The position numbers and the translations under genes are program-made. The notes under the pieces are model-generated. The model saw only the letters and a list, made by a program, of their open reading frames with translations. It was not told where the DNA came from and searched no databases. From Leptonema illini DSM 21528 (GTDB taxonomy: Bacteria > Spirochaetota > Leptospiria > Leptospirales > Leptonemataceae), in NCBI RefSeq assembly GCF_000243335.1, contig NZ_JH597773.1:889989-953988 (forward strand): a DNA stretch of 64,000 nucleotides, read 5' to 3'. This document shows, in pieces, positions 1-64,000 of the stretch (its first letter is position 1; each line of letters begins with the position of its first letter).

Positions 1-1118
1 GTCTTTGCATCGAGCCTCCCCAGATACTGCTCGGCGGCATAGACGGGCTGGATCTTGCTTGCAATGATCATCACGGCCATCTGTTTGCCGTTTGCACCCG
101 ATGAATTTTTGAAGTTATTCCACATTTCAGAGGGAACACCGTGCAGCTTGTTTTTCTGCTGGTTATCCTGCTGTTCCTTTTGCTCTTTCTGTTCGGATTG
201 CCCTTCACCCGGTTTACCGGGACGGCCACCCTGCCCCTCGCCTGGCTTGCCCTCTCCGGGTCTGCCCTCGCCTGGTCGCCCCGGCTGGCCTTCCCGCCCC
301 TGACCGTCGGCAGAATTCCCTTCGCCCTGAAGCTCAGACGGATACTTCTCCTCCCGATCACCAAGAGGTTTACCGTTACGGTTATGCCGCTCCTGTTCGC
401 CCTCCCCTTCGCCGGGGCGCCGCCGTCCCTGACCTTCTCCATCGCGACGTCCGTCGCCATCGAGGCCCTTCAGAGGCGGCTCTTTTTCGAGTTCGTTCAT
501 GACGATCTTATTCTGAACAAAATCCGAAGGAACAAAATGCCCGAAGATGAGAGCAAGCGGCAAGCCGACGGCAAAGAAAATGGCAAGTTCCGTTCGATTC
601 CGTCTACCGCCCGCTCCCGGAAAAGCGGAGAAGTACAGAACAAGTCCGTGCACGAGAAAGAGCAGAACGGCAAAGGCAATAAGAAAAGTGGATAACCCTG
701 CGCTGCGGGCGGCAATCTCTTCAGAGGCCCGTCCGTATTCGAGGATGCGCAGATAGATGATGGCAAGCCCGAACATCTCAATGGCGGCAAAGGCAGGGAA
801 GCGCCCCTGACCACGAAAGACAAGCACCGTCCAGATGTAGCCGAGAACGGTAACAAGCAATGGAAGAAGGGCGCTGCGATCAAGGCCGGTAACAAAAAAT
901 ACCGTGCCGGCATACAGCACGGCCAGTGCGGCCAGGCCATGCCATACGCGAAAGCGAGGACCTCTCAGATAGAAGGCCGCAAACATCGAAGCCGGAAGCA
1001 GAACAAAGAACATTACTCTGTTCAACCAGTCGTAGGCGACGGCAACGGCGGGATGAAATACCGGAATCAAGAAGGCGGAAAGATAGAGGGCCAGGCGTGT
1101 ATAGAAGAGTAATTGCAT
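1..1118 (-). CDS. Multi-pass membrane protein with Gly/Glu/Pro-rich linker, possible transglutaminase-type (3' end outside window)
   Basis: The frame opens at an ATG at 1118 with GGAGG just upstream and runs without a stop off the left edge, so at least 372 residues are seen. The first about 200 residues hold six or more hydrophobic segments. A hydrophilic low-complexity stretch rich in GEG, GRP and GKP units follows (about residues 205-320), then ordinary sequence resumes. It starts 14 bp after the DUF58 gene and is the third gene of a MoxR/DUF58 operon. In such operons the third gene is often a transglutaminase-like membrane protein (TgpA type) or a Bat protein. The catalytic part would be beyond the edge, so the family is inferred from context only. 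Confidence 0.75.
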   Translation of the reverse strand, partial: MQLLFYTRLALYLSAFLIPVFHPAVAVAYDWLNRVMFFVLLPASMFAAFYLRGPRFRVWHGLAALAVLYAGTVFFVTGLDRSALLPLLVTVLGYIWTVLVFRGQGRFPAFAAIEMFGLAIIYLRILEYGRASEEIAARSAGLSTFLIAFAVLLFLVHGLVLYFSAFPGAGGRRNRTELAIFFAVGLPLALIFGHFVPSDFVQNKIVMNELEKEPPLKGLDGDGRRDGEGQGRRRPGEGEGEQERHNRNGKPLGDREEKYPSELQGEGNSADGQGREGQPGRPGEGRPGEGKPGEGQGGRPGKPGEGQSEQKEQKEQQDNQQKNKLHGVPSEMWNNFKNSSGANGKQMAVMIIASKIQPVYAAEQYLGRLDAK

Positions 1119-1132
1119 TCGATCCTCCACCG

Positions 1133-2380
1133 TTAAAAGAAACGCAACGAGAGTCTTTCTTCCACCAGTTTCCCGCGCTGCGGAGTGAGCGAGGCGCGCT
1201 CGGGCCTTTCCCGTCTGAAGATCCAGAGGCCAGGAAGAGCGCTGAGATCCGGGGATGGAAAGAGCCCGACACGACGATCCCGGCCCTTCATCGTTCTGAA
1301 AAGCTGCACCGATGACGGATGACGCCTCAGATAGTTGCCGAGGCCTTTATCAAAGGCCGTCGAAAACACAAATCTCTCCTGTACCGCCGTCGGATCGGCG
1401 AAATTCCCTGCCTCTGCCTGATACTCGCATACGGCCAGTCTTCTTGAAAAGGCAACAAGATCCTCTTCGCTTTCCAGAAGATGGCTTTCAAGGCCCATCG
1501 TTACCTGAAACCGATAACCCGGATGCGCCGCATGCACGGCTCTGAGAAAAGAGAGGGCCCAGCTTTTCATGAAGTTTAACTGTAGAATCGCCTCAGGCCC
1601 GTCCTTTCGTTCAGAGTGGAAGGCGCGGATGTCGACATGGATCAGATGCGACTCCTCGGGAGATTTAGGCGAAATGCGCGTGATAAGCTCGTCGATGCGA
1701 ATCGACGTCTTCCAGTTGATGTCTTTCAGACGATCCCCCGGAATATACTCTCGCATATAGTACTTTTCCTCTTCGGTTACCTGCAACTTGCGCGTGCTCT
1801 CCTGACTCGAAGACGGATCAAACTTAACGGGAGCCCGGTCCGGGAAGAGCGGCGGAAGAAAGGTCAGCTGAATTTCTTCGGGATCGGTGAGCAGGACTCG
1901 CGTCAACCCAAAGACGTCTCTAAGCATAAGACTTCCGCTTGCGCGAACAGGGCCGCAAAAAGGCAGACGAAGCGGAACGGTAATCACACCCGCCTCGCGA
2001 GAAGCTCCCTCCGCATAAAGCGAGAGATGACATTGTCGCCCGGCCATCAGTCGACCTTTGAGACGATAGTGGTATCTGAAAAAATAGAACGCCGGTCGAC
2101 GCGCACCAAGTGATACGGGAATGGCCTGGCCTTCAAGCCGGGCAAAGAGCGGCCGCCCCGCTTCAACGATAGCCGGAATCTTTGCCGAACGCAACCGCTG
2201 AACCTGCCCCAGAATAAACAGCCAGAACAGAGACCAGAAAGATACAAGCGAAAAGGCAAGCGGATAAAAGCTGCCAGTACCGTAAAAGACTCCGAATAGA
2301 AGCAATGAGGCGATGAAAAGCAACGTTCCCGTCGCCGTCAGCGGATACATCCGGTCGAGCCAGAGAAGAACGGAGCGCAT
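1133..2380 (-). CDS. DUF58 domain protein
   Basis: 415 residues. Two hydrophobic segments lie near the N-terminus (about residues 15-60). The DUF58 hallmark, REYIPGDRLKDINWK, is around residue 210, followed by a VWA-like C-terminal half. DUF58 proteins are usually encoded beside MoxR ATPases and are thought to take part in assembly of cell-surface or metal-binding complexes; the exact role is unknown. The ATG starts 2 bp after the TGA of the MoxR gene, so translation is probably coupled. The start is firm because of this junction. Confidence 0.9.
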   Translation of the reverse strand: MRSVLLWLDRMYPLTATGTLLFIASLLLFGVFYGTGSFYPLAFSLVSFWSLFWLFILGQVQRLRSAKIPAIVEAGRPLFARLEGQAIPVSLGARRPAFYFFRYHYRLKGRLMAGRQCHLSLYAEGASREAGVITVPLRLPFCGPVRASGSLMLRDVFGLTRVLLTDPEEIQLTFLPPLFPDRAPVKFDPSSSQESTRKLQVTEEEKYYMREYIPGDRLKDINWKTSIRIDELITRISPKSPEESHLIHVDIRAFHSERKDGPEAILQLNFMKSWALSFLRAVHAAHPGYRFQVTMGLESHLLESEEDLVAFSRRLAVCEYQAEAGNFADPTAVQERFVFSTAFDKGLGNYLRRHPSSVQLFRTMKGRDRRVGLFPSPDLSALPGLWIFRRERPERASLTPQRGKLVEERLSLRFF

Positions 2381-2382
2381 AC

Positions 2383-3372
2383 TCAGCCGCCGGCCGGAGT
2401 CTCTTTCAGGATCTGGCGCAGTACCTCATGCGGATCCATCGCCGGATCTTCAAGTTCCAGTCTGTGCGACAGAACGGGGATAGCCAGTTCCTTGACCAGG
2501 TCGATCGTGACATAGTCCAGTCCTCTTACGAGTGAAAGGGCGCGGGCCGCTCTCGAAAGCTTGATACCGGCTCGCGGGCTGCACCCGGTGACGATGCCCG
2601 GATAACCGCGCGTCTTTCGGATCAGCGAGACGATATAATCGATCACTTCCCGCTTGATGGAGATATGATCGACAAGCTTCTGCCAGGCGAGCAGTTCGCC
2701 TGCATCAACGACAGGGCCGAAATCCTTCCAGGAATCGTCTTTCCCGTGACGCTCGACGATATCGGCCTCATCCTTCTCTGCCGGATAACCCATCGACAGC
2801 TGTAGCATGAAGCGGTCCAGCTGCGGGGCGGGAAGCGGAAAGAGATGAGCTCCTTTCAGGTTCATCGTGGCGATGATAAAAAAAGGATCGGGCAGCTCGT
2901 AGGTCATGCCCTCGATGGAAACAGTCTGTTCTTCCGTGACCTGAAAGAAGCTTCCCTGTGTTTTTGGGGTCAGCAGGTTGATCTCATCGGTCAGGACGAA
3001 GTGAGCGAAAATCGGTCCACGGTTGAACGTATACGCATTGGCCTTCATATCAAATCGATTGAAGCCGAGGATATCTTGCGGAAGCAGGTCGACGGTACAC
3101 TGGATGCGCGAAAAACTTTCAATCGGAATGCCTTCGCGGTTGGCCTTCCTGTCGCCCCACTGAATGGACCCAGCAAGAGCTCTGGCCAGCGAGGTTTTCC
3201 CGACGCCATGACTGTCGGCCAGGATAACATGCCCGCCGGCAATCTTTGATGCCAGCAGGTATTCAAGCTTTCTTGTGTCGATGGTGATGACGCCTTTGAT
3301 ATTGGCCATCAACCGGAGTATGCCCTGGCGGGCTACGGTAAGGTATTCAGAAGAGGGTACTGCACTGTCCAT
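2383..3372 (-). CDS. MoxR family AAA+ ATPase
   Basis: About 329 residues from the ATG at 3372; a GTG nine codons upstream is an alternative. A Walker A motif with a relaxed first position (ADSHGVGKTS) is near residue 55, a Walker B/DEIN motif (FVLTDEINLL) near residue 130, and the sensor 1 segment FIIATMN follows. The C-terminal region matches the MoxR lid with CSPRAGIKLSRAARA. MoxR ATPases act as chaperones or remodelling factors with VWA/DUF58 partners, and here the DUF58 gene follows at once. It is the first gene of an operon that continues past the left edge. Confidence 0.92.
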   Translation of the reverse strand: MDSAVPSSEYLTVARQGILRLMANIKGVITIDTRKLEYLLASKIAGGHVILADSHGVGKTSLARALAGSIQWGDRKANREGIPIESFSRIQCTVDLLPQDILGFNRFDMKANAYTFNRGPIFAHFVLTDEINLLTPKTQGSFFQVTEEQTVSIEGMTYELPDPFFIIATMNLKGAHLFPLPAPQLDRFMLQLSMGYPAEKDEADIVERHGKDDSWKDFGPVVDAGELLAWQKLVDHISIKREVIDYIVSLIRKTRGYPGIVTGCSPRAGIKLSRAARALSLVRGLDYVTIDLVKELAIPVLSHRLELEDPAMDPHEVLRQILKETPAGG

Positions 3373-3485
3373 ACGGATTCCAGACCGATGTAATGCCACC
3401 GGCCCAGAAAAGGAAGAGATTTTTTCAGTGAGCTACCGAACGGATGCGAATAATGCAAGGGAAGGGGAAATCTGTCGGATTTCCC

Positions 3486-3686
3486 TTATTTCATTTTGAA
3501 TTTCTTCTTGAATCGCTCAACCCGACCGGCGGCATCCACGATTTTCTGCGTTCCGGTAAAGAACGGATGGCAGTTGGCGCAAATTTCTACGGTCATATCG
3601 CCTTTTGTCGTGCGAGTTTTATAAGTGGCCCCGCAAACGCAGGTGATTGTCGCTTCGTTATATTCAGGATGCAGTGCGGCTTTCAT
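3486..3686 (-). CDS. rpmE: 50S ribosomal protein L31
   Basis: 66 residues, the usual length. The N-terminus MKAALHPEY, the segment CANCHPFFTG and the C-terminal AGRVERFKKKF are typical of L31. Cysteines at residues 16, 18, 36 and 39 make this the zinc-binding (C+) form rather than the zinc-free paralogue. It binds the large ribosomal subunit at the central protuberance. It appears to be a single-gene unit: the MoxR operon starts about 110 bp further on, and a TTGACA element lies about 50 bp upstream of the start. Confidence 0.97.
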   Translation of the reverse strand: MKAALHPEYNEATITCVCGATYKTRTTKGDMTVEICANCHPFFTGTQKIVDAAGRVERFKKKFKMK

Positions 3687-3706
3687 ATATTACTCCAGAG
3701 TAGGGT

Positions 3707-3735
3707 ACAAAAATCCAGAGGCCTTTCCCTGTCAA
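3707..3735 (-). promoter_or_regulatory. Candidate rpmE promoter
   Basis: On the minus strand a perfect -35 box TTGACA (3730-3735) is followed after 17 bp by a weak -10 (TTTTGT, 3707-3712), about 20 bp ahead of the rpmE start. The -35 is convincing; the -10 is poor, so the exact assignment is tentative. Confidence 0.4.
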
Positions 3736-3823
3736 CTCTTATAGTCTCCGACCGCAGCATTGAATTTCCGGGACGGGGCTCTTTTTTTTTATACAGAATG
3801 CCCTGAGACTGACCTATTCAAGT

Positions 3824-4405
3824 ATGCACTACGCACAAATTCCATCGACCTCTATGTCAGTTCAGCTTCACTACCCGGCGCTCCGCTGGTCGCCGGCAGG
3901 CTCGCTGGACATCCTGTTGCCGGCCATGCATCTGCACAAATTGACCCTCCTCCGTGAAGATCCAATGTGCATGAATTCGCTCGTGCGGACGTGGATCGGC
4001 CGATACCGCAATCGGCTGCTGCGTGCTGCGTGTGAAACACCAGAATGTCCGCCGTATCATTCCTACGGTGTTCTACGATCCCGATATCAAAAACAGGGCT
4101 TGAATCTGCATCGAATTTCGATAAGAGTTGAGGAAGAGGTATGGCTGGAGCTGAAGATTCTCAGTCTGACAGCGCGGTGCTCGATGAGCCTGATCATGGT
4201 ATTGATGGTTCAGTGGGAGTACGCCCGGCGCTACAAATTCGGGCTGCGTGGCTGGGATGTCTGTGTCGAGGGTTATGTCGGAACTCCGACAAAAAGTCGG
4301 GTCCGCCTGTCTTTCAATGAAAAGACCCGAATTTACAAGATTTTTGCCTATTTCTCGAAAGCCACCCCGCTCACACTACCTCACTGGTACCGTCCGCCGC
4401 CCTGA
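3824..4405 (+). CDS. DUF1564 family protein
   Basis: 193 residues from the first ATG; the ATG at 3857 is an alternative. The central block around residues 85-130 (a YQKQGLNLHRISIRV segment, then a WLELKILSL...CSMSLIMVLM segment) matches the pattern I recall for leptospiral DUF1564 proteins: a basic 'YQ.eGqNL' motif, then 'W.eLK..sl...S...lf...L'. The layout resembles a ribbon-helix-helix-like DNA-binding core, but no function is established. It ends 7 bp from the convergent lpxR-like gene. Such proteins occur in many copies in leptospires and are a taxonomic clue. Confidence 0.75.
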   Translation: MHYAQIPSTSMSVQLHYPALRWSPAGSLDILLPAMHLHKLTLLREDPMCMNSLVRTWIGRYRNRLLRAACETPECPPYHSYGVLRSRYQKQGLNLHRISIRVEEEVWLELKILSLTARCSMSLIMVLMVQWEYARRYKFGLRGWDVCVEGYVGTPTKSRVRLSFNEKTRIYKIFAYFSKATPLTLPHWYRPPP

Positions 4406-4412
4406 CAGGCAC

Positions 4413-5717
4413 TCAAAACCTGAACCCTACCTGAAAACTCCCCCAGCGATGCCAGGTAGGATACCCGTTCTCGGCCAGAAAATCCGACGGACCTGTACTG
4501 AGCGCAATCTGACAGTACAGCCCACCGGGCATGCTATACTGAAAACCGATCGTCGTCAGCGTCTGGACCGTTCGGGGGGCTCGTAATGGAAAACTGGCTC
4601 CATCGCTATCATCCGATGGCCGAATCGCTTTCACAAGATCCCAGAGTAGCGCGTCGGTGGCCATTGTCCCGCCGGTATTCGTCAGCAACCTGTAAGCCTG
4701 TGCCATTCCACCTGGATGCTGAATAAACTCCGGATGCAGATGGAGTTGCTGAATTAGATGATGCCGCGCCAGCTGCGTCTCTCGCCTGTTTGAAGTCGGC
4801 ACAAGCAGGTTCCAGATCAGTGAGTTCTCAAGCTGATTCCCTGTGCCGCCTAAAATTCGCAGCAAATTCTCATCATAAAGTCTATCGAGTCCTCCGTCGC
4901 CGCCCTCTCGCAAAGTGGCGTCCATGAACTGAAGAAAGGCCGTCGATTCGAGGAAGAGGTAGGAATCCGTCTTGTTAACCGGCGCAGGCGGAGCCGCCGG
5001 ATGAAACATGCCCGTGCCCGGAAACGATGAGTCCCTTTCAAAACGTCCGACTCGATACTGAATGCCCGCTCCGGCCGTTATATAAACGCTCCCCGCTCTA
5101 CCGAACAGCAACCATCCGGCGCTATCGGTCATTCGTCTGCGATACTCAAGATGGGACTGTACGGCAAGTCGAGCCGGAGTCTGGTCATCCCATCCCTGTG
5201 GCGGAGGAGATCCGATCAGACGATGGATCAACGTCTGCGACTGCTCTCCCATTGCCGGAGGACCGAGCGCCCCTATGGTTAACTCAAGATAGATGTCGCG
5301 ACCGGCGCAGCTTTCGTAGATCATTCCGCCAAGATAGAGATGTGCGGCATAGTTGCGGTCCGCTGATGAGACGACAGGAGTCCTGATGTTTGAAGAAGTA
5401 AACATCGTCTGTCCGAAACTGAAGCCGACAAGAGAACGACACCCCGGTCGGTTCAATTTCCAGAATTCAAACCAGTGGTCTTTTTTCGGCATACTGCTTC
5501 CCGAAAGCCCGGAACCGAAAAGACTCATCGGTTTGGTTGCGTTAACCTGGCCGGCTGGAAACCATAGTTCAAAACGCATGCCGTTCGTGTAGTATCGATC
5601 TGAATCCCCGAAGACCGCGTCATTCTCCCAGAAGAACCGCGTTCCCCCGTCTGCTGCGATCGAAGTCGCTGAGGACAGCAGAAACAGAAGTAACACAGTA
5701 CGAACTCGGGCAGGCAT
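4413..5717 (-). CDS. LpxR-like outer-membrane lipid A 3'-O-deacylase (DUF2219)
   Basis: 434 residues from the ATG at 5717 (a TTG one codon earlier is possible), starting with a signal peptide that ends near SIAA. The N-terminal WEND followed by DRYYTNGMRFE matches the LpxR family signature, where Asn, Asp and Thr contribute to the active site. The later segment with GEQSQTLIHRLIG carries the conserved histidine. The family forms a 12-strand outer-membrane barrel that removes the 3'-acyloxyacyl group from lipid A. The insert between residues about 270 and 370 is longer than in enterobacterial LpxR. It follows the TolC gene by 26 bp and could belong to the same transcript. Confidence 0.82.
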   Translation of the reverse strand: MPARVRTVLLLFLLSSATSIAADGGTRFFWENDAVFGDSDRYYTNGMRFELWFPAGQVNATKPMSLFGSGLSGSSMPKKDHWFEFWKLNRPGCRSLVGFSFGQTMFTSSNIRTPVVSSADRNYAAHLYLGGMIYESCAGRDIYLELTIGALGPPAMGEQSQTLIHRLIGSPPPQGWDDQTPARLAVQSHLEYRRRMTDSAGWLLFGRAGSVYITAGAGIQYRVGRFERDSSFPGTGMFHPAAPPAPVNKTDSYLFLESTAFLQFMDATLREGGDGGLDRLYDENLLRILGGTGNQLENSLIWNLLVPTSNRRETQLARHHLIQQLHLHPEFIQHPGGMAQAYRLLTNTGGTMATDALLWDLVKAIRPSDDSDGASFPLRAPRTVQTLTTIGFQYSMPGGLYCQIALSTGPSDFLAENGYPTWHRWGSFQVGFRF

Positions 5718-5743
5718 CAAGAACAGAAGATCGAGTCACAGAT

Positions 5744-7324
5744 TCAATCAGATTTACTGTGCCGCTTCAGAGCGGCCTCCAGATCAATGCCGTTCTTTTC
5801 GAACAGACGATAGCAGAGCAGATCGTACCGTGCAAGGGCCATATTAAAGGCGATCCTCGCCTGCGCCATACCGAGCCGCGCCTGGATAACGGCATCCAGA
5901 GCGCTCTTAACCGACTCCGCCTGCATGCGACCGGTGCGATAGTCGCCTACGATTCCCGCATACATTCTCTCTGAATGCATCAACGCATCTTTCATACGCG
6001 AAAGCGAGCGATGAGCGGCAAGAAGCTGTTCATGCGCCACTCTTATTTCATCTCGCGCCTGTCGGATGGCATCGGCTTTCTGAATTTCCATTTGCTGAAT
6101 CGAAAGGTTCGCATCACGGCGATCGGCAAGCGCTCCTTCGTCCCAGAGCGGAACCTCGAGTTGAAGTCGAATCGTCGACTCCGGATAAACTCCGCGATTT
6201 GCGTCGGGACCAAGGGCGGCATGGCGACCGAAGTTTCGCGAATCATACGTGCCCTGCACTGCCAGGGAAGGCAGGAGTTGACTTTCGGCAAGTTTCAGAG
6301 CCGTCTTCGCCGATGCAAGCTGTAGCTCCAGGTTACGCAGATCGGGCCTGCGCTCCAGGGCTAACTCCGTATCTTTCTCAAGATTCAAATCAGCAGGCAA
6401 CGTATCGCTTAGCAGCAGCGGTATGCCATTCTTACCGTCGAGAGTTATGTTCGTTTCGGGCGGCAAATCAAGAAGCCTGAGCAGAGCAAGACGCTGCTCT
6501 TCGCGCTGCACGCCGGTATTTTCAACATCAATACGAGCCGTCTGCTCAAGCGCCGACCATTGACTTACCTCGTAGTATTCGGCCAGCCCGAGGCCTGCCT
6601 TCTGGACGGTCAGATTGCGAATCTGTCCCGCATTCTGTAACAGTGCTTCGGCGGCCTTTTTCTGCTCTTCTGCAAGGGCGAACTGCCAGTATTGATTCAT
6701 CGCTCCGACGAGAATCTGTGCAAGCTCATACTCCAGCTGGTTACGTTTACGCTCGCTCTCGTTCTTCGCTATCTGTTCGTTCAGCTTGCCCTGGAATCCG
6801 AAATAGTTGCGCAACAGCTCCTGTCCGAGCGTTACCTGAATCCCCGACGTATGAAGCGGCGGCGAGCCGAAGTTTTCAAGAAGCGTACCTTTATCCTCCG
6901 GACGTTCACCGAGATTGTTATCTACCCTTGCGTCGTATCCCTTTACCTCGAGAGTTGTGCCCGTGCGAAACTGCTTCGAGAAACTCAGGAAGTAAGTATC
7001 GCTGAAAGCACGCGTTCCCTGAAGCATCGTCGCCGGGATATTCGGATTCCTCGTATCCTTTCCTTCATAACCGGCGGCAATCTTCGGCGTATAAGCTGAA
7101 GATTCCTTCTTCAAGGCCGTATCTGATTTCAGGATCTCAAGCTGCTGCATGCGCGCAACCGGTCCGCGTTCCGCTACTCTTTGCAAAAGGGCAGGCAACG
7201 TCAGTTCTTTCAAGAAGGCTCCGGCATCGTCGGCATAGAGAGCCGCTCCTCCGAAGAGTGAGAGCAGCAGGCTCGTGGCGATCATTCTTTTCTGTTTGTT
7301 TCGAAACTTTTGAACATTAACCAT
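5744..7324 (-). CDS. TolC-like outer-membrane efflux protein
   Basis: 526 residues with a basic N-terminus, a hydrophobic segment and a cleavable signal (about residues 13-33). The rest is mostly long helix with the two-fold internal repeat of the outer-membrane efflux protein family; LELQLASAKTALKLAESQLLPSLAVQGTYD is the recognisable second-repeat segment. Members form trimeric channels across the outer membrane and periplasm. It lies 31 bp after the RND pump gene and is the third gene of the tetR operon. Confidence 0.92.
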   Translation of the reverse strand: MVNVQKFRNKQKRMIATSLLLSLFGGAALYADDAGAFLKELTLPALLQRVAERGPVARMQQLEILKSDTALKKESSAYTPKIAAGYEGKDTRNPNIPATMLQGTRAFSDTYFLSFSKQFRTGTTLEVKGYDARVDNNLGERPEDKGTLLENFGSPPLHTSGIQVTLGQELLRNYFGFQGKLNEQIAKNESERKRNQLEYELAQILVGAMNQYWQFALAEEQKKAAEALLQNAGQIRNLTVQKAGLGLAEYYEVSQWSALEQTARIDVENTGVQREEQRLALLRLLDLPPETNITLDGKNGIPLLLSDTLPADLNLEKDTELALERRPDLRNLELQLASAKTALKLAESQLLPSLAVQGTYDSRNFGRHAALGPDANRGVYPESTIRLQLEVPLWDEGALADRRDANLSIQQMEIQKADAIRQARDEIRVAHEQLLAAHRSLSRMKDALMHSERMYAGIVGDYRTGRMQAESVKSALDAVIQARLGMAQARIAFNMALARYDLLCYRLFEKNGIDLEAALKRHSKSD

Positions 7325-7355
7325 ACAACAATACCTCTCTATAAATCCTTTTGCC

Positions 7356-10300
7356 TCAGGCCTTTCGCAGCCGGGCCAGAAAATCTTCTTTCATCATGTA
7401 AAGCAGCGGGCAGAGAACGAGCGTGATCAACGTGGCAAACATCAATCCCCAGGCGAAGCTCAAAGACAGCGGCTGCACGAAATGGTCAACGGTCGGGATT
7501 CCGTAAGCGCTTGGCAGCAATCCGATCACGGTCGTAACGGTCGTCAGAAGCACCGGGCGCAGGCGAATCGCTCCTGCATTGATGATAGCCTCGTGCAAAT
7601 CCTGCCCCTTTTTACGCAGCTCTTCGGTGAACGTCACAAGAACGAGAGTGTTGGCCACAATAGAACCGCTTAACGCTACGATGGCAAGCATGCTCATGAA
7701 ACTGAGAGGCTTTCCGTGCAGCATCAACCCGAGCAGAACGCCGGCGATGCCGAACGGGATCGCTCCCATAACGACGCCCGTGGTCGTCGCTGAATTGAAG
7801 TAGACAAGGAAGATCGCGAAAATCACCCCCATAGCGAAAGCGAATGAGATAACAAGATCGGTGAAGGAATCCTGAGCGTCTTCCTGTTCGCCCCCGAAGT
7901 TGACCGAATAGTCCTGATAATCCTTCGAGATATCGATCTTCTTCTGTAGCAGGCGGTTCACATCGAGAGATGTCGTCAGATCCGTATCGACCGAAGCCTC
8001 GACGCGAACGACTCGCATCAGATCCTGTCGGTTAATCATCGAATAACTTCGCTCTCTCGTGAAATAAGCGACTCTCTCAAGAGGCACAAGGCGTCCCTGG
8101 TTGTTCTGTACCTTGACTTTCTTCAGACTTTCAATCTTATGGCGAGCCTCGTCGGGAAATCTTACGACAATATTGATGCGGTCTTCGCCCTTGCTGATAG
8201 ACGAGGCCACCTCTCCGTTAAAGGCCGTGCGAATCGATTCAGCAACGTCATTCACGCTCAGCCCCGCCTTTGCGGCCACATCGTCTTTCACATAAAACCG
8301 GATTTCTTCTTTGCCTTCTTCAAGGTCAAGGCTGACATCATAAACGCCAGGCATGCCTTCAAGCTCCTTCATATAAAGAGCGGCGATCTCTTTGAGCTGT
8401 GCAAACTCCGGTCCGCGAATCTGTAGCGAGACTGGCTTGCCAACGGGCGGACCATGCAGCGCCGCCTCTACATCATATCTGAACTCCGCCGGCAATTCGC
8501 CCGCTTGCTGAGCCTTTTTCAGCCTGTCCCGTATCTTCTTCACATAGATGGCGGCAGAGGCCTCATCATCGCGCTCCTGCACAGGTGTGAGCTTCACGAT
8601 CACGGTCGATCGATGCGTCTCTTCGCCGGGCTTCGGATCATCAAACGGCGGCTCATGAATCCCCACTCTATCACGCAGGAAGACAAGCTGATCGCCGACA
8701 ACTTCGGTAATCAGGCCTTCGGCTTTATCCATCACCTCAAGGTTACGCTGTAGCGTCGTGCCCTGAGGCATATACGTCTTGATATCGATCTGGTCTTCAC
8801 CTCCGGCCGGGAACAGCACAAAGGGCAGAAACCGACCCGCCAGAAAGAGAAGTCCGAAAAAGAAAACGGTAAAACCTCCGATCACTGCATATCGGTATCG
8901 CAGAGCGATGGCCATCGTCTTACGATAGGCTCGCACAATCAGACCAAACCCGCCAGCCTCTTCGTCGTCGCCCCCATACGTGGCCTTTACACGCTCGGGT
9001 AGAAAGGTGTTCAGCCACGACGGGAGAAAGACAAGGGAGAAGACGAGCGAGACGACGAGCACGATCAGGATCACGGCCGGAATACCGAAAACAAACTTCC
9101 CGATAATGCCGCCCATAAAAAGGAGCGGAGCGAACGCCGCTCCAATAGCAAGCATCGTCACAAGCAGAGGAGCGAATACCTCAGAAAGCGTATTGCGGAT
9201 GGCATCGCCGCGAGCCTGCCCCTCCTGCATCAGACGAAACGAGTTTTCGGCGACAACGATGGAGTTATCCACCATCATACCCAGCACCATGACCAGGGCG
9301 AAAATACTGATCGTATTGATCGTGATCCCTGCCGCATGAATGATCGTAAAGGCGATCAGGAAGATCGACGGAATGGCGAACGAGATGATCATGCTCAGCC
9401 GGAATCCCAGAATGAAAAACAATGCGGCGACAACGAGAGTCAGGCCCGTCACAAAATTCATGATAAGATCGTTCAGCTGCCGCACGACGTCGGTGCTCTG
9501 ATCAAGAAAGACCGTCACCTCGACTTCCGGATAGCGTTCTTTCATCTTTTCAACGGTCGCTTTAGCCGCTTCTGCGGCGTTGATGATGTCGGCCGTTTCG
9601 GTCTTCCAGACGCGCAGCACAATCACATGCGATCCATCATACTTCTCATAAATAGTCGGATCTTCGTACGTATCGAAGACCTGCGCCACATCGGAAAGCA
9701 CCGTCATAAAGCCGGTGGCGTTACCGACGATTGGAACCGAGCGCATCTCAAGGGCCTCGGAAAACTGACCCCGCGTTCGCAGAAGATACTCCGTACCGTT
9801 CAGTCGCATGACGCCTGAAGGCATATCGACGTTACGCATGCCAAGGACGTTCAAGATTTGATTGAGCCCTACACGTTTTGCATTCAGAGCCGCCGGATCA
9901 GCCTCGACAAGAAACTGGCGATTTCGATATCCGAAGCGCTCCACCTCGGCGATCTCAGGAAGCTCGTAGAGCTTATCCTCAAAGGCCTTCGCCGTATCGC
10001 GAAGCATTCGATACTCTTCCGTCGTCGGAACATGAGCGCCGTCCCGTTTCAGAGAGAAGGCCACATCGACGACCTGTTGTTTATCCGTCGTGATCTCTTC
10101 GACGGTCGGCGCAAGGGCTCCCGGTGGAAGAGCCGTGCGCTCGACGGCGTCTTTAATATCTTCGACGGCCGGTCGCGTATCGGGCATGCCTTCTTTCAGA
10201 AAGACCATGATCACGCTGACGTTTTCGAGGTTATAGCTGCGCACTTCGTCGATATTTGAAACGGATCGAAGCTGCTTTTCCAGAGGAATGGAAACAAGTC

Positions 10301-10484
10301 GCTCGATCTCTTCAGGCGTGCCTCCAGGATACGGGGTCTGTATAACCACCTTATCGAGAGTTACTTTCGGGAAGGCCTCTCTATTCATAGAAGAAAGGGA
10401 GACGAATCCCAGGGCAAGGAGCATCGAGAGGAAGACGGTCGTCACCAGTCGATGCTCCATAAAAAATGATAGTGCCTTTGTCAT
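7356..10484 (-). CDS. RND family efflux transporter (AcrB/MMPL-like inner-membrane pump)
   Basis: 1042 residues, typical for HAE/AcrB-type pumps. The first helix begins at residue 14, and the two large periplasmic loops follow TM1 and TM7. TM4 carries GMMVDNSIVVAEN with the proton-relay aspartate. The second half repeats the layout with GSIVANTLVLVTF. It exports drugs, detergents or lipids using the proton gradient. The ATG at 10484 has GGAG upstream. It sits between its TetR regulator (39 bp) and TolC (31 bp). No membrane-fusion (adaptor) gene is present in the operon or elsewhere in this window. Confidence 0.95.
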   Translation of the reverse strand: MTKALSFFMEHRLVTTVFLSMLLALGFVSLSSMNREAFPKVTLDKVVIQTPYPGGTPEEIERLVSIPLEKQLRSVSNIDEVRSYNLENVSVIMVFLKEGMPDTRPAVEDIKDAVERTALPPGALAPTVEEITTDKQQVVDVAFSLKRDGAHVPTTEEYRMLRDTAKAFEDKLYELPEIAEVERFGYRNRQFLVEADPAALNAKRVGLNQILNVLGMRNVDMPSGVMRLNGTEYLLRTRGQFSEALEMRSVPIVGNATGFMTVLSDVAQVFDTYEDPTIYEKYDGSHVIVLRVWKTETADIINAAEAAKATVEKMKERYPEVEVTVFLDQSTDVVRQLNDLIMNFVTGLTLVVAALFFILGFRLSMIISFAIPSIFLIAFTIIHAAGITINTISIFALVMVLGMMVDNSIVVAENSFRLMQEGQARGDAIRNTLSEVFAPLLVTMLAIGAAFAPLLFMGGIIGKFVFGIPAVILIVLVVSLVFSLVFLPSWLNTFLPERVKATYGGDDEEAGGFGLIVRAYRKTMAIALRYRYAVIGGFTVFFFGLLFLAGRFLPFVLFPAGGEDQIDIKTYMPQGTTLQRNLEVMDKAEGLITEVVGDQLVFLRDRVGIHEPPFDDPKPGEETHRSTVIVKLTPVQERDDEASAAIYVKKIRDRLKKAQQAGELPAEFRYDVEAALHGPPVGKPVSLQIRGPEFAQLKEIAALYMKELEGMPGVYDVSLDLEEGKEEIRFYVKDDVAAKAGLSVNDVAESIRTAFNGEVASSISKGEDRINIVVRFPDEARHKIESLKKVKVQNNQGRLVPLERVAYFTRERSYSMINRQDLMRVVRVEASVDTDLTTSLDVNRLLQKKIDISKDYQDYSVNFGGEQEDAQDSFTDLVISFAFAMGVIFAIFLVYFNSATTTGVVMGAIPFGIAGVLLGLMLHGKPLSFMSMLAIVALSGSIVANTLVLVTFTEELRKKGQDLHEAIINAGAIRLRPVLLTTVTTVIGLLPSAYGIPTVDHFVQPLSLSFAWGLMFATLITLVLCPLLYMMKEDFLARLRKA

Positions 10485-10523
10485 GTTTTACTCCAATCTT
10501 TGATTCCAGAGAGGCCGTTTTGA

Positions 10524-11126
10524 TCACAGCTCGTCGACAAGCTGCTGCATGCGTTTGAAAACCTCTTTGCGCTGCCAGTCCTCGATGACGCCGATGCCCA
10601 TCATATGTGTGAAATGCATGCCATCGAGAGCAAGGCGCAGAATGTACCCCAGAGCAGGATCCTTCAGCTCGTCGATCTTACGGTTCATCTCACAGATCAG
10701 ATTCTCAACAGGTTCGAGAAGAGCCGGGTTTTCGAGAATGGCCGGAAGCAGAGCGGCGCCGATTTCGTGGTCCTCGTCATAGCCCGAACGACCTTCGAAC
10801 GCCGTGTCGATCACGAAGCGCAGGATGGCCTTTGCATCGGGATCTTCGCCAAGGTTTTCATGCATATGCCGCTCTTCCTGACGCACATGTTCTTCGACCA
10901 TGCCGCGGATCAGATCGTCCTTCGAGCGAAAGTGATAGAGCAGGCCGCCTTTGCTGACGCCTGCCTCCCATGCTACGTTTTCAAGCGTCAGATGCCCCGC
11001 CCCGTGCTGTTGCACGACGCGATAGGCCGCCTCAAGTATTTTTTCTCGTGCCGTTTCGCCGCCGGCAGGCCGCCCCTTCTTTGATGTGCGTGCCGGTGAT
11101 CGTTTCGCCGTTTTCTTTATCGCCAT
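10524..11126 (-). CDS. TetR/AcrR family regulator of the efflux operon
   Basis: 200 residues. A basic N-terminal arm precedes the TetR DNA-binding domain (about residues 25-75), with AREKILEAAYRVVQQHGAGHLTLENVAWEAG and SKGGLLYHFRSKDDLIRGMV. The C-terminal ligand domain is divergent, as usual. It is the first gene of the tetR-RND-tolC operon. Two 14-bp palindromes lie in front of it, so it very probably represses its own promoter and with it the pump genes. The ligand is unknown. Confidence 0.92.
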   Translation of the reverse strand: MAIKKTAKRSPARTSKKGRPAGGETAREKILEAAYRVVQQHGAGHLTLENVAWEAGVSKGGLLYHFRSKDDLIRGMVEEHVRQEERHMHENLGEDPDAKAILRFVIDTAFEGRSGYDEDHEIGAALLPAILENPALLEPVENLICEMNRKIDELKDPALGYILRLALDGMHFTHMMGIGVIEDWQRKEVFKRMQQLVDEL

Positions 11127-11142
11127 ACTGTCCCCCGATTAA

Positions 11143-11177
11143 ACCGTCCAGTCGGTACAAATAACCGTCCGGACGGT
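11143..11177. promoter_or_regulatory. Tandem TetR operators
   Basis: A perfect 14-bp palindrome ACCGTCCGGACGGT at 11164-11177 and a near-perfect copy ACCGTCCAGTCGGT at 11143-11156. Their centres are 21 bp apart, two helical turns, which fits two repressor dimers on one face. They lie 17-51 bp upstream of the tetR start, where a promoter must be. Assignment to this TetR protein is inference from position and symmetry. Confidence 0.8.
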
Positions 11178-11216
11178 ACACTAAAGCAAATCGGCCACTG
11201 CAGCGGCAACTGTTTT

Positions 11217-12095
11217 TTATGAGGTGGGTCGGCGACGATACTGCACGGGAGTCGAGCCGACAAAGCGTGAAAAATCGTTAATAAAGTGAGCCTGATCAAA
11301 ATACCCAAGGTCAAGGGCCAGAGCGGCCCAGTTTGCAGGCTCGCCGGCATCAATGCGCGCCAGGGCTTCATGCAATCGAAAACGACAGATCACCCATTTG
11401 GGCGAAACGCCCACGTGACGCAAGAATAGCCGCTGCAACGTGCGCATAGGAATGCCCTCGTCATCGCAGAGCTGCTCGACGCGCTTCAGCTCCGCCTCGC
11501 TTTCCAGACGCTCCACCAGGCGTCGGGCAAGAAGAGCATCTGCGGGTAGCGGTCCGACCCGGGCCGAGAGATCTTCAAGCATTCGGATTAGCGGCGTAAG
11601 ACACTCCGGCCAGGCCTGGCTTTCGACCTCCGTCAGGGTCTGTTCAATTTGCGGGCCCAGGGCATCGGAGGCCGGCAGTCGCCGGTCCGTCCAATCCGAG
11701 GCTGCTCCTGAACGCCGTCCTTTTTCGGACGGGCCCGCTGTGTCAGAATCGTTCAGGCCAGCTACCAGCGACGAAAAGGCCCCCGGATGAAAGCGCACTC
11801 CGACGACGCGGCCCTTTCCCGAGAGCTCCACCGTAAAACGAGATGTCGGAACTCCGACGATCTCAGCCCTGCCCTTCTCAAAAACGAGATGAATCGCCGG
11901 ATGTGGTAGGTTCTCCCTTACGACGGAGGTTTCGAGATTCCAGGAAACATACCAGAAGTGACGCACCAGGTGAGCGAGCGAAGGCGGCGGTAAGATGCGC
12001 TCATGCTCGATCGGACTCTGTTCGGTCGGATTCTGCTCAATCGGACGGATCAGGCCGCGGGCCGGTCCCGCCTTCTGAATGGCGTCTTTTTCCAA
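11217..12095 (-). CDS. AraC-type transcriptional regulator
   Basis: 292 residues. The N-terminal part (about residues 30-110; PSLAHLVRHFWYV, then GKGRVVGVRFHPGAFSSLV) matches the DUF6597-type sensor domain of AraC regulators. The C-terminal AraC helix-turn-helix pair covers about residues 195-285: the first HTH around GIPMRTLQRLF and the second with LALDLGYFDQAHFINDFSRFVGSTP. The middle holds a polar linker. It is transcribed divergently from the SRPBCC gene 81 bp away, which it may control. The inducer is unknown. Confidence 0.9.
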   Translation of the reverse strand: MEKDAIQKAGPARGLIRPIEQNPTEQSPIEHERILPPPSLAHLVRHFWYVSWNLETSVVRENLPHPAIHLVFEKGRAEIVGVPTSRFTVELSGKGRVVGVRFHPGAFSSLVAGLNDSDTAGPSEKGRRSGAASDWTDRRLPASDALGPQIEQTLTEVESQAWPECLTPLIRMLEDLSARVGPLPADALLARRLVERLESEAELKRVEQLCDDEGIPMRTLQRLFLRHVGVSPKWVICRFRLHEALARIDAGEPANWAALALDLGYFDQAHFINDFSRFVGSTPVQYRRRPTS

Positions 12096-12176
12096 TGCAA
12101 TGCCTCGTTTCGGTGATAGACTTTTCTTTATCCCATATTACCGCACTTCAAATCGAAAGCACAGAAGGAGAACGAG

Positions 12177-12605
12177 ATGCTGATCGACCGTACATTACAG
12201 AAAACCACAGTCATTCACGCCACTGCCGAGGCCATCTGGGATGCATTGATCAACCCCGCGAAGATCAAAGAGTATCTGTACGGCACGGATACGGAATGCG
12301 ACTGGAAAAAAGGAAGCCCGCTTGTATTCCGGGGACAGTATGAAGGGCATACCTACGAAGACCGTGGAACGATTCTCGATATTGAAACGGGCCGGAGCCT
12401 CAGCTACAGCTACTGGAGCAGCATGTCGCCCCTGCCCGATCTGCCCGAGAACTACGCGACGGTCAGCTTTCAGCTCTTACCCGCCAACGGCGCCGTCACC
12501 CTTCAGCTCACACAGAGAGGCTTTACATCCGAAGAGGGATTCTCTCATTCCGATACAGGATGGGATCAGGTTCTTCAGAAGCTGAAAGAGATCGCCGAAC
12601 GTTAG
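12177..12605 (+). CDS. SRPBCC (AHSA1-like) domain protein
   Basis: 142 residues, a full-length single SRPBCC domain. The start TTVIHATAEAIWDALINPAKIKEYLYGTDTE shows the first strand and the W..L.P..i..w helix pair. The C-terminal helix GWDQVLQKLKEIAE closes the hydrophobic cavity. The family binds or transforms hydrophobic ligands, or acts as an Hsp90 activator-like domain; the ligand is unknown. The ATG at 12177 has a good AAGGAG site. It is divergent from the AraC regulator and convergent with rho. Confidence 0.88.
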   Translation: MLIDRTLQKTTVIHATAEAIWDALINPAKIKEYLYGTDTECDWKKGSPLVFRGQYEGHTYEDRGTILDIETGRSLSYSYWSSMSPLPDLPENYATVSFQLLPANGAVTLQLTQRGFTSEEGFSHSDTGWDQVLQKLKEIAER

Positions 12606-12614
12606 TCGCTATTG

Positions 12615-12635
12615 CCGCTCCGGATTCCGGAGCGG
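12615..12635. terminator. Perfect hairpin between convergent SRPBCC and rho genes
   Basis: CCGCTCCGG and its exact complement enclose a 3-nt loop, 10 bp after one stop codon and 7 bp before the other. There is no T-run on either strand, so termination would have to be non-canonical, or the palindrome is a dispersed repeat (a similar one is at 30544). Confidence 0.5.
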
Positions 12636-12641
12636 TCGGCA

Positions 12642-14111
12642 TCACATCGACGGGGCGTTCATGCTGTTAAGGAAGTCGGAGTTCGTCTTCGATCCGCGAA
12701 TCTTATCAAGCAGGAATTCCATCGCCTCCGTCGTCGACATCGGCGACAGGGCCTTACGCAGAATGAATACGCGGGTCAGAACATCTTGCGGAAGCAGAAG
12801 CTCTTCTTTACGCGTGCCCGATTTGTTAAGATCAATGGCGGGGAAGATGCGCTTATCTGCCAGTCGGCGATCGAGGTGGATCTCCATATTACCGGTTCCT
12901 TTGAATTCCTCGAAGATCACCTCGTCCATCTTCGAGCCCGTATCGATCAGAGCCGTTGCGATAATCGTCAGCGAGCCGCCATGTTCGATGTTACGGGCGG
13001 CGCCGAAGAAACGCTTCGGTTTATGCAGGGCGTTTGAATCCACACCGCCAGACAGAATCTTGCCCGACGTCGGGATCACCTGGTTATACGCCCGGGCAAG
13101 ACGAGTGATCGAATCGAGAAGAATAACGACGTCACGGCCATGCTCGACCTGACGCTTCGCCTTCTCAATCACCATCTCGGCCACCTGCACGTGTCGCGTC
13201 GCCGGTTCGTCGAATGTGGAGCTTACGACCTCGCCGCGCACATGGCGGGCCATGTCGGTCACTTCTTCGGGACGTTCATCGATCAGAAGCACGATCAAAA
13301 CTACGTCCGGATGGTTGTGCGTGATGGCATTGGCGATGTTCTGCATCAGAATCGTTTTACCGACGCGAGGCGGAGCGACGATCAATCCACGCTGGCCCAT
13401 ACCGATGGGCGTGAACATATCGATGATGCGAGTATCGAGCTGCCCCGGATTCCACTCCATGACGAGGCGACTGTTCGGGTAAATCGGAGTGAGGTTATCA
13501 AAAAGAATACGCTTTAAAGAGGACTCGGGTTTATCTTCGTTAACCGTATCAACGCGCAACATGGCGAAGAAGCGCTCCCCCTCTTTTGGGGAGCGGATCT
13601 GTCCGGTGATGGTATCGCCGGTTCGCAGTTGCAGGTGGCGGATCTGGGATGGACTGACGTAGATGTCGTCGGGGCCGGCCAGGTAGTTATAGTCGGGGCT
13701 GCGCAGAAAGCCATAGCCTTCGTTCATGCGCTCCAGCGTTCCCGAGGCATAGACGACGCCGTTCTGTTCGGTCTGTCGCTGTAGAATGGCGAAGATAACG
13801 TTCTGACGCTTCATTCCCGAAACGCCCTCGATCTCCATAGCCTCGGCTTTCTGGTAGATGTCTTCGATGGGCAGTCGTTTGATTTCGGTCAGATCGATGG
13901 GGGGCGGAGTCGGTCCCTGATAGCGCTGTTTTTTATGGTGGTGGTAACGTCCGTTTGATTCTTCGCCCGTCGATGCCTCGCCTTCCTGTCTTTCGGGCTG
14001 TTCGGACGGTTCTTCGGAGTAGCGTTGCGAATACTCCTGATCAACGTCCTGCATGGGCGGCTTCTTTCGCATGCTTTTTTTGCCGCGGGGGGCCTTTTTC
14101 GATATAGACAT
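12642..14111 (-). CDS. rho: Transcription termination factor Rho
   Basis: 489 residues, longer than the E. coli protein because of a polar N-terminal extension of about 75 residues with charged Gln/Glu-rich sequence. Next come the Rho N-terminal helical domain and the RNA-binding cold-shock fold ([32 protein letters not shown]). The ATPase core has [14 protein letters not shown] as Walker A (Rho usually has PPKAGKT), then [16 protein letters not shown] and the Q/R loops. Rho is the hexameric RNA helicase that ends transcripts. An AGGAG site precedes the ATG at 14111. Low-complexity insertions are common in Rho of high-GC and environmental bacteria. Confidence 0.98.
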
Positions 14112-14245
14112 AAAGTCTCCTGAATAGCTGGTATAAACGATTAAAGTTAAAAGGGCGGGGGAAATAAGAGATCAGGAAGGAAGGCTACGGGGAGCTGGTA
14201 CATTTCACGCACCTCGCTCCCTTCGTCAAGCAGGAGAAAAAGTTC

Positions 14246-15331
14246 TCAGCGGAATTTTACGTACTTGAACGGCGGAACCGCCCTGCCTTTGTAAATCACC
14301 TCGAAATGAAGATGCGGGCCGGTTGAGAATCCCGTATTGCCCGATGTGGCAATTACAGATCCACGCTTGACCTGCTGTCCCGTTCTCACGCTCACACGAC
14401 TGAGGTGAGCATAGAGTGTTTTAAACTGACTGTCATGCTTGATAATAATGGCGTTCCCGTAAGATCCCATCGGGCCGGCGTAGATGACGACGCCATCACG
14501 AGCGGCACGAACGGGACCGTAATGCACGGCAATATCGATCCCACCATGGAACTGACGCCCCCTCGTTATGGGATGCACCCGATAACCGAAATTGGAGCTC
14601 AGACGGCCGACGGCCGGCATCGACCACATCGGCGGCGGATCAGGAATCTTTGCATTGGGCAGGAAGATGCTCGCGCCGACAGGCAAGAGATCAAGATTGT
14701 GAAGCGACGGGTTATCCTTCTCGACTTCTTCGACCTTGACGCTATAATAGCTCGCCACCTTTGCCAGACGATCGCCTGCCTTGATGCGATAGTAGATACC
14801 GGGTCGGTTCGGAATGGTGAGTTTCTGGCCGACACGTAACGTAGAGTCCGGTCGGATTCCCGACGACTTACTGATCAGATGCACGGGAACACGAAACCGG
14901 TTGGAAATGGTGCTGAGCGTATCGCCCGGCTTTACGGTGTATGCGATGCGGTCTTTGCCCGAAGAGGCCTCTTCGTCTTCGCTCAGAATCTTATTCTTAA
15001 AATCCTCGGATTTCTGATCAAGCTCTTCGGGGCTCAGATCTTTCTCGTTGAGCCCGGCCACAAGCTCCTGCTCATCGGAGGCCGTCGTGATCGCGCTGCC
15101 GGCGTTTGAAAAAACGGAAAAACCGAGAAAGAAGCCCGAGAAAAGGACAACGACCATCAGAGCCGTTTTACGCATCTGAACGACCGAAAGGTCCACGCGA
15201 CCGATATACGGCCGAGCTTTTCCCGGAAAAGTGTAGAGGAAGCTGCCGCGACCGAGATGGATCAACGAGACTCGACCACGAATCTCAAGCCTGCGCGGAG
15301 CGGGGTTATTCTGGAATCGCCTGTGATGCAT
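14246..15331 (-). CDS. LysM-M23 family peptidoglycan endopeptidase
   Basis: 361 residues. A basic cytoplasmic N-terminus of about 50 residues is followed by a membrane anchor (about 53-77). Two LysM domains follow (about 130-172, YTVKPGDTLSTISNRF; and 178-222, YYRIKAGDRLAKVASYY), then an M23 domain (about 250-355). Zinc ligands are visible as HGGIDIA and HLHFEV. It should cleave peptide cross-links in peptidoglycan. It lies downstream of the bactofilin gene in the same orientation. This pairing of a bactofilin with an M23 peptidase recurs in bacteria where both shape the wall, so a joint role is likely. Confidence 0.93.
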   Translation of the reverse strand: MHHRRFQNNPAPRRLEIRGRVSLIHLGRGSFLYTFPGKARPYIGRVDLSVVQMRKTALMVVVLFSGFFLGFSVFSNAGSAITTASDEQELVAGLNEKDLSPEELDQKSEDFKNKILSEDEEASSGKDRIAYTVKPGDTLSTISNRFRVPVHLISKSSGIRPDSTLRVGQKLTIPNRPGIYYRIKAGDRLAKVASYYSVKVEEVEKDNPSLHNLDLLPVGASIFLPNAKIPDPPPMWSMPAVGRLSSNFGYRVHPITRGRQFHGGIDIAVHYGPVRAARDGVVIYAGPMGSYGNAIIIKHDSQFKTLYAHLSRVSVRTGQQVKRGSVIATSGNTGFSTGPHLHFEVIYKGRAVPPFKYVKFR

Positions 15332-15437
15332 CTCTGTCGTTCTCGGGTTGCCGCTTATCTGATTTCTGTGTTTTTCTTTTTTGAGCTGTCGTCATCCTGA
15401 CGATGGGCGCCTCTTTTGAATATCGGCGCCCTTTACG

Positions 15438-15872
15438 TCATTTTGCCTGCTTTTTCTGGCCGTTTTTCTCAAGATCCTGTTTCTGGCTGCTTGATTCGCC
15501 GAAGGATTCCTCGATCAGCTTCTTAACGTCTTTCTTCTGACCGCCGGTGATATTGATCTGTCCCTGTGCAATCACACCGGGGTTCAGGTGCAGAACCGGA
15601 GCCTCGACGTCACCAAGCAGCTTGCCGCCGCGATCAAGGCGCACCTCTTCATCGGCGACGATATTGCCGATCATCGTGCCCGAGATAGCAACGGAGCGGG
15701 CTTTAATATTCGTGCGAACCTTACCAGTTTCGCCGACAACAAGCTCATCTTCGGTGCGGATCTCGCCTTCGAATTTACCATCGATGCGAAGCGAGCCCGA
15801 GATATAGAATTTACCTTCAAAAATGGAACCGGGTCCGATGACGCTGTTCAGAGAATCGCTGCGAGTAGCCAT
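15438..15872 (-). CDS. Bactofilin (polymer-forming cytoskeletal protein)
   Basis: 144 residues from the ATG at 15872 (MATRSDSLNSVIG); a longer frame exists but the conserved N-terminus fits this start. The DUF583 beta-helix core spans about residues 14-115: GSIFEGKFYISGSLRIDGKFEGEI, then repeated 6-residue turns up to HLNPGVIAQGQINITGG. The C-terminal tail is charged and Lys/Gln-rich. Bactofilins polymerise on the membrane without nucleotides and organise wall enzymes. It stands just upstream of the M23 peptidase gene, about 107 bp away. Confidence 0.95.
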   Translation of the reverse strand: MATRSDSLNSVIGPGSIFEGKFYISGSLRIDGKFEGEIRTEDELVVGETGKVRTNIKARSVAISGTMIGNIVADEEVRLDRGGKLLGDVEAPVLHLNPGVIAQGQINITGGQKKDVKKLIEESFGESSSQKQDLEKNGQKKQAK

Positions 15873-16089
15873 AAATCCTTCCCTTAATGGCCTCAAATAG
15901 AATTTCGAACAGATGACTGAGAAAAACTACGAGGATGCTGAGCTCGCGAAGAGCCCGAAACCCTCATAAAAAATCCGATGGGTCTGTCTATTCGATTTCC
16001 GTCGAGGAAGAAAATTTCCAGCAGGGCACGGCCTGATTCACACCAATCCGACGCGAATCCCACTAATAGGAATAACAATCAGAAGCCTG

Positions 16090-18087
16090 TCATCGCTCGA
16101 AATCAGGGGGCAGCTTTAAACGGCGAAGAGCAGCCGGCCCCTCAGAAAGCAGCTCCAGGTTCTGGCGAGCACGCGTTGCCTGGTCCCCCCGGCCCTTCTG
16201 GATCATCTCCAGATATAGGGGCCGGGCCGTATTCAGATCTCTTGCCCGCACAGCAAGGTAGGCCTGACGTTCGAGGATCTGCGGCAGGTCAAGCGCCTGA
16301 ACGGTACTCCTGTACGACGCCTCTTTCTCGGCGGCGATGGGCCGCTCGACGTAGCTCAGGCGGTAAAACCGCTGCGAAAGCTCTTGCTCTTCGGGGCCGA
16401 TTTTAAGCTGTGCCGACACATCGGCCCGCTGACGATCGATACTCTGTAAGGCGGTCAGGGCGGCACCGCTCTCTTCTTCAAGGCGACGTCCGATCTGAAG
16501 CGCCTCGGCAAGCAGGCGGGATTCGGCCTCGCTCTGGCGGCCACGCCGCTCGATGGCGGCAAGACGCAGCAGCACCTCGTATTGCCGCCGCAGCACCGCC
16601 TGGCGCAGCAGATACTCGGCCTCATCGGGCAGCGCAATCTGTCGGAGTTCCGACAGAGATTGTTCATACAAGTTTTTTGCCCGGTTCAGAGGCCCTGTTT
16701 TCTCAAACATCAGATCGGCCAGATGCAGCCGAAACGTCGTTTGAATATCAAGCAGGTCGGCCAGCGAGCGTGTCGACGGCTGATCGCGCAGGCGCTCTTT
16801 TACCCCCTGCCAGAGATCGGGCTCCGTCCGGGCGAAAAGACGCTCGTAGGTCTGCACCGATCGGATGTAGTTCTGGCGGTCGGCATACAATCCGGCAAGG
16901 CGGATGTAGCTCAGAGCCAGGCCCTGCGTGCTCTGTCCGCCGGGCTGCCCGACAAGGTCCACCACAAGCTCGTAGTACATGATCGCACGCGGCAGGTCCC
17001 GTCCGGTGCGGTATTCCTCGGCCAGCAGCTGAACGTATTCGGCACGCCGCGGATTCAGGCGATGCGCCAGCTCAAGCAGCGCCCTGTAGCCGACAAAATC
17101 ACGCAGAACGGTACGCTCCTCTCCGAGAACGTTGCCCGTTCCTCTATAATAAGAGGAACGATTGAGCACACGCTCCTGAAGCCGTAAAGATGTCTCGATC
17201 TCTTTTGAAAGAAGTGCCATCTTATGCAGGAGCTCCCCTCCCGCAGCAGACTCCCGCTCGTAGTAGGTCTTGTAGATTCCCAGGCGAACCGCCTCAAGGC
17301 TCTGTTCGGTCTGCTCAAGCTCGCCTCGCAACCGCTCGTAGTTCGCCCGTGCCGTCGCCGGATCTCCGCCTCCGCGCAGCTGCTTTGCCTCTTCCACATA
17401 GATAAGCCGGCGCGCCTCCTCCACATCCAGGCGCAGCTGCCTGAACTGTCGTAGCGTCTCGGCAAAGCCTGCGCCGGCCTGCCTTATCTGTGCATCGGGC
17501 TCCTGTGTGAGACGATCCGCATCGCCCATACCGTTGGCGATGGCATGGTAGATCTCTTCACGCAGTCGGGCCCGATCCTGCTCCCGTGCCCTTTCGGGGT
17601 CATCATGAGGACGCTCGAAGGCTCCGTAGCGAAGGGCCGTCGTATAGGCACTGAGGGCTCGCACAGGCTCTTTCTTCGCCTCGTAGGCCTGCCCCAGCAG
17701 CACATACAGGCGCTGCATGTACGGCGATCGCTCGTAGAAAAACCCGGCACCCGTCTCGCGGTTGCGCACGATCTGCATCAACCGCACAAGATCGGCATTG
17801 AGATCGGCAAGGCGCTCGGGAACGGGCAGCGCACGGCGATCGTTGCGGCGCTTCTCGCGAAACTGCCCGGTGTACTGGCCGATCAGATCACCGGCAAGGC
17901 GGATCACCTCATCGGCAGGCAGGCTGCCGTCGGCAAACTGACGTTCAAGGCGCTCGATCTCCTGCACATTGATGGCCTCCTGTACCGGCCGGGCAAGAGG
18001 GAAGTCCTCGGGCGCAGAGGCAAGGGATCCTGTGAAAAATAGGGCTATCAGGATCAGCGCCACGGCAGATGCTTTTCGAGCGGCCAT
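16090..18087 (-). CDS. Large secreted helical-repeat (TPR-like) protein
   Basis: 665 residues from the ATG at 18087 (MAARKASAVALILIALFF), which gives a good signal peptide; a start 12 codons upstream is open too. The mature part is nearly all amphipathic helix with TPR-like segments, for example YVLLGQAYEAKKEPVRALSAYTTALRYG near residue 125, and YVQLLAEEYRTGRDLPRAIMYYELV and YIRLAGLYADRQNYIRSVQTYERLF near 360-420. It is rich in Arg, Leu and Glu. It probably acts as a scaffold in the periplasm. I do not recognise a named family. It lies upstream of the bactofilin gene but about 220 bp apart. Confidence 0.85.
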   Translation of the reverse strand: MAARKASAVALILIALFFTGSLASAPEDFPLARPVQEAINVQEIERLERQFADGSLPADEVIRLAGDLIGQYTGQFREKRRNDRRALPVPERLADLNADLVRLMQIVRNRETGAGFFYERSPYMQRLYVLLGQAYEAKKEPVRALSAYTTALRYGAFERPHDDPERAREQDRARLREEIYHAIANGMGDADRLTQEPDAQIRQAGAGFAETLRQFRQLRLDVEEARRLIYVEEAKQLRGGGDPATARANYERLRGELEQTEQSLEAVRLGIYKTYYERESAAGGELLHKMALLSKEIETSLRLQERVLNRSSYYRGTGNVLGEERTVLRDFVGYRALLELAHRLNPRRAEYVQLLAEEYRTGRDLPRAIMYYELVVDLVGQPGGQSTQGLALSYIRLAGLYADRQNYIRSVQTYERLFARTEPDLWQGVKERLRDQPSTRSLADLLDIQTTFRLHLADLMFEKTGPLNRAKNLYEQSLSELRQIALPDEAEYLLRQAVLRRQYEVLLRLAAIERRGRQSEAESRLLAEALQIGRRLEEESGAALTALQSIDRQRADVSAQLKIGPEEQELSQRFYRLSYVERPIAAEKEASYRSTVQALDLPQILERQAYLAVRARDLNTARPLYLEMIQKGRGDQATRARQNLELLSEGPAALRRLKLPPDFER

Positions 18088-18243
18088 CGTTTCAAAGATC
18101 GGCCGTTTTTGCAGATCGGTCAAGGCTGGAATTCACTAATGAGAGAAGAAAGAGCCGCCAGGATTCAGGATCTGAAAGTATAAAAACAATCGCCGCACGA
18201 CCAATTTCTGATTCTATGGAGAACAACCTATGGGAAACAACCT

Positions 18244-18723
18244 ATGAAAAAGCAACTCCTCCATATCTTCACTGCGGCGCTTCTGGTATCGCTGGCGCTC
18301 AGCTGCTCTGAGCATTCCGATACGGAACATAGCCATGCGCCCGCAGACGACCACAAGCAAGAGCATATCGACCATGCGATACAGGGCGGATCGACCGATC
18401 TGACGCTAATCCAGGTGATGCACGATCTTGCCAAGCAGACCGAGCGCACACAGTTCGGCATCCTCACCAACAACCGCTATATGATCGAAGCCGGAGCGGC
18501 TGCCATCACCGATCATCCGTCGCCAAAAGGCGGACTGAAGCCGTATCTGCGCAAGAACGCCGACAGGATTCAGAAGGAGATCCCCGCCCTTGACGAGGCC
18601 ATCCATAAGAATGCCCTCGAAATGAAGAAAAAGGCCCATACGGCCTCGATGGCCGAGCTGCAACTGATGCAGAATCAGATCGTCACCGCCTGTGTGGGCT
18701 GCCACAATCTCTTTCGAGATTAA
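18244..18723 (+). CDS. Lipoprotein with C-terminal haem-binding CxxCH motif (cytochrome c class II-like)
   Basis: 159 residues. The N-terminus is a lipoprotein signal with lipobox LALSC (Cys near residue 21), followed by a His/Glu/Asp-rich linker. The body is helical. The single CVGCH motif lies nine residues before the C-terminus, as in class II cytochromes c such as cytochrome c', where haem sits on the last helix. It would carry covalent haem in the periplasm, anchored to a membrane. The partner in electron transfer is not evident; neighbours are unrelated. The region just before the start carries two copies of AACAACCTATG. Confidence 0.85.
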   Translation: MKKQLLHIFTAALLVSLALSCSEHSDTEHSHAPADDHKQEHIDHAIQGGSTDLTLIQVMHDLAKQTERTQFGILTNNRYMIEAGAAAITDHPSPKGGLKPYLRKNADRIQKEIPALDEAIHKNALEMKKKAHTASMAELQLMQNQIVTACVGCHNLFRD

Positions 18724-18747
18724 AGGGTTAACCTGATCGGTGCTGCC

Positions 18748-19383
18748 TCAGGGCCCATCGTTTGAGCCCGATGCCTGCATCTGTTCTCGGGCAGCATGCA
18801 CGGCATCAGCGGCGACATTCTCAAAGAAGGAGGCGAAGTTATCGTGCAGGCCTTTGCTCCTGAAGTCCTCGCCGGCATAAAAGCGGGGATGCCAGCTCGA
18901 TAGAAGAAGATTCCCGGGAAGACTGATCCATCCGACCACTTTCGTTGTGCTGTAATAATACGTTTTGCGTCGTATCTCCCGGCCTCTATAGCGAACGATC
19001 ACATCGACAGGATAGGTATAGGAACGCCAGACCGGTATCACCAGAAGCGTGAAGCATCCGGCACGGTTCCACTGCTCGTCCGGTGCCATCGTCGTTTGCA
19101 GCGTTATACTCAGGGGCGACGTTTCATCGATAACGACGCCTTTTTGTGAGCCTATCGCCTTTTGCAATCCTTCAAGCACAAGCCGACCGTAGTCTCTATC
19201 TTCGTGTGTCGGCCACTTGCGCCCATCAGTAGATAGAACGGGATCGTAGAGTTGGCGAACGGTAACGAACAGACGAATATCCTGATTCCGTTCATGCTTC
19301 GATTCAGAAAAAGTCGACGGCACATCAACGTAGTGCACAACGCAGGCAGACAGGAAGAATGCAGTCAGTAATACGAGCCGCAT
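18748..19383 (-). CDS. Hypothetical lipoprotein
   Basis: About 211 residues from the ATG at 19383, chosen because it places a lipoprotein signal (MRLVLLTAFFLSAC) at the N-terminus; a TTG 18 codons upstream overlaps the preceding gene's stop. The mature protein has alternating hydrophobic residues, suggesting beta structure, and a segment VIPVWRSYTYPVDVIVRYRG. I do not recognise the family. It lies directly downstream of another secreted protein gene (51 bp gap) and may be co-transcribed. Confidence 0.75.
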   Translation of the reverse strand: MRLVLLTAFFLSACVVHYVDVPSTFSESKHERNQDIRLFVTVRQLYDPVLSTDGRKWPTHEDRDYGRLVLEGLQKAIGSQKGVVIDETSPLSITLQTTMAPDEQWNRAGCFTLLVIPVWRSYTYPVDVIVRYRGREIRRKTYYYSTTKVVGWISLPGNLLLSSWHPRFYAGEDFRSKGLHDNFASFFENVAADAVHAAREQMQASGSNDGP

Positions 19384-19433
19384 CCGCCCATGCTTGCTCT
19401 GATGAAACGAAGTCAAACGTTTTCCTGGCCGGC

Positions 19434-20498
19434 TCAATAGCCGGGCCAGTTGATGGCCTTCAGAAAGGCCTCACGCTTCTTCATAACCGTAACAGGAAGA
19501 GGCTTCATCTCAATGCGACCGACGATCCGACAGCCGCCTTTTGATTTTGTATGTGCCGTCACATCGGGTGAGCGCAGAACAGGCAGGCTGCCGATAGCGA
19601 CGATGCTTTCGCCACGTCGCTGCAGAGCCCAGATCTTCACTTCTTTGTTCTTGAGCATATTCAACTGAACGACGTTACCCGAACGAATGCCGTAACTGAT
19701 CCCCTGATAGCTCACACCGGCAGCCTGAACCTCAAATCCTTCGAGCGAAGCATCCACTTCAACGGCCACGCATGTGAAGTCTGGCTTCGGAATATCGAAG
19801 TTCCACCATTGTTCGCTATCGATGCGGTCATAGATCTGAAAGCCGCAACCCTCCCAACAATCACTCGGATTCGCCGGATTCACAACGGCATCGGGATCGG
19901 CCGGAGCCTGACCGAACGGATTCGCCTCCCTTTCTTGCAGCGAAGTCGGCGCCCGGGACGGCTGTGCGCTGCGAGCTACCTCCTGCCATGCTGATCCCGT
20001 ATAACGATAGACGCGGGCCTGATCTGATCCTGAAACGGCCGGCATCGAAGCGCTGAGCGGCTGCAACGGGCGAACGGGTCGTCCGCTCTCGTCTGTGAAC
20101 GAGAGGCGAAACATGCCCGTAGACTCAAGCAGCTCTCCAGTTTGTAAAACCATAGGAACGGGCGAGAAAACGAAATCCTCGGGTCGATCCAGCACGATCG
20201 CCGCGATGCGGATGCGCCGGCCTTTGCGAAACGCTCCTTCGGGCACCGAGAGCTGTAGCGATTCAAAGGTCAGAGTCTCTGCTCTACCCCCGATTACGGT
20301 TTGAACGATCGGCTCCAGCATCCCCTCTCGCATGGCTGCGAGCGAGACAGGCCTCTTATCCATATTCCAGAGATCCTCCTGCCTCTCAATCAGCTCCTCG
20401 CGTTGCTCTGGCGTCAGCGACGGATCATCGAGGTCAGGGCGTGATTCCAGTGCAAGCAGAGGGAGCAGCATGAGTATCAAGAGGAGCAGGCGTCGCAT
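19434..20498 (-). CDS. Hypothetical secreted protein
   Basis: 354 residues with a short, very hydrophobic signal peptide (MRRLLLLILMLLPLLALES). The middle, about residues 60-160 (LQLSVPEGAFRKGRRIRIAAI, then ESTGMFRLSFTDESGRPVRPLQPL), has the 'lsvPeGAf' and 'DesGrpV..l' pattern seen in ZU5-like or other beta-sandwich surface domains. Four cysteines cluster in the second half (DCWEGCGF; DFTCVAVE; GGCRIVG). Function unknown. It appears to be the first gene of a two-gene unit with the lipoprotein gene that follows. Confidence 0.8.
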   Translation of the reverse strand: MRRLLLLILMLLPLLALESRPDLDDPSLTPEQREELIERQEDLWNMDKRPVSLAAMREGMLEPIVQTVIGGRAETLTFESLQLSVPEGAFRKGRRIRIAAIVLDRPEDFVFSPVPMVLQTGELLESTGMFRLSFTDESGRPVRPLQPLSASMPAVSGSDQARVYRYTGSAWQEVARSAQPSRAPTSLQEREANPFGQAPADPDAVVNPANPSDCWEGCGFQIYDRIDSEQWWNFDIPKPDFTCVAVEVDASLEGFEVQAAGVSYQGISYGIRSGNVVQLNMLKNKEVKIWALQRRGESIVAIGSLPVLRSPDVTAHTKSKGGCRIVGRIEMKPLPVTVMKKREAFLKAINWPGY

Positions 20499-20620
20499 GC
20501 CTTATACCTCGGCCTATTTCATTTTGACTTTAGAGCCGGCCCGTGAACTTTACATCCTGCTCCGCTCACACATGTCGCTTTCAAACTGCTTGCCTGCTCT
20601 GCCCTTCTCGAAAACAGTGC

Positions 20621-20984
20621 AGTACCCGGAGCATCGAATCGTCGCGCCGCTCGCAAGAGAGTGAGGAAAGTCCGGACACCGCAGGACAGAAGACCGGGTA
20701 ATTCCCGGGGTGCCGTCTGTAATGGACGGCGCACGGAAAGTGCCACAGAGAATATACCGCCTGCCTTCGGGCAGGTAAGGGTGAAAAGGCGGGGTAAGAG
20801 CCCACCGCTCCTTCAGCGATGAAGGAGGCACGGTAAACCCTCTTCGGTGCAATCCCACATAGGCAGCCGTTAAGGTCGGTCCGGCCGTGGCTGCGGGTAG
20901 GGAGCAAAGACCCGGCAGGGAACTGCACGGGCAAGATAAATGACGATTCTCGACAGAATCCGGCTTATAGATGCTCCGGGTGCT
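20621..20984 (+). ncRNA. rnpB: RNase P RNA (class A)
   Basis: The universally conserved block GAGGAAAGTCCGGAC is at 20662-20676, and the matching 3' conserved block (ACAGAATCCGGCTTATAGA) at 20953-20971. Ends are set by stem P1: ACCCGGAGCAT at 20624-20634 pairs perfectly with ATGCTCCGGGT at 20971-20981. A run of seven to eight T follows at 20983-20990 and acts as terminator. About 360 nt is the normal length for a class A RNA. The RNA is the catalytic part of RNase P, which matures tRNA 5' ends. Open frames on the opposite strand here are not genes. Confidence 0.97.
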
Positions 20985-21085
20985 TTTTTTGTGGGGTGGG
21001 ATTTTTCTCGCAACCAACCTAAGGGAACCAAGCTGAGCGAGAAAAATCTCCTTGCTCGCCTCAAGCTGATGACAAAGCTCTATCT

Positions 21086-21802
21086 ATGAACAGAAAGCTC
21101 GTCATCGGTGCTCTTTTCATTCTTAATACTTGCACAACCGTTTCGCCGTTCACTTTGCAGGTAGACGGATTGCACTCCTCGGATCAAAGCATCGCCGTGC
21201 AGTCCACTCTGTCGGCAAGGGATTTCCGAATCAATGTGACAGGGCGGGGTATCGAGCAGGAAGGCGAGCTCAGCTCCGAGCAGTTTGCCGTTTTCACGTC
21301 GTCAGTCAAGGCCTCCATTCGAGAGAACGGACTATTCCGGTCCATAATGCAGGCAGGCGCATCAGGCGATACGATTCTTGAGATCGTGCTTCTGCATCAC
21401 GTAATCGCGGGGGATTCAGGCGGCATCATGGACGTCGCCTATCGTATCCGGTCAACGAATGCTCCCTCCACAGGAAGGATCATCGTCTTCTGCCCCTTTA
21501 TGGTAACGCGATCCGTAAAGGATTGTCTACACCGAGCAACGACATACGCTCTTCTCACGAAGCTGGATGCGGCAAACGGCGGCCGGCCACTCTCGCTGGA
21601 GAGTTATGAAGACGCCATTTTCTTCGGGAATCTACAGGATGCGGTGAAGAGGCTGCCGACAAAGCTTGTCTATGTCGAATGCTTGATGTGGGTAACGACA
21701 AACACGGGCCAGGAGTGCCGCATGAACAAGGCACATGCGCTTGATCCTGTTCCCTGGGATACTCTTATAAAAGAGAATCCTTTCCCCTGGCCGGAGGAAT
21801 AA
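21086..21802 (+). CDS. Hypothetical lipoprotein
   Basis: 238 residues. The N-terminus MNRKLVIGALFILNTCTTV looks like a lipoprotein signal with Cys at residue 16. The rest has no motif I can name. A segment ILEIVLLHHVIAGDSGGIMDVAYRI and later paired cysteines are visible. It follows rnpB in the same orientation, about 100 bp after its terminator, and ends 70 bp before the transposase gene. Possibly surface-located; function unknown. Confidence 0.75.
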   Translation: MNRKLVIGALFILNTCTTVSPFTLQVDGLHSSDQSIAVQSTLSARDFRINVTGRGIEQEGELSSEQFAVFTSSVKASIRENGLFRSIMQAGASGDTILEIVLLHHVIAGDSGGIMDVAYRIRSTNAPSTGRIIVFCPFMVTRSVKDCLHRATTYALLTKLDAANGGRPLSLESYEDAIFFGNLQDAVKRLPTKLVYVECLMWVTTNTGQECRMNKAHALDPVPWDTLIKENPFPWPEE

Positions 21803-21871
21803 TAGAGCATCGCTTTCTATTAAGCGTGATCGTCCTCAAATCACGCCAGAAAAAATGCCTCTTCAGAATTC

Positions 21872-22900
21872 ATGTGCGCTCTTCTACTCCTCTTACAACT
21901 CTACCTTTACCGCTATCTCGTCGCCGAGAATCTCATGCTGCGACATCAGCTTCTCGTCTATAAGCGATCTATCCAGAAACCTCGAATCAAACAACTCGAC
22001 CGAATCCTCTGGGTCATCCTAACAGGCATTCTACCTGCCGATCTCTGGAAGAATGCTCTTGCTTTCGTAAAGCCTGCTACCGTGATCAAATGGCATCGAG
22101 AGGCCTACGGATTTTTCTGGAAATGGATTTCACGAAGAAAGAATCCAGGACGACCAGCAATACGTCGCATGCTAAGAGACGAGATCAGACGCATAGCAGA
22201 AGAGAATCCTACCTGGGGGCCGGAGCGCATCCTCGGCGAGCTACAGATGGCGGGCTATCGCCTGCATATCAATACCGTTCGCAAATACATGCCGAAACGA
22301 ACAAAGACTCCCGGAGGGAACTGGAAGAACTTTCTCGACCTTCATGCCTCGCAGATCGCAGCCATGGATTTCTTCGTAGTACCGATGTGGAACTTTACGC
22401 CGCTCTACGTCTTCTTTATCATCCATCATGCGACCAGAGAGATTCTGCATGTAAACGTTACGGCTCATCCCGGTATGGACTGGGTAAGACAGAATCTGAA
22501 AGAAGCCTTCCCGGCTGGAAAGGCCATCCCGAAATACATCGTCCATGACAACGATCCTGTGTTCGTCCACTCCCGGCTCTTCATGGGAAACGTGCTTTCC
22601 ATCACTCCCCTCAGAACGGCGCCTCACAGCCCGTGGCAGAATTGCTTCGCAGAGAGGTTTGTCGGAACCATTCGAAGAGAGCTCACCGCCCATGTCATCC
22701 CGCTCTCAGAGAATCACCTAAGAAAACTCGTCAAAGAATACGTTCGCTATTATAACGAGGATCGCACGCATTCTTCTATTGGAAGAGATTCGCCCGTGGG
22801 AAGACAGAGATCGGAAAGGCCTCCCGACCGACCGTTGATCGCCATACCGAGAGTCCGAGGCCTCCATCACAGATATTTTCCAGTGAAGAAGGCGGCGTGA
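21872..22900 (+). CDS. DDE (rve-type) integrase/transposase
   Basis: 342 residues. An N-terminal helical region with an HTH-like segment (TWGPERILGELQMAGYRLHINTVRKYM, about residues 110-137) precedes the catalytic core. The three acidic residues are visible: D in IAAMDFFVV, D in YIVHDNDPVF, and E in CFAERFVGTIRREL, with the usual spacing of the retroviral-type integrase superfamily (IS481/IS3-like). It appears complete. It lies across the hicA reading frame of a hicBA pair, so it marks an insertion. I could not define clean terminal inverted repeats; the right end must be at about 22900-22920, where hicA homology stops. Confidence 0.9.
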   Translation: MCALLLLLQLYLYRYLVAENLMLRHQLLVYKRSIQKPRIKQLDRILWVILTGILPADLWKNALAFVKPATVIKWHREAYGFFWKWISRRKNPGRPAIRRMLRDEIRRIAEENPTWGPERILGELQMAGYRLHINTVRKYMPKRTKTPGGNWKNFLDLHASQIAAMDFFVVPMWNFTPLYVFFIIHHATREILHVNVTAHPGMDWVRQNLKEAFPAGKAIPKYIVHDNDPVFVHSRLFMGNVLSITPLRTAPHSPWQNCFAERFVGTIRRELTAHVIPLSENHLRKLVKEYVRYYNEDRTHSSIGRDSPVGRQRSERPPDRPLIAIPRVRGLHHRYFPVKKAA

Positions 22901-22917
22901 GACGCGTATTTGGGTCA

Positions 22918-22976
22918 AAACCGGCTGCTTCAAGTTTTCTTTTGATCTCGCTATATGGCAGAGATTTAGGCGGCAC
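22918..22976 (-). pseudogene. hicA: hicA toxin gene, 5' fragment cut by the transposable element
   Basis: Starting at a GTG at 22976, overlapping the end of hicB by 11 nt, the frame reads PPKSLPYSEIKRKLEAAGFDP. This is the N-terminal helix of HicA-type mRNA interferases ('...v...LekaGF'). The family then continues with a strand and the catalytic G-S-H; here the sequence instead runs into the end of the transposase region, so the catalytic histidine is lost. The toxin is therefore almost certainly inactive. Confidence 0.65.
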
Positions 22977-23172
22977 CTATCTCAACCTCAATCTTCTTAA
23001 TGTCGGGAGTAATGGTGGGCCGGGGGTCTTCAAAATACAGTGCAAGGGCCTCCTGCAAGTTAGCGAGAGACTCTTCGGGACTACTGCCCTGACTGGCTAT
23101 GTCCACTTCAAGGCATTGAGCAACATAGATTCCATCTTCTTTTGTAACGCTGGCGGAAAAGGATCGTTTCAT
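22966..23172 (-). CDS. hicB: HicB family antitoxin
   Basis: 68 residues from the ATG at 23172 (MKRSFSASVTKEDG); a longer frame exists upstream but this start fits the family. YVAQCLEVDIASQGSSPEESLANLQEALALYFED is the standard HicB partial RNase H-like fold. It lacks the extra C-terminal DNA-binding domain, as in short HicB proteins. The gene precedes and overlaps hicA, the order seen in many hicBA operons. Since the toxin is truncated, this is probably an orphaned antitoxin. Confidence 0.88.
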   Translation of the reverse strand: MKRSFSASVTKEDGIYVAQCLEVDIASQGSSPEESLANLQEALALYFEDPRPTITPDIKKIEVEIGAA

Positions 23173-23249
23173 ATTACTGCCTCGGTCTTTAGAATTGATT
23201 TGCCCAATTGCCCCGTCCACTCCTTTTCTACCGGCCCCTGACGTCTTCA

Positions 23250-23660
23250 CTATCCCCTTTTTTTACTCCGTCTCTTTTTCCCGATGTCATCCAGAAGCCG
23301 CCAGAAGCCCAGCTCTCTGACCAGGAAAGAGCCCGCTCGGTAAGTCGCTGTTAGCTCCATAACACGAAGCAGCTCTTTCCAGACAAAGTCACCGCTCTCT
23401 TCAGTCTTGAGGCTCCGAACTTCTTCCATGCCATACGAAGTAGCGTTCCCCAGTATTCGATCAATCGATCGCGCTTCTAACACCGCTTCATCTATCCGAT
23501 CGACACCGATCTCCCCTGAATCTCGAAGCGCCTTCAATACCAGCGGGAAGCGGGCCTCTCCGTTCAGGCGTGCAGATAAAAATCTCACAAAACAATCGAC
23601 TATGCGCCTGTCGCCGATACCCGCCACCGTTCCTGTACTCGAATCCTGAAAAACGATCAT
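23250..23660 (-). CDS. Hypothetical protein
   Basis: 136 residues, mixed helical sequence, no signal peptide and no membrane segment; strongly basic C-terminus (KKRRSKKRG). I do not recognise it. It lies upstream of hicB in the same orientation with a 77-bp gap, and a short open tail from 23688 precedes it. Small size and position next to a toxin-antitoxin remnant make an accessory role plausible, but that is only context. Confidence 0.6.
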   Translation of the reverse strand: MIVFQDSSTGTVAGIGDRRIVDCFVRFLSARLNGEARFPLVLKALRDSGEIGVDRIDEAVLEARSIDRILGNATSYGMEEVRSLKTEESGDFVWKELLRVMELTATYRAGSFLVRELGFWRLLDDIGKKRRSKKRG

Positions 23661-23798
23661 GATGGTCCTCGTTAACCTCGGGATGGTTCATCGCCGTTCC
23701 TGCTTCTCGCTTCTTCTTCTCAACCACTCTGCCACGTCAATTTCCATGACCTGACCCTTACGCTCGATCAGTATGAAGCGCGCACGGTCACCCCAATC

Positions 23799-24893
23799 TC
23801 ATATCTCCACCGGCATATAAAGAGCGAAGTCCATGCCTGTCAGACGATAATGATAACCCTGATAATAGAAGAATGGTCCTCCAAACGAGACTCGAAACTT
23901 AAAGGTCCGTGCGATGGGCAATTCGACAAACATGAGGAATGCGGCCGCTCCTTTTTTTCGCACCTCAACGCTCGATCGCTGCAGTGCAAGCAATCCGAAA
24001 GTTTCAAGGTGGTTCAGAGAATACTCATTTGCAAGGATACTCGCTGCCAGCATCTGCAAGAAGCTATCGCCGTTAAGATCAACCCATCCCTTTGCAAGCG
24101 CATAGGCTCCGTAGTTTTCAAGCATGCCCGGCTGATCGAGCGAGGCGAGCATAATCGTTCGAATCGGATCGGTGGACGGACCGACTAACCCTGTCATCAA
24201 TTGATAGGCGCTCAGGCTGCGAAGGGTCTGTTCTTTGGTGCCGTTATCGAGATTCATCGCGACAAAGAACGGGCCGAGATAGTCCTGCATGTCGACGGTG
24301 CCGCTCATCTGCACGTTGCCGACGCCGATGCCCATGCCGACGCGAAACGTCGTCCATTCATCGCCGCCGAAATAAAAGGCCGGCACCGCATACGTATAGA
24401 AGCCGTCCATGCGAGTTCCGAGGTTCGCCGTTCGCGTCGTCGGCCCTGCCTGTTCGGTGGCCAGAGCCCGCAAGAAGCTGCTTGAGGAGCCTCCGGAGCT
24501 GCTCGAACTTCCCGAATCGCTCGAACCCGTATCGACCTCGATGGTCTGTTCGGTCAGCTTGATCGGCCCCGAATGTACAAGCAGATAGACGCCGAACTGG
24601 TATTTCTGCCCTCGATAAAAAACGAAGTCCGGCGATTTCATATCAAGAGACCAGCTCACATCGCCATAACCGCTCTGCCCCATCGTAGCGTTGAAGCCAT
24701 GCCCCGACATATAGAGCGAAGTGGAATGAACGCTGACGCCAGGGCTGATCTGTAGATAATAAGGCTTTCGGCCGGCATCTGCCTCATCCGGCTCCTGCGA
24801 GAAAAGACCCGACGGCAATAACAGCAGGCCGGTTGTGACGGAGATCAAACCCCTGCCGATGTTTTTGAGAACGTTTTTCAGGAATCGTTTCAT
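23799..24893 (-). CDS. Secreted, probably outer-membrane protein with Ser/Gly-rich insert
   Basis: 364 residues from the ATG at 24893 (MKRFLKNVLKNIGRG), which yields a normal signal peptide; the frame stays open for 160 more codons upstream, but that part runs antisense to the start of the divergent oxidoreductase gene and has no protein-like character. Around residues 120-135 lies a Ser/Gly tract (SSDSGSSSSSGGSSSS). Alternating aromatic and small residues near both ends, and FRVSFGGPFFYYQGYHYRLTGMDF at the C-terminus, suggest beta-barrel strands. Family unknown. Confidence 0.78.
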   Translation of the reverse strand: MKRFLKNVLKNIGRGLISVTTGLLLLPSGLFSQEPDEADAGRKPYYLQISPGVSVHSTSLYMSGHGFNATMGQSGYGDVSWSLDMKSPDFVFYRGQKYQFGVYLLVHSGPIKLTEQTIEVDTGSSDSGSSSSSGGSSSSFLRALATEQAGPTTRTANLGTRMDGFYTYAVPAFYFGGDEWTTFRVGMGIGVGNVQMSGTVDMQDYLGPFFVAMNLDNGTKEQTLRSLSAYQLMTGLVGPSTDPIRTIMLASLDQPGMLENYGAYALAKGWVDLNGDSFLQMLAASILANEYSLNHLETFGLLALQRSSVEVRKKGAAAFLMFVELPIARTFKFRVSFGGPFFYYQGYHYRLTGMDFALYMPVEI

Positions 24894-24964
24894 AGCAGTA
24901 CAGAGTATTAAATAAAACAGACGATCGGAATTGCTTCGCGTGGCAAACATTTTCACGGATTCGC

Positions 24965-24994
24965 TTGACTCACCCCCGCTGCATCGGCTATAAC
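24965..24994 (+). promoter_or_regulatory. Promoter of the pyruvate oxidoreductase gene (leaderless)
   Basis: TTGACT at 24965-24970 and TATAAC at 24989-24994 with an 18-bp spacer, both close to the housekeeping consensus. The start codon is at 25002, so transcription should begin within a base or two of the ATG and no ribosome-binding site is present between. Confidence 0.75.
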
Positions 24995-25001
24995 AGATAC
25001 A

Positions 25002-28000
25002 ATGGAAACGCGTCTTACCGTCGACGGCAATGAGGCCTGCGCCCGCATCGCCTACAGATTGAGCGAGCTGATCGCCATCTATCCCATTACGCCGGCCTCT
25101 CCGATGGGCGAGCTGGCCGATGCCTGGGCGGCGACGCAGCAACCGAACCTTTTCGGGCAGGTGCCTGCCGTCGTTGAGATGCAGAGCGAAGGCGGAGCGG
25201 CCGGCGCTGTACACGGAGCGCTGCAGGCAGGCACGCTTGCGACGACGTTTACCGCGTCTCAGGGCCTTCTGCTTATGATTCCGAACATGTACAAGATCGC
25301 CGGCGAACTGACGCCCTTTGTGCTGCATGTAGCTGCACGCTCCGTCGCAACGCATGCCCTTTCGATTTTTTGCGATCACTCCGACGTGATGGCGGCGCGA
25401 CAGACGGGCTTCGCCATTCTCGGATCAACGAGCGTGCAGGAGGCGCACGATCTGTCGCTCATCGCCCATGCGGCGACGCTTGAAACGCGACTGCCCTTTC
25501 TGCATTTCTTCGACGGCTTTCGCACTTCGCATGAGGTATCGACGATCTTTCCTTTAAGCGACGAAACGATCCATACGATGATCGATCGTAATCTGATCCG
25601 AGAGCACCGCCAGCGTGCGTTAACCCCCGATCATCCGGTGCTTCGCGGAACGGCGCAGAATCCCGACGTCTTTTTTCAATCCCGGGAGCGTGCGAATGCT
25701 CTTTATGACGCGGCGCCGGCCATCGTGCAGAAGCATATGGATCGCTTCGCGCAGCTGACCGGGCGCTCGTATCAGGTCTATCAGTACTATGGCGCTGCCG
25801 ATGCCGAGCATGTCATCGTCATGATGGGATCAGGCGCCACAACGGCGCGGCGCGCCTCGCAGCTTCTGAACGGCGAAGGACGCAAAACGGGCGTGCTTGT
25901 CGTTCGCCTTTACCGCCCCTTTGATATGCAGATGTTTCGCGACGCCCTGCCGGCAACGGTTCGGTCCGTGGCCGTGCTCGATCGCACAAAGGAGCCCGGT
26001 GCTACAGGGGAGCCGCTTCTTCTCGACGTCATGGCCGCTCTTTTCGGGCAACGTTCCTGCTCGGTCATCGGAGGACGCTACGGCCTCTCGTCCAAAGAGT
26101 TCACGCCGGCGATGGCGGCATCGGTATTCGACGAATTGCAGCATCCCACAAAAGAACGTTTTACCGTCGGCATCGAAGACGACGTGAATCATACAAGCCT
26201 TGCGGTCACCGCCGAACACCGGAAGTATAACGTCGAAGACGAAGGCTTTCGCGCCGTCTTCTTCGGCCTCGGCGCGGACGGCACGGTCAGCGCGAATAAG
26301 AACTCGATCAAGATCATCGGCGAAGAAACGGATCAGTTCGGCCAGGGGCATTTCGTCTATGACTCGAAGAAATCCGGCTCGGTGACCGTATCACATCTGC
26401 GCACCGGACCGACGCAGGCATCGATCGACGCTCCGTATCTTGTGCAATCCGCCGATCTTGTGGCCGTGCATCAGTTCGGATTGCTCGAACGACTTGCCAC
26501 CATCGACAATCTGCGCGAAGGCGGCATCCTGCTTCTGAACGCCCCGTATGCGCCCGGCGAACTCTTTGCAAAGCTTCCCGTCGATCTGCAGAAGGCGGCC
26601 ATCGCAAAACGTATTCGCATCTTCACGATCGACGCCCTTGATGTGGCGCGCTCCGTCGGCCTTGGCGGGCGCATCTCCACCGTCATGCAGGCCGCCTTTT
26701 TTGAGTTAGCCAACTCTATCCCCAGAGAGCAGGCGCTTGAGAAGATGCGCTACTTCATCGAGAAAAGCTACGGCAAACGCGGCGAGGCCATCGTAAAAAA
26801 GAACTTCGCCGCCATCGAAGAGGCGCATAAACGGCTGTATCAGGTGCCTCTGCCCGGGGCGCCCATCGGCTCCGTGCCCATGCGATCGTCCATCAGCGGA
26901 CCGGCGCCCGATTTCGTGCGAAACGTAACGGCTGAGATCATCGCCGGTCGCGGCGACGGGCTGCCCGTCAGCGCCTTTCCTCTGGACGGGAGTTATCCGA
27001 CCGGGACGACGAAGTATGAGAAGCGCGACATCGCCCTTGAGATTCCCATCTGGGAGCCCGATCTGTGCATCCAGTGCGGCAAGTGTTCGTTCGTATGTCC
27101 GCATGCCGTCATCCGCATCAAAACGCATGACGGCGCGTCGGCTCCGGCCGGCTTTCGCATGATGCCGCTAAAAGGCGCCGAAGCCGGCAGCATGTACACG
27201 ATTCAGGTATCGCCCGAGGACTGCACCGGATGCTCGCTCTGCGTCGAGGTCTGTCCGGCGCGCGACAAGTCGCATACGGCACGCAAGGCGCTCAATATGC
27301 ATGCCGCCGCCGACACCATCGAAAAAGAGAAGGAGTTATACAGGCATTTTGACGCCCTTCCCTGGCCCGATCGTCTTTCTATCGATCGCATTCATACCGT
27401 AAAGGGATCACAGTTCCTCGAACCGCTCTTTGAGTTCTCGGGCGCCTGCGCCGGATGCGGCGAAACGCCCTATATCAAGCTTGTAACGCAGCTTTTCGGC
27501 GATCGCATGCTCGTCGCCAATGCAACGGGCTGCTCTTCGATCTATGGCGGCAATCTGCCGACGACGCCCTGGGCCCATCGCGCCGACGGACGCGGTCCGG
27601 CATGGTCGAATTCGCTTTTTGAGGATAACGCCGAGTTCGGCCTTGGCATGCGTCTGGCCGTCGATCAGCTGCGCGATCGAGCCATCCAGCTTTTAAAAAA
27701 CGAAAGCTCTACCGTTGGAGACGATCTCGTAACGGCTCTTCTGATAAACGCGCAACACGACGAGGCCGATATCTACGAACAGCGGCAACTCGTGGACACG
27801 CTGAAAACGCGCATCGCTGCCGATACCGAGCTCTATGATCTGGCCGATTATCTTGTACGCAAATCTCTGTGGATCATCGGCGGCGACGGATGGGGCTACG
27901 ACATCGGCTACGGCGGACTCGACCACGTCCTTGCATCAAACGCCAACGTGAATATACTGCTTCTTGATACCGAGGTGTATTCGAATACGGGAGGACAGCG

Positions 28001-28544
28001 CTCGAAGGCCACTCCGTTAGGCGCCGTGGCGAAATTCGCGGCAGCGGGAAAAGAAACGGGCAAGAAGGATCTGGCCCTTCAGGCGCTCCAATACGGACAC
28101 GTCTATGTGGCCCGGGTCGCCTTCGGAGCAAACGACGCACAGACGATCCGGGCCGTCATCGATGCGGAGCGTTATAACGGACCGTCGCTGATCATCGCCT
28201 ACTCGCACTGTATCGCGCATGGTTACGACCTGAAAGACGGACTGACGCAGCAACGGCTTGCCGTTCGCAGCGGGCACTGGCCGCTCTTTCGTTATCACCC
28301 TGATCTGCGCGAAACGGCGGAGCCGGCTCTTGTGCTCGACTCAAAGGACCCCGACGTGCCTCTTGAGGATTATATCTACAACGAGACGCGCTACAGCCTG
28401 CTGCGTATGATGGATCCGAAGCGGGCCGCTACGCTTCTGACATCGGCGAAGCATACGATACAGCGTAACTTTCTGCATTACAAAGAGATCGCCGATGAAA
28501 GCGCGAAAGAAGCGGCGGCACGTGCACAGGGAGAGAAGGCATGA
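25002..28544 (+). CDS. nifJ: Pyruvate:ferredoxin/flavodoxin oxidoreductase
   Basis: 1180 residues, the full single-chain form. It converts pyruvate and CoA to acetyl-CoA and CO2 and reduces ferredoxin or flavodoxin. The N-terminus ([32 protein letters not shown]) matches the start of the family. Two 4Fe-4S motifs are [12 protein letters not shown] (about residue 690) and [12 protein letters not shown] (about 745). The thiamine diphosphate domain has CAGCGETPY and [12 protein letters not shown], then [13 protein letters not shown]. All domains are intact. It overlaps the next gene by 4 nt (ATGA). This points to fermentative or microaerobic metabolism. Confidence 0.97.
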   Translation: [1180 protein letters not shown]

Positions 28545-29545
28545 ATCTTAAAACGACGTATCTGGGACTCGATCTTGCGCATCCGATCGTTCCTTCGGCC
28601 TCGCCGCTCTCTGAAAACACCGATACGGCAAGACGTCTTGAAGATGCCGGCGCTCCCGCCCTTGTGATGTACTCTCTTTTCGAGGAGCAGATCCTCGACG
28701 ACCAGCATCGACTCGATCATTTTCTCGAACACGGCTCGCATACCTTCGCCGAGGCGCTAACCTATTTTCCCGAGCCAGACGCCTATGCCTCGGCTAACGG
28801 AGAGGCCTATCTCGAACAGATTCGCCGTCTGAAAGAACACCTGAAGATACCGGTCATCGCCAGCCTGAACGGCGTCTCATCGGGCGGCTGGATGAGCTGG
28901 GCTGAAAAGATCGAGCAGGCCGGAGCCGACGCCCTTGAGCTGAACATCTTTTATATTCCGGCCGACTTCGATCATGATCCCCGCGAAATCGAAGAGATGT
29001 ATGTGAACGACGTGCGTGCGGTACGCGAACGCACGGGACTCAAGATCGCCGTAAAAATCGCTCCTTTCTTCTCTTCTATGTCGTATATGGCCCGTCGCCT
29101 TGAAGAGGCCGGCGCCGACGCCCTTGTGATGTTTAACCGCTTCTACGAGCCCGACTTTGACATCGAGCAGCTTCAGGTAAAGCCGCGCCTGAAGCTCAGT
29201 CAGTCGGGCGACGGACTGCTTGCGCTGCACTGGATCGCCATCCTCAGAGATCATCTGAAGATCGACCTGGCCGCCACCGGAGGCATCCATGACGCTACCG
29301 ATATCGTCAAAGCGCTGATGGCCGGCGCCGATATCACGATGACGGCATCGGCCCTTCTGCGCCGCGGCCCCGAGCACATTCAGAACCTGGTCATCGGCCT
29401 GCAACGCTGGATGGAAGAACATGAATACGTTTCCGTAGAACAGATGAAGGGCTCGATGAGTTACGCGAAGGTCGCCAATCCATCGGCCTTCGAACGGGCA
29501 AACTACATGAAAACGCTACAGAGCTACAGGCCGGAACGACTCTGA
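28541..29545 (+). CDS. Dihydroorotate dehydrogenase-like flavoprotein
   Basis: 334 residues. A FMN-binding TIM barrel of the DHOD/PydA type: it starts LKTTYLGLDLAHPIVPSASPLSEN, continues with PVIASLNGVS, ADALELNIFY and LKIAVKIAPF, and ends with LAATGGIHDATDIVKALMAGADITMTASALL, the phosphate-binding region. The classic catalytic Cys/Ser loop of true PyrD is not obvious, so a role in pyrimidine synthesis is uncertain. Genes of this kind are often found next to nifJ-type pyruvate oxidoreductases, as here, with translational overlap. Confidence 0.9.
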   Translation: MNLKTTYLGLDLAHPIVPSASPLSENTDTARRLEDAGAPALVMYSLFEEQILDDQHRLDHFLEHGSHTFAEALTYFPEPDAYASANGEAYLEQIRRLKEHLKIPVIASLNGVSSGGWMSWAEKIEQAGADALELNIFYIPADFDHDPREIEEMYVNDVRAVRERTGLKIAVKIAPFFSSMSYMARRLEEAGADALVMFNRFYEPDFDIEQLQVKPRLKLSQSGDGLLALHWIAILRDHLKIDLAATGGIHDATDIVKALMAGADITMTASALLRRGPEHIQNLVIGLQRWMEEHEYVSVEQMKGSMSYAKVANPSAFERANYMKTLQSYRPERL

Positions 29546-29631
29546 AAGGCGCGCTCCGTTAAAACGCCGGTGCGGCCCCTCTCGCGTGTTTTCGTCTCGC
29601 CTGATCTCGAAAGCGTGAGTATTCTGTTCGG

Positions 29632-30132
29632 ATGGCAACAACAAAATTCAAAGGCAACGACGTTCATACATCGGGGTCGCTTCCCGCCGTCGGCCAGAAA
29701 GCGCCGGACTTCAAGGTAGTCGGATCAGATCTTTCTGAGCTCAATCTTGCAAGCTTCGCAGGCAAAACCCTGATTCTGAACATCTTCCCCAGCATCGACA
29801 CGGCCGTCTGCGCCAGCTCTGTGCGCAAATTCAACGAGTCGGCCTCGTCCGTTCCGAACGCTACGGTGCTCTGCGTTTCGATGGACCTTCCCTTCGCTCA
29901 TAACCGCTTCTGCGGCGCCGAAGGACTGAAGAACGTAAAGACGTCGTCGGATTTTCGCTATCAGGATTTCGGCAAGGCCTATGGCGTTCGTATGGAGGAC
30001 GGCCCTCTTGCCGGCCTGCACGCTCGCTCCGTTGTCGTCGTTGGTCCGGATGGCACGGTAAAGCATTCTGAGCTTGTTCCCGATATCGGGCAGGAGCCGA
30101 ACTACGACGCAGCTCTCGCAGCCGCTCGTTGA
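29632..30132 (+). CDS. tpx: Thiol peroxidase
   Basis: 166 residues, the normal length. The peroxidatic cysteine is in NIFPSIDTAVCASSVRKFNE and the resolving cysteine in AHNRFCGAEG, the atypical 2-Cys arrangement of Tpx. It reduces hydrogen peroxide and alkyl hydroperoxides with thioredoxin. A TATTCT hexamer at 29620-29625 lies so close to the start that the message may be leaderless, though no good -35 is visible. A GC hairpin (GCCCGGC/GCCGGGC) follows the gene at about 30143. Confidence 0.96.
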   Translation: MATTKFKGNDVHTSGSLPAVGQKAPDFKVVGSDLSELNLASFAGKTLILNIFPSIDTAVCASSVRKFNESASSVPNATVLCVSMDLPFAHNRFCGAEGLKNVKTSSDFRYQDFGKAYGVRMEDGPLAGLHARSVVVVGPDGTVKHSELVPDIGQEPNYDAALAAAR

Positions 30133-30227
30133 TCACAGTCGGTGGCCCGGCTCTCAGGCCGGGCTAAACCGTCGCCGGCCCAAACCGCCGAAGCCGGTGT
30201 TGCATTTGAGTGGCCAGAAAGCGCCGT

Positions 30228-30488
30228 TCAACAAGCGGCTTTCTGAAGTGGTCCGGCGCTTTGCTTTTTCTTGCGCAACTCTTCACACTTTTGCTGCCTG
30301 CGTTTGAAGGCCTTTTCCGCCTCTGCATGCACAACAGGCCCGTATGCCGAGAAGGCCTCAGGCGTTCGGCCGCAGAAGATACGTCCCTGCACCTCCACAC
30401 ACACCTCTTCGATCGGGGAGCACGGATCCTCTTCTGCCATGAGGGCCGGGGTCAGCGCCAGCAAAAGCAGGATCGATAATCTTCTCAT
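30228..30488 (-). CDS. Small secreted Cys-containing protein
   Basis: 86 residues with a signal peptide (MRRLSILLLLALTPALMA). The mature 67 residues hold five cysteines (DPCSP, EEVCVEV, IFCGRTP, QQKCEEL and a C-terminal Cys) and a Lys/Arg-rich helix. No family recognised. Convergent with tpx. It is probably real because the signal peptide and Cys pattern are coherent, but no homologue can be checked here. Confidence 0.6.
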   Translation of the reverse strand: MRRLSILLLLALTPALMAEEDPCSPIEEVCVEVQGRIFCGRTPEAFSAYGPVVHAEAEKAFKRRQQKCEELRKKKQSAGPLQKAAC

Positions 30489-30543
30489 CTTCGTAATACC
30501 TCAGCGGATTGATTTTACCATAGAGAAGGCGAAGAGTCAAGAG

Positions 30544-30567
30544 CGCTCCCGGAGCATTCCGGGAGCG
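30544..30567. repeat. Palindromic hairpin in the groES upstream region
   Basis: CGCTCCCGGA and its inverted complement around a short GCAT loop. It is followed on the plus strand by GTCTCTGCA, not by T. It closely resembles the hairpin at 12615-12635 (both contain TTCCGG..AGCGGTC), so it may be a dispersed palindromic repeat. Confidence 0.5.
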
Positions 30568-30672
30568 GTCTCTGCACCGAAGCGCCGGCAGGGGCTCCAA
30601 TTTAGCAATCCCCCCACCCGACTGCAAATTTTTTTGATTTTCTAATTGACCGGAGGCCATTCTCTGTGTTCT

Positions 30673-30710
30673 TTGCAATTCGATTAGCAGAGTCCATATT
30701 CGTTTGCTAA
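30673..30710 (+). promoter_or_regulatory. Degenerate CIRCE (HrcA) operator and groES promoter
   Basis: TTAGCAGAG (30684-30692), a 9-bp spacer, then GTTTGCTAA (30702-30710). This keeps the exact 9-9-9 geometry of CIRCE (TTAGCACTC-N9-GAGTGCTAA) and the outer six bases of each arm, with the inner bases changed. A -35 TTGCAA (30673-30678) and a -10-like CATATT (30695-30700) with a 16-bp spacer overlap it, so a bound HrcA repressor would block the polymerase. hrcA itself is not in this window. Confidence 0.7.
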
Positions 30711-30761
30711 TCTTTTTGGCACAGATTCAAAATTTACCCAACCATTCTTGGAGGAAGTGAG

Positions 30762-31046
30762 ATGAATATCAAACCACTCGCAGACCGTGTGGTCATTTCT
30801 CCTCTCGATAGCGCAGAGGAGAAGGTCGGAAGTATCTACATCCCGGACTCGGCAAAAGAAAAGCCGCAGGAAGGCGAGATTGTCGCTGTCGGCCCCGGAC
30901 GTACGGAAGACGGCAAGGTCGTTCCTATGTCCGTTAAGGTCGGCGACCGCGTTCTCTATGGCAAATATGCCGGAACGGAAATCAAAAAAGACGGCAAAGA
31001 CTACCTGATCGTTCGCGAAAGCGACGTCCTGGCCGTCATCGGCTGA
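30762..31046 (+). CDS. groES: Co-chaperonin GroES
   Basis: 94 residues, standard length. The start [20 protein letters not shown], the mobile loop region around [24 protein letters not shown] and the ending [14 protein letters not shown] are typical of Cpn10. It caps the GroEL chamber as a heptamer. The ATG has GGAGG upstream (GGAGGAAGTGAG). It is the first gene of the groESL operon, 23 bp before groEL, downstream of the CIRCE-like site. Confidence 0.98.
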
Positions 31047-31069
31047 TCATCATTCACAGGAGATAATCA

Positions 31070-32710
31070 ATGGCAAAACAACTTGAATTTCATGAAGAAG
31101 GCCGCCGCAAGCTGCAGGCCGGCGTGAACAAACTGGCTAACGCCGTTCGCGCCACACTCGGTCCTCGCGGACGTAACGTCGTTATCGACAAGAAATACGG
31201 CGCTCCTACGATTACGAAGGACGGCGTTACCGTTGCAAAGGAAATCGAACTGGAAGATCCCTTTGAGAACATGGGCGCACAGATGGCCAAAGAAGTGGCC
31301 ACGAAAACCAACGACGTTGCCGGCGACGGAACGACGACCGCTACCGTTCTTGCTCAGGCTATCGTAAACGAAGGTCTGAAAAACGTAACGGCCGGCGCAA
31401 ACCCCATGCACCTGAAGCGCGGTATCGAGAAGGCCGTTGAGGCCGTTATCGGCGAGCTGAAGAAGCGCTCGAAGCCTGTCGGCTCCAACAAAGAAGACAT
31501 CGCCGCCGTCGCTTCCATCTCGGCTAACAACGACCGCGAAATCGGACAGCTCATCGCCGATGCGATGGCTAAAGTCGGCAACGACGGCGTTATCACCGTA
31601 GAAGAAGCAAAAGGCATCGATACGACTCTTGACGTCGTTGAAGGTATGCAGTTCGACCGCGGCTATCAGTCTCCTTATTTCGTAACCGATCCGGAAGGCA
31701 TGATCTGCACGTTCGAGCGTCCTTACATCCTGATCCACGAGAAGAAGATCTCGAATATGCGCGAACTGCTTCCCGTTCTCGAGAAGGTCGTTCAGCAGGG
31801 TCGCCCGCTGCTCATCATCTCTGAAGAAGTGGAAGGCGAAGCCCTTGCAACGCTTGTCGTGAACAACCTGCGTAAGACGATCAAGATCTGCGCCGTGAAG
31901 GCTCCCGGATTCGGCGATCGCCGCAAGGCCATGCTCGAAGACATCGCCATCATGACGGGCGGACAGGTTATCTCTGACGACCTCGGCATGAAGCTTGAGA
32001 GCGTTGAGCTGTCGCAGCTCGGTCAGTGCGATAAGATTCAAGTCGACAAAGAAAACACCACCATCATCAGCGGATCGGGCAATGAGTCCGACATCAAAGG
32101 CCGTATCGCTCAGATTCGCAAGCAGATCAGCGACACGACATCCGATTATGACCGCGAGAAGCTGCAGGAACGTCTGGCTAAACTCTCGGGCGGCGTCGCC
32201 GTTATCTACGTCGGTGCTGCTACTGAAGTCGAGATGAAAGAGAAGAAGGCTCGCGTTGAAGACGCTCTGTCGGCCACACGCGCTGCCGTCGAAGAAGGCA
32301 TCGTGCCCGGCGGCGGTATCACCCTGCTTCGCAGCCGTGAAGCCATCAAAGGTCTGAGCCTTGAAGGCGACGAGAAGACCGGTTCGATGATCATCTACCG
32401 CGCTCTTGAAGAGCCCGTGCGCATGATCGCCAACAACGCCGGCCTTGAAGGCAGCGTGATCGTTCAGCGTGCTCTGGCCGAGAAAGAAAACATCGGCTTC
32501 AACGCTGCAACGCTCGAATGGGAAGACCTGGCGAAAGCCGGCGTCCTTGATCCGGCTAAAGTGGTTCGCTCTGCGCTGCAGAATGCCGCTTCGATCGGTT
32601 CGATGATCCTGACGACGGAAGTTGCGATCACCGATATGCCCGAGAAGGATAAAGGAAACCCCATGGCCGGCATGGGTGGAATGGGAGGCATGGGCGGAAT
32701 GGATATGTAA
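31070..32710 (+). CDS. groEL: Chaperonin GroEL
   Basis: 546 residues. Hallmarks are the ATP-binding [11 protein letters not shown] near residue 87, the family signature [22 protein letters not shown] near 404, and the C-terminal Gly-Gly-Met repeats ([13 protein letters not shown]). It folds non-native proteins inside a double heptameric ring. AGGAG precedes the ATG. Long open frames on the opposite strand here are codon-bias shadows. A strong terminator follows. Confidence 0.99.
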
Positions 32711-32743
32711 TTCCGCCTGTGGCTCGAAGCGGGATCAACCCGC

Positions 32744-32777
32744 AAAAAGCGTCGCCTCAAAAGGGCGGCGCTTTTTT
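32744..32777 (+). terminator. Rho-independent terminator of groESL
   Basis: AAAAGCGTCGCC pairs with GGCGGCGCTTTT (one G-T) around a short loop and is followed by a T-run. It lies about 35 bp after the groEL stop. Confidence 0.9.
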
Positions 32778-32875
32778 ATTGAGGAACCGGACATGCAGCG
32801 ACGACCTGCACGGAAGCCACAGGCGTGTACTGTCACGTTCGTTTATTGAGATGCGCCGATAGCTTGCAGACAACG

Positions 32876-33301
32876 TTAACGTGCAGGGCAATTACCCGAC
32901 GTGAAGGCTTTCACTCGAGGATCTTTACAGGCAAAACAGGAATTGGCGAACGATTCGCGGCAATAGCCGTCATTGCAATCCGACGGTCGGACGGCAAACC
33001 ATCCGCAAACAGGAGCATAGACCTCGGCGCAGTAATCCACCCGACGCTGCACCTCGCTGCATCGAGTCACGCCGGCCATAATATCTCGCGCATCGATTCT
33101 GCATCCACAACCGCATTCGTTACGAAAAGGCGTACCGAACTCGCAAACGGGCATCACGGAGCAACGCACGGGATCGGTCGATGTGTATCTGTATTCCTTG
33201 CTCTGCGGACATCCAGACTTGTTTGTCACATGTACGGCCGGAGTGCAGAGGTTGAGAGATGAGAATCCGAGAAAAAGAAGAAACCAATAACTCTTCGTCA
33301 T
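32876..33301 (-). CDS. Cys-rich lipoprotein with Kazal-like domain
   Basis: 141 residues from the ATG at 33301, which gives a hydrophobic signal ending in a lipobox-like LNLC; the frame opens 19 codons earlier. Twelve or more cysteines follow. The C-terminal part, CAEVYAPVCG followed by NSCFACKDPRVKAFTSGNC, matches the Kazal pattern (C-x-[e/q]-x-YaPVCG ... y.N.C.a....v....G.C), but the stretch between is atypical. Kazal domains inhibit serine proteases in eukaryotes; in bacteria their role is mostly unknown. Convergent with nothing close; isolated gene. Confidence 0.7.
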   Translation of the reverse strand: MTKSYWFLLFLGFSSLNLCTPAVHVTNKSGCPQSKEYRYTSTDPVRCSVMPVCEFGTPFRNECGCGCRIDARDIMAGVTRCSEVQRRVDYCAEVYAPVCGWFAVRPSDCNDGYCRESFANSCFACKDPRVKAFTSGNCPAR

Positions 33302-33494
33302 AACCACACTATGTGACGTAAAAAAACGAATGGAAACATTCGGGAAAGGCATATTCAAAGACGTTTATCGAGCATGACGAAAAAAAATCGTGCGGTTAAC
33401 GGAGAAGCAAGTGATATTGCGTTCATTTACGATAGAGAAAGTAGGGATAGCAAGATACCAATCTGCCTGAAGCATGAGGAATCAGGTCAGAACG

Positions 33495-34406
33495 TCACTT
33501 CTCAGAACAGAATCGTTCGATTTCCTGGATGGATTCCTCAACGGCGATACGCTGAACTCCCTGTAGTTCCTGAATTGACAGGCGCGCCGCCGACAGTTGC
33601 TTGCATTCCTCTCTTTTCAGCTCTCCATTTCTTGCAGCATAGAGCCTCAACAGACTGCGGCGAGAGGACGAAAGCCTCCATTCAGAATCCGTACCAATCA
33701 AACGCTGCAATGCCACACGAATCTGATCGACATTGTTCGCCGTCGCCACGGCTGCGCCATCAAGCGCAGAGCGTCCCGGAGCGGGAAGAGCGACATACTC
33801 TTTCCTATTTGCCTGTAAAGAACAGCAGGTCCAGGCATCGGCACGATCCTCTATGAGCGGATGCGAAAGGATCATCAGATCGTAGTGAACCTGCCCGCCT
33901 GAATAAAGCTGAAGGCCGCTTGCCAGAAAGACGGTACCATCTTCGTGCTTTATATAGTAAGGATTCGATTCATGAATACCTGAGAGGAACTTCATGATGC
34001 GTGACCGTTCATCCTCATCTGGCTGCAACTGCCCGCCTTCCAGCTTCGCATGCAGACTTTCAAGAACACTCTCCGGAGGAGGGCCGACGCGATACCTTCT
34101 GGACATACGCTCCATCACAAAGACGGCGTCAGAAGGCTGATCTACGATAATACGAAGAGACATTCCGTCATTGGCCCGACGGAACTGCTCTTCAAACAGA
34201 GTCATCGTGTTGCGTACGCTTTCAGCATCGGTATGATCGGTCGCAGTCTCAAAAAGGCCCGCATTCAGCGTAAGAAGCAGGTTGCTTTCAGAAGCACTGA
34301 GGCCCGTACCGCGTAGCATTTGAGGGCCCGAATCGGAACATGCTGTAAAAAAAGAAATGAGCGAAAAGAAAAATAGAGCGAGGAATCGCGCGCGAGTGAA
34401 TCTCAC
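33495..34406 (-). CDS. Hypothetical lipoprotein
   Basis: About 303 residues from the GTG at 34406 (RFTRARFLALFFFSLISFFTAC), giving a lipoprotein signal; an ATG at 34475 in the same frame is the alternative and would overlap the preceding small gene by 56 nt. The mature region has ESNPYYIKHEDGTVFLASGLQL and a Cys pair (WTCCSLQ). It ends with a Glu-rich helix. No family recognised. It starts 13 nt after the zinc-ribbon gene, so the two are likely one transcript. Confidence 0.75.
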   Translation of the reverse strand: MRFTRARFLALFFFSLISFFTACSDSGPQMLRGTGLSASESNLLLTLNAGLFETATDHTDAESVRNTMTLFEEQFRRANDGMSLRIIVDQPSDAVFVMERMSRRYRVGPPPESVLESLHAKLEGGQLQPDEDERSRIMKFLSGIHESNPYYIKHEDGTVFLASGLQLYSGGQVHYDLMILSHPLIEDRADAWTCCSLQANRKEYVALPAPGRSALDGAAVATANNVDQIRVALQRLIGTDSEWRLSSSRRSLLRLYAARNGELKREECKQLSAARLSIQELQGVQRIAVEESIQEIERFCSEK

Positions 34407-34419
34407 GCACGATGCATGA

Positions 34420-34626
34420 TTAGCGAGAGCCCGTTTTAACGGCCGATGTTTCAAAAATACGAGATCTTGTTTCATCGATAAAGCCGCGAATGCTTTTGAA
34501 TTTCTCTGAAAGACACTCTCTGCAGAGATTATTCTGATAAAGCTGCGTTGTTTTTTTTCCGCAACCGGAACATTGACAAATTCCAGCCGCATTTTTTCTA
34601 TGTCTGTCTTTTTCCGGGGGCACCAT
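34420..34626 (-). CDS. Small zinc-ribbon-like protein
   Basis: 68 residues. Cysteines in ICQCSGCGKKTTQLYQNNLCRECL form two CxxC knuckles, as in a treble-clef or zinc ribbon, followed by a charged helix (SEKFKSIRGFIDETRSRIFE). The layout suggests a small nucleic-acid or protein-binding module. It directly precedes the lipoprotein gene. A longer frame of that gene overlaps it in another phase; the Cys pattern makes this frame the more convincing one here. Confidence 0.6.
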   Translation of the reverse strand: MVPPEKDRHRKNAAGICQCSGCGKKTTQLYQNNLCRECLSEKFKSIRGFIDETRSRIFETSAVKTGSR

Positions 34627-34976
34627 TCTATCCGTCCGATCAATTTCCTGTTTCGAAGGAATTAACAGTTTTTGAAAACGTGATAATCATGCAACCATTG
34701 AAGAACCTTCGGTTTCCATTTTTTTCGATTTAAGACTGACCGAAGCCACCCCGCCTCACAACTTATCCACGCTACAGCAAAGGGCCGCAATAAAAGTATT
34801 CTGTCCCCTTGCGATCAATAAAAAACATATACAATCTATAACATTTACCATTTCACACTTTTTTTATTTGAGGTTTTTATTGTTGCACATGCCGACTGCC
34901 GAGATCGCCGCCGTTTTCTCCGTTTTAAGCATTAAATTTTCAATGACTTTTTCCATGCAGAACGAAACCTGGAGCT
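34627..34976. other. Intergenic region upstream of gcvT
   Basis: 350 bp with no supported gene. The part 34790-34885 is strongly AT-rich with T- and A-runs. I looked for a glycine riboswitch, which would fit a gcv operon, and saw none of its conserved blocks. A GGAG site at about 34967 serves gcvT. No clear -35/-10 pair could be chosen. Confidence 0.6.
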
Positions 34977-36080
34977 ATGTCATTGCAACGCACCGTCCTT
35001 TTTGATACACATAAACAGGCTGCAGGCCGCATGGTTCCCTTTGCCGGCTGGGAAATGCCGGTTCAGTACTCCTCCATCCTTGAAGAACATATGAAAGTCC
35101 GCAATGAATGTGGACTTTTCGACGTTTCCCATATGGGCGAAGTTAGAGTTTCTGGACCGAATGCGAAAGGCTTCCTCGAAAAAATCACTCCAAACTTACT
35201 TGAAGGACAGAAAGACGGGCAGATTCGCTATAACGCCATCCTGAACGATAACGGCGGCATTCGGGACGACGTGACGATCTTTCGCGAAAGCGACTCATCT
35301 TACTTCATAGTCGTGAACGCATCGAACGTCGACAAGATATGGGCCCATCTCAACGAGAAGAAAGAGCCCGGCGTCATACTTGAGAACCTGAGCGACCGAT
35401 ACTCCCTGCTCGCTCTTCAAGGACCTCTTGCCGAAGAGATACTGAAATCGCACAGTGCATTCCCTTCTGACCGCATCGACGCCCTTGCGTATTACCATTT
35501 CTTTGATACCGATACGATGCGCATCAGCCGCACCGGATATACGGGCGAAGACGGCTTTGAGATCATGTGCGAAAACGATCGAGCTCCCTCTCTATGGAAA
35601 GAACTGATTGATCTTGGAGGAGCGAAAATCCTGCCGGCCGGTCTCGGAGCGCGTGACAGCCTGAGGCTTGAGGCCATGTATCCGCTGTACGGGCATGAGC
35701 TCACGGAAGATCGCACACCTGTAGAAAGCGGCATCGGCTGGATCGTAAAAGAGAAGCCGGCACCTTATCCACATATGGATCACATTCTAAAGCAGAAGCA
35801 GAGCCATCCGGATCATAAGATCTGCGGCTTCGTTCTCGAAGAGGGCGGCATAGCGCGAGAAGGCATGGATGTGCTGATAGACGGCAAGGTCGTCGGTCAG
35901 GTGCAATCCGGCGTCTACTCCCCCGTCTTGAAGAAAGGAATCGGATCGGCCTTTCTTCCATTTGATAGCATCACAGCAGAACGCCCGATCGAGATCCTGA
36001 TCAGGGACCGTCGGGTCAAAGCGAAGCTTCATTCCGGTGCCTTCGTAAAGGGATCGGCAGGAAGAAAAAGGGCGAATTGA
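34977..36080 (+). CDS. gcvT: Glycine cleavage system T protein (aminomethyltransferase)
   Basis: 367 residues, standard length. It starts LQRTVLFDTHKQAAGRMVPFAGWEMPVQY, with FDVSHMGEVRVSG following, and has RISRTGYTGEDGFEI and LGARDSLRLEAMYPLYGHE, all conserved in GcvT. It transfers the methylene group from the aminomethyl-lipoyl arm of GcvH to tetrahydrofolate and releases ammonia. First gene of gcvT-gcvH-gcvPA-gcvPB; the gap to gcvH is 31 bp. Confidence 0.98.
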   Translation: MSLQRTVLFDTHKQAAGRMVPFAGWEMPVQYSSILEEHMKVRNECGLFDVSHMGEVRVSGPNAKGFLEKITPNLLEGQKDGQIRYNAILNDNGGIRDDVTIFRESDSSYFIVVNASNVDKIWAHLNEKKEPGVILENLSDRYSLLALQGPLAEEILKSHSAFPSDRIDALAYYHFFDTDTMRISRTGYTGEDGFEIMCENDRAPSLWKELIDLGGAKILPAGLGARDSLRLEAMYPLYGHELTEDRTPVESGIGWIVKEKPAPYPHMDHILKQKQSHPDHKICGFVLEEGGIAREGMDVLIDGKVVGQVQSGVYSPVLKKGIGSAFLPFDSITAERPIEILIRDRRVKAKLHSGAFVKGSAGRKRAN

Positions 36081-36111
36081 CGTACCAATCCCGAGGAAAA
36101 AAGGTGCCCCT

Positions 36112-36501
36112 ATGTCAGAAATCCGCAATGATTACAAATACACAAAAAACCACGAATGGCTGAAGGTGGAGGGCGACGTTGCCCTGGTCGGTATCTCAGA
36201 TCACGCCCAGCATGCTCTCGGCGATATCGTATTCGTGAAAACGGGCGACGTCGGCGAGAAGGTAGAGGCCGGTAAATCGTTTGGATTCATTGAATCGGTA
36301 AAGGCGGCTGAAGATCTCTATGCTCCCGTCGGCGGTGAGATTGCCGAGGTCAATACGGCCATTTCGGGCAAGCCCGAAGCGATCAATCAGGACCCCTACG
36401 GCTCCTGGATAATCAAGATTCGAAATTTCAATCAGGCTGAAATCGACGGCCTTCTGGACGCTCAGGCCTACGATGCCCTCGTTCAAAGCCTCGATCATTG
36501 A
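36112..36501 (+). CDS. gcvH: Glycine cleavage system H protein
   Basis: 129 residues. It has YTKNHEWLKVEGDVALVGISDHAQ and the lipoylation site GFIESVKAAEDLYAPVGGEI, with the modified lysine in SVKA. It carries the aminomethyl intermediate between the P, T and L proteins. Second gene of the operon, 34 bp before gcvPA. The lipoamide dehydrogenase (L protein) gene is not in this window. Confidence 0.98.
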   Translation: MSEIRNDYKYTKNHEWLKVEGDVALVGISDHAQHALGDIVFVKTGDVGEKVEAGKSFGFIESVKAAEDLYAPVGGEIAEVNTAISGKPEAINQDPYGSWIIKIRNFNQAEIDGLLDAQAYDALVQSLDH

Positions 36502-36534
36502 TATACATCGAAAAATAAAACGGAGTCACGCGCC

Positions 36535-37854
<1,320 letters not shown>

Positions 37855-37891
37855 GGCCAATCGAGCAGACCGAATCAGGGAATAGATTTAT

Positions 37892-39391
37892 ATGGAAAAC
37901 AACAGACCGCAACTTGCCGTCACAAGAAACGGACAGATCTTTGAAGAGCCGCTCATTTTCGAACGATCTCATCCCGGTCGGGTCGGATCGTCTCTGCCCG
38001 CAGACGACGCCGATCTCGCTCTTGATCTGCCGCCTGAAATGCTGCGCGACGCCGCACTCGCGCTTCCCGAGGTATCGGAGCCCGACGTGATCCGGCACTT
38101 TACCAGGCTGTCCACATGGAACTACGGCATTGATCTGAACTTCTATCCTCTCGGCTCCTGTACGATGAAGTACAATCCTCGCATCAACGAAGAGATGGCG
38201 TCGCTTCCGCATCTTCGAGACGCCCATCCGTCGATGCCCGAAGCCTTTATTCAGCCGCAGATCAAGCTGGTGTACGAATTGCAGCAGAAGCTCGCCGCCG
38301 TTACCGACATGGCCGGCATCACGCTGCAACCGGCGGCGGGCGCGCACGGAGAGTTAACCGGACTCTTCTTGATTCAGGCATATCACCGCGATCGCGGCGA
38401 CACGCGAAAGGTCGTCGTCGTGCCCGATAGCGCTCACGGAACGAACCCCGCTACCTGTGCCCTTGCCGGTTACGAGGTTCGCGAGCTGAAGTCGGGCCCC
38501 GAAGGCATGCTCGACCTTGAGGCGCTGAAGGCCGCCCTTGATAGCAATGTGGCCGCTCTGATGATCACCAATCCCAATACGCTCGGCGTATTCGAATCGC
38601 AGATCAAAGAGGCCGCCGATCTTCTGCATGCAAACGGCTCGCTGCTTTATATGGACGGGGCGAATTTTAACGCCATCGTCGGCAAGGCCTCTCTCGGTAA
38701 GATGGGAGTGGACGTCTGTCATCTCAATCTGCATAAAACCTTCAGTACTCCGCATGGAGGCGGAGGCCCGGGCGCAGCTGCCGTCGTCGTCTCTGAAAAA
38801 CTCGTAGACTTTCTGCCCGGTCCGCTTGCCGCAAAAGAGGGAGATCGCTTCGTCTGGTCGGCTCCGAAGAAAAGCATCGGACGCGTAAAATCAGGTCCCG
38901 GACACTTCGGCGTTCTTGTGCGCGCCCTGACCTACATCCTGACTTACGGAAGCGACCTGAAGCGTGTCGCCGAACATGCCACATTGAACGCGAATATCGT
39001 GCGCGAAGAACTGAAAGACGTTCTGCGCCTCGCCTCCTCCGGTGACTCGATGCACGAGGCCGTCTTCAGCGATGCCAGCTTCAAGAAGACGGGCTTTGAT
39101 ACGATGACCCTGGCCAAGGCGCTGATCGATTATGGATACCATCCTCCGACGGTGTACTTTCCTCTTATCGTTTCGGGCTCGATCATGATCGAACCGACAG
39201 AAACCGAAAGCCCCGAAAGCGTCGTTCACTTCGCCGCCGTCGTCAAAGATATCGTGCGCCGCATGAACGAAGGCGATGAGTCGTTGAAGTCGCTTCCGCG
39301 AAGGGCGCCTGTGACGCGGGTCGATGAGGTCGGAGCCGCCCGCAACCCGATATTAAATTACTTTACAAATGAGAAACAGCCCGGAGTATGA
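37892..39391 (+). CDS. gcvPB: Glycine dehydrogenase (decarboxylating) subunit 2
   Basis: 499 residues. It shows GIDLNFYPLGSCTMKYNPRINEE, HGTNPATCALAGYEV and the PLP-binding segment NLHKTFSTPHGGGGPG, where the lysine forms the Schiff base. It pairs with subunit 1 encoded 37 bp upstream. The start ATG is at 37892. It is the last recognised gcv gene; a small gene of unknown role begins 7 bp after its stop. Confidence 0.98.
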   Translation: MENNRPQLAVTRNGQIFEEPLIFERSHPGRVGSSLPADDADLALDLPPEMLRDAALALPEVSEPDVIRHFTRLSTWNYGIDLNFYPLGSCTMKYNPRINEEMASLPHLRDAHPSMPEAFIQPQIKLVYELQQKLAAVTDMAGITLQPAAGAHGELTGLFLIQAYHRDRGDTRKVVVVPDSAHGTNPATCALAGYEVRELKSGPEGMLDLEALKAALDSNVAALMITNPNTLGVFESQIKEAADLLHANGSLLYMDGANFNAIVGKASLGKMGVDVCHLNLHKTFSTPHGGGGPGAAAVVVSEKLVDFLPGPLAAKEGDRFVWSAPKKSIGRVKSGPGHFGVLVRALTYILTYGSDLKRVAEHATLNANIVREELKDVLRLASSGDSMHEAVFSDASFKKTGFDTMTLAKALIDYGYHPPTVYFPLIVSGSIMIEPTETESPESVVHFAAVVKDIVRRMNEGDESLKSLPRRAPVTRVDEVGAARNPILNYFTNEKQPGV

Positions 39392-39398
39392 GGCCGAT

Positions 39399-39677
39399 AT
39401 GGAATGGGAGAAGATCCTCAGAGACTCCGTTAAAGAAGGCACGATTCGCGAGCTCTATCTGCGGCATGTGCCGACGCTAAAAACATGCGAGAACTGGAAC
39501 GCCGTTGAAGAAATCGGACTCGTCGATCATCACACAAAGTACGCTCACTACAAGGGTATACTCGTGAAGTACGGCGATCGACTCTTTTACGTTCCTGAAA
39601 AACGGATGGAGGCCCTTGCTCCCTACCGGGCATGGAAGACGAAAAAGGCCATCAAGGTCACCGAAGTCGGTAAGTAA
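39399..39677 (+). CDS. Small hypothetical protein at the end of the gcv operon
   Basis: 92 residues from the ATG at 39399 (MEWEKILRDSVKEG), chosen because GAGG sits a few bases before it and it clears the gcvPB stop by 7 bp; an in-frame start at 39369 would overlap gcvPB. The segment NWNAVEEIGLVDHHTKYAHYKGILVKYGDRLFYVPEKRM is compact and basic, with two histidine pairs (DHHTKYAHY). No family recognised. Spacing suggests it is co-transcribed with gcvPB. Confidence 0.75.
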   Translation: MEWEKILRDSVKEGTIRELYLRHVPTLKTCENWNAVEEIGLVDHHTKYAHYKGILVKYGDRLFYVPEKRMEALAPYRAWKTKKAIKVTEVGK

Positions 39678-39697
39678 GCTACGATTATCAAGACCGT

Positions 39698-41587
39698 TCA
39701 GTCTGCTTTCTCGATCAAAACCGCCCTGCGCAAACCCCTCACAGAATTCGCAAGAACGATGGCCGATGCACGCCTCACGTCATCGGCCGTTATACAGGCC
39801 TCAACAATTCGGCCTCTTTCCAACAGCCTCTCTCTCATCACCCCGCCCAGAACACCGGAACGGAGCGGCGGTGTTATCCATCGCCCGTCTATAAAACAGA
39901 AAACCGTATAAATACTCGTCTCGGTGATCTCGTCCCTTTCGTTAATAAAAAGACAATCATCGGCCGCCCCGGCTTTGTGACGTTCATAAAAGGCCCGTCC
40001 CGTCGATGTCTTATGATTCAAGAAAGGCAGAACGGATAGCGCAGGCGCTCTACAAAACTCAATCGTAACGTTGCGCTTCGAGTCTTTGAGCTCATGCAAA
40101 ATGATCTTTATGCGTCCGCTTCGTAGCAAACGCAGATGCACGCGAATCGGTTTATTTCCTGAAGCGACACGCTGCAGCAGATACTCAAGTCGCTTTAACT
40201 GTCTTCGGATGCGCACCATCGAACAGGGCAGGCCAAAGTAACGAGCGGAGCGATGCAGACGCCGTAGATGACTTTCGAGCATCCAGTAGCCGTGCGATCC
40301 TGCCCGAAATAGAATCGTTTCGTAGAGATAGAAATCACCGGAGCGATCATCGGAGGGAGAATCGATGAGATCGAGATCACTATCGTCTTCACTTCGGAGG
40401 CCCACGGCCCGGCGAAAGAAGGCAAGCTTGCCCAGGCATTCACGAAACTCCGCACGAGGATCGGAATCATAGGTGATGCCGCTGCCGATTGAAATCGAAC
40501 CCTCTCCGTTGACGATCTGCGCCGTACGAATGGCCACATTCCAGCGACTGCTCGCCCCGTTCGTCCAGCCAAGCGTGCCGGTGTAAAAGCCGCGGCCCTT
40601 GCCTTCGAGCGCATGCAGCAGTTCGATCGCCGCTCGCTTCGGAGCGCCCGTAACCGACCCGCATGGAAAAAGAGAACGAAAGATATCGGATTGCGACAGA
40701 CCATCTTTCAGGCGACCCTTCACGTCGGTCGTCATCTGAAAGACCGTCGGCAACTCATGTACGCGAAAAAGATCGTTCACCTCGACGGAGCCGAACTCGC
40801 AGATACGCCCCAGATCGTTCCGGATCAGATCGACGATCATCGCATTCTCTGCTCTTTCCTTATCGCTGCTCTTCAAATAGGCGACGGCGTGACGATCGGT
40901 GGCGCTATCGCCCGTCCTCGGCGCCGTACCTTTCATGGGCCGGCATTGTATATCGCGGTCACTCAGGCGAAAGAAAAGCTCCGGTGAAAGGGAAAGCAGG
41001 GCAAGATTCAGATCGCCGCGCCTGTAAAAAAGCGCCGATGCAAAAGCGGCCGGCTGTTCTTTATAAAGGCATGCAAAAAGAGCTGCAGGATCTCCGTCAT
41101 AAGAGAACAAAACCGGAAACGTATAGTTAGCCTGGTAAACCGAACCGGCACGAATCTTCTCGCGTATCGCTTCGATCGAGTCGTAGATTGCGCGACGGGA
41201 TCGCTCCAGTCTTATCGAGCGAACGGGCCATAACGGACCTTCATAAACCGAAAGAAGCTTGGCCGATGATAGGCGCTGCGGCTCGTCAAACAGGCCACCA
41301 ACCAATACAGGCTCGGTAGCGGCAGCATTCAGCGAAGGATCTAACAGCTTACACGCATCATAGGCGACGGCCCCTGCGAAGTAGCGGCCCGATATAGCGG
41401 ATTGATGAGACCGCCCGGAATCCGGATCTTTCACGGAGTGCAGGGAATGCAAGATATCAAGGGCCTGAAGCAGCTCGCTTCGATCGTCCGTAACATAGAA
41501 GATGCGTTGCGGATTGCGAAATACGAGAAAATCATCGCTCGCCTCGTCGCGCATCCAGAAAGACAGATTTTCCTCTTGACCGGGCAT
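39698..41587 (-). CDS. pabB: Aminodeoxychorismate synthase component I fused to aminodeoxychorismate lyase (PabB-PabC)
   Basis: 629 residues from the ATG at 41587 (MPGQEENLSFWMRDEASDD); the open frame extends further but that part lies antisense to the Nudix gene. Residues about 100-410 form the chorismate-binding domain, with QANYTFPV, CRPMKGTAPR, PCGSVTGAPKRAAIELL and SIGSGITYDSDPRAEFRECL. Residues about 430-629 form a class IV PLP fold (LYETILFRAGSHGYWMLESHLRRLHRSARYFG; lysine in NHKTSTGRAFYERHKAG; then NERDEITETSIYTVF). The fusion would make 4-aminobenzoate for folate from chorismate. The usual EGT.SN motif of PabC is changed to ETSIYT. A glutamine amidotransferase partner is not nearby. 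Confidence 0.93.
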   Translation of the reverse strand: MPGQEENLSFWMRDEASDDFLVFRNPQRIFYVTDDRSELLQALDILHSLHSVKDPDSGRSHQSAISGRYFAGAVAYDACKLLDPSLNAAATEPVLVGGLFDEPQRLSSAKLLSVYEGPLWPVRSIRLERSRRAIYDSIEAIREKIRAGSVYQANYTFPVLFSYDGDPAALFACLYKEQPAAFASALFYRRGDLNLALLSLSPELFFRLSDRDIQCRPMKGTAPRTGDSATDRHAVAYLKSSDKERAENAMIVDLIRNDLGRICEFGSVEVNDLFRVHELPTVFQMTTDVKGRLKDGLSQSDIFRSLFPCGSVTGAPKRAAIELLHALEGKGRGFYTGTLGWTNGASSRWNVAIRTAQIVNGEGSISIGSGITYDSDPRAEFRECLGKLAFFRRAVGLRSEDDSDLDLIDSPSDDRSGDFYLYETILFRAGSHGYWMLESHLRRLHRSARYFGLPCSMVRIRRQLKRLEYLLQRVASGNKPIRVHLRLLRSGRIKIILHELKDSKRNVTIEFCRAPALSVLPFLNHKTSTGRAFYERHKAGAADDCLFINERDEITETSIYTVFCFIDGRWITPPLRSGVLGGVMRERLLERGRIVEACITADDVRRASAIVLANSVRGLRRAVLIEKAD

Positions 41588-41609
41588 GGATTGTGATGCA
41601 GGAACGTGC

Positions 41610-42053
41610 ATGCAGTTCCGCAATCCCACGCCGACCGTTGATGTCATCATCGAAACGCCAACCGGTATCGTTCTTATCGAGCGCGCCCATAAGCCCGTCG
41701 GTTTCGCCCTTCCCGGAGGCTTTGTCGACGAGGGCGAGACGGTGGAGCATGCGGCCGTGCGCGAGGCGATGGAAGAGACCGGCCTTGCGATCGAGCTTGA
41801 CGAGCTGCTGTATGTGTATTCTGATCCGGCTCGTGATCCGCGCAAACATACGATGAGCACGGTCTTCATCGCTCACTGCGACGGCATCCCCGAAGGCAGC
41901 GACGACGCAGCCGATGCCTTTACTGTATCAGCCGAGCAGCTGCTTGAGCGCACGTTTGTCTTCGACCATCGTCGCATCATCGAAGATTATCTGCATTTCA
42001 AGAAAACCGGCGAACGTCCGCACCCTGCCAGGCGCCTTCAGAGAAACGGCTGA
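41610..42053 (+). CDS. Nudix hydrolase
   Basis: 147 residues from the ATG at 41610 with AGGA upstream; an earlier in-frame ATG at 41586 is less likely. The Nudix box GGFVDEGETVEHAAVREAMEETGLAIEL is complete, with the REAMEE metal-binding core. The C-terminus has FVFDHRRIIEDYLHFKKTGE. Overall the gene resembles ADP-ribose pyrophosphatase-like or NUDIX hydrolases of open specificity. It is divergent from pabB with only 22 bp between start codons. Confidence 0.93.
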   Translation: MQFRNPTPTVDVIIETPTGIVLIERAHKPVGFALPGGFVDEGETVEHAAVREAMEETGLAIELDELLYVYSDPARDPRKHTMSTVFIAHCDGIPEGSDDAADAFTVSAEQLLERTFVFDHRRIIEDYLHFKKTGERPHPARRLQRNG

Positions 42054-42130
42054 GATCAAGGGCACCCCGGCAAAGCGGCCCCCTGATGCGAACTGGCACT
42101 GATGCGAAGCAAAAGCGGCTTCAAGCAAAA

Positions 42131-43153
42131 TCAATCAGGCTTCGTCAATCTCGAAGCGCCGTCAAGGCTGCGAAAAAACAGGGCGAAGGTTTGAATGAGC
42201 GATACCATCTCACGGGCCATCGACAGCCCGACCTTTACGTTGCCATGATCGATGATCGAGGTGATGGTTAACGAAAGCGGCACCTGCCTTTCAAGCGTCT
42301 TTTTAAGAAGCAGCGACTCCTCAGGCGGAATGACGATATCGTGCGCTCCATGCAAGAGACAGAGAGCGGCCTTCAAGCCCTTTGCGACGCGCAATACGTC
42401 CATGCTCTCAAAGATATGCAGGGCCTCGGGAATACTGTTGATCTTCTGCCATTGCTGCAGCCTGAAGGCGCCGTCTTCGATATAGCGTCTGTAAAGCTCG
42501 CGAATTGATTCGGGCTGCGATTGCAGATACGGGCCCAGCTCCCTTTCGGTACGTTGGAATCCGTCGTCTCTGGCAGCCGTATCAAAGGCCATGAGCAGCG
42601 CTTCGGGCTCATTCAAGAACGGCAGAAAGTTTTTCAGAATGATAAACAGGCCGTAAGGATCCATCTTCTCCCGGTGAAGAAAGAAATCGAGAGTGGAATC
42701 GACGTGCGCATAGGACCCGACGACGAGCATCGCCGAAACACGGTCGGCAACGGAAGGTTTTGCGGCGGCAATCAAAGAGAGGCCCCCCGAAAACGACGCC
42801 GTAAAAAGGCCGACCGGATAACCCGATTCGTCGGCCAGCCGACCGATATCGTCGGCGATGCGATCAGAGGAGGTGGGATCAATACGCAGATCCTGGATCT
42901 CAGGATAGGAAGGAATAACCGACCTGTAGCCCATGGCGGCCAGGGCATGTCCCACGTTAATGATGCGCGGATCACGGTATCCGCGCACGCTCATGCCGTG
43001 AACGCAGATCACGGTCCGTTTATGACGACCGTCGGTCGGCAGGATTTCAAGGGCAGGTCGACCGTTGATCGTCGCATCCTGGCAGACGGTGCCGGCATGC
43101 TTGCCTGCCGTTACGCGGTAAATGTATTCGAGGGCCTTCGCATTGCTGAGCAT
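42131..43153 (-). CDS. Alpha/beta hydrolase
   Basis: 340 residues. The oxyanion-side motif TVICVHGMSVRGYRD is near residue 50, the nucleophile elbow TASFSGGLSLIAA near 118 (Ser where the first Gly of GxSxG is normally found, second Ser as nucleophile), the acid near DIVIPPEESLLL and the histidine in IDHGNVKVG. Substrate unknown; no signal peptide. It is transcribed toward the Nudix gene. The upstream region carries a copy of the dispersed CCCTCAGCG repeat. Confidence 0.88.
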   Translation of the reverse strand: MLSNAKALEYIYRVTAGKHAGTVCQDATINGRPALEILPTDGRHKRTVICVHGMSVRGYRDPRIINVGHALAAMGYRSVIPSYPEIQDLRIDPTSSDRIADDIGRLADESGYPVGLFTASFSGGLSLIAAAKPSVADRVSAMLVVGSYAHVDSTLDFFLHREKMDPYGLFIILKNFLPFLNEPEALLMAFDTAARDDGFQRTERELGPYLQSQPESIRELYRRYIEDGAFRLQQWQKINSIPEALHIFESMDVLRVAKGLKAALCLLHGAHDIVIPPEESLLLKKTLERQVPLSLTITSIIDHGNVKVGLSMAREMVSLIQTFALFFRSLDGASRLTKPD

Positions 43154-43337
43154 ACGCAGGGCAGATCTTTCAGAATCGGGCGCAGCGATCCAGCGATTTT
43201 CTTGTTCAGCATGAGAATCGGAGGTTCGGCGATCTCATCATTTCCGTTCTCTCGCTGCCCTCTGCGCCCTCAGCGTGAAGCGAAAAAATCGTTTGCGAAA
43301 AGACTTGATCTTCTACCGAAAAATTCGATGCAGGGAT

Positions 43338-44375
43338 ATGCCTGAAAGCGCCGCCACCTCCGATGCCATGAAATCGCAGGAGCGTATCGGCAAGCTCTTC
43401 CTGCTCTTTTTAAATCATCCGCGCGGACTGAGCTTTGCCGAAGTGCGCTCGTATATGACCGAGGCCTATCGCGGCGAAGAAGAGGCCAATCGCAAGAAGT
43501 TTCAGCGTGATCGCGAGGCCCTGAAAAAACTGGGCCTTCACCTGGAGCTCGATCTTTCCGGAGCGGCGGCCAACGACGAGGACCGGGTGTATGTGCCGGC
43601 GGCGACGGCCCGCACGCTCATGCGCGAACTGAAGCTCAGCGAGGCGCAGCGATCCTACCTGATGGGCCTGATCCTGCGTCACATGAACGCCACCGAAAGA
43701 GGAAGCGCCGAACATGCCCTCTGTCGCTCTCTCTATCTGAAGCTCTTTTATAATGAGACCGACAGCAGCGTCGAAGCCGTCGATCCTGGCGTGCAGACCG
43801 ATCCGCTGTTTCGTGGTGACCGGCCCGTCCCCGATGCAGTGCTGCGCACGCTTCAGGATGCGATGATGGATCGTCGCAAGATCAAGATGGTCTATGAAAG
43901 CGCAGGCGGAAGCAAAGATCGTCTTGTGCAGCCGCTTGCTCTTAACATCTATCGCCGCATGTGGTATCTGACGGCTTACTGCGAAGCGGCCCGCGGATAT
44001 CGCATGTTCCAGATCGATCGCATCACATCGCCCGAGATCCAGAGCAGCAGCATCGATTCGCATCCTCCCGAGATCATTCAGTATATGAAGCCGCATCCGC
44101 TGAATCTGCGGCGTGAGTCGTTACAGGCCGTTCAGCTTCGCCTGCATGCCGATCATATCGACCGCTTCGATCATTTCATCAGAGAGCTTCCGCCCGGACA
44201 GAGAAAACGATCCGGTCAGAATCTGCGCGACATCGTCACGGCTAACCCCGACGCTTTGTTCTTCTGGATGTTCAAGCATCCGCATGCCGTCACGGCAATG
44301 GGTCCGGCAGCGATGCGCGATCGCTTCCAGAAATTCTTAGAGGGAATCGAAGCGCGAGGCGGAGCCGAGCGATGA
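43338..44375 (+). CDS. WYL domain transcriptional regulator (first of a pair)
   Basis: 345 residues from the ATG at 43338; the frame opens earlier at a GTG inside a dispersed repeat, which I reject. The N-terminal winged helix (about residues 10-80, ERIGKLFLLFLNHPRGLSFAEVRSYM, then KKFQRDREALKKLGLHLEL) precedes the WYL domain (about 175-255: IKMVYESAGGSKDRLVQPLALNIYRRMWYLTAYCEAARGYRMFQIDRI). WYL proteins sense ligands, often nucleic acids, and several control DNA repair or phage defence. A second WYL gene follows after 46 bp. The pair resembles PafB/PafC in layout. Confidence 0.9.
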   Translation: MPESAATSDAMKSQERIGKLFLLFLNHPRGLSFAEVRSYMTEAYRGEEEANRKKFQRDREALKKLGLHLELDLSGAAANDEDRVYVPAATARTLMRELKLSEAQRSYLMGLILRHMNATERGSAEHALCRSLYLKLFYNETDSSVEAVDPGVQTDPLFRGDRPVPDAVLRTLQDAMMDRRKIKMVYESAGGSKDRLVQPLALNIYRRMWYLTAYCEAARGYRMFQIDRITSPEIQSSSIDSHPPEIIQYMKPHPLNLRRESLQAVQLRLHADHIDRFDHFIRELPPGQRKRSGQNLRDIVTANPDALFFWMFKHPHAVTAMGPAAMRDRFQKFLEGIEARGGAER

Positions 44376-44421
44376 GTCGAATCAGCCAGCGAGGCGGAAT
44401 CGAGCGAGGAGTTATCAAACC

Positions 44422-45351
44422 ATGAGCACCATTGAAGAGCTGCAACAGATCTTTCGCATTCTGCCCGTGCTTGTGCAGCGGCGCTCCATGCCCATCGCCG
44501 AGTTGATGGAGCTTGGCGGATATGCGAAGAAAAAGGATCTGATCGAAGATATTGAGGCGATGACGATGCTGGGCACTCCGCCCTACAGCCCCGCCGATCT
44601 TTTCGACGTAGAGATCAGGCATGATACGGTCTTTCTGCATTCCGATCCTGAAATCGACCGGCCGCTTTCACTGACGCCGCAGGAATGGTCGCTTCTTCGC
44701 TCGCTGATAGACGCCGATCGGGCGATGACGGCAAACGGGGCGTTACCCGAAACGGAGCGCATTCGCCTGATGGAAAGCCTCGGCGCCGTGCCCGTGCATT
44801 TTATCGAGGCCGGCCCCGAAACGGAGTTCCGCTCCCGCATCGAAGAAGCATTAGGCGGAGATCGGGCCGTCAGGCTGCTTTACAGCAACTCCGACGGGCC
44901 CGAAGAAGCGGAGCGTCTTGTTGATCCCTGGTTCTTGAACGAATACAATCGATCGAAATATCTTTTCGGATTCGACAGAGGCAAAGGCGAGTCGCGCATC
45001 TTTCGCCTGGATCGCATCGTCAAGCTCACCGTCCAGAAAGAAGCCCGGCAGAATCCGGCGCCCGACGACCTTGAAGCCGTTCGCAAAGCCCGCTCTTCAG
45101 AGCCCGATCTGACGATTCGCTTCCGCTTTCCGCGCTCGGTGCTGCCTGCTTTAAAGCGAGAGTTCTCTTTCTATATCGAGGGAGAGCATAACGATACGAT
45201 CACCGCTTCAGTAAAAACGTCGTCGCTTGAGTTCTTTCGCTGGCATCTGCGCGCCTACGCACCTTTTCTCGAAGTGATCGAACCCATCGAGCTGCGCGAA
45301 TGGATCGTAAACGAGGCGCGCCGCTTTCCCATGCCCGAGCTACTGGCTTGA
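44422..45351 (+). CDS. WYL domain transcriptional regulator (second of a pair)
   Basis: 309 residues starting STIEELQQIFRILPVLVQRRSMPIAELMELGGY, a divergent winged helix. The WYL domain is around residues 145-205: VRLLYSNSDGPEEAERLVDPWFLNEYNRSKYLFGFDRGKGESRIFRLDRIVKL. The C-terminal extension (FRFPRSVLPALKREF...) is the usual WCX-type module. Together with the gene upstream it could act as a heteromeric regulator of the PafBC kind, which responds to DNA damage; the target is unknown. The gene ends where the first repeat-bounded cassette begins. Confidence 0.9.
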   Translation: MSTIEELQQIFRILPVLVQRRSMPIAELMELGGYAKKKDLIEDIEAMTMLGTPPYSPADLFDVEIRHDTVFLHSDPEIDRPLSLTPQEWSLLRSLIDADRAMTANGALPETERIRLMESLGAVPVHFIEAGPETEFRSRIEEALGGDRAVRLLYSNSDGPEEAERLVDPWFLNEYNRSKYLFGFDRGKGESRIFRLDRIVKLTVQKEARQNPAPDDLEAVRKARSSEPDLTIRFRFPRSVLPALKREFSFYIEGEHNDTITASVKTSSLEFFRWHLRAYAPFLEVIEPIELREWIVNEARRFPMPELLA

Positions 45352-45360
45352 GAAGAAGAG

Positions 45361-45480
45361 ATGACCACGGAGGCACGGAGGATGAGAGAGCAGAGGTTTT
45401 TTGTCCACGAAATACACGAAAGGCGCGAAAAAAACCATAGGGTGGTTTGCGATTACTGGAATTTCGCGGTTCACCTGTTG
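45361..45480. repeat. Dispersed repeat, forward copy 1
   Basis: Begins ATGACCACGGAGGCACGGAG, then TCCACGAAATACACGAAAGGCGCGAAA and ACCATAGGGT...GATTACTGGAATTTCGCG. Copies 2 (45985) and 3 (46776) share the same order of blocks. It opens a cassette that closes with an inverted copy at 45911. Confidence 0.85.
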
Positions 45481-45583
45481 CCGCTTCCGGTCCATCGGGA
45501 AGAAGGACTTTACGGATTATCGTAGCCCTTTCCATGTTGCATCTCATTTTGAAAAAACTTTTCTGGCAGGCAAGGATATCGCG

Positions 45584-45883
45584 TTGAAGTATGTAGCTCT
45601 ACTGGCCAATGTGCTTATAATTGTATGGTGGCTTGCAATGCTTGTAGCAATGGGCCTTATTGGTAAAAGAAACTCTGTTCTGGACGTTGTCCTCAGTCCG
45701 ATTGCCTTCATAGGATTGCCCGTCGCATTTATATCTTTTGCTGTCGCAGGCCTTTACTACGGGGTCCACATCCTTCGCAATAAAAAGCTAACCATGATCT
45801 CCAGGCTTTTCTGGCTCATGTCTCCAGTGCTCTGTTTTTTCCCGTATATTTATTACTGGATTAAGTATGTTAGAGACGAGTAG
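45584..45883 (+). CDS. Small integral membrane protein (orphan, cassette 1)
   Basis: About 99 residues from a TTG at 45584 with AAGGA seven bases upstream; the frame is open back to 45401, but that part is translated repeat DNA. Three or four hydrophobic segments follow one another (VALLANVLIIVWWLAMLVAMGLI, VVLSPIAFIGLPVAFISFAVAGLYY, LFWLMSPVLCFFPYIYYWI). No family recognised. It stands between a forward and an inverted copy of the dispersed repeat. Base composition is lower in GC than the neighbours, as is common for acquired genes. Confidence 0.6.
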   Translation: MKYVALLANVLIIVWWLAMLVAMGLIGKRNSVLDVVLSPIAFIGLPVAFISFAVAGLYYGVHILRNKKLTMISRLFWLMSPVLCFFPYIYYWIKYVRDE

Positions 45884-45910
45884 TACTTCGCTATGAGCCC
45901 TCCCCCTCCG

Positions 45911-45940
45911 CTCCGTGCCCTCAGTGACCTCCGTGGTTCA
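45911..45940. repeat. Dispersed repeat, inverted copy 1
   Basis: CTCCGTGCCCTCAGTGACCTCCGTGGTTCA in part; reverse complement of the forward repeat head, with an extra TCACTGAGGG unit. It closes cassette 1. An identical 30-bp copy is at 46701-46730. Confidence 0.85.
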
Positions 45941-45984
45941 GAATCTTCGGGTTCTTTCCGTGGCATATACCCGGAGAAGAAGAA

Positions 45985-46055
45985 ATGACCACGGAGGCAC
46001 GGAGAGAGAGCGCAGAGTTTTTTTGTCCAGGAAATACACGAAAGGCGCGAAAAAA
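45985..46055. repeat. Dispersed repeat, forward copy 2
   Basis: ATGACCACGGAGGCACGGAG followed by GTCCAGGAAATACACG and AAAGGCGCGAAAAAACC. It opens cassette 2, 44 bp after the closing copy of cassette 1. Confidence 0.85.
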
Positions 46056-46080
46056 CCCTGCTCCACCAAAGGGACGACTT

Positions 46081-46692
46081 ATGGATGCGATTAAATTTTC
46101 ATCAATTACCTCTTGTGAGAAAAAGGGAGGGCTTATTTATTATGGTCTATATCAATCAGAATTCGATCCAATCGTAAGGGAGTCCATACCTATAGACCCA
46201 ATGGATGTTGACGACTATTTCGAAGAAATACTGGCATCGATTTTGATAAAATTAACGAACAGGCATTCAAGCATCGAATTATCAGGTTCATGGCAAGAAA
46301 TATGGGGGAGAGGAGCCGGTTTGACCGATCGAATGTCCTGTCGTAACCGCTCGCGATTCAGATCAAGGCATTACAGCCGCTACAGTTCGTTCAGTAAGAA
46401 AACGGAAATCAGCGCCCTGTTGTTTCGAGCAATGCTGAGGCGTGTGCCTGTTCAAGATATACAAGGCGACCTCGATTATACCGTTACGATACGAAATGAA
46501 GTGCAGTTTGATTCAGCGAAGCACCATAGCACAGAGGCCATGAATCAGTTGTTCGTTTTTCATAACTACTACGGGGCTGAAGAATTCGTTGCACGAACCC
46601 AGGATCTGCCGGCGTTACAATCGGCCATAAAGGAATCGTTCTTAGAGAGAGATGTCTTTATTGCTCCCATCGAATTCGATTTTGAGGAATGA
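46081..46692 (+). CDS. Orphan hypothetical protein (cassette 2)
   Basis: 203 residues from the ATG at 46081; the frame opens earlier inside the repeat. It starts MDAIKFSSITSCEKKGGLIYYGLYQ, with a polar Arg/Ser-rich middle (MSCRNRSRFRSRHYSRYSS) and an acidic C-terminus (PIEFDFEE). No transmembrane segment and no motif I can name. It lies between forward copy 2 and inverted copy 2 of the repeat, without other genes. Lower GC than the flanks suggests transfer. Possibly an immunity or regulatory protein, but this is only a guess. Confidence 0.6.
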   Translation: MDAIKFSSITSCEKKGGLIYYGLYQSEFDPIVRESIPIDPMDVDDYFEEILASILIKLTNRHSSIELSGSWQEIWGRGAGLTDRMSCRNRSRFRSRHYSRYSSFSKKTEISALLFRAMLRRVPVQDIQGDLDYTVTIRNEVQFDSAKHHSTEAMNQLFVFHNYYGAEEFVARTQDLPALQSAIKESFLERDVFIAPIEFDFEE

Positions 46693-46700
46693 TCACTCCT

Positions 46701-46730
46701 CTCCGTGCCCTCAGTGACCTCCGTGGTTCA
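46701..46730. repeat. Dispersed repeat, inverted copy 2
   Basis: Identical over 30 bp to 45911-45940. It begins 8 bp after the stop codon of the cassette 2 gene. Confidence 0.85.
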
Positions 46731-46775
46731 AACTCTTCTGGCTCTTTCAGTGAGAGATAGCGTGGGAAGAAAGAA

Positions 46776-46908
46776 TAACCACGGAGGCACGGAGGAAGAA
46801 AGAAAAGAGGAAGAGTTGTCTAACCGCGAAATACGCGAAAAGCGCGAAAGAAAACCATAGGGTGCGTTTTGAGATTGCTGGAATTTAGCGAGTCACCCGT
46901 TACTCTCA
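46776..46908. repeat. Dispersed repeat, forward copy 3
   Basis: TAACCACGGAGGCACGGAGG, then CCGCGAAATACGCGAAAAGCGCGAAA, then AACCATAGGGT...GATTGCTGGAATTTAGCG, in the same order as copy 1. It opens the cassette with the DUF3800 gene. Together with inverted copy 2 it fills most of the 360-bp stretch 46693-47053, which has no gene. Confidence 0.8.
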
Positions 46909-46999
46909 CGAATCTCCGTTGAGTTTCGTGAATATAGGTTCGCGTCTTTCACTCGCTGACGGATTTGCTCAGCGTGTGGAAAAATTAGCGGAAAAGAAG

Positions 47000-47033
47000 T
47001 TGATCAGTCGGAACGGCCTGTTTTGATCAGTCG
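47000..47033 (+). promoter_or_regulatory. Direct repeat TTGATCAGTCG x2 before the DUF3800 gene
   Basis: Two exact 11-bp copies at 47000-47010 and 47023-47033, 23 bp apart. The second can serve as -35 (TTGATC) for a -10-like GATATT at 47046-47051, very close to the ATG at 47054. No ribosome-binding site is evident. Confidence 0.45.
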
Positions 47034-47053
47034 AGGTTGCAATACGATATTCT

Positions 47054-47896
47054 ATGGCCTATTTTCTCTTTCTCGACGAGTCAGGACAGGATCATCATGA
47101 CTCACCGTACGAGGTTCTCGGCGGTATAGCGATCGAAGATGTTAACCTCTGGAACTTTATTCAGGATGCTCAGCGGCTTGAATATGATTGTTTCGGGATG
47201 CGCTATTCATCGGGCTCCAGAGAGTTAAAAGGTAAGAAGATCCTGAAACGGAAGAGTTACAGACAGGCGACTGGACATGAAGCGTTCCTGCCCGAACAAC
47301 GCCAGCAGCTTGCACACCAGGCATTGTCTGATGGCGCCGGAGCCAATCCTCTCTCTCTGGCTGCGCTGGGCCAGGCGAAGATAGATTTTGTCGGACAGCT
47401 TCTGGATCTGTGTTTCAAATACCGCTGCAAAGTATTTGCAAGTATCGTTGATCCCGGGCGACCGCTTTCTGTAGATGAAAACCTTCTGCGCAAAGACTAC
47501 GTTTATCTTCTGGAACGTTTTTTCTACTTCATCGAGGATCATCGATTTCCTCATCAAGGCATCGTCGTCTTTGACGAACTGGAGAAATCTCGCAGTCACA
47601 TCCTGATCGGACAGATGGACCGATATCTCAAGAAAACAGAAAAAGGTAGGGAGCGTTCCTCTGTGATTATTCCTGAACCGTTTTTTGTCCACAGTGATTT
47701 AACGACAGGCATACAGGTTGCCGACATCGCCTGCTATATCATATCCTGGGGAATGCGATTTGGAACGATGAATGCTCCGGCACGCGAAGAACTTGCAGGC
47801 TTCGTCGAAAAGATCCGGAGACTTCGTTACAGAACGACGAGAGACTTTGGCGAGGAGCAGCCGACAGAGATATGGAGTGTTAAGTTCCTTGGGTAA
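47054..47896 (+). CDS. DUF3800 domain protein (cassette 3)
   Basis: 280 residues. MAYFLFLDESGQD at the N-terminus, GIVVFDELEKS near residue 175 and TGIQVADIACYIISWG near 220 are the three conserved blocks of DUF3800, an RNase H-like fold whose acidic residues (D in FLDESG, D in VFDE, D in VADI) suggest metal-dependent nuclease activity. Members are common in mobile and defence regions. It stands alone after forward repeat copy 3, with a weaker inverted copy at 47991. Exact substrate unknown. Confidence 0.88.
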   Translation: MAYFLFLDESGQDHHDSPYEVLGGIAIEDVNLWNFIQDAQRLEYDCFGMRYSSGSRELKGKKILKRKSYRQATGHEAFLPEQRQQLAHQALSDGAGANPLSLAALGQAKIDFVGQLLDLCFKYRCKVFASIVDPGRPLSVDENLLRKDYVYLLERFFYFIEDHRFPHQGIVVFDELEKSRSHILIGQMDRYLKKTEKGRERSSVIIPEPFFVHSDLTTGIQVADIACYIISWGMRFGTMNAPAREELAGFVEKIRRLRYRTTRDFGEEQPTEIWSVKFLG

Positions 47897-47990
47897 AAAC
47901 AGAAAAGGCAATGCGTCTCCGCAAAGCCTCCAGTCAAAAGATGCCTTCTCTCTGAGCTAAAGTCAAGCGAAAAATCTCTCTTCTCAGTTC

Positions 47991-48012
47991 TCTCAGCGCC
48001 CTCAGCGGTTCA
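47991..48012. repeat. Dispersed repeat, weak inverted copy 3
   Basis: TCTCAGCGCCCTCAGCGGTTCA resembles the inverted repeat core but lacks the CTCCGTGG part. It lies about 95 bp after the DUF3800 stop and would close cassette 3. A related short copy is at 43256-43275, upstream of the WYL pair. Confidence 0.55.
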
Positions 48013-48079
48013 CTCGCTCTTTCCCCAACCTGCGCCCGGAATCTGTAGATTTCTGATGTGCCGCTTCCGATAATCAAGC

Positions 48080-49144
48080 ATGATCCGTGAAGAGCTGAGT
48101 CCGCGTAAGGCTGCCTTGAAGAACTTTGGCCTCTCTCCGCAGAAGCTGCATTTGCTCGATGAAGATCGGCTTGAACCTCTGGAACGCTTCTCGATGTATT
48201 TGCAGGTCGAGAAGGACGGATCGGCGCATACGCTGCGCTCCTATCTGAATGACCTGCTCGATTTCCTGCTCTTTCTTCAAGAGGAGGATCATGACGCTCT
48301 GAGCGTCGATACGATCCTGCTTCGCTCCTACTTCACGAAGATCAGCGGAGTGGACTTCTCGCGCAATAAAGCGACAGGCGCCGGAACGGGTCAGAGTCTG
48401 ATGCGCACGCTCTCGCCGCGCAGTCAGGCGCGCAAGCTCTCGGCGCTGAAAACCTACTATCGCCTTCTCGTGCGCCAGGGCCTTCTTGAAGAGAATCCGG
48501 TGACGATGCGAGCTCCGAAGTTTTACCGATCGCTGCCGTCGTTTATTCCGGCGCAGGAGATGGACTCGCTGCTGCAAACGACCGAAGGCGAGACTGAGAG
48601 CAGCCGCCCCGCCGAGCTTCAGCTTCGCGACAGGGCGATGATTGAGATGCTCTATTCAACGGGCATGCGCGTCTCTGAGCTGCTTTCACTTTCGCCGAGC
48701 AGGGTGCTCGATCATAACGGCGAGATCGTTTCTGAGATGCGTATTACAGGTAAGGGCCGAAAGGACCGTGTCGTCTTTATCGGAGATCCGGCACGCCGGG
48801 CCGTCGCCGAATATCTGGTAGTGCGCCCTCGCCTGCGCCCGAAAAGCGAGTCCCTCTTTGTCAATGCGCGGGGAGGCGCCCTCACCGACCGCGGGCTGCG
48901 CGAGATTCTCAATCACTACGAACGCAACGCCGGACTGCGCAAGCGGCTGTATCCGCATCGCTTCAGGCATACCTTTGCCACCGATCTTTTGAACGACGGC
49001 GCCGACATCCGACAGGTACAGGAGATGCTCGGCCACAGCTCCCTTTCGACGACGCAGATCTACACGTCGGTCTCACGGGAGCGGCTGAAAGAGGTCTACC
49101 GAAACAGCCATCCCCGGGCAAAAAGCCCGCGGGAAACGGCATAA
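48080..49144 (+). CDS. Tyrosine recombinase (XerC/XerD-like)
   Basis: 354 residues, longer than typical Xer (about 300) by an N-terminal stretch of about 30 residues and an insertion near residue 100 (FSRNKATGAGTGQ). Catalytic residues are all visible: Arg in YSTGMRVSELLSL, Lys in ITGKGRKDRVV, His-Arg in PHRFRHTFATDLL, His in LGHSSLSTTQIYT and the Tyr in that last block. It likely resolves chromosome dimers, or could be an element-encoded integrase; the location next to housekeeping genes favours Xer. A 52-aa gene and a terminator follow. Confidence 0.92.
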   Translation: MIREELSPRKAALKNFGLSPQKLHLLDEDRLEPLERFSMYLQVEKDGSAHTLRSYLNDLLDFLLFLQEEDHDALSVDTILLRSYFTKISGVDFSRNKATGAGTGQSLMRTLSPRSQARKLSALKTYYRLLVRQGLLEENPVTMRAPKFYRSLPSFIPAQEMDSLLQTTEGETESSRPAELQLRDRAMIEMLYSTGMRVSELLSLSPSRVLDHNGEIVSEMRITGKGRKDRVVFIGDPARRAVAEYLVVRPRLRPKSESLFVNARGGALTDRGLREILNHYERNAGLRKRLYPHRFRHTFATDLLNDGADIRQVQEMLGHSSLSTTQIYTSVSRERLKEVYRNSHPRAKSPRETA

Positions 49145-49197
49145 TCCTGGCGTTTTCTGGTTGCCTGTACGGGCTCGAACGAATATCTGGAATGCGT

Positions 49198-49356
49198 ATG
49201 TCCGAGAATCAGGAACCCAAGCGGAAAAAAATCAACAAGATGACGGCCGCTGAGATCGACACCGCTCTGAAGAAAACCGAAGAGCATATGAAAGGTCTTA
49301 CCAGCCGCTACGCACGCTCGCTGCTGGAACGCAAGGCCGAGCTTGCCGGCAAGTGA
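49198..49356 (+). CDS. Small charged protein of 52 residues
   Basis: Reads MSENQEPKRKKINKMTAAE, then a Lys/Glu-rich helix (ALKKTEEHMKGL) and SRYARSLLERKAEL; an ATG two codons earlier (49192) is possible. Very hydrophilic and helical. It lies 53 bp after the recombinase gene and directly before a strong terminator, which supports that it is transcribed. Function unknown. Confidence 0.65.
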   Translation: MSENQEPKRKKINKMTAAEIDTALKKTEEHMKGLTSRYARSLLERKAELAGK

Positions 49357-49382
49357 TCCACTGAGCCTATCTTCAGTTCAAT

Positions 49383-49411
49383 AAAAAAGTCCGGGGATTC
49401 CCGGACTTTTT
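49383..49411 (+). terminator. Rho-independent terminator
   Basis: AAAAAGTCCGGG and CCCGGACTTTTT around a short GATT loop, with A-run before and T-run after, so it can work in both directions. It ends the recombinase unit. Confidence 0.92.
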
Positions 49412-49509
49412 GCGCGTTCTACAGAGATGCTCCATACGGGCTCTCGGCATGCTCTATTAGCAGCGATCCCGACACTGGCTCTATTACAACACGACCACCG
49501 GGTTCGCTT

Positions 49510-49824
49510 CTAAGCCTGTCGGTTGAGGGATGTGCCCCGTTCGTCGCCGTTCAGCATCTGCCGGGCAAACGGGCTATAAAGATACATCAGCCGTCGGATG
49601 TCGTCGGCGCTGATCATCTGCTTCAGACGATCTTCAAACGACACAGGCTCTTTTTCGGGCAATGTCGCCCTTTTCTGCTCTCGCTCTTCCTGCGCCTTTG
49701 CCTGCTCGGCCGAGCGGCGCTGCAGAATCAACGCCGGATCTTCGGGCACAGGCATGGCCTTCTGCCCTGGAGACAGAGAACTGTAGGCGTTCGGCGCAGG
49801 TGCTGTGATGCCTTTGAGTTCCAT
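49510..49824 (-). CDS. Hypothetical protein downstream of aroQ
   Basis: 104 residues. A Pro/Ala-rich N-terminus is followed by a charged Glu/Gln/Arg helix (LQRRSAEQAKAQEEREQKR) and a C-terminal part SFEDRLKQMISADDIRRLMYLYSPFARQML. No signal peptide or membrane segment. No family recognised. It lies 60 bp after aroQ in the same orientation and could be the last gene of the acpP-rnc-aroB-aroQ stretch. Confidence 0.65.
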   Translation of the reverse strand: MELKGITAPAPNAYSSLSPGQKAMPVPEDPALILQRRSAEQAKAQEEREQKRATLPEKEPVSFEDRLKQMISADDIRRLMYLYSPFARQMLNGDERGTSLNRQA

Positions 49825-49884
49825 CTTACTATCTCTATCGCAATAAAGCCCGTTGACTTTAGGGTAAGCGATATTTTTTTCCCG

Positions 49885-50382
49885 TCAATCCGAATTTCTG
49901 TTCGATTCAGGCAGATAAAGGCCAAGATCCGTCCGGGAGCGCAGACGTTCGACGAGAGCGGCAAGACCAAAACGGTACCCCGTAATGCCCAGCCCGGCGA
50001 TGACGCCAATAGCCGCATCGCTGAGATAGGAATGATGCCGGAACGGCTCCCGGGCATGCACGTTGCTGATGTGGATCTCGATGAAGGGAATCTTCACACC
50101 GAGCAGGGCGTCCCGCAGCGCCACCGACGTATGGGTCAGTCCGCCCGGATTGATGAGTATTCCGTCGATCTTCTCTTCAAGAAAGGCCTTATGGATGCGG
50201 TCGATGATCTGCCCTTCATGATTGGACTGGAAGAACTCGACGCCCACCGCAAGGCGACGGGCATCCTCGCGCAGCCGCTCTTCAAGCTGTTCAAGCGTCG
50301 TCGAGCCATAGACCTCGGGCTCGCGTCGCCCGAGCAGATTCAGATTCGGACCATTGATAACGAGGATGGCAGCATCAGACAT
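49885..50382 (-). CDS. aroQ: 3-dehydroquinate dehydratase, type II
   Basis: 165 residues. [18 protein letters not shown] holds the catalytic tyrosine and Arg, [15 protein letters not shown] follows, and then [17 protein letters not shown] and [33 protein letters not shown]. It dehydrates 3-dehydroquinate in the shikimate pathway as a dodecamer. It lies 85 bp downstream of aroB, the enzyme of the preceding step. Confidence 0.98.
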
Positions 50383-50467
50383 ACTGCCTGTATCGGCAGC
50401 GTCATGCCGGAATCAAGCCCGAATCGAACAGGAAAGCGGCGTTCCACAGGCGCAAGGCCGGCGAGAG

Positions 50468-51601
50468 TCAACCGAAACGAGATCGTTGCTCGGCCCAGGC
50501 ACGATGAAAGGCTTCAGCGGGAAGAGGAACTCCCCATACGGGCTCGCCGCGTCTTTTCAAAAGAACAAAGCGGATGGTGCCTGCCTCGTTCTTCTTATCG
50601 AACTTCATGTGTTCAAGAAGATCGGTCGCCTCAAAGCCGGCCGTATCAAGGGGCAGCTCCAGGCCTTTCATGAGCTCGAACATGGCCTCGCACTCTTCAG
50701 CAGGCAGGCCTTCAAGATCACGCGACAGCAGAAGAGCGGTCACAAGGCCGCGGCTGACGGCCTCGCCATGCGTCATGCCTTTATACTGTAAGAGGGATTC
50801 GATGGCATGCGCCGTCGTATGGCCGAGATTGAGCGAGGCACGCAGTCCCATCTCGGTTTCATCGGCGGCGACGACGGCGGCCTTCACCGAAACCGATTCT
50901 TTAATGCGATCTTTAAGGATCGAAAGAGGCAATGATCGGAATCCGCCTTCATGCGTCATCGCCTGACGTGCCGTTTCAAGCAGCCGGTCGAAGATCTCTG
51001 TGCGATCGGTCAGGAAGGCATGCTTCGCCATCTCAGCCAGTCCACAGATCCATTCGCGAGCGGGCAGCGTAATCAGATAATGCAGGTTGCCGTAGACGAA
51101 CTCGGGCTGATAGAAGGCGCCGATCATGTTTTTGCCCGTATTCACGTTCACGGCGACCTTGCCGCCGACGCTTGAATCGACCATGGCAAGAAGCGTGGAC
51201 GGCACCTGCACAAAGGCCACGCCGCGCAGAAGCGTGGAGGCCACGAATCCGGCAAGATCGCCGACGACGCCTCCGCCTGCAGCGATGACTAACGACGAAC
51301 GATCGGCGCCGGAGCGAATCAGGTCGTCGAACAGCGCTTCGAGATGCGAGATATGCTTGGACGATTCGCCCGACGGACGAAACACCGTATGGATGTGCGC
51401 ATGCAGAGGCTTGAGCGCCGCATGCAGCGGCTCATAGACGAGATCTCGCAGGGCCTCTTCTGTGATGACAAAGATCTTCGAGAAGCGCCGGTGCGAGAAG
51501 AAGTCGGCAAAGTTCTGATCAAAGCCCTCGCCAAAACGTATCTCATAACGCCTTTCAGGGCGCTCGGGCAGAACAATGGTCAGGGCCTCTTGATCGATCA
51601 C
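50468..51601 (-). CDS. aroB: 3-dehydroquinate synthase
   Basis: 377 residues from the GTG at 51601, chosen because GGGAGG stands five bases before it; a TTG at 51619 is also open. Motifs: RPSGESSKHISHLEALFDDLI, the NAD-binding GGGVVGDLAGFVASTLLRG, VPSTLLAMVDSSVGGKVAVN, the metal ligand region LNLGHTTAHAIES and MTHGEAVSRG. It converts DAHP to 3-dehydroquinate. The gene lies 45 bp after rnc and before aroQ, so two consecutive shikimate steps are linked. Confidence 0.97.
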   Translation of the reverse strand: MIDQEALTIVLPERPERRYEIRFGEGFDQNFADFFSHRRFSKIFVITEEALRDLVYEPLHAALKPLHAHIHTVFRPSGESSKHISHLEALFDDLIRSGADRSSLVIAAGGGVVGDLAGFVASTLLRGVAFVQVPSTLLAMVDSSVGGKVAVNVNTGKNMIGAFYQPEFVYGNLHYLITLPAREWICGLAEMAKHAFLTDRTEIFDRLLETARQAMTHEGGFRSLPLSILKDRIKESVSVKAAVVAADETEMGLRASLNLGHTTAHAIESLLQYKGMTHGEAVSRGLVTALLLSRDLEGLPAEECEAMFELMKGLELPLDTAGFEATDLLEHMKFDKKNEAGTIRFVLLKRRGEPVWGVPLPAEAFHRAWAEQRSRFG

Positions 51602-51646
51602 GACATCCTCCCGCGGCAAAAGACAGAAACCCCGGCCACTCCGAGC

Positions 51647-52381
51647 TTATTCTCGAAGCAGATCCAGGGCTCTGATGGCGGCCTGCCGCTCGGCACGCTT
51701 GCGAGACGATCCCATACCGCGAGCGATCTCACGGCTATCGATGACGACGCGATACACGAATTCCCGCTTATGATCGGGTCCCTCCTGAGAGACCAGTTCA
51801 TAGACGGGATGCGTGCGGAACTGCTTCTGAACGAGCTCCTGCAGCGCCGACTTCGGATCAAGGGCACGGCCCGACTGGCTGAGATTGCGCAGGCGGCTAT
51901 CAAGCATGCCCACGACAAACTGCCTCGCCTGCTTCATACCGCGATCGATATAGATGGCGGCGACAAAGGCCTCAAAGGCATCGGCAAGATTGGAAGGTCG
52001 ACGTGAACCGCCGCTTTTACGTTCGCCTTTGCTCATGCGCAGATAAGCGCCGAAACGAAGGGCGCGCGCAGCGCTGGCTAACGACTTTTCTGAGACGGCC
52101 GCCGATTTAATGCGCGCCATCTGGCCTTCTGAAAGCTTGTAATCGAGGAAGAGATGCTCGTTAACGATGAAGCCGATGATGGAGTCGCCGAAATACTCCA
52201 GTCTCTGGTTATTCATCCGATGCGATCCCGGCTCGTTGGAATAACTGCTGTGAGTCAGAGCAAGGTCATAGAGTCGGTAATCCCGAAACCTGAATTCAAG
52301 TCGTCGGGAAAGTTCTTTCAGCTGCTCCAACCTCGCCAGGTCCGGTTGTGGTAAACCGGCTGAAACGTTGGGAACTAACAC
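51647..52381 (-). CDS. rnc: Ribonuclease III
   Basis: 244 residues from a GTG at 52381 (weak start evidence; the conserved region begins near residue 25). The signature QRLEYFGDSIIGFIVNEHLF gives the catalytic acidic residues, and NLADAFEAFVAAIYID the second metal-binding cluster (E near residue 143). The dsRNA-binding domain covers about 168-244 (PKSALQELVQKQFRTHPVYELVSQEGPDHKREFVYRVVID, RKRAERQAAIRAL). It processes rRNA and mRNA. Gene order fabG-acpP-rnc is widespread. Confidence 0.97.
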   Translation of the reverse strand: MLVPNVSAGLPQPDLARLEQLKELSRRLEFRFRDYRLYDLALTHSSYSNEPGSHRMNNQRLEYFGDSIIGFIVNEHLFLDYKLSEGQMARIKSAAVSEKSLASAARALRFGAYLRMSKGERKSGGSRRPSNLADAFEAFVAAIYIDRGMKQARQFVVGMLDSRLRNLSQSGRALDPKSALQELVQKQFRTHPVYELVSQEGPDHKREFVYRVVIDSREIARGMGSSRKRAERQAAIRALDLLRE

Positions 52382-52421
52382 GGTTTTCTTTTTTCCGTTC
52401 TACGGATTTTGGCAAAGGAAA

Positions 52422-52468
52422 GGCCGATTTTCTTTTACCTACCAACGGTAGAAGAAAGAAAATCGGCC
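52422..52468 (-). terminator. Hairpin between acpP and rnc
   Basis: GGCCGATTTTCTTT at 52422 has a perfect 14-bp inverted complement ending at 52468, with an 18-nt loop. On the minus strand it follows acpP and is followed by a T-rich tract (TTTCCTTT). It probably attenuates or ends the acpP transcript before rnc. Confidence 0.8.
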
Positions 52469-52479
52469 AGAAAAAACAA

Positions 52480-52716
52480 TCAACCTTTGTGCTGCTCGAT
52501 GTACTTGATTACATCGCCAACAGTCTGGATTTTCTCAGCGTCTTCGTCAGAGATTTCAACGCCAAATTCTTCTTCCAGAGCCATTACCAGCTCAACAGTG
52601 TCCAGCGAGTCAGCGCCAAGATCGTCAATGAAATGAGCCTCAGGAGTTACCTCAGCCTCATCAACATTCAGTTGCTCAGCGATGATGCTTTTTACTTTTT
52701 CCAGCAGATCAGACAT
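52480..52716 (-). CDS. acpP: Acyl carrier protein
   Basis: 78 residues from the ATG at 52716 ([16 protein letters not shown]). The phosphopantetheine attachment serine is in [21 protein letters not shown]. The protein is very acidic, as expected. It carries acyl chains in fatty-acid synthesis. fabG lies upstream (246 bp) and rnc downstream behind a hairpin. An upstream in-frame extension to 52782 is not supported by the family. Confidence 0.98.
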
Positions 52717-52961
52717 GTGTCCAGTCTCCGTATTAAAATTTACCGGGGTCACCGGTGGTGCTAAATTCATCAGCCCGATCATTTAAGCAAGTGCAAAACC
52801 TCGAAAAAAATCAGGCTCAGAAAAAATTAAACTCCCGATGCAGCAGAACTGATATTCACCGAATCCCATTGCATCGGGCTCAAATGAGAACGGATTTCAC
52901 ATACGAAACGCAAAACCCGCGCTATAGAAGCCAGATAACATCGGCCTCTACAACTACGTCA

Positions 52962-53717
52962 TTAACCCGCCGGACGGAATCCGCCGCCGTTGATCTCAAG
53001 GATCTGTCCCGTGATGTAGGAAGACATATCTGATACGAGGAAGGCGACGCCGTTGGCGATATCTTCCGGAGTTCCGGCCCGTGAAAGCGGGATGGATTTC
53101 AGCATTACTTCCTTAATCTTGTCGGGGATGGCAGCCGTCATGTCGGTGGCGATGAAGCCCGGAGCGATCGCATTGCAGCGAACGCCGCGCATAGCGCCTT
53201 CCAGAGCTGCGGATTTCGTGAATCCGATTACGCCCGCCTTCGATGCGGAGTAGTTCGTCTGCCCGAGGTTACCGTTCACGCCGGCAATGGACGACAGATT
53301 CACGACGGCGCCGCTGCGAGCCGACATCATATGCTTGAATGCCGCCTTCGTGCAGAGGAACGTTCCCGTCAGGTTGACGGCGATGACCTGATCCCACTGC
53401 TCTTTCTTCATACGAAGCATCAGCGTGTCTCTGGTAATACCTGCGTTATTTACAAGGATGTCTACTTTCCCGAATTTCTTCACACAGGCTTCAATCAGCG
53501 CTTCGGCCTGGTCTTCCTGGGAAATATCACAGGCATATGCCAGAGTTTCCACTCCGTACTTCGCAGCGATCTCTTCGGCGGACTTCTTCGCCGTTTCTTC
53601 GCTGATATCGTTGATCACGACGGCCGCGCCAAGAGACGCCAGCTTCTCGGCGATAGACTTGCCGATTCCACGGGCCGACCCTGTTACAACTGCCGCTTTG
53701 CCTTTCAGCTCGATCAT
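52962..53717 (-). CDS. fabG: 3-oxoacyl-[ACP] reductase
   Basis: 251 residues of a classical short-chain dehydrogenase. The NADPH-binding motif is TGSARGIGKSIAEKL, then NNAGITRD, the catalytic Ser in LSSIAGVNGNLGQTNYSASKAG (Tyr and Lys of YxxxK also there), and the C-terminus ITGQILEINGGGF. It reduces 3-oxoacyl-ACP in fatty-acid elongation. AGAGG precedes the ATG at 53717. Located just upstream of acpP. Confidence 0.97.
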   Translation of the reverse strand: MIELKGKAAVVTGSARGIGKSIAEKLASLGAAVVINDISEETAKKSAEEIAAKYGVETLAYACDISQEDQAEALIEACVKKFGKVDILVNNAGITRDTLMLRMKKEQWDQVIAVNLTGTFLCTKAAFKHMMSARSGAVVNLSSIAGVNGNLGQTNYSASKAGVIGFTKSAALEGAMRGVRCNAIAPGFIATDMTAAIPDKIKEVMLKSIPLSRAGTPEDIANGVAFLVSDMSSYITGQILEINGGGFRPAG

Positions 53718-53879
53718 ACTGAACCTCTTTCAATTGGAGTAGGCCCAGTTTCTCCGCCCCCGGAGAGGGTCAAGCGAGTCCGCAGTGGTGAATTCGTGGG
53801 ATTTTGAGTGGGGGTTCGGGAAAGGGGGGGCGGCAAGGTTTGCTGGAAGAGAAAGCTCCAGTCGCTGCAAGACCTCGGT

Positions 53880-54613
53880 CTACAGCCCGACAACTTTTTC
53901 TTTATCCTCAATATTCGGCTCCTCACCAAGATCGATTACGAGGACGTTTCCCTTTATTCCGATATCCCGTAGATGGTCTTGCATCTGGCTTGTCGGCAAC
54001 GTTTTACCTTTCTTACATTCACAAATTGACGTAACAATTTGACCGATATTCTTTCCTTTGGACGAAAGGAGTGGTGAGAGTTCCGCATCAGTCCAGGGTG
54101 ATGTTTGATTCCGGCTTGAGGAGTTAACGAAAGCATCATCGTGCCAGACACAAGAAGATCCTTCATCGGGAAACAGCTTGTTGGTCCGTAAGGCTCTTCT
54201 GAATAAAACATCTCCCAGATAGCGTATCCTGACAAGGCAGCCTGTCTGGCAAGCTGGTCATCAAAGTGCGACCTCCCCCCACTCTTCTGTATTGAATCCC
54301 AATAATTGAGATGAGTGCTCAGGCGTGGCCATTTCCCTTCGAATAACCCCACCTTAAAGACGGATTGGTTATGAAAGACAATGCAACCGTCAGTACCGGT
54401 TCTTCTCTCCACAGAAGGTGTCAATACTTGCGAATGCGCCGACAACCCCGGAAGCCTTCGGCTGTTTATCTCGCGCCGAAAAGCGCTGGTGAAATTTGAG
54501 GTGTAGTCGTTCTCCGTAACCACAAATCCATGAATGAGATCAGCGCGAACGAGTCGATCGGCCCATCTTGCACAGTCTGCAACTTCAGCGATAACATGCG
54601 GTGAGGCTAACAT
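53880..54613 (-). pseudogene. PD-(D/E)XK-type nuclease gene with one frameshift
   Basis: The first frame starts at the ATG at 54613 (AAGGG upstream). It carries E34 in ENDYTSNF, D75 in GTDGCIVF and E92-G-K94 in GLFEGKWPRL, the order of a PD-(D/E)XK active site. Near 54164-54170, at TTTCCCGATG, the protein-like sequence switches to another frame, which continues DEGSSCVWHDDAFVN, NIGQIVTSICECKKGKTLP and NVLVIDLGEEPNIEDKEKVVGL to a stop at 53880. Adding one base to the C-run restores a 244-residue protein. Without it the frame ends at 53954 in a basic, unlikely tail. Either a real inactivating mutation or a sequencing error. Family uncertain; restriction-like nuclease suggested by motif order only. 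Confidence 0.65.
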
Positions 54614-54793
54614 ATCTGCATCCCTTCAGCTTGAACGGGAAACGAATCACGTTCGAATATTCCAAGTCTATCATTTTTCCCGCTCAGAACTAAAACCCGG
54701 GTTTTCGGGTCGTTTACAAGCCGAATCATTAAACACATTCTGATTTTGACCAGAGCTGAACACACCATCCAGCCTGAGTCAACAAAAAATCTC

Positions 54794-54867
54794 CTCCGCG
54801 CCCTCAGAGCCCTCCGCGGTTCAATTCCTCTGCCCCTTTCGCGCTTTTCGTGCCTTTCGTGGACTCC
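54794..54867 (-). repeat. Direct repeat A flanking the ATPase/nuclease-like cassette
   Basis: 74 bp running from CTCCGCGCCCTCAGAGCCC to CTTTCGTGGACTCC. It differs from repeat B (56856-56929) at only two or three positions. It is a member of the CCACGAAA.../CCGCGGAGG... dispersed repeat family seen at 45-48 kb, here with both blocks in one copy. Confidence 0.9.
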
Positions 54868-54889
54868 GATTTTCCCGCTTTAATCCGCC

Positions 54890-55048
54890 TCAAGCTCCCT
54901 TATCGGTCGAGATCGGCCTCAACCCGGCAAGCAACGTTTCCGGCGCGATATCCTGATCATTGGGCCATGTCACCGCACCGAGCACTATATCGACTTGCGA
55001 GAAGTAGGATTTATCCAGCGCACGAACCGTCCTGACATCCCAGTGCAT
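54890..55048 (-). pseudogene. DUF2442-like gene with internal deletion
   Basis: 52 codons from ATG at 55048: MHWDVRTVRALDKSYFSQVDIV, then GAVTWPNDQDIAPETLLAG. Both ends match DUF2442 proteins (N-terminal 'WDV..V..L', C-terminal 'v.WPNg.DiaPe.L'), but the middle strands between (about 25-30 residues) are missing. DUF2442 proteins are small and often stand next to DUF4160 partners in toxin-antitoxin-like pairs. It lies 17 bp after the 155-aa gene of the ATPase operon. Confidence 0.6.
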
Positions 55049-55065
55049 AAAAACATCACAATGGA

Positions 55066-55533
55066 TCAATTCTGATCGTAATCCAGGTTCAATACCGACT
55101 CGATCCTTATTCCCGACATAGCCAGTGTCCTCGCATGTGAACTTCCTTTAATATGCACGCCGTTTTCGACAATCCAGACAAAGGGACTGGCGGCCTTTCT
55201 TTGATCTATGCCCGGCGCTTTCTTTCTTAACCACGACTTCAACCATTCCAGTTTCTTTATAACCTTCTTGACATCCGATGTGAAACCGGAATGGACTTCG
55301 GCAAAATAAACCCGACTCTTATACGCCACGGCATAATCCCACCGGCTGGCAACCGGATAAACTTCTTTCAGGCACTCATCGAGATATAGACTTCCCTCAA
55401 TACTTCTTGTTTCTTTCGCTCGAATCCGCGGACGATGCTTCTTATCAAGGGCAGAAAGCCCCGCCCTGTAACAATCCTTGATCTCTGCTATGTTTCGAAC
55501 CGCCGCTTCAAACGTTTCCTTATTTTTAACCAT
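55066..55533 (-). CDS. ATPase partner with nuclease-like E...D...ExH pattern
   Basis: 155 residues from the ATG at 55533, with GGAGAG before it; this start overlaps the ATPase stop by 8 nt (ATGGTTAA), strong evidence for translational coupling. E46 sits in a predicted helix (RSIEGSLYLDECL), D66 in RWDYAVAY, and E79-V-H81 in VYFAEVHSG on the next strand. This is the PD-(D/E)XK order with His in place of Lys. A helix KKLEWLKSWL and FVWIVENGVHI follow. I know no named family; nuclease activity is inference. It would act with the upstream ATPase. Confidence 0.8.
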   Translation of the reverse strand: MVKNKETFEAAVRNIAEIKDCYRAGLSALDKKHRPRIRAKETRSIEGSLYLDECLKEVYPVASRWDYAVAYKSRVYFAEVHSGFTSDVKKVIKKLEWLKSWLRKKAPGIDQRKAASPFVWIVENGVHIKGSSHARTLAMSGIRIESVLNLDYDQN

Positions 55534-56671
55534 TCGCTTTTCTCTCCGCCACAAGTTCTACGGCACGGGAGGCGAAGGAAGAGACATTTCCCCATTCTCG
55601 AATATCAGGGTCATCATAATCAGCAAGAGAAGAGATGTCCTTTACTTCAATGCCAGAGCTGCCTTCTTTGAAGAAGTAAGAGTTAACTGTTCCATTGTTG
55701 AAGAAACTCGCGTATGGCTTCAGATGCGCTGAAGGAACCTGAAAGAGGGCCGCATAGGAATCCACCGCCCTCTTTTCATTTTTCATCTGTTGAAAGAACC
55801 AGGCAAAATCAAGGAGGATGGGCGAATGAGTCGAAACGATGACCTTGTAGCCCCTGTCGATTAAATCGACAATCTGCAACATCACGGATTGAATCGCACT
55901 GGGATGAAGCCCCATCTCAGGCTCTTCGATTACTACATACTCAAGTCTATCTCTTTTCGCTTTCGTCGGCGGGCACAGCCAGTAGAAGCCGAGCAGCAAC
56001 GGCATAAATTCCTTTTGACCGGCGCTCCAGGTCATAAAGGGAATATCCATATTCTTCATTCTTAGCCGGAATCTTTTTTGCCCCGATCTTGCATCAAGCT
56101 TGATAGTCGCATTATGGAAGATACTCTTTGAGAAAGATTGGCGGAGCGGGTCTTTCAGACGACGGCTCACAGGAAAAATCATGTCTTCTTCGGCCGAAAA
56201 CCCCTGAATCAGTTGCCGGAGGCTGTCACTGAAGTATCGCAGAACAAACGGAACCGTTGTATCGAACTCGCTGAAAAATTTCGGGCGACCATCCTCTACA
56301 CTGAGAATTCTCTGTGCCGGAATATAGAATAGCTTTTCGACTGCGTTTTTATACTGATCGTTCTTTACCGGCGCCATTTTCGAAAGGACGAACTTTGTAG
56401 AGTCGATCTGAACATCGGTCTTTTCATTCCAGAGGGCATTCATGCCTTCGCCGAAGTAGTAGTCCAGATTATAGGTTGGGTCTTTATTCCAGACAAACGT
56501 ATACTGCTCCAGGACCTTACGAATATAATCTCTATCGATGGCGAGCTTGAGCAGCTGAAGCAGACTACTCTTTCCGCTGGCCTGCGGGCCCACAAGAAGA
56601 GTCAGGTCTCCGAATTCGATCTCTGCGCGCTTGATCGGCCCAAAGTTCTTTACGATAAATTTCTTCATCAT
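55526..56671 (-). CDS. ABC/AAA-type ATPase of the OLD/AAA_21 kind
   Basis: 381 residues from the ATG at 56671, seven bases after the stop of the small upstream gene and with AAGG before it. It starts KKFIVKNFGPIKRAEIEFGDLTLLVGPQASGKSSLLQ: Walker A at residues 28-35. MTWSAGQKEFMPLLLGFYW is the signature-like loop, YVVIEEPEMGLHPSAIQ the Walker B with D-loop region, and KVIVSTHSPILLDF the H-loop. This layout is common in anti-phage ATPases (OLD, Septu PtuA, AbiL, PARIS). There is no C-terminal TOPRIM domain, so the effector is probably the 155-aa protein made from the overlapping gene downstream. Confidence 0.9.
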   Translation of the reverse strand: MMKKFIVKNFGPIKRAEIEFGDLTLLVGPQASGKSSLLQLLKLAIDRDYIRKVLEQYTFVWNKDPTYNLDYYFGEGMNALWNEKTDVQIDSTKFVLSKMAPVKNDQYKNAVEKLFYIPAQRILSVEDGRPKFFSEFDTTVPFVLRYFSDSLRQLIQGFSAEEDMIFPVSRRLKDPLRQSFSKSIFHNATIKLDARSGQKRFRLRMKNMDIPFMTWSAGQKEFMPLLLGFYWLCPPTKAKRDRLEYVVIEEPEMGLHPSAIQSVMLQIVDLIDRGYKVIVSTHSPILLDFAWFFQQMKNEKRAVDSYAALFQVPSAHLKPYASFFNNGTVNSYFFKEGSSGIEVKDISSLADYDDPDIREWGNVSSFASRAVELVAERKANG

Positions 56672-56678
56672 TGCTGCC

Positions 56679-56834
56679 TTAGAGGACCGGATGGGGACGC
56701 TCATCACCTAACAGCGGCTTGCGACCCGGAATACGGTCAAGGGTCTCCTCCGTCTTCTTCAGATCTGCACGCTTTGCTCTGGCTTCGATCGATTTCAACG
56801 ACACCCCGCGCCGATGTTTCTTCTTCTTATCCAT
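56679..56834 (-). CDS. 51-residue basic protein opening the ATPase operon
   Basis: ATG at 56834 with a very strong AAGGAGGGGG site. The product starts MDKKKKHRRGVSLKSIEAR, continues with a KRADLKKTEETLDRIPGRKP segment and ends GDERPHPVL. The stop is seven bases before the ATPase start, so it is part of the same operon. The N-terminus is basic, suggesting nucleic-acid contact; it could equally be a small regulator or antitoxin. Too short for family recognition. Confidence 0.7.
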   Translation of the reverse strand: MDKKKKHRRGVSLKSIEARAKRADLKKTEETLDRIPGRKPLLGDERPHPVL

Positions 56835-56855
56835 TCCCCCTCCTTCCATGCCTCC

Positions 56856-56929
56856 CTCCGTGCCCTCAGAGCCCTCCGCGGTTCAATTCCTCTTCCCCTT
56901 TCGCGCTTTTCGTGCCTTTCGTGGACTCC
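56856..56929 (-). repeat. Direct repeat B flanking the ATPase/nuclease-like cassette
   Basis: 74 bp nearly identical to repeat A at 54794-54867 and in the same orientation. A partial second copy of its end (TTTTCGCGCCTTTCGTGGAC) follows at 56947-56966. The operon 54890-56834 fits exactly between A and B. Confidence 0.9.
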
Positions 56930-56973
56930 CTTCTTCCCTCTGCTCGCTTTTCGCGCCTTTCGTGGACCCGGCC

Positions 56974-58506
56974 CTATCTTCTCCTCCGTCCCCCGATCCC
57001 GAACACACCCAGCACGCCACGCGTCAGTTCGCGCACGACCGTGCGGCCGACGTCACGGGCCATCTTGCTTTCAATGACCTTCTCAAGCACGGTCGGCTCG
57101 GGTTTTGCCGTTTTGCTGCGAGTGGACTTCGGCTGCACGGCCTCCACCTCTTCCACCTTCTTTGAAAGGATCTCGTAGGCGCTCTGGCGATCGACGACCT
57201 CGTTATACTTCTTCGCAAGCTTCGACTGCTTCACGATAGCGTCGATTTCGTTATCCGAAAGCACGTCCATGCGCGAGAGCGGAGGGGCCATCATCGTATG
57301 CACAAGCGGAGTCGGGCGTCCCTTTTCATCGAGGCAGGTGACGAGGGCCTCGCCGATACCGAGTTCGGTGATCAGGCGATCGATCTCGTAGTCGTCGCTT
57401 AGCGGAAAGTTCTCGGAGGCCGTTTTGACGGCCTTGCGGTCCTTTGCGGTGAAGGCGCGCAGCGCATGCTGGATCTTCATGCCCAGCTGGGAAAGCACGG
57501 CGGCGGGAATATCGTCGGGGCTCTGCGTGCAGAAGATGACGCCCACTCCGCGTGAGCGAATGAGCTTGATGACGGTTTCGACCTGATCGACGAGCGTTTT
57601 GCTCGCTTCGTTGAAAAGCAGATGCGCCTCGTCGATAAAAAGCACAAGCTTCGGACGCTCGACGTCGCCTTCTTCGGGAAACTTCTCGAAGACTTCGGCG
57701 AGCAGCTGCAGCATAAACGTACTGAAAAGCACCGGACGATTCTGCATGTCGGTTAAACGCACCACAGAAAGAACGCCGCGGCCGTTATCGTCCAGACGCA
57801 TGAGATCGTCGACGTCGAAGGATCGTTCGCCAAAGAACATGTCGGCGCCCTGCTCTTCAAGGGCGACGATCTTGCGCAAGATGGTGCCGGCCGATGCGGT
57901 CGAGACCTTACCGTATTCGGCCTCAAATTCCGCCTTGCCTTCGTTCATGACAAAGTTAAGCGCCTTCTTGAAGTCTTTCAGATCAAGAAGCAGAAGCCCC
58001 TGATCGTCGCAGAACTTCATGATGACGGCAAGCAGCGACTGCTGTGCGTCGTTCAGTTCGAGGATCTTGCCGAGAAGAACGGGCCCGAACTCCGACACGG
58101 TGGCGCGAAGACGGGCGCCCTTCTCACCGGAAAGCGTTAGAAACTCGACGGGATAGGCCTCCCCCTTAAACGCGAGGCCCATCAGATCGGCCCGCTTCTT
58201 TACGCCGTCCGAGGTCTCGCCGGCGGCGCCAAGGCCTGACAGGTCGCCTTTAATGTCCATCAACAGACAGGGCACGCCCGAGCGCGAAAGTGCGCCGGCA
58301 AGGGCCTGCAGGCTTTTCGTTTTACCGGTTCCTGTTGCGCCGGCGATGAGTCCGTGGCGGTTGAGCGTACGTAAGGGAAGATGCACAAGTGCGCCGTCGA
58401 CGGGTTTACCGTCGAGCATGGCGAGGCCGACGGTAACGCTCTCGCCCGAGAAGGTATAGGATTTCTTAATGCGCTCCGCGAAATCGGAGGATGCTTTTTT
58501 TGCCAT
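56974..58506 (-). CDS. HerA-like DUF853 ATPase
   Basis: 510 residues. Walker A is AGATGTGKTKSLQ near residue 58, followed by LLMDIKGDLSGLGAAGET, and Walker B is KLVLFIDEAHLLFNEA near 297, then VIFCTQSPDDIPAAVLSQLG. This is the E. coli YjgR (DUF853) group of HerA/FtsK-type ATPases, whose role is unknown. The C-terminus is basic and ends in GIGGRRRR. It is the last gene of a four-gene operon with genes at 60394-58545. It begins 38 bp after the SspB-like gene. Confidence 0.93.
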   Translation of the reverse strand: MAKKASSDFAERIKKSYTFSGESVTVGLAMLDGKPVDGALVHLPLRTLNRHGLIAGATGTGKTKSLQALAGALSRSGVPCLLMDIKGDLSGLGAAGETSDGVKKRADLMGLAFKGEAYPVEFLTLSGEKGARLRATVSEFGPVLLGKILELNDAQQSLLAVIMKFCDDQGLLLLDLKDFKKALNFVMNEGKAEFEAEYGKVSTASAGTILRKIVALEEQGADMFFGERSFDVDDLMRLDDNGRGVLSVVRLTDMQNRPVLFSTFMLQLLAEVFEKFPEEGDVERPKLVLFIDEAHLLFNEASKTLVDQVETVIKLIRSRGVGVIFCTQSPDDIPAAVLSQLGMKIQHALRAFTAKDRKAVKTASENFPLSDDYEIDRLITELGIGEALVTCLDEKGRPTPLVHTMMAPPLSRMDVLSDNEIDAIVKQSKLAKKYNEVVDRQSAYEILSKKVEEVEAVQPKSTRSKTAKPEPTVLEKVIESKMARDVGRTVVRELTRGVLGVFGIGGRRRR

Positions 58507-58544
58507 GATGCTGCGATCATGGCAGCTCGATAGCAGAGGTCAAC

Positions 58545-59042
58545 TCACTTCTTCTTACGTTTAGTAAAGTCAACTTCTATGATTTTTTCTGGCTCTTTTT
58601 CCGGAGTTTCCTGAGCCGGGTTTTCATCGGCAGAGGGCTCGGCATCAGAAGCCGGTTTTTCTTGATCAAGCTTGCTTGCATCACGCAGAGTCGGTTCGGG
58701 TACGTTCATCGTTACCCATTGCATCAGGAACTGCCCGGGTTTGTCGAAGGCGCGATGCACGCACTCCCACGGAATGTGCACGGGCTCCCACCGCGCGAAA
58801 TGCATGTCGCAGTCGATGCCGCGTTCATCCCAGCCAAGGCGTCGGGCGCTGTACGGGCCGAACACAAGCACGATGCCTTCTTCTTTCTCTTTGTCTATGA
58901 GGCCGCGTCCGCCCAGATAAAGATCGGGATGCGGCACACAGTGAAGATAAAACGTTTCGCATACCTCGAAGAGCGTTTCAACGACGACCTTTTTGACGCG
59001 TCGATTGTAGGCCAGATCCTCCGGCGTGATCTTATCAGCCAT
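58545..59042 (-). CDS. Possible SspB-like ClpXP adaptor
   Basis: 165 residues. Residues about 10-115 are a compact domain (YLHCVPHPDLYLGG, GIVLVFGPYSARRLGWDERGIDCDMHFARWEPVHIPWECVHRAF) with the strand order and 'vP...v.a.f' turn seen in SspB. A flexible acidic, Pro-rich linker follows, and the C-terminus is IIEVDFTKRKKK, similar in layout to the ClpX-binding tail of alphaproteobacterial SspB. If correct, it would deliver ssrA-tagged proteins to ClpXP. Similarity is by eye only. It overlaps pgeF by 8 nt. Confidence 0.55.
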   Translation of the reverse strand: MADKITPEDLAYNRRVKKVVVETLFEVCETFYLHCVPHPDLYLGGRGLIDKEKEEGIVLVFGPYSARRLGWDERGIDCDMHFARWEPVHIPWECVHRAFDKPGQFLMQWVTMNVPEPTLRDASKLDQEKPASDAEPSADENPAQETPEKEPEKIIEVDFTKRKKK

Positions 59043-59826
59043 GTGCGGCCTCCGTGATGCGAATCACATTCAGATTACGGCCCGTATCGCCGCGGCGATG
59101 GGAGAAGAAGCGATCGCGCAGGCCTTCGTTATCGGCGACGACGCCGAACGGATCTTCGTATTGGACGTTCTTTCCTTTAAGAGATTCGCCAAACAGCCAG
59201 CGTGCGTTGTTATACAGATCGAGCAGCGACTTGCCCCCCTGCTGAGGATGCGTGAGCGGAAAGTGGCATGCGACCTCGGGACCGACCTCGTAGGCCGAAC
59301 CCGGAATATACGGCCCCGGAAAGATATGCAGCGGCTCTGACATATCAAGCTTCATGCGCATAGCACGATCGATCGTATGATAGGCCATCGACGTAACATG
59401 CGAGACGATGCCGCGCGTCAGGCCGCGCCATCCGGCATGCAGAGCGCCGATCAGCACATCGCCCGACGTGCCTTCTGTATGGAAGAAGACAGGAAGACAG
59501 TCGGCCGTGCGGATCACAAGAAGCACGTCTTTTTCGGTCGTCATCGTAGCGTCGGCCTTCGCGTAAAGAAGCGGTCTCGAAGGAAGATCGACGGCGCCGA
59601 CGCGTACACAGTCAAAGCCATGCACCTGATCGAGCATGATGATGCGATCGACGGGAAGATCGAAATAATGCGAGAGAACGCGCTTCTCTTCGTGTTTGCG
59701 TTCGGTGGCGTCTTCGATAGCGGCCAGCGGTTCAAGGGCGCGCTTGCCAAAAACGGCGGCCTCGACGCGTCCCTGTCTGTGGCGCAGCTCGGGCGTGATC
59801 TGATTTAACGTTGTATCTGCTAACAT
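59035..59826 (-). CDS. pgeF: PgeF/YfiH family (purine nucleoside phosphorylase-like, laccase domain) protein
   Basis: 263 residues. Conserved blocks: LDQVHGFDCVRV, KADATMTTEKDVLLVIRTADCLPVFF, IGALHAGWRGLTRGIV, FPGPYIPGSAYEVGPEV and FFSHRRGDTGRNLNVI. Cys and His in TADC, HAGWRG and the Q-V-H-G block form the zinc/active site. Members remove wrongly built L-Ser-containing peptidoglycan precursors (PgeF) and act on adenosine and other nucleosides. It overlaps the SspB-like gene and starts 1 bp after the preceding gene's stop. Confidence 0.95.
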   Translation of the reverse strand: MLADTTLNQITPELRHRQGRVEAAVFGKRALEPLAAIEDATERKHEEKRVLSHYFDLPVDRIIMLDQVHGFDCVRVGAVDLPSRPLLYAKADATMTTEKDVLLVIRTADCLPVFFHTEGTSGDVLIGALHAGWRGLTRGIVSHVTSMAYHTIDRAMRMKLDMSEPLHIFPGPYIPGSAYEVGPEVACHFPLTHPQQGGKSLLDLYNNARWLFGESLKGKNVQYEDPFGVVADNEGLRDRFFSHRRGDTGRNLNVIRITEAAHG

Positions 59827-59827
59827 T

Positions 59828-60394
59828 TCAATCCTCTGAAAGGAGCTCCTGGCGATGCACCGGATGCGTCATCTGATACCGGTCCGAGATGTGCCCCATG
59901 AGTCGCCGCTCCTCGTCGCTTACGACGCCGGCGGGCAATACAAAGGCGCGGGAGTCGGATTCTCGCGCCACAAAACGAAACAGCTCTTCGTAAAGGGCTC
60001 CGCCTCCCGTCCAGATGGCTCGCTCTGCATGCTGTAGATAAAGCCTGACCGGCGCAAGATAAAAGACAAGTAAACCGGGATCGGGCGAAACGGCCGACAG
60101 AATCTGGCCCGAGAGCTCGAAGTATTCCGGAAGCAGAAGCACCGTGTGCAGAGAGCCGGGCTCGATGCGATCCGACATCGAGAGAAGCGAGGCAAGGCGA
60201 TCGGGCGTGAACAGAAAGGCGGACGGGTACTGCGCCATCTGCGGAGCGACGATGTTAATGGGATGCCTGCGAAAAGGGCCTGCCTTCAGACGCCGGCTGC
60301 GCACGTTCTTTCGATTCTCAAAAGAAAGTACCCGCCGTACCCGGACGGCAACCTCTGCTACGAGGTCCTGAAACTCCTGCTCGCCGTTTCGCAT
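59828..60394 (-). CDS. Hypothetical protein, first gene of the pgeF-herA operon
   Basis: 188 residues. The N-terminal 50 residues are rich in Arg (VAVRVRRVLSFENRKNVRSRRLKAGPFRRHP). The C-terminal part has HTVLLLPEYFELSGQIL and LLVFYLAPVRLYLQHAERAIW and looks like a globular alpha/beta domain. No family recognised. GGAG precedes the ATG at 60394. It is divergent from trpF (54 bp). Confidence 0.75.
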   Translation of the reverse strand: MRNGEQEFQDLVAEVAVRVRRVLSFENRKNVRSRRLKAGPFRRHPINIVAPQMAQYPSAFLFTPDRLASLLSMSDRIEPGSLHTVLLLPEYFELSGQILSAVSPDPGLLVFYLAPVRLYLQHAERAIWTGGGALYEELFRFVARESDSRAFVLPAGVVSDEERRLMGHISDRYQMTHPVHRQELLSED

Positions 60395-60447
60395 CGCTCC
60401 GGAGAAAATTTCACTGACAGGATAGAAGGCAACTACATAACGGAGGC

Positions 60448-61104
60448 ATGGCTCTGATCAAGATCTGCGGAAACGTGCGCCATGAAGATGCAATGCTTGT
60501 CGCTTCGTTCAATCCTGACTTCATGGGATGGATTTTTTCGCCGTTCAGCAAACGCCGGCTTGATCGTTCCCGGGCCGCCCGCATGATCCGATCCGTTCGC
60601 TCGCGACATCCGGGCATTCGCCATGTGGGCGTCTTTGCCGGGAACTCCGTGCTGTCGATCCTTGCTCTTGGCCGCTATCTTGCCGAACATGAGGCCTCTC
60701 TCGATTTCTTGCAGGTGACCGAGGGTACGGGCTTCATTCATCGCCTTCGTGATTTACAGAGGGGCGAAAATATTCCCGCCGCGCCTGTGATTCCCGTTCT
60801 GCGCCCGACACAGCGCATCGACGATCTGGATTTTGTGAAGACATCGCCCTCGCCGCTCTGGGTGCTCGACCGCTTTGATCCCGTTGCAAAAGGCGGAACA
60901 GGCCAGCAGATCGACACCTCTCTTTTCGCGCCGGTGCGTTATCCGTTTCTTGTTGCAGGCGGCATTAACGCGAAGAATGCGCGCGACATCTTGAAGCAAA
61001 GCGGAGCGGCCGGCATTGATCTCAGTTCTGGAGTCGAGTCCGCTCCTGGCGAAAAAGATCCTCAAAAACTGGAAGATCTGTTTCGAAACATGCGCGAAAG
61101 CTGA
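60448..61104 (+). CDS. trpF: Phosphoribosylanthranilate isomerase
   Basis: 218 residues. It starts ALIKICGNVRHEDAMLV, then MGWIFSPFSKRRLD, HVGVFAGNS and the phosphate-binding C-terminal region FLVAGGINAKNARDIL and GIDLSSGVESAPGEKDPQKLEDLF. Catalytic Cys (KICG) and Asp (LDRFD region) are present. It performs the third step from chorismate to tryptophan. It stands apart from other trp genes, with a divergent neighbour. Confidence 0.96.
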   Translation: MALIKICGNVRHEDAMLVASFNPDFMGWIFSPFSKRRLDRSRAARMIRSVRSRHPGIRHVGVFAGNSVLSILALGRYLAEHEASLDFLQVTEGTGFIHRLRDLQRGENIPAAPVIPVLRPTQRIDDLDFVKTSPSPLWVLDRFDPVAKGGTGQQIDTSLFAPVRYPFLVAGGINAKNARDILKQSGAAGIDLSSGVESAPGEKDPQKLEDLFRNMRES

Positions 61105-61191
61105 AACAGAATCCATTTTCCACAGGGAAGCGATTATTTTCCTTCTTTATTTTTGTTTTATTCTTGCTTCCGGGCGGGCTGCCGTTTCACA

Positions 61192-61845
61192 ATGTCGGCG
61201 CAACCCAACCCTATGGAACAAAAACAAACCGCCCCGACGCTGCACTTCACCGAAGAGATGAAGGGCGCCGTCACATCGATCTCGGCGGAGCAGGACGGCG
61301 TCGATTACGTCCGCTCTTATGAAACAGGGAAACGTCAGGATACCTCTTTGATGTTTCACGTTACCATCCACGTAGCCGATCCGCATCGCCTGCGAACCGA
61401 TTCGGCGACGCCGGCCACGCTGGATGGATGGATTCAGAGCCCTCTTTTCGGGGAGCGATGCCCGATTCATGACGCCAGCTTTCAGCTCTTTGTCCCGGTG
61501 TCGGCCTATCATCATGAGATGCGCTACCGAATCGTATTTGCAGATTCGTCGGAACGTCTTCACACGCTGATCGGCTATAAAACGATACGCCCCGGTTCGG
61601 TGCTGCGCATCTGGGCCGATACGACGACGCTATATACGCGCGTCTATTCAGGGGCTCTTCGCGACTGGCCGTCTGATTCTGAAGAGGCTCGTTTCGCCGG
61701 CATCCTTCATATCGGCCTTTTCGATTTCATGAAGCAGATGACGACGCTCAAAACGACGCCGCGAAGCTTTGCCGCCATCAAAGACTTCTTTTACGTTTTC
61801 GCTCGCATGCTGATGCGCACCTACGTGTTTCCGCATAAGGGGTGA
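61192..61845 (+). CDS. Conserved domain protein of the GMC-oxidoreductase/hydrolase neighbourhood
   Basis: 217 residues from the ATG at 61192 (MSAQPNPMEQKQ). Segments LHFTEEMKGAVTS, VTIHVADPHRLRTDSATPATLDGWI, EMRYRIVFADSSERLHTLIGYKTI, TTTLYTRVYSG and FAGILHIGLFDFMKQMTTL match a domain that, as I recall, is found fused to or beside cholesterol-oxidase-like GMC flavoproteins. No flavin motif is present here, so only the accessory domain is encoded. It is followed after 1 bp by the phosphoesterase gene and then by a hydrolase gene, forming one operon. Confidence 0.65.
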   Translation: MSAQPNPMEQKQTAPTLHFTEEMKGAVTSISAEQDGVDYVRSYETGKRQDTSLMFHVTIHVADPHRLRTDSATPATLDGWIQSPLFGERCPIHDASFQLFVPVSAYHHEMRYRIVFADSSERLHTLIGYKTIRPGSVLRIWADTTTLYTRVYSGALRDWPSDSEEARFAGILHIGLFDFMKQMTTLKTTPRSFAAIKDFFYVFARMLMRTYVFPHKG

Positions 61846-61846
61846 G

Positions 61847-63298
61847 ATGATGAAAACCATACGTTATATCTGTATGTCTGATCTGCACTTCGGCGCAGGC
61901 TCGTCGCTTTTTACGTCGATGAAGCCGCCGACGCAGGATGAGAAGACCGGGCGGCTAACTGCTCGCCGCGGATCACGAATCCTCAGGCAGTTCGCCCGAT
62001 CGCTGCGGCTGCTTGCGAAAAAGCACAGCCGTCCCGGCAAACGGCCGACGCTCGTTTTAAACGGCGATATTCTCGAACTGGCACTTGCCGATCTGGACGA
62101 CGCCCTCACCGTCTTCGAAGATTTTCTCGTCGCCCTCTTCCCGAAAGGCGAAACGCCGCTCTTTGACACCGAAATCCTCTATTTACCGGGTAACCACGAT
62201 CATCATATGTGGGAGCTCAGTCGCGAAGAGGAATACATTCGCCGTCGCAAGAAAAACGCCCCGCCCTTTCACACCGTCTCTGCCGATCGCGCCGACGGCC
62301 TGCGATCGCCGCTTCTTGAAGAGACGCTGCGTCGCGTGAGATCCGATCTGAAAGTGCGCGTCAGTTATCCGAACCTGGCGCTGAGCGCAGACGAACGCAC
62401 CGTCGTCATTCACCACGGGCACTTCACCGAGCGCATCTACTATCAGATCTCGCAGATGCGCAATCTGATCTTTCCGGGACGCACCGCCCCGCAGACGCTT
62501 GAAGAGATCGAATCCGAAAACTTCGCCTGGATCGATTTCTTCTGGTCTACGCTCGGGCGATCGGGGCCGGCCGGCAAGGATCTTGAGCTGATCTACAATA
62601 AGCTGCATGATCCGACGCAGACAGAGAAGATGCTGCATCGCTTCGCCATTCAGGTGTCGGCAAAGAATCACCCGCCTTCTCTCTGGGATACCATTCGCGG
62701 AACTTTCGTTTACATCGTCATTCGGGCAGCGACGCGACGTATCCTTGACACCGAGATCCATCAGGGCAAGGAGCCGCTCAACGAGTCTTCCCGTAAACTG
62801 ATGCAGTGGTATCTGAGCGTTCCGGTGAAGCATCAGATCGGCGACGTGAAGCGGCTCGGCTTTCTCTTCGGGCATACGCACAAGCCTTTCAGCGAAAATG
62901 TAAGCCTCGAAGACGGGGCAAGCGTCGATGTGTATAACTCCGGAGGATGGGTCGTCGAAACGCCCGACGTCATCGAGTCGCATGGCGGAAATCTGCTTTT
63001 GCTCGACGAGAAGCTTGCATGCTATCCGCTTCACGTCTTCAACGAAGGAGAGTTTACGCCCGATGCGATGCTGCCAGAAGGCGACCGCCTGAAGGCCATG
63101 ATCGTCAACGGCATCCGACGACGGCGTATGAGACTGATACGACGTATACAGTCCGAGGGCACGATGTACGAGAAGGTCCTGCTCATGACGAAGGGCAATG
63201 AATGGAAGAAGCATCTCGGCAGCGGCCTCGCCTCGGGCCCGAAAAAGAAGAAACGCAAGAAGACCCAGAAACCTCGTAAGAGCAGGAGTAACTCATAA
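61847..63298 (+). CDS. Calcineurin-like metallophosphoesterase
   Basis: 483 residues. Metal-binding motifs: MSDLHFGAG (D-x-H) near residue 10, LNGDILEL (GD) near 73, YLPGNHDHHMW (GNHD) near 111, VIHHGHF near 190 and FGHTHKPF near 348. That is the full five-motif set of the binuclear metal phosphoesterase fold. The C-terminus is very basic (KKKKRKKTQKPRKSRSNS). Substrate unknown. It overlaps the next gene by 1 nt (TAATG). Confidence 0.92.
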   Translation: MMKTIRYICMSDLHFGAGSSLFTSMKPPTQDEKTGRLTARRGSRILRQFARSLRLLAKKHSRPGKRPTLVLNGDILELALADLDDALTVFEDFLVALFPKGETPLFDTEILYLPGNHDHHMWELSREEEYIRRRKKNAPPFHTVSADRADGLRSPLLEETLRRVRSDLKVRVSYPNLALSADERTVVIHHGHFTERIYYQISQMRNLIFPGRTAPQTLEEIESENFAWIDFFWSTLGRSGPAGKDLELIYNKLHDPTQTEKMLHRFAIQVSAKNHPPSLWDTIRGTFVYIVIRAATRRILDTEIHQGKEPLNESSRKLMQWYLSVPVKHQIGDVKRLGFLFGHTHKPFSENVSLEDGASVDVYNSGGWVVETPDVIESHGGNLLLLDEKLACYPLHVFNEGEFTPDAMLPEGDRLKAMIVNGIRRRRMRLIRRIQSEGTMYEKVLLMTKGNEWKKHLGSGLASGPKKKKRKKTQKPRKSRSNS

Positions 63299-64000
63299 TG
63301 ATCCCTCAATTCACATTCGTCGGCGTTAAAGACGCACAGACGACATATCATCCTTTTTCGACTGAGGACGGACTCGGCCTGCATCTGATGCGCTTCAAGC
63401 GCAAGCCGTCGAAAGACGTCATTCTGCTTTCACACGGCCTGACGACCTCGACCGACATGTTCGTCATGCCCGAGCACGAGAACCTTGTGAACTTTCTGCA
63501 TGACAACGGATTCGGCGACGTCTGGTCTCTGGACTGGCGAGGAAGCATGCGTCACAGCTATAACCTCTTTCCGCATCGCTATACGCTCGACGACGTGGCG
63601 CGATACGACATTCCCGCGGCGATCAAGACTATCCGCAAAGAGATCGGGCCCGATGCGCGCATCCACGCCATCGTACACTGCGTGGGCTCGATTACGTTTT
63701 TCATGTCGCTGCTCGGTGGTTATACAGACGGCATATCTTCGGTGATCACGAACAGCGTATCGACGGTGCTGAACGTGCATCCCTGGTCGCGCATGAAACT
63801 GCGCTTCGCCCCGTTCCTGATCGAATCGGTGTTGCGTCTTCCGCATGTGAATCCGAAAGCGGCATCGCTTCCGGGCATTGCCGCTGGCAAATTTCTGGCA
63901 AAAACGATCAGCCTCTTTCATCGCGAATGCGATGTGCCCGAATGCCATATGCTCAGCATGATGTGGGGGACCGGATGGCCGGCCTGCTACATGCACGAAA
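63298..64000 (+). CDS. Alpha/beta hydrolase with Cys at the nucleophile elbow (3' end outside window)
   Basis: At least 234 residues, running off the right edge. It starts MIPQFTFVGVKDAQTTYHPFS, has VILLSHGLTTSTDMF as the HG motif, GDVWSLDWRGS, and at the elbow IVHCVGSITFFMSL where cysteine replaces the usual serine of G-x-S-x-G. I recall the same H-C-x-G-S pattern in hydrolases that accompany GMC oxidoreductases. The downstream part, with acid and histidine, is not visible. It is the third gene of an operon with the phosphoesterase and the conserved domain protein. Confidence 0.85.
   Translation, partial: MIPQFTFVGVKDAQTTYHPFSTEDGLGLHLMRFKRKPSKDVILLSHGLTTSTDMFVMPEHENLVNFLHDNGFGDVWSLDWRGSMRHSYNLFPHRYTLDDVARYDIPAAIKTIRKEIGPDARIHAIVHCVGSITFFMSLLGGYTDGISSVITNSVSTVLNVHPWSRMKLRFAPFLIESVLRLPHVNPKAASLPGIAAGKFLAKTISLFHRECDVPECHMLSMMWGTGWPACYMHE

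Follow-up and report, generated by a model that had tools for sequence, protein, structure and literature searches.

The array between the PafC-like and XerC-like genes

The window analysed here comprises 64,000 nucleotides of Leptonema illini DSM 21528 (positions 889989-953988 of a 4.33 Mb contig; genome 4.52 Mb). At 45361-48012 of the window, three units follow one another, each consisting of an opening repeat, one gene, and an inverted closing repeat. The array occupies the gap between the stop (45351) of a PafC-like WYL regulator (44422..45351, forward strand; Pfam WYL/HTH_PafC/WCX) and the start (48080) of a XerC-like tyrosine recombinase (48080..49144, forward strand; best family XerC). 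The opening repeat has two parts, A (ACCACGGAGGCACGGAG; CCACGGAGG 9-mers) and b (TCCACGAAATACACGAAAGGCGCGAAA); on the closing side A alone recurs, inverted, and b is absent. The openers, all on the forward strand, were located at 45362..45436 (A at 45364-45380, b at about 45405-45433), 45986..46057 and 46776..46856, the second and third likewise consisting of A and b. A itself starts at 45364, 45988 and 46778 with zero mismatches, against a chance expectation in the window of 0.15 matches at up to three mismatches. The closers, inverted A on the reverse strand, were found at 45900..45941, 46698..46729 and 47980..48012; they are more degenerate than the A of the openers, and the third, built of CGCTGAGGG/CGCTGAGAG units, is the most degenerate. 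In the window closers, among them the first and third, and in the b part the best lag is 9, with values at that lag of 0.62 and 0.59 for closers and 0.60 for b. The location of openers and inverted closers bears out the first-pass annotation, which had described three gene cassettes framed by inverted copies of one repeat; its estimate of about 45 bp between a closing and the next opening repeat also holds, the measured distance being 46 bp at both junctions (linkers 45942..45987 and 46730..46775). A hairpin fold was predicted at each closer/opener junction (z -4.4 and -3.3).

All three cassette genes lie on the forward strand. The first (ORF1, 45584..45883) has a TTG start and encodes a small, hydrophobic, membrane-like product of about 99 aa, for which profile searches gave no family match. 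The second (ORF2, 46081..46692) encodes a 203-aa orphan protein, and the third (ORF3, 47054..47896) a 280-aa DUF3800 protein (PF12686, E 7.6e-20). Their GC contents are 43.6, 43.5, and 48.9%, respectively, compared with 55.6 +/- 3.1% in long ORFs. Family searches and GC figures thus agree with the earlier description of these genes as unrelated, single, and of lower GC. No match to the S23 four-helix ORF was obtained among the three cassette genes or in the genome. A single paralogue of ORF2, at 51%, is present elsewhere in the genome (G000:C1:114972-115580; L202:1498-2109). One ACCACGGAGAGACAG was seen about 100 bp downstream of this paralogue, with a run of N close by; it was dropped as a candidate second framed copy, its framing not being clear.

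In four genomes of a sister genus the PafC-like gene lies directly before the Xer gene, without the array. The gap between the two is only 29-117 bp in these relatives versus 2.7 kb in L. illini, so the array is an insertion between ancestral neighbours. Since the Xer gene keeps the same neighbour where the array is absent, it is probably a housekeeping gene, judging from gene order, and it was rejected as the recombinase of the array.

An integron-like cassette array (CALIN) run by a tyrosine recombinase such as the adjacent Xer would share with the window units the consecutive single-gene arrangement, accessory cargo including toxin-antitoxin genes, the junction hairpins, the single gene direction within the array, and a Xer gene next door. 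We regard this explanation as very improbable. The Xer protein is XerC-like and falls far below the cut-off of integrase models (101 bits against the integron integrase model TIGR02249, cut-off 265), its gene has the same neighbour without an array in the relatives, gene direction varies at other framed loci, and most repeat sites are gene-free. Inspection by eye for attC sites (RYYYAAC ... GTTRRRY with the attC fold) showed hairpins, and GTTAAAC-like ends at some copies only. An Rfam search over the window gave no match besides RNase P RNA (bacterial class A, at 20626-20983). With no integron integrase (IntI) nearby and no fixed cassette orientation, an integron identity was rejected.

Copies of the repeat across the genome

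At up to two mismatches A has 42 copies in the genome, and the reversed control has none. A sequence model of the opener gave 115 matches (partial copies) in about 48 clusters genome-wide. Most clusters enclose no gene: they lie between ordinary genes as short A-b-core-A' elements of roughly 125-300 bp, single or in tandem, with recurring linkers. About ten clusters enclose genes between copies, and these genes are accessory in kind: a Fic/Doc and MazE-type pair, an HNH nuclease, a PDC-M56 defence pair, DUF1493, DUF3800, a GxxExxY nuclease, and a ribbon-helix-helix protein. Framed genes average 47.4% GC and the genes just outside 56.0% (p 2.6e-8), in a comparison that is not blind, the gene lists having been hand-picked from the cluster list. 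Gene direction relative to the repeat is uniform in the window and opposite at genome positions 292515-293215, 1014731, and 1480997.

These counts divide the earlier expectations. The proposal of a dispersed repeat that recruits genes gains support from the accessory, AT-rich genes that also lie between other copies, and the proposal of an array of mobile units without an encoded recombinase agrees with the cassette-like units inserted between ancestral neighbours. A general rule that the repeat marks a cassette fails genome-wide, the majority of copies framing no gene. The first-pass annotation had named copies placed at random with respect to genes and orientation as speaking against cassettes; such independence was found in part, in that copies are not generally tied to genes and direction varies, while about ten clusters do frame genes.

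A second framed set lies in the window itself, where two b copies in the same orientation (54835..54888 and 56897..56941, both reverse strand, both R1 matches) stand on either side of PDC-M56B (55066-55533, PADLOC E 4.7e-53) and a PDC-M56A-like gene (55526-56671, PADLOC E 5.9e-159), both on the reverse strand. This candidate defence pair consists of an AAA ATPase and its partner and has a GC content of 46-47%. At another locus (L205:3016-3713), the Fic/Doc and MazE-type toxin-antitoxin pair has two direct a-b repeat copies on either side. An apparent CRISPR array with GTTTCAATCCACATCCTTCCCGAAGGAAGGATG-type repeats adjoins a b repeat elsewhere (L226, about 2019-2850; C1:3323518-3324348).

The dispersed palindromes, their alternating orientation, and the recurring linkers are those of REP, BIME, and REPIN sequences. 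The main rival to the explanation that we favour is accordingly a REP/BIME-like mosaic of dispersed palindromes with incidental cargo, in which foreign genes, GxxExxY included, landed by transfer or homologous recombination. Such a mosaic would account for copies that are mostly intergenic and gene-free, for the mosaic arrays, and for the recurrence of linkers; we consider it possible but rather unlikely. The joining of near-identical element bodies to different linkers points to exchange at the arms, in line with the favoured explanation. The arms are also occupied by other mobile elements. Nine copies of two group II introns are all inserted inside repeat arms at fixed positions: six copies of the first type (L031, L034, L038, L041, L045, L220) after CTCCGTGCCTCCG and before TGGT, and three copies of the second type (L035, L217, L049) after A-type CACxGAG..CGG. 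REP-type repeats are likewise targeted by other mobile elements, and arms that serve as targets are compatible both with the REP/BIME rival and with the favoured explanation.

If the units were instead mobile insertion cassettes of a DDE or HUH transposase, with the autonomous copy absent or missed, then the inverted ends, the single genes, and the lack of an internal recombinase would all be expected. Among the loci read, no transposase with these ends was found. The IS5-type copies near b repeats carry their own, unrelated ends of the CAACAAAG type, and the repeat was therefore rejected as IS5 ends. The 454-aa ORF beside A motifs was rejected as a transposase as well, the repeat-associated 454/447-aa ORFs being group II intron reverse transcriptases. 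We judge a transposase origin improbable. At one locus (L224:3595-6479), within similar flanks, each of two IS5-type transposase genes has a b repeat at a distance of about 210 bp.

GxxExxY genes and the period of their arms

The GxxExxY family (TIGR04256 / PF13366) belongs to the RecB/Cas4-like PD-(D/E)xK nucleases. The genome has GxxExxY matches at 1384177 and 3743498, and the gene at 3743444-3743863 lies between TTTAACCTCAGAGGTCGCGGAGGACGCAGAG and an inverted version of it, followed by a linker of the same kind as the first linker in the window. In its type of end and linker, the genome's own GxxExxY unit thus agrees with the window units; in these, inverted arms that match each other and have a 9-bp period enclose other genes. 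Since this gene has such ends, the arms around GxxExxY genes were examined in other genomes, the sample being the 30 best-matching GxxExxY loci in 247 Spirochaetota genomes, one per species. At 17 of these 30 loci a CACRRAG-type repeat faces the gene from one side or both, compared with 1/30 for the four-helix family TIGR02436, 0/30 for ParE, and 0/14 for Xer.

A motif-free test for inverted arms was also applied: the 100 bp preceding each gene were aligned locally to the reverse-complemented 100 bp that follow it, and scores above the shuffled 99th percentile were counted as positive. Positives were 22/30 for GxxExxY, 13/30 for four-helix genes, 1/30 for ParE, and 0/14 for Xer; the ORF2 arms in the window scored 16, with lag 9. 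DUF3800 loci elsewhere were positive in 3 of 29 cases, these being AT-rich and without the 9-bp period, and DUF3800 was rejected as an intrinsically framed family on that count. The matched arms are tandem arrays. A lag-9 peak is confined to GxxExxY (mean Z 3.1); four-helix genes alone peak at lags 7 and 14 (Z 5.8 and 4.4), and the control profiles are flat. Unit letters vary by locus (CCACAGAGG, ACAGGATTA, CGCAGATGAA; GATTAGT, GGTAGCA, TAATTGG), yet both arms of any one gene agree with each other despite these changes. The inverted arms of the four-helix (S23/IVS family) loci (L262-L291), which come from many genomes, have a sharp 7-bp period with letters unrelated between loci, and framing is thus not unique to a nuclease. 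A REP/BIME-like mosaic predicts neither the match of left and right arms nor a family-specific period at GxxExxY and four-helix genes, and it does not predict that ParE, Xer, and DUF3800 genes are without arms.

Arms of this kind are carried by plasmid copies of GxxExxY in Bacteroides and Bernardetia, and in Sphingomonas a GxxExxY gene is located between fabD and fabG. One locus from the same phylum set (L246) has the same flank as a plasmid locus of Treponema saccharophilum (L356). By eye, no target-site duplication was found at GxxExxY units, whose arms are too degenerate to fix the exact ends. The GxxExxY proteins retain E40, D80, E90, K92, Q104, and Y108 (numbered as in the alignment), with PD-(D/E)xK and QxxxY intact, the residues that we would expect of an active RecB/Cas4-like nuclease. 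A sequence search gave no solved structure for a GxxExxY protein. Among open-licence PMC papers, no report of GxxExxY function was found and nothing on these ends, which may have been described elsewhere.

The dispersed repeat and the gene family also correlate between genomes. Across 245 genomes, at least two dispersed 9-mer motifs were present in 32 of the 55 with GxxExxY and 23 of the 190 without (p 1.8e-11). The association persists when the comparison is limited to genomes above 3 Mb (p 2e-6) and in a within-family permutation (p <= 2e-4). After subtraction of four motifs per GxxExxY copy it is weaker (15/55 versus 23/190, p 0.01); with the same subtraction and at least four motifs the counts are 11/55 and 9/190 (p 0.0009). 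The link is genuine without being absolute: some genomes with many motifs, for example G036 and G156, lack a GxxExxY match above the cut-off, the latter having 54 motifs and sub-threshold matches only. Among the matches listed, which include some look-alikes, a palindromic junction (CCTCYGTGGT, 33-63 bases, ACCACRGAGG) occurs in many phyla, Methanosarcinales included, and such a spread of a palindromic site is also what a REP/BIME-like mosaic would give. GxxExxY is present at 4 of 120 palindromic-junction loci among these matches, a count that is supportive only, as the loci were selected for the repeat. One Chlamydiae MAG (L081, L083, L088, and other JABDCQ loci) has dozens of CCTCTGTGGTTTCTTCCCTCTGTGG sites between ordinary genes. 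An Acidobacteria MAG (L132, L140, L158, L159) has a different dispersed palindrome, GTACGGGCGACCCTCTGTGGTCGCCC, and these look-alike sites were set aside as unrelated.

A proposed explanation: units with GxxExxY-type ends and other cargo

The window units resemble several described systems in part. Mobile insertion cassettes have inverted ends and single genes with no internal recombinase, and we take them to be the nearest functional analogue of the window units. As in these cassettes and in MITEs, a gene or short body lies between terminal inverted repeats, passenger genes are carried without a recombinase of their own, and many short copies are gene-free; here, however, each end is a tandem array of degenerate units, the best candidate for a partner protein is a RecB/Cas4-like nuclease, and the loci read hold no transposase with matching ends. 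REP, BIME, and REPIN sequences share the alternating dispersed palindromes, recurring linkers, and use as targets by other mobile elements, whereas the ends described here enclose genes, with GxxExxY as the associated one.

Intervening sequences (IVSs) in 23S rRNA that carry an S23 ORF have inverted-repeat borders cut by RNase III; their occurrence is sporadic, and a mobile-element origin has been proposed, the origin being described as unresolved (PMC4990558). They also hold a single small gene between inverted repeats. The window units differ in being intergenic (the array sits between the PafC and Xer genes and not in 23S rRNA), in carrying other genes, and in having 9-bp rather than 7-bp arms. 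By the criteria applied, the array was not counted among the 23S IVSs nor, on the loci read, among the mobile insertion cassettes. A relationship to S23 IVSs is suggested by the period-7 arms that flank free-standing four-helix genes. It could be argued that the arms act at the RNA level, a stem in the transcript enclosing the gene for processing or protection as in 23S rRNA IVSs. The same kind of inverted arms at S23-family four-helix genes and the RNase III-cut repeats of 23S IVSs with an S23p ORF (PMC4990558) are in keeping with this. We think it unlikely: an RNA function leaves the insertion between PafC and Xer, the AT-rich accessory cargo, and the gene-free copies unexplained.

The explanation that we favour, with about even confidence, is that the array consists of three tandem non-autonomous single-gene elements with GxxExxY-type ends and other genes as cargo. 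The same 9-base-rhythm ends frame GxxExxY genes in many bacteria, and for this reason the window units look like passengers of a little-known class of mobile element the size of a gene; repeats of this end type also point to a candidate enzyme acting in trans. The ends would be inverted arrays of degenerate 9-bp units such as bracket GxxExxY genes, and the GxxExxY protein would act in trans on these periodic, hairpin-forming ends. The window units, having the ends but other genes, would have been moved or exchanged in trans at their ends. Unrelated genes may become cargo once caught between two ends, and an array could grow in tandem when further units insert at ends already present or are exchanged through them. 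The unit structure, the insertion, the bias in cargo, and the family-specific period are observations, whereas movement or exchange at the ends, and the part given to the nuclease, we infer. Against this explanation stand the many gene-free copies and the want of an evident target-site duplication; in the genomes compared, one per species, neither excision, nor a circular form, nor gain or loss between strains was seen.

More broadly, and tentatively, we suggest that unrelated small-protein families (GxxExxY and S23 four-helix) might each define gene-sized mobile elements, with ends that are inverted, degenerate arrays of a class-specific period (9 or 7 bp) recognised by the encoded protein, present in many phyla and able to pick up unrelated genes. 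If so, this would account for the entry of single accessory genes (toxin-antitoxin, defence, DUF3800) into the chromosome without an adjacent recombinase. The arm period would provide a simple sequence rule for locating such units in genomes, and the shared architecture with a family-specific period would make the function of GxxExxY and the origin of S23 IVSs directly testable.
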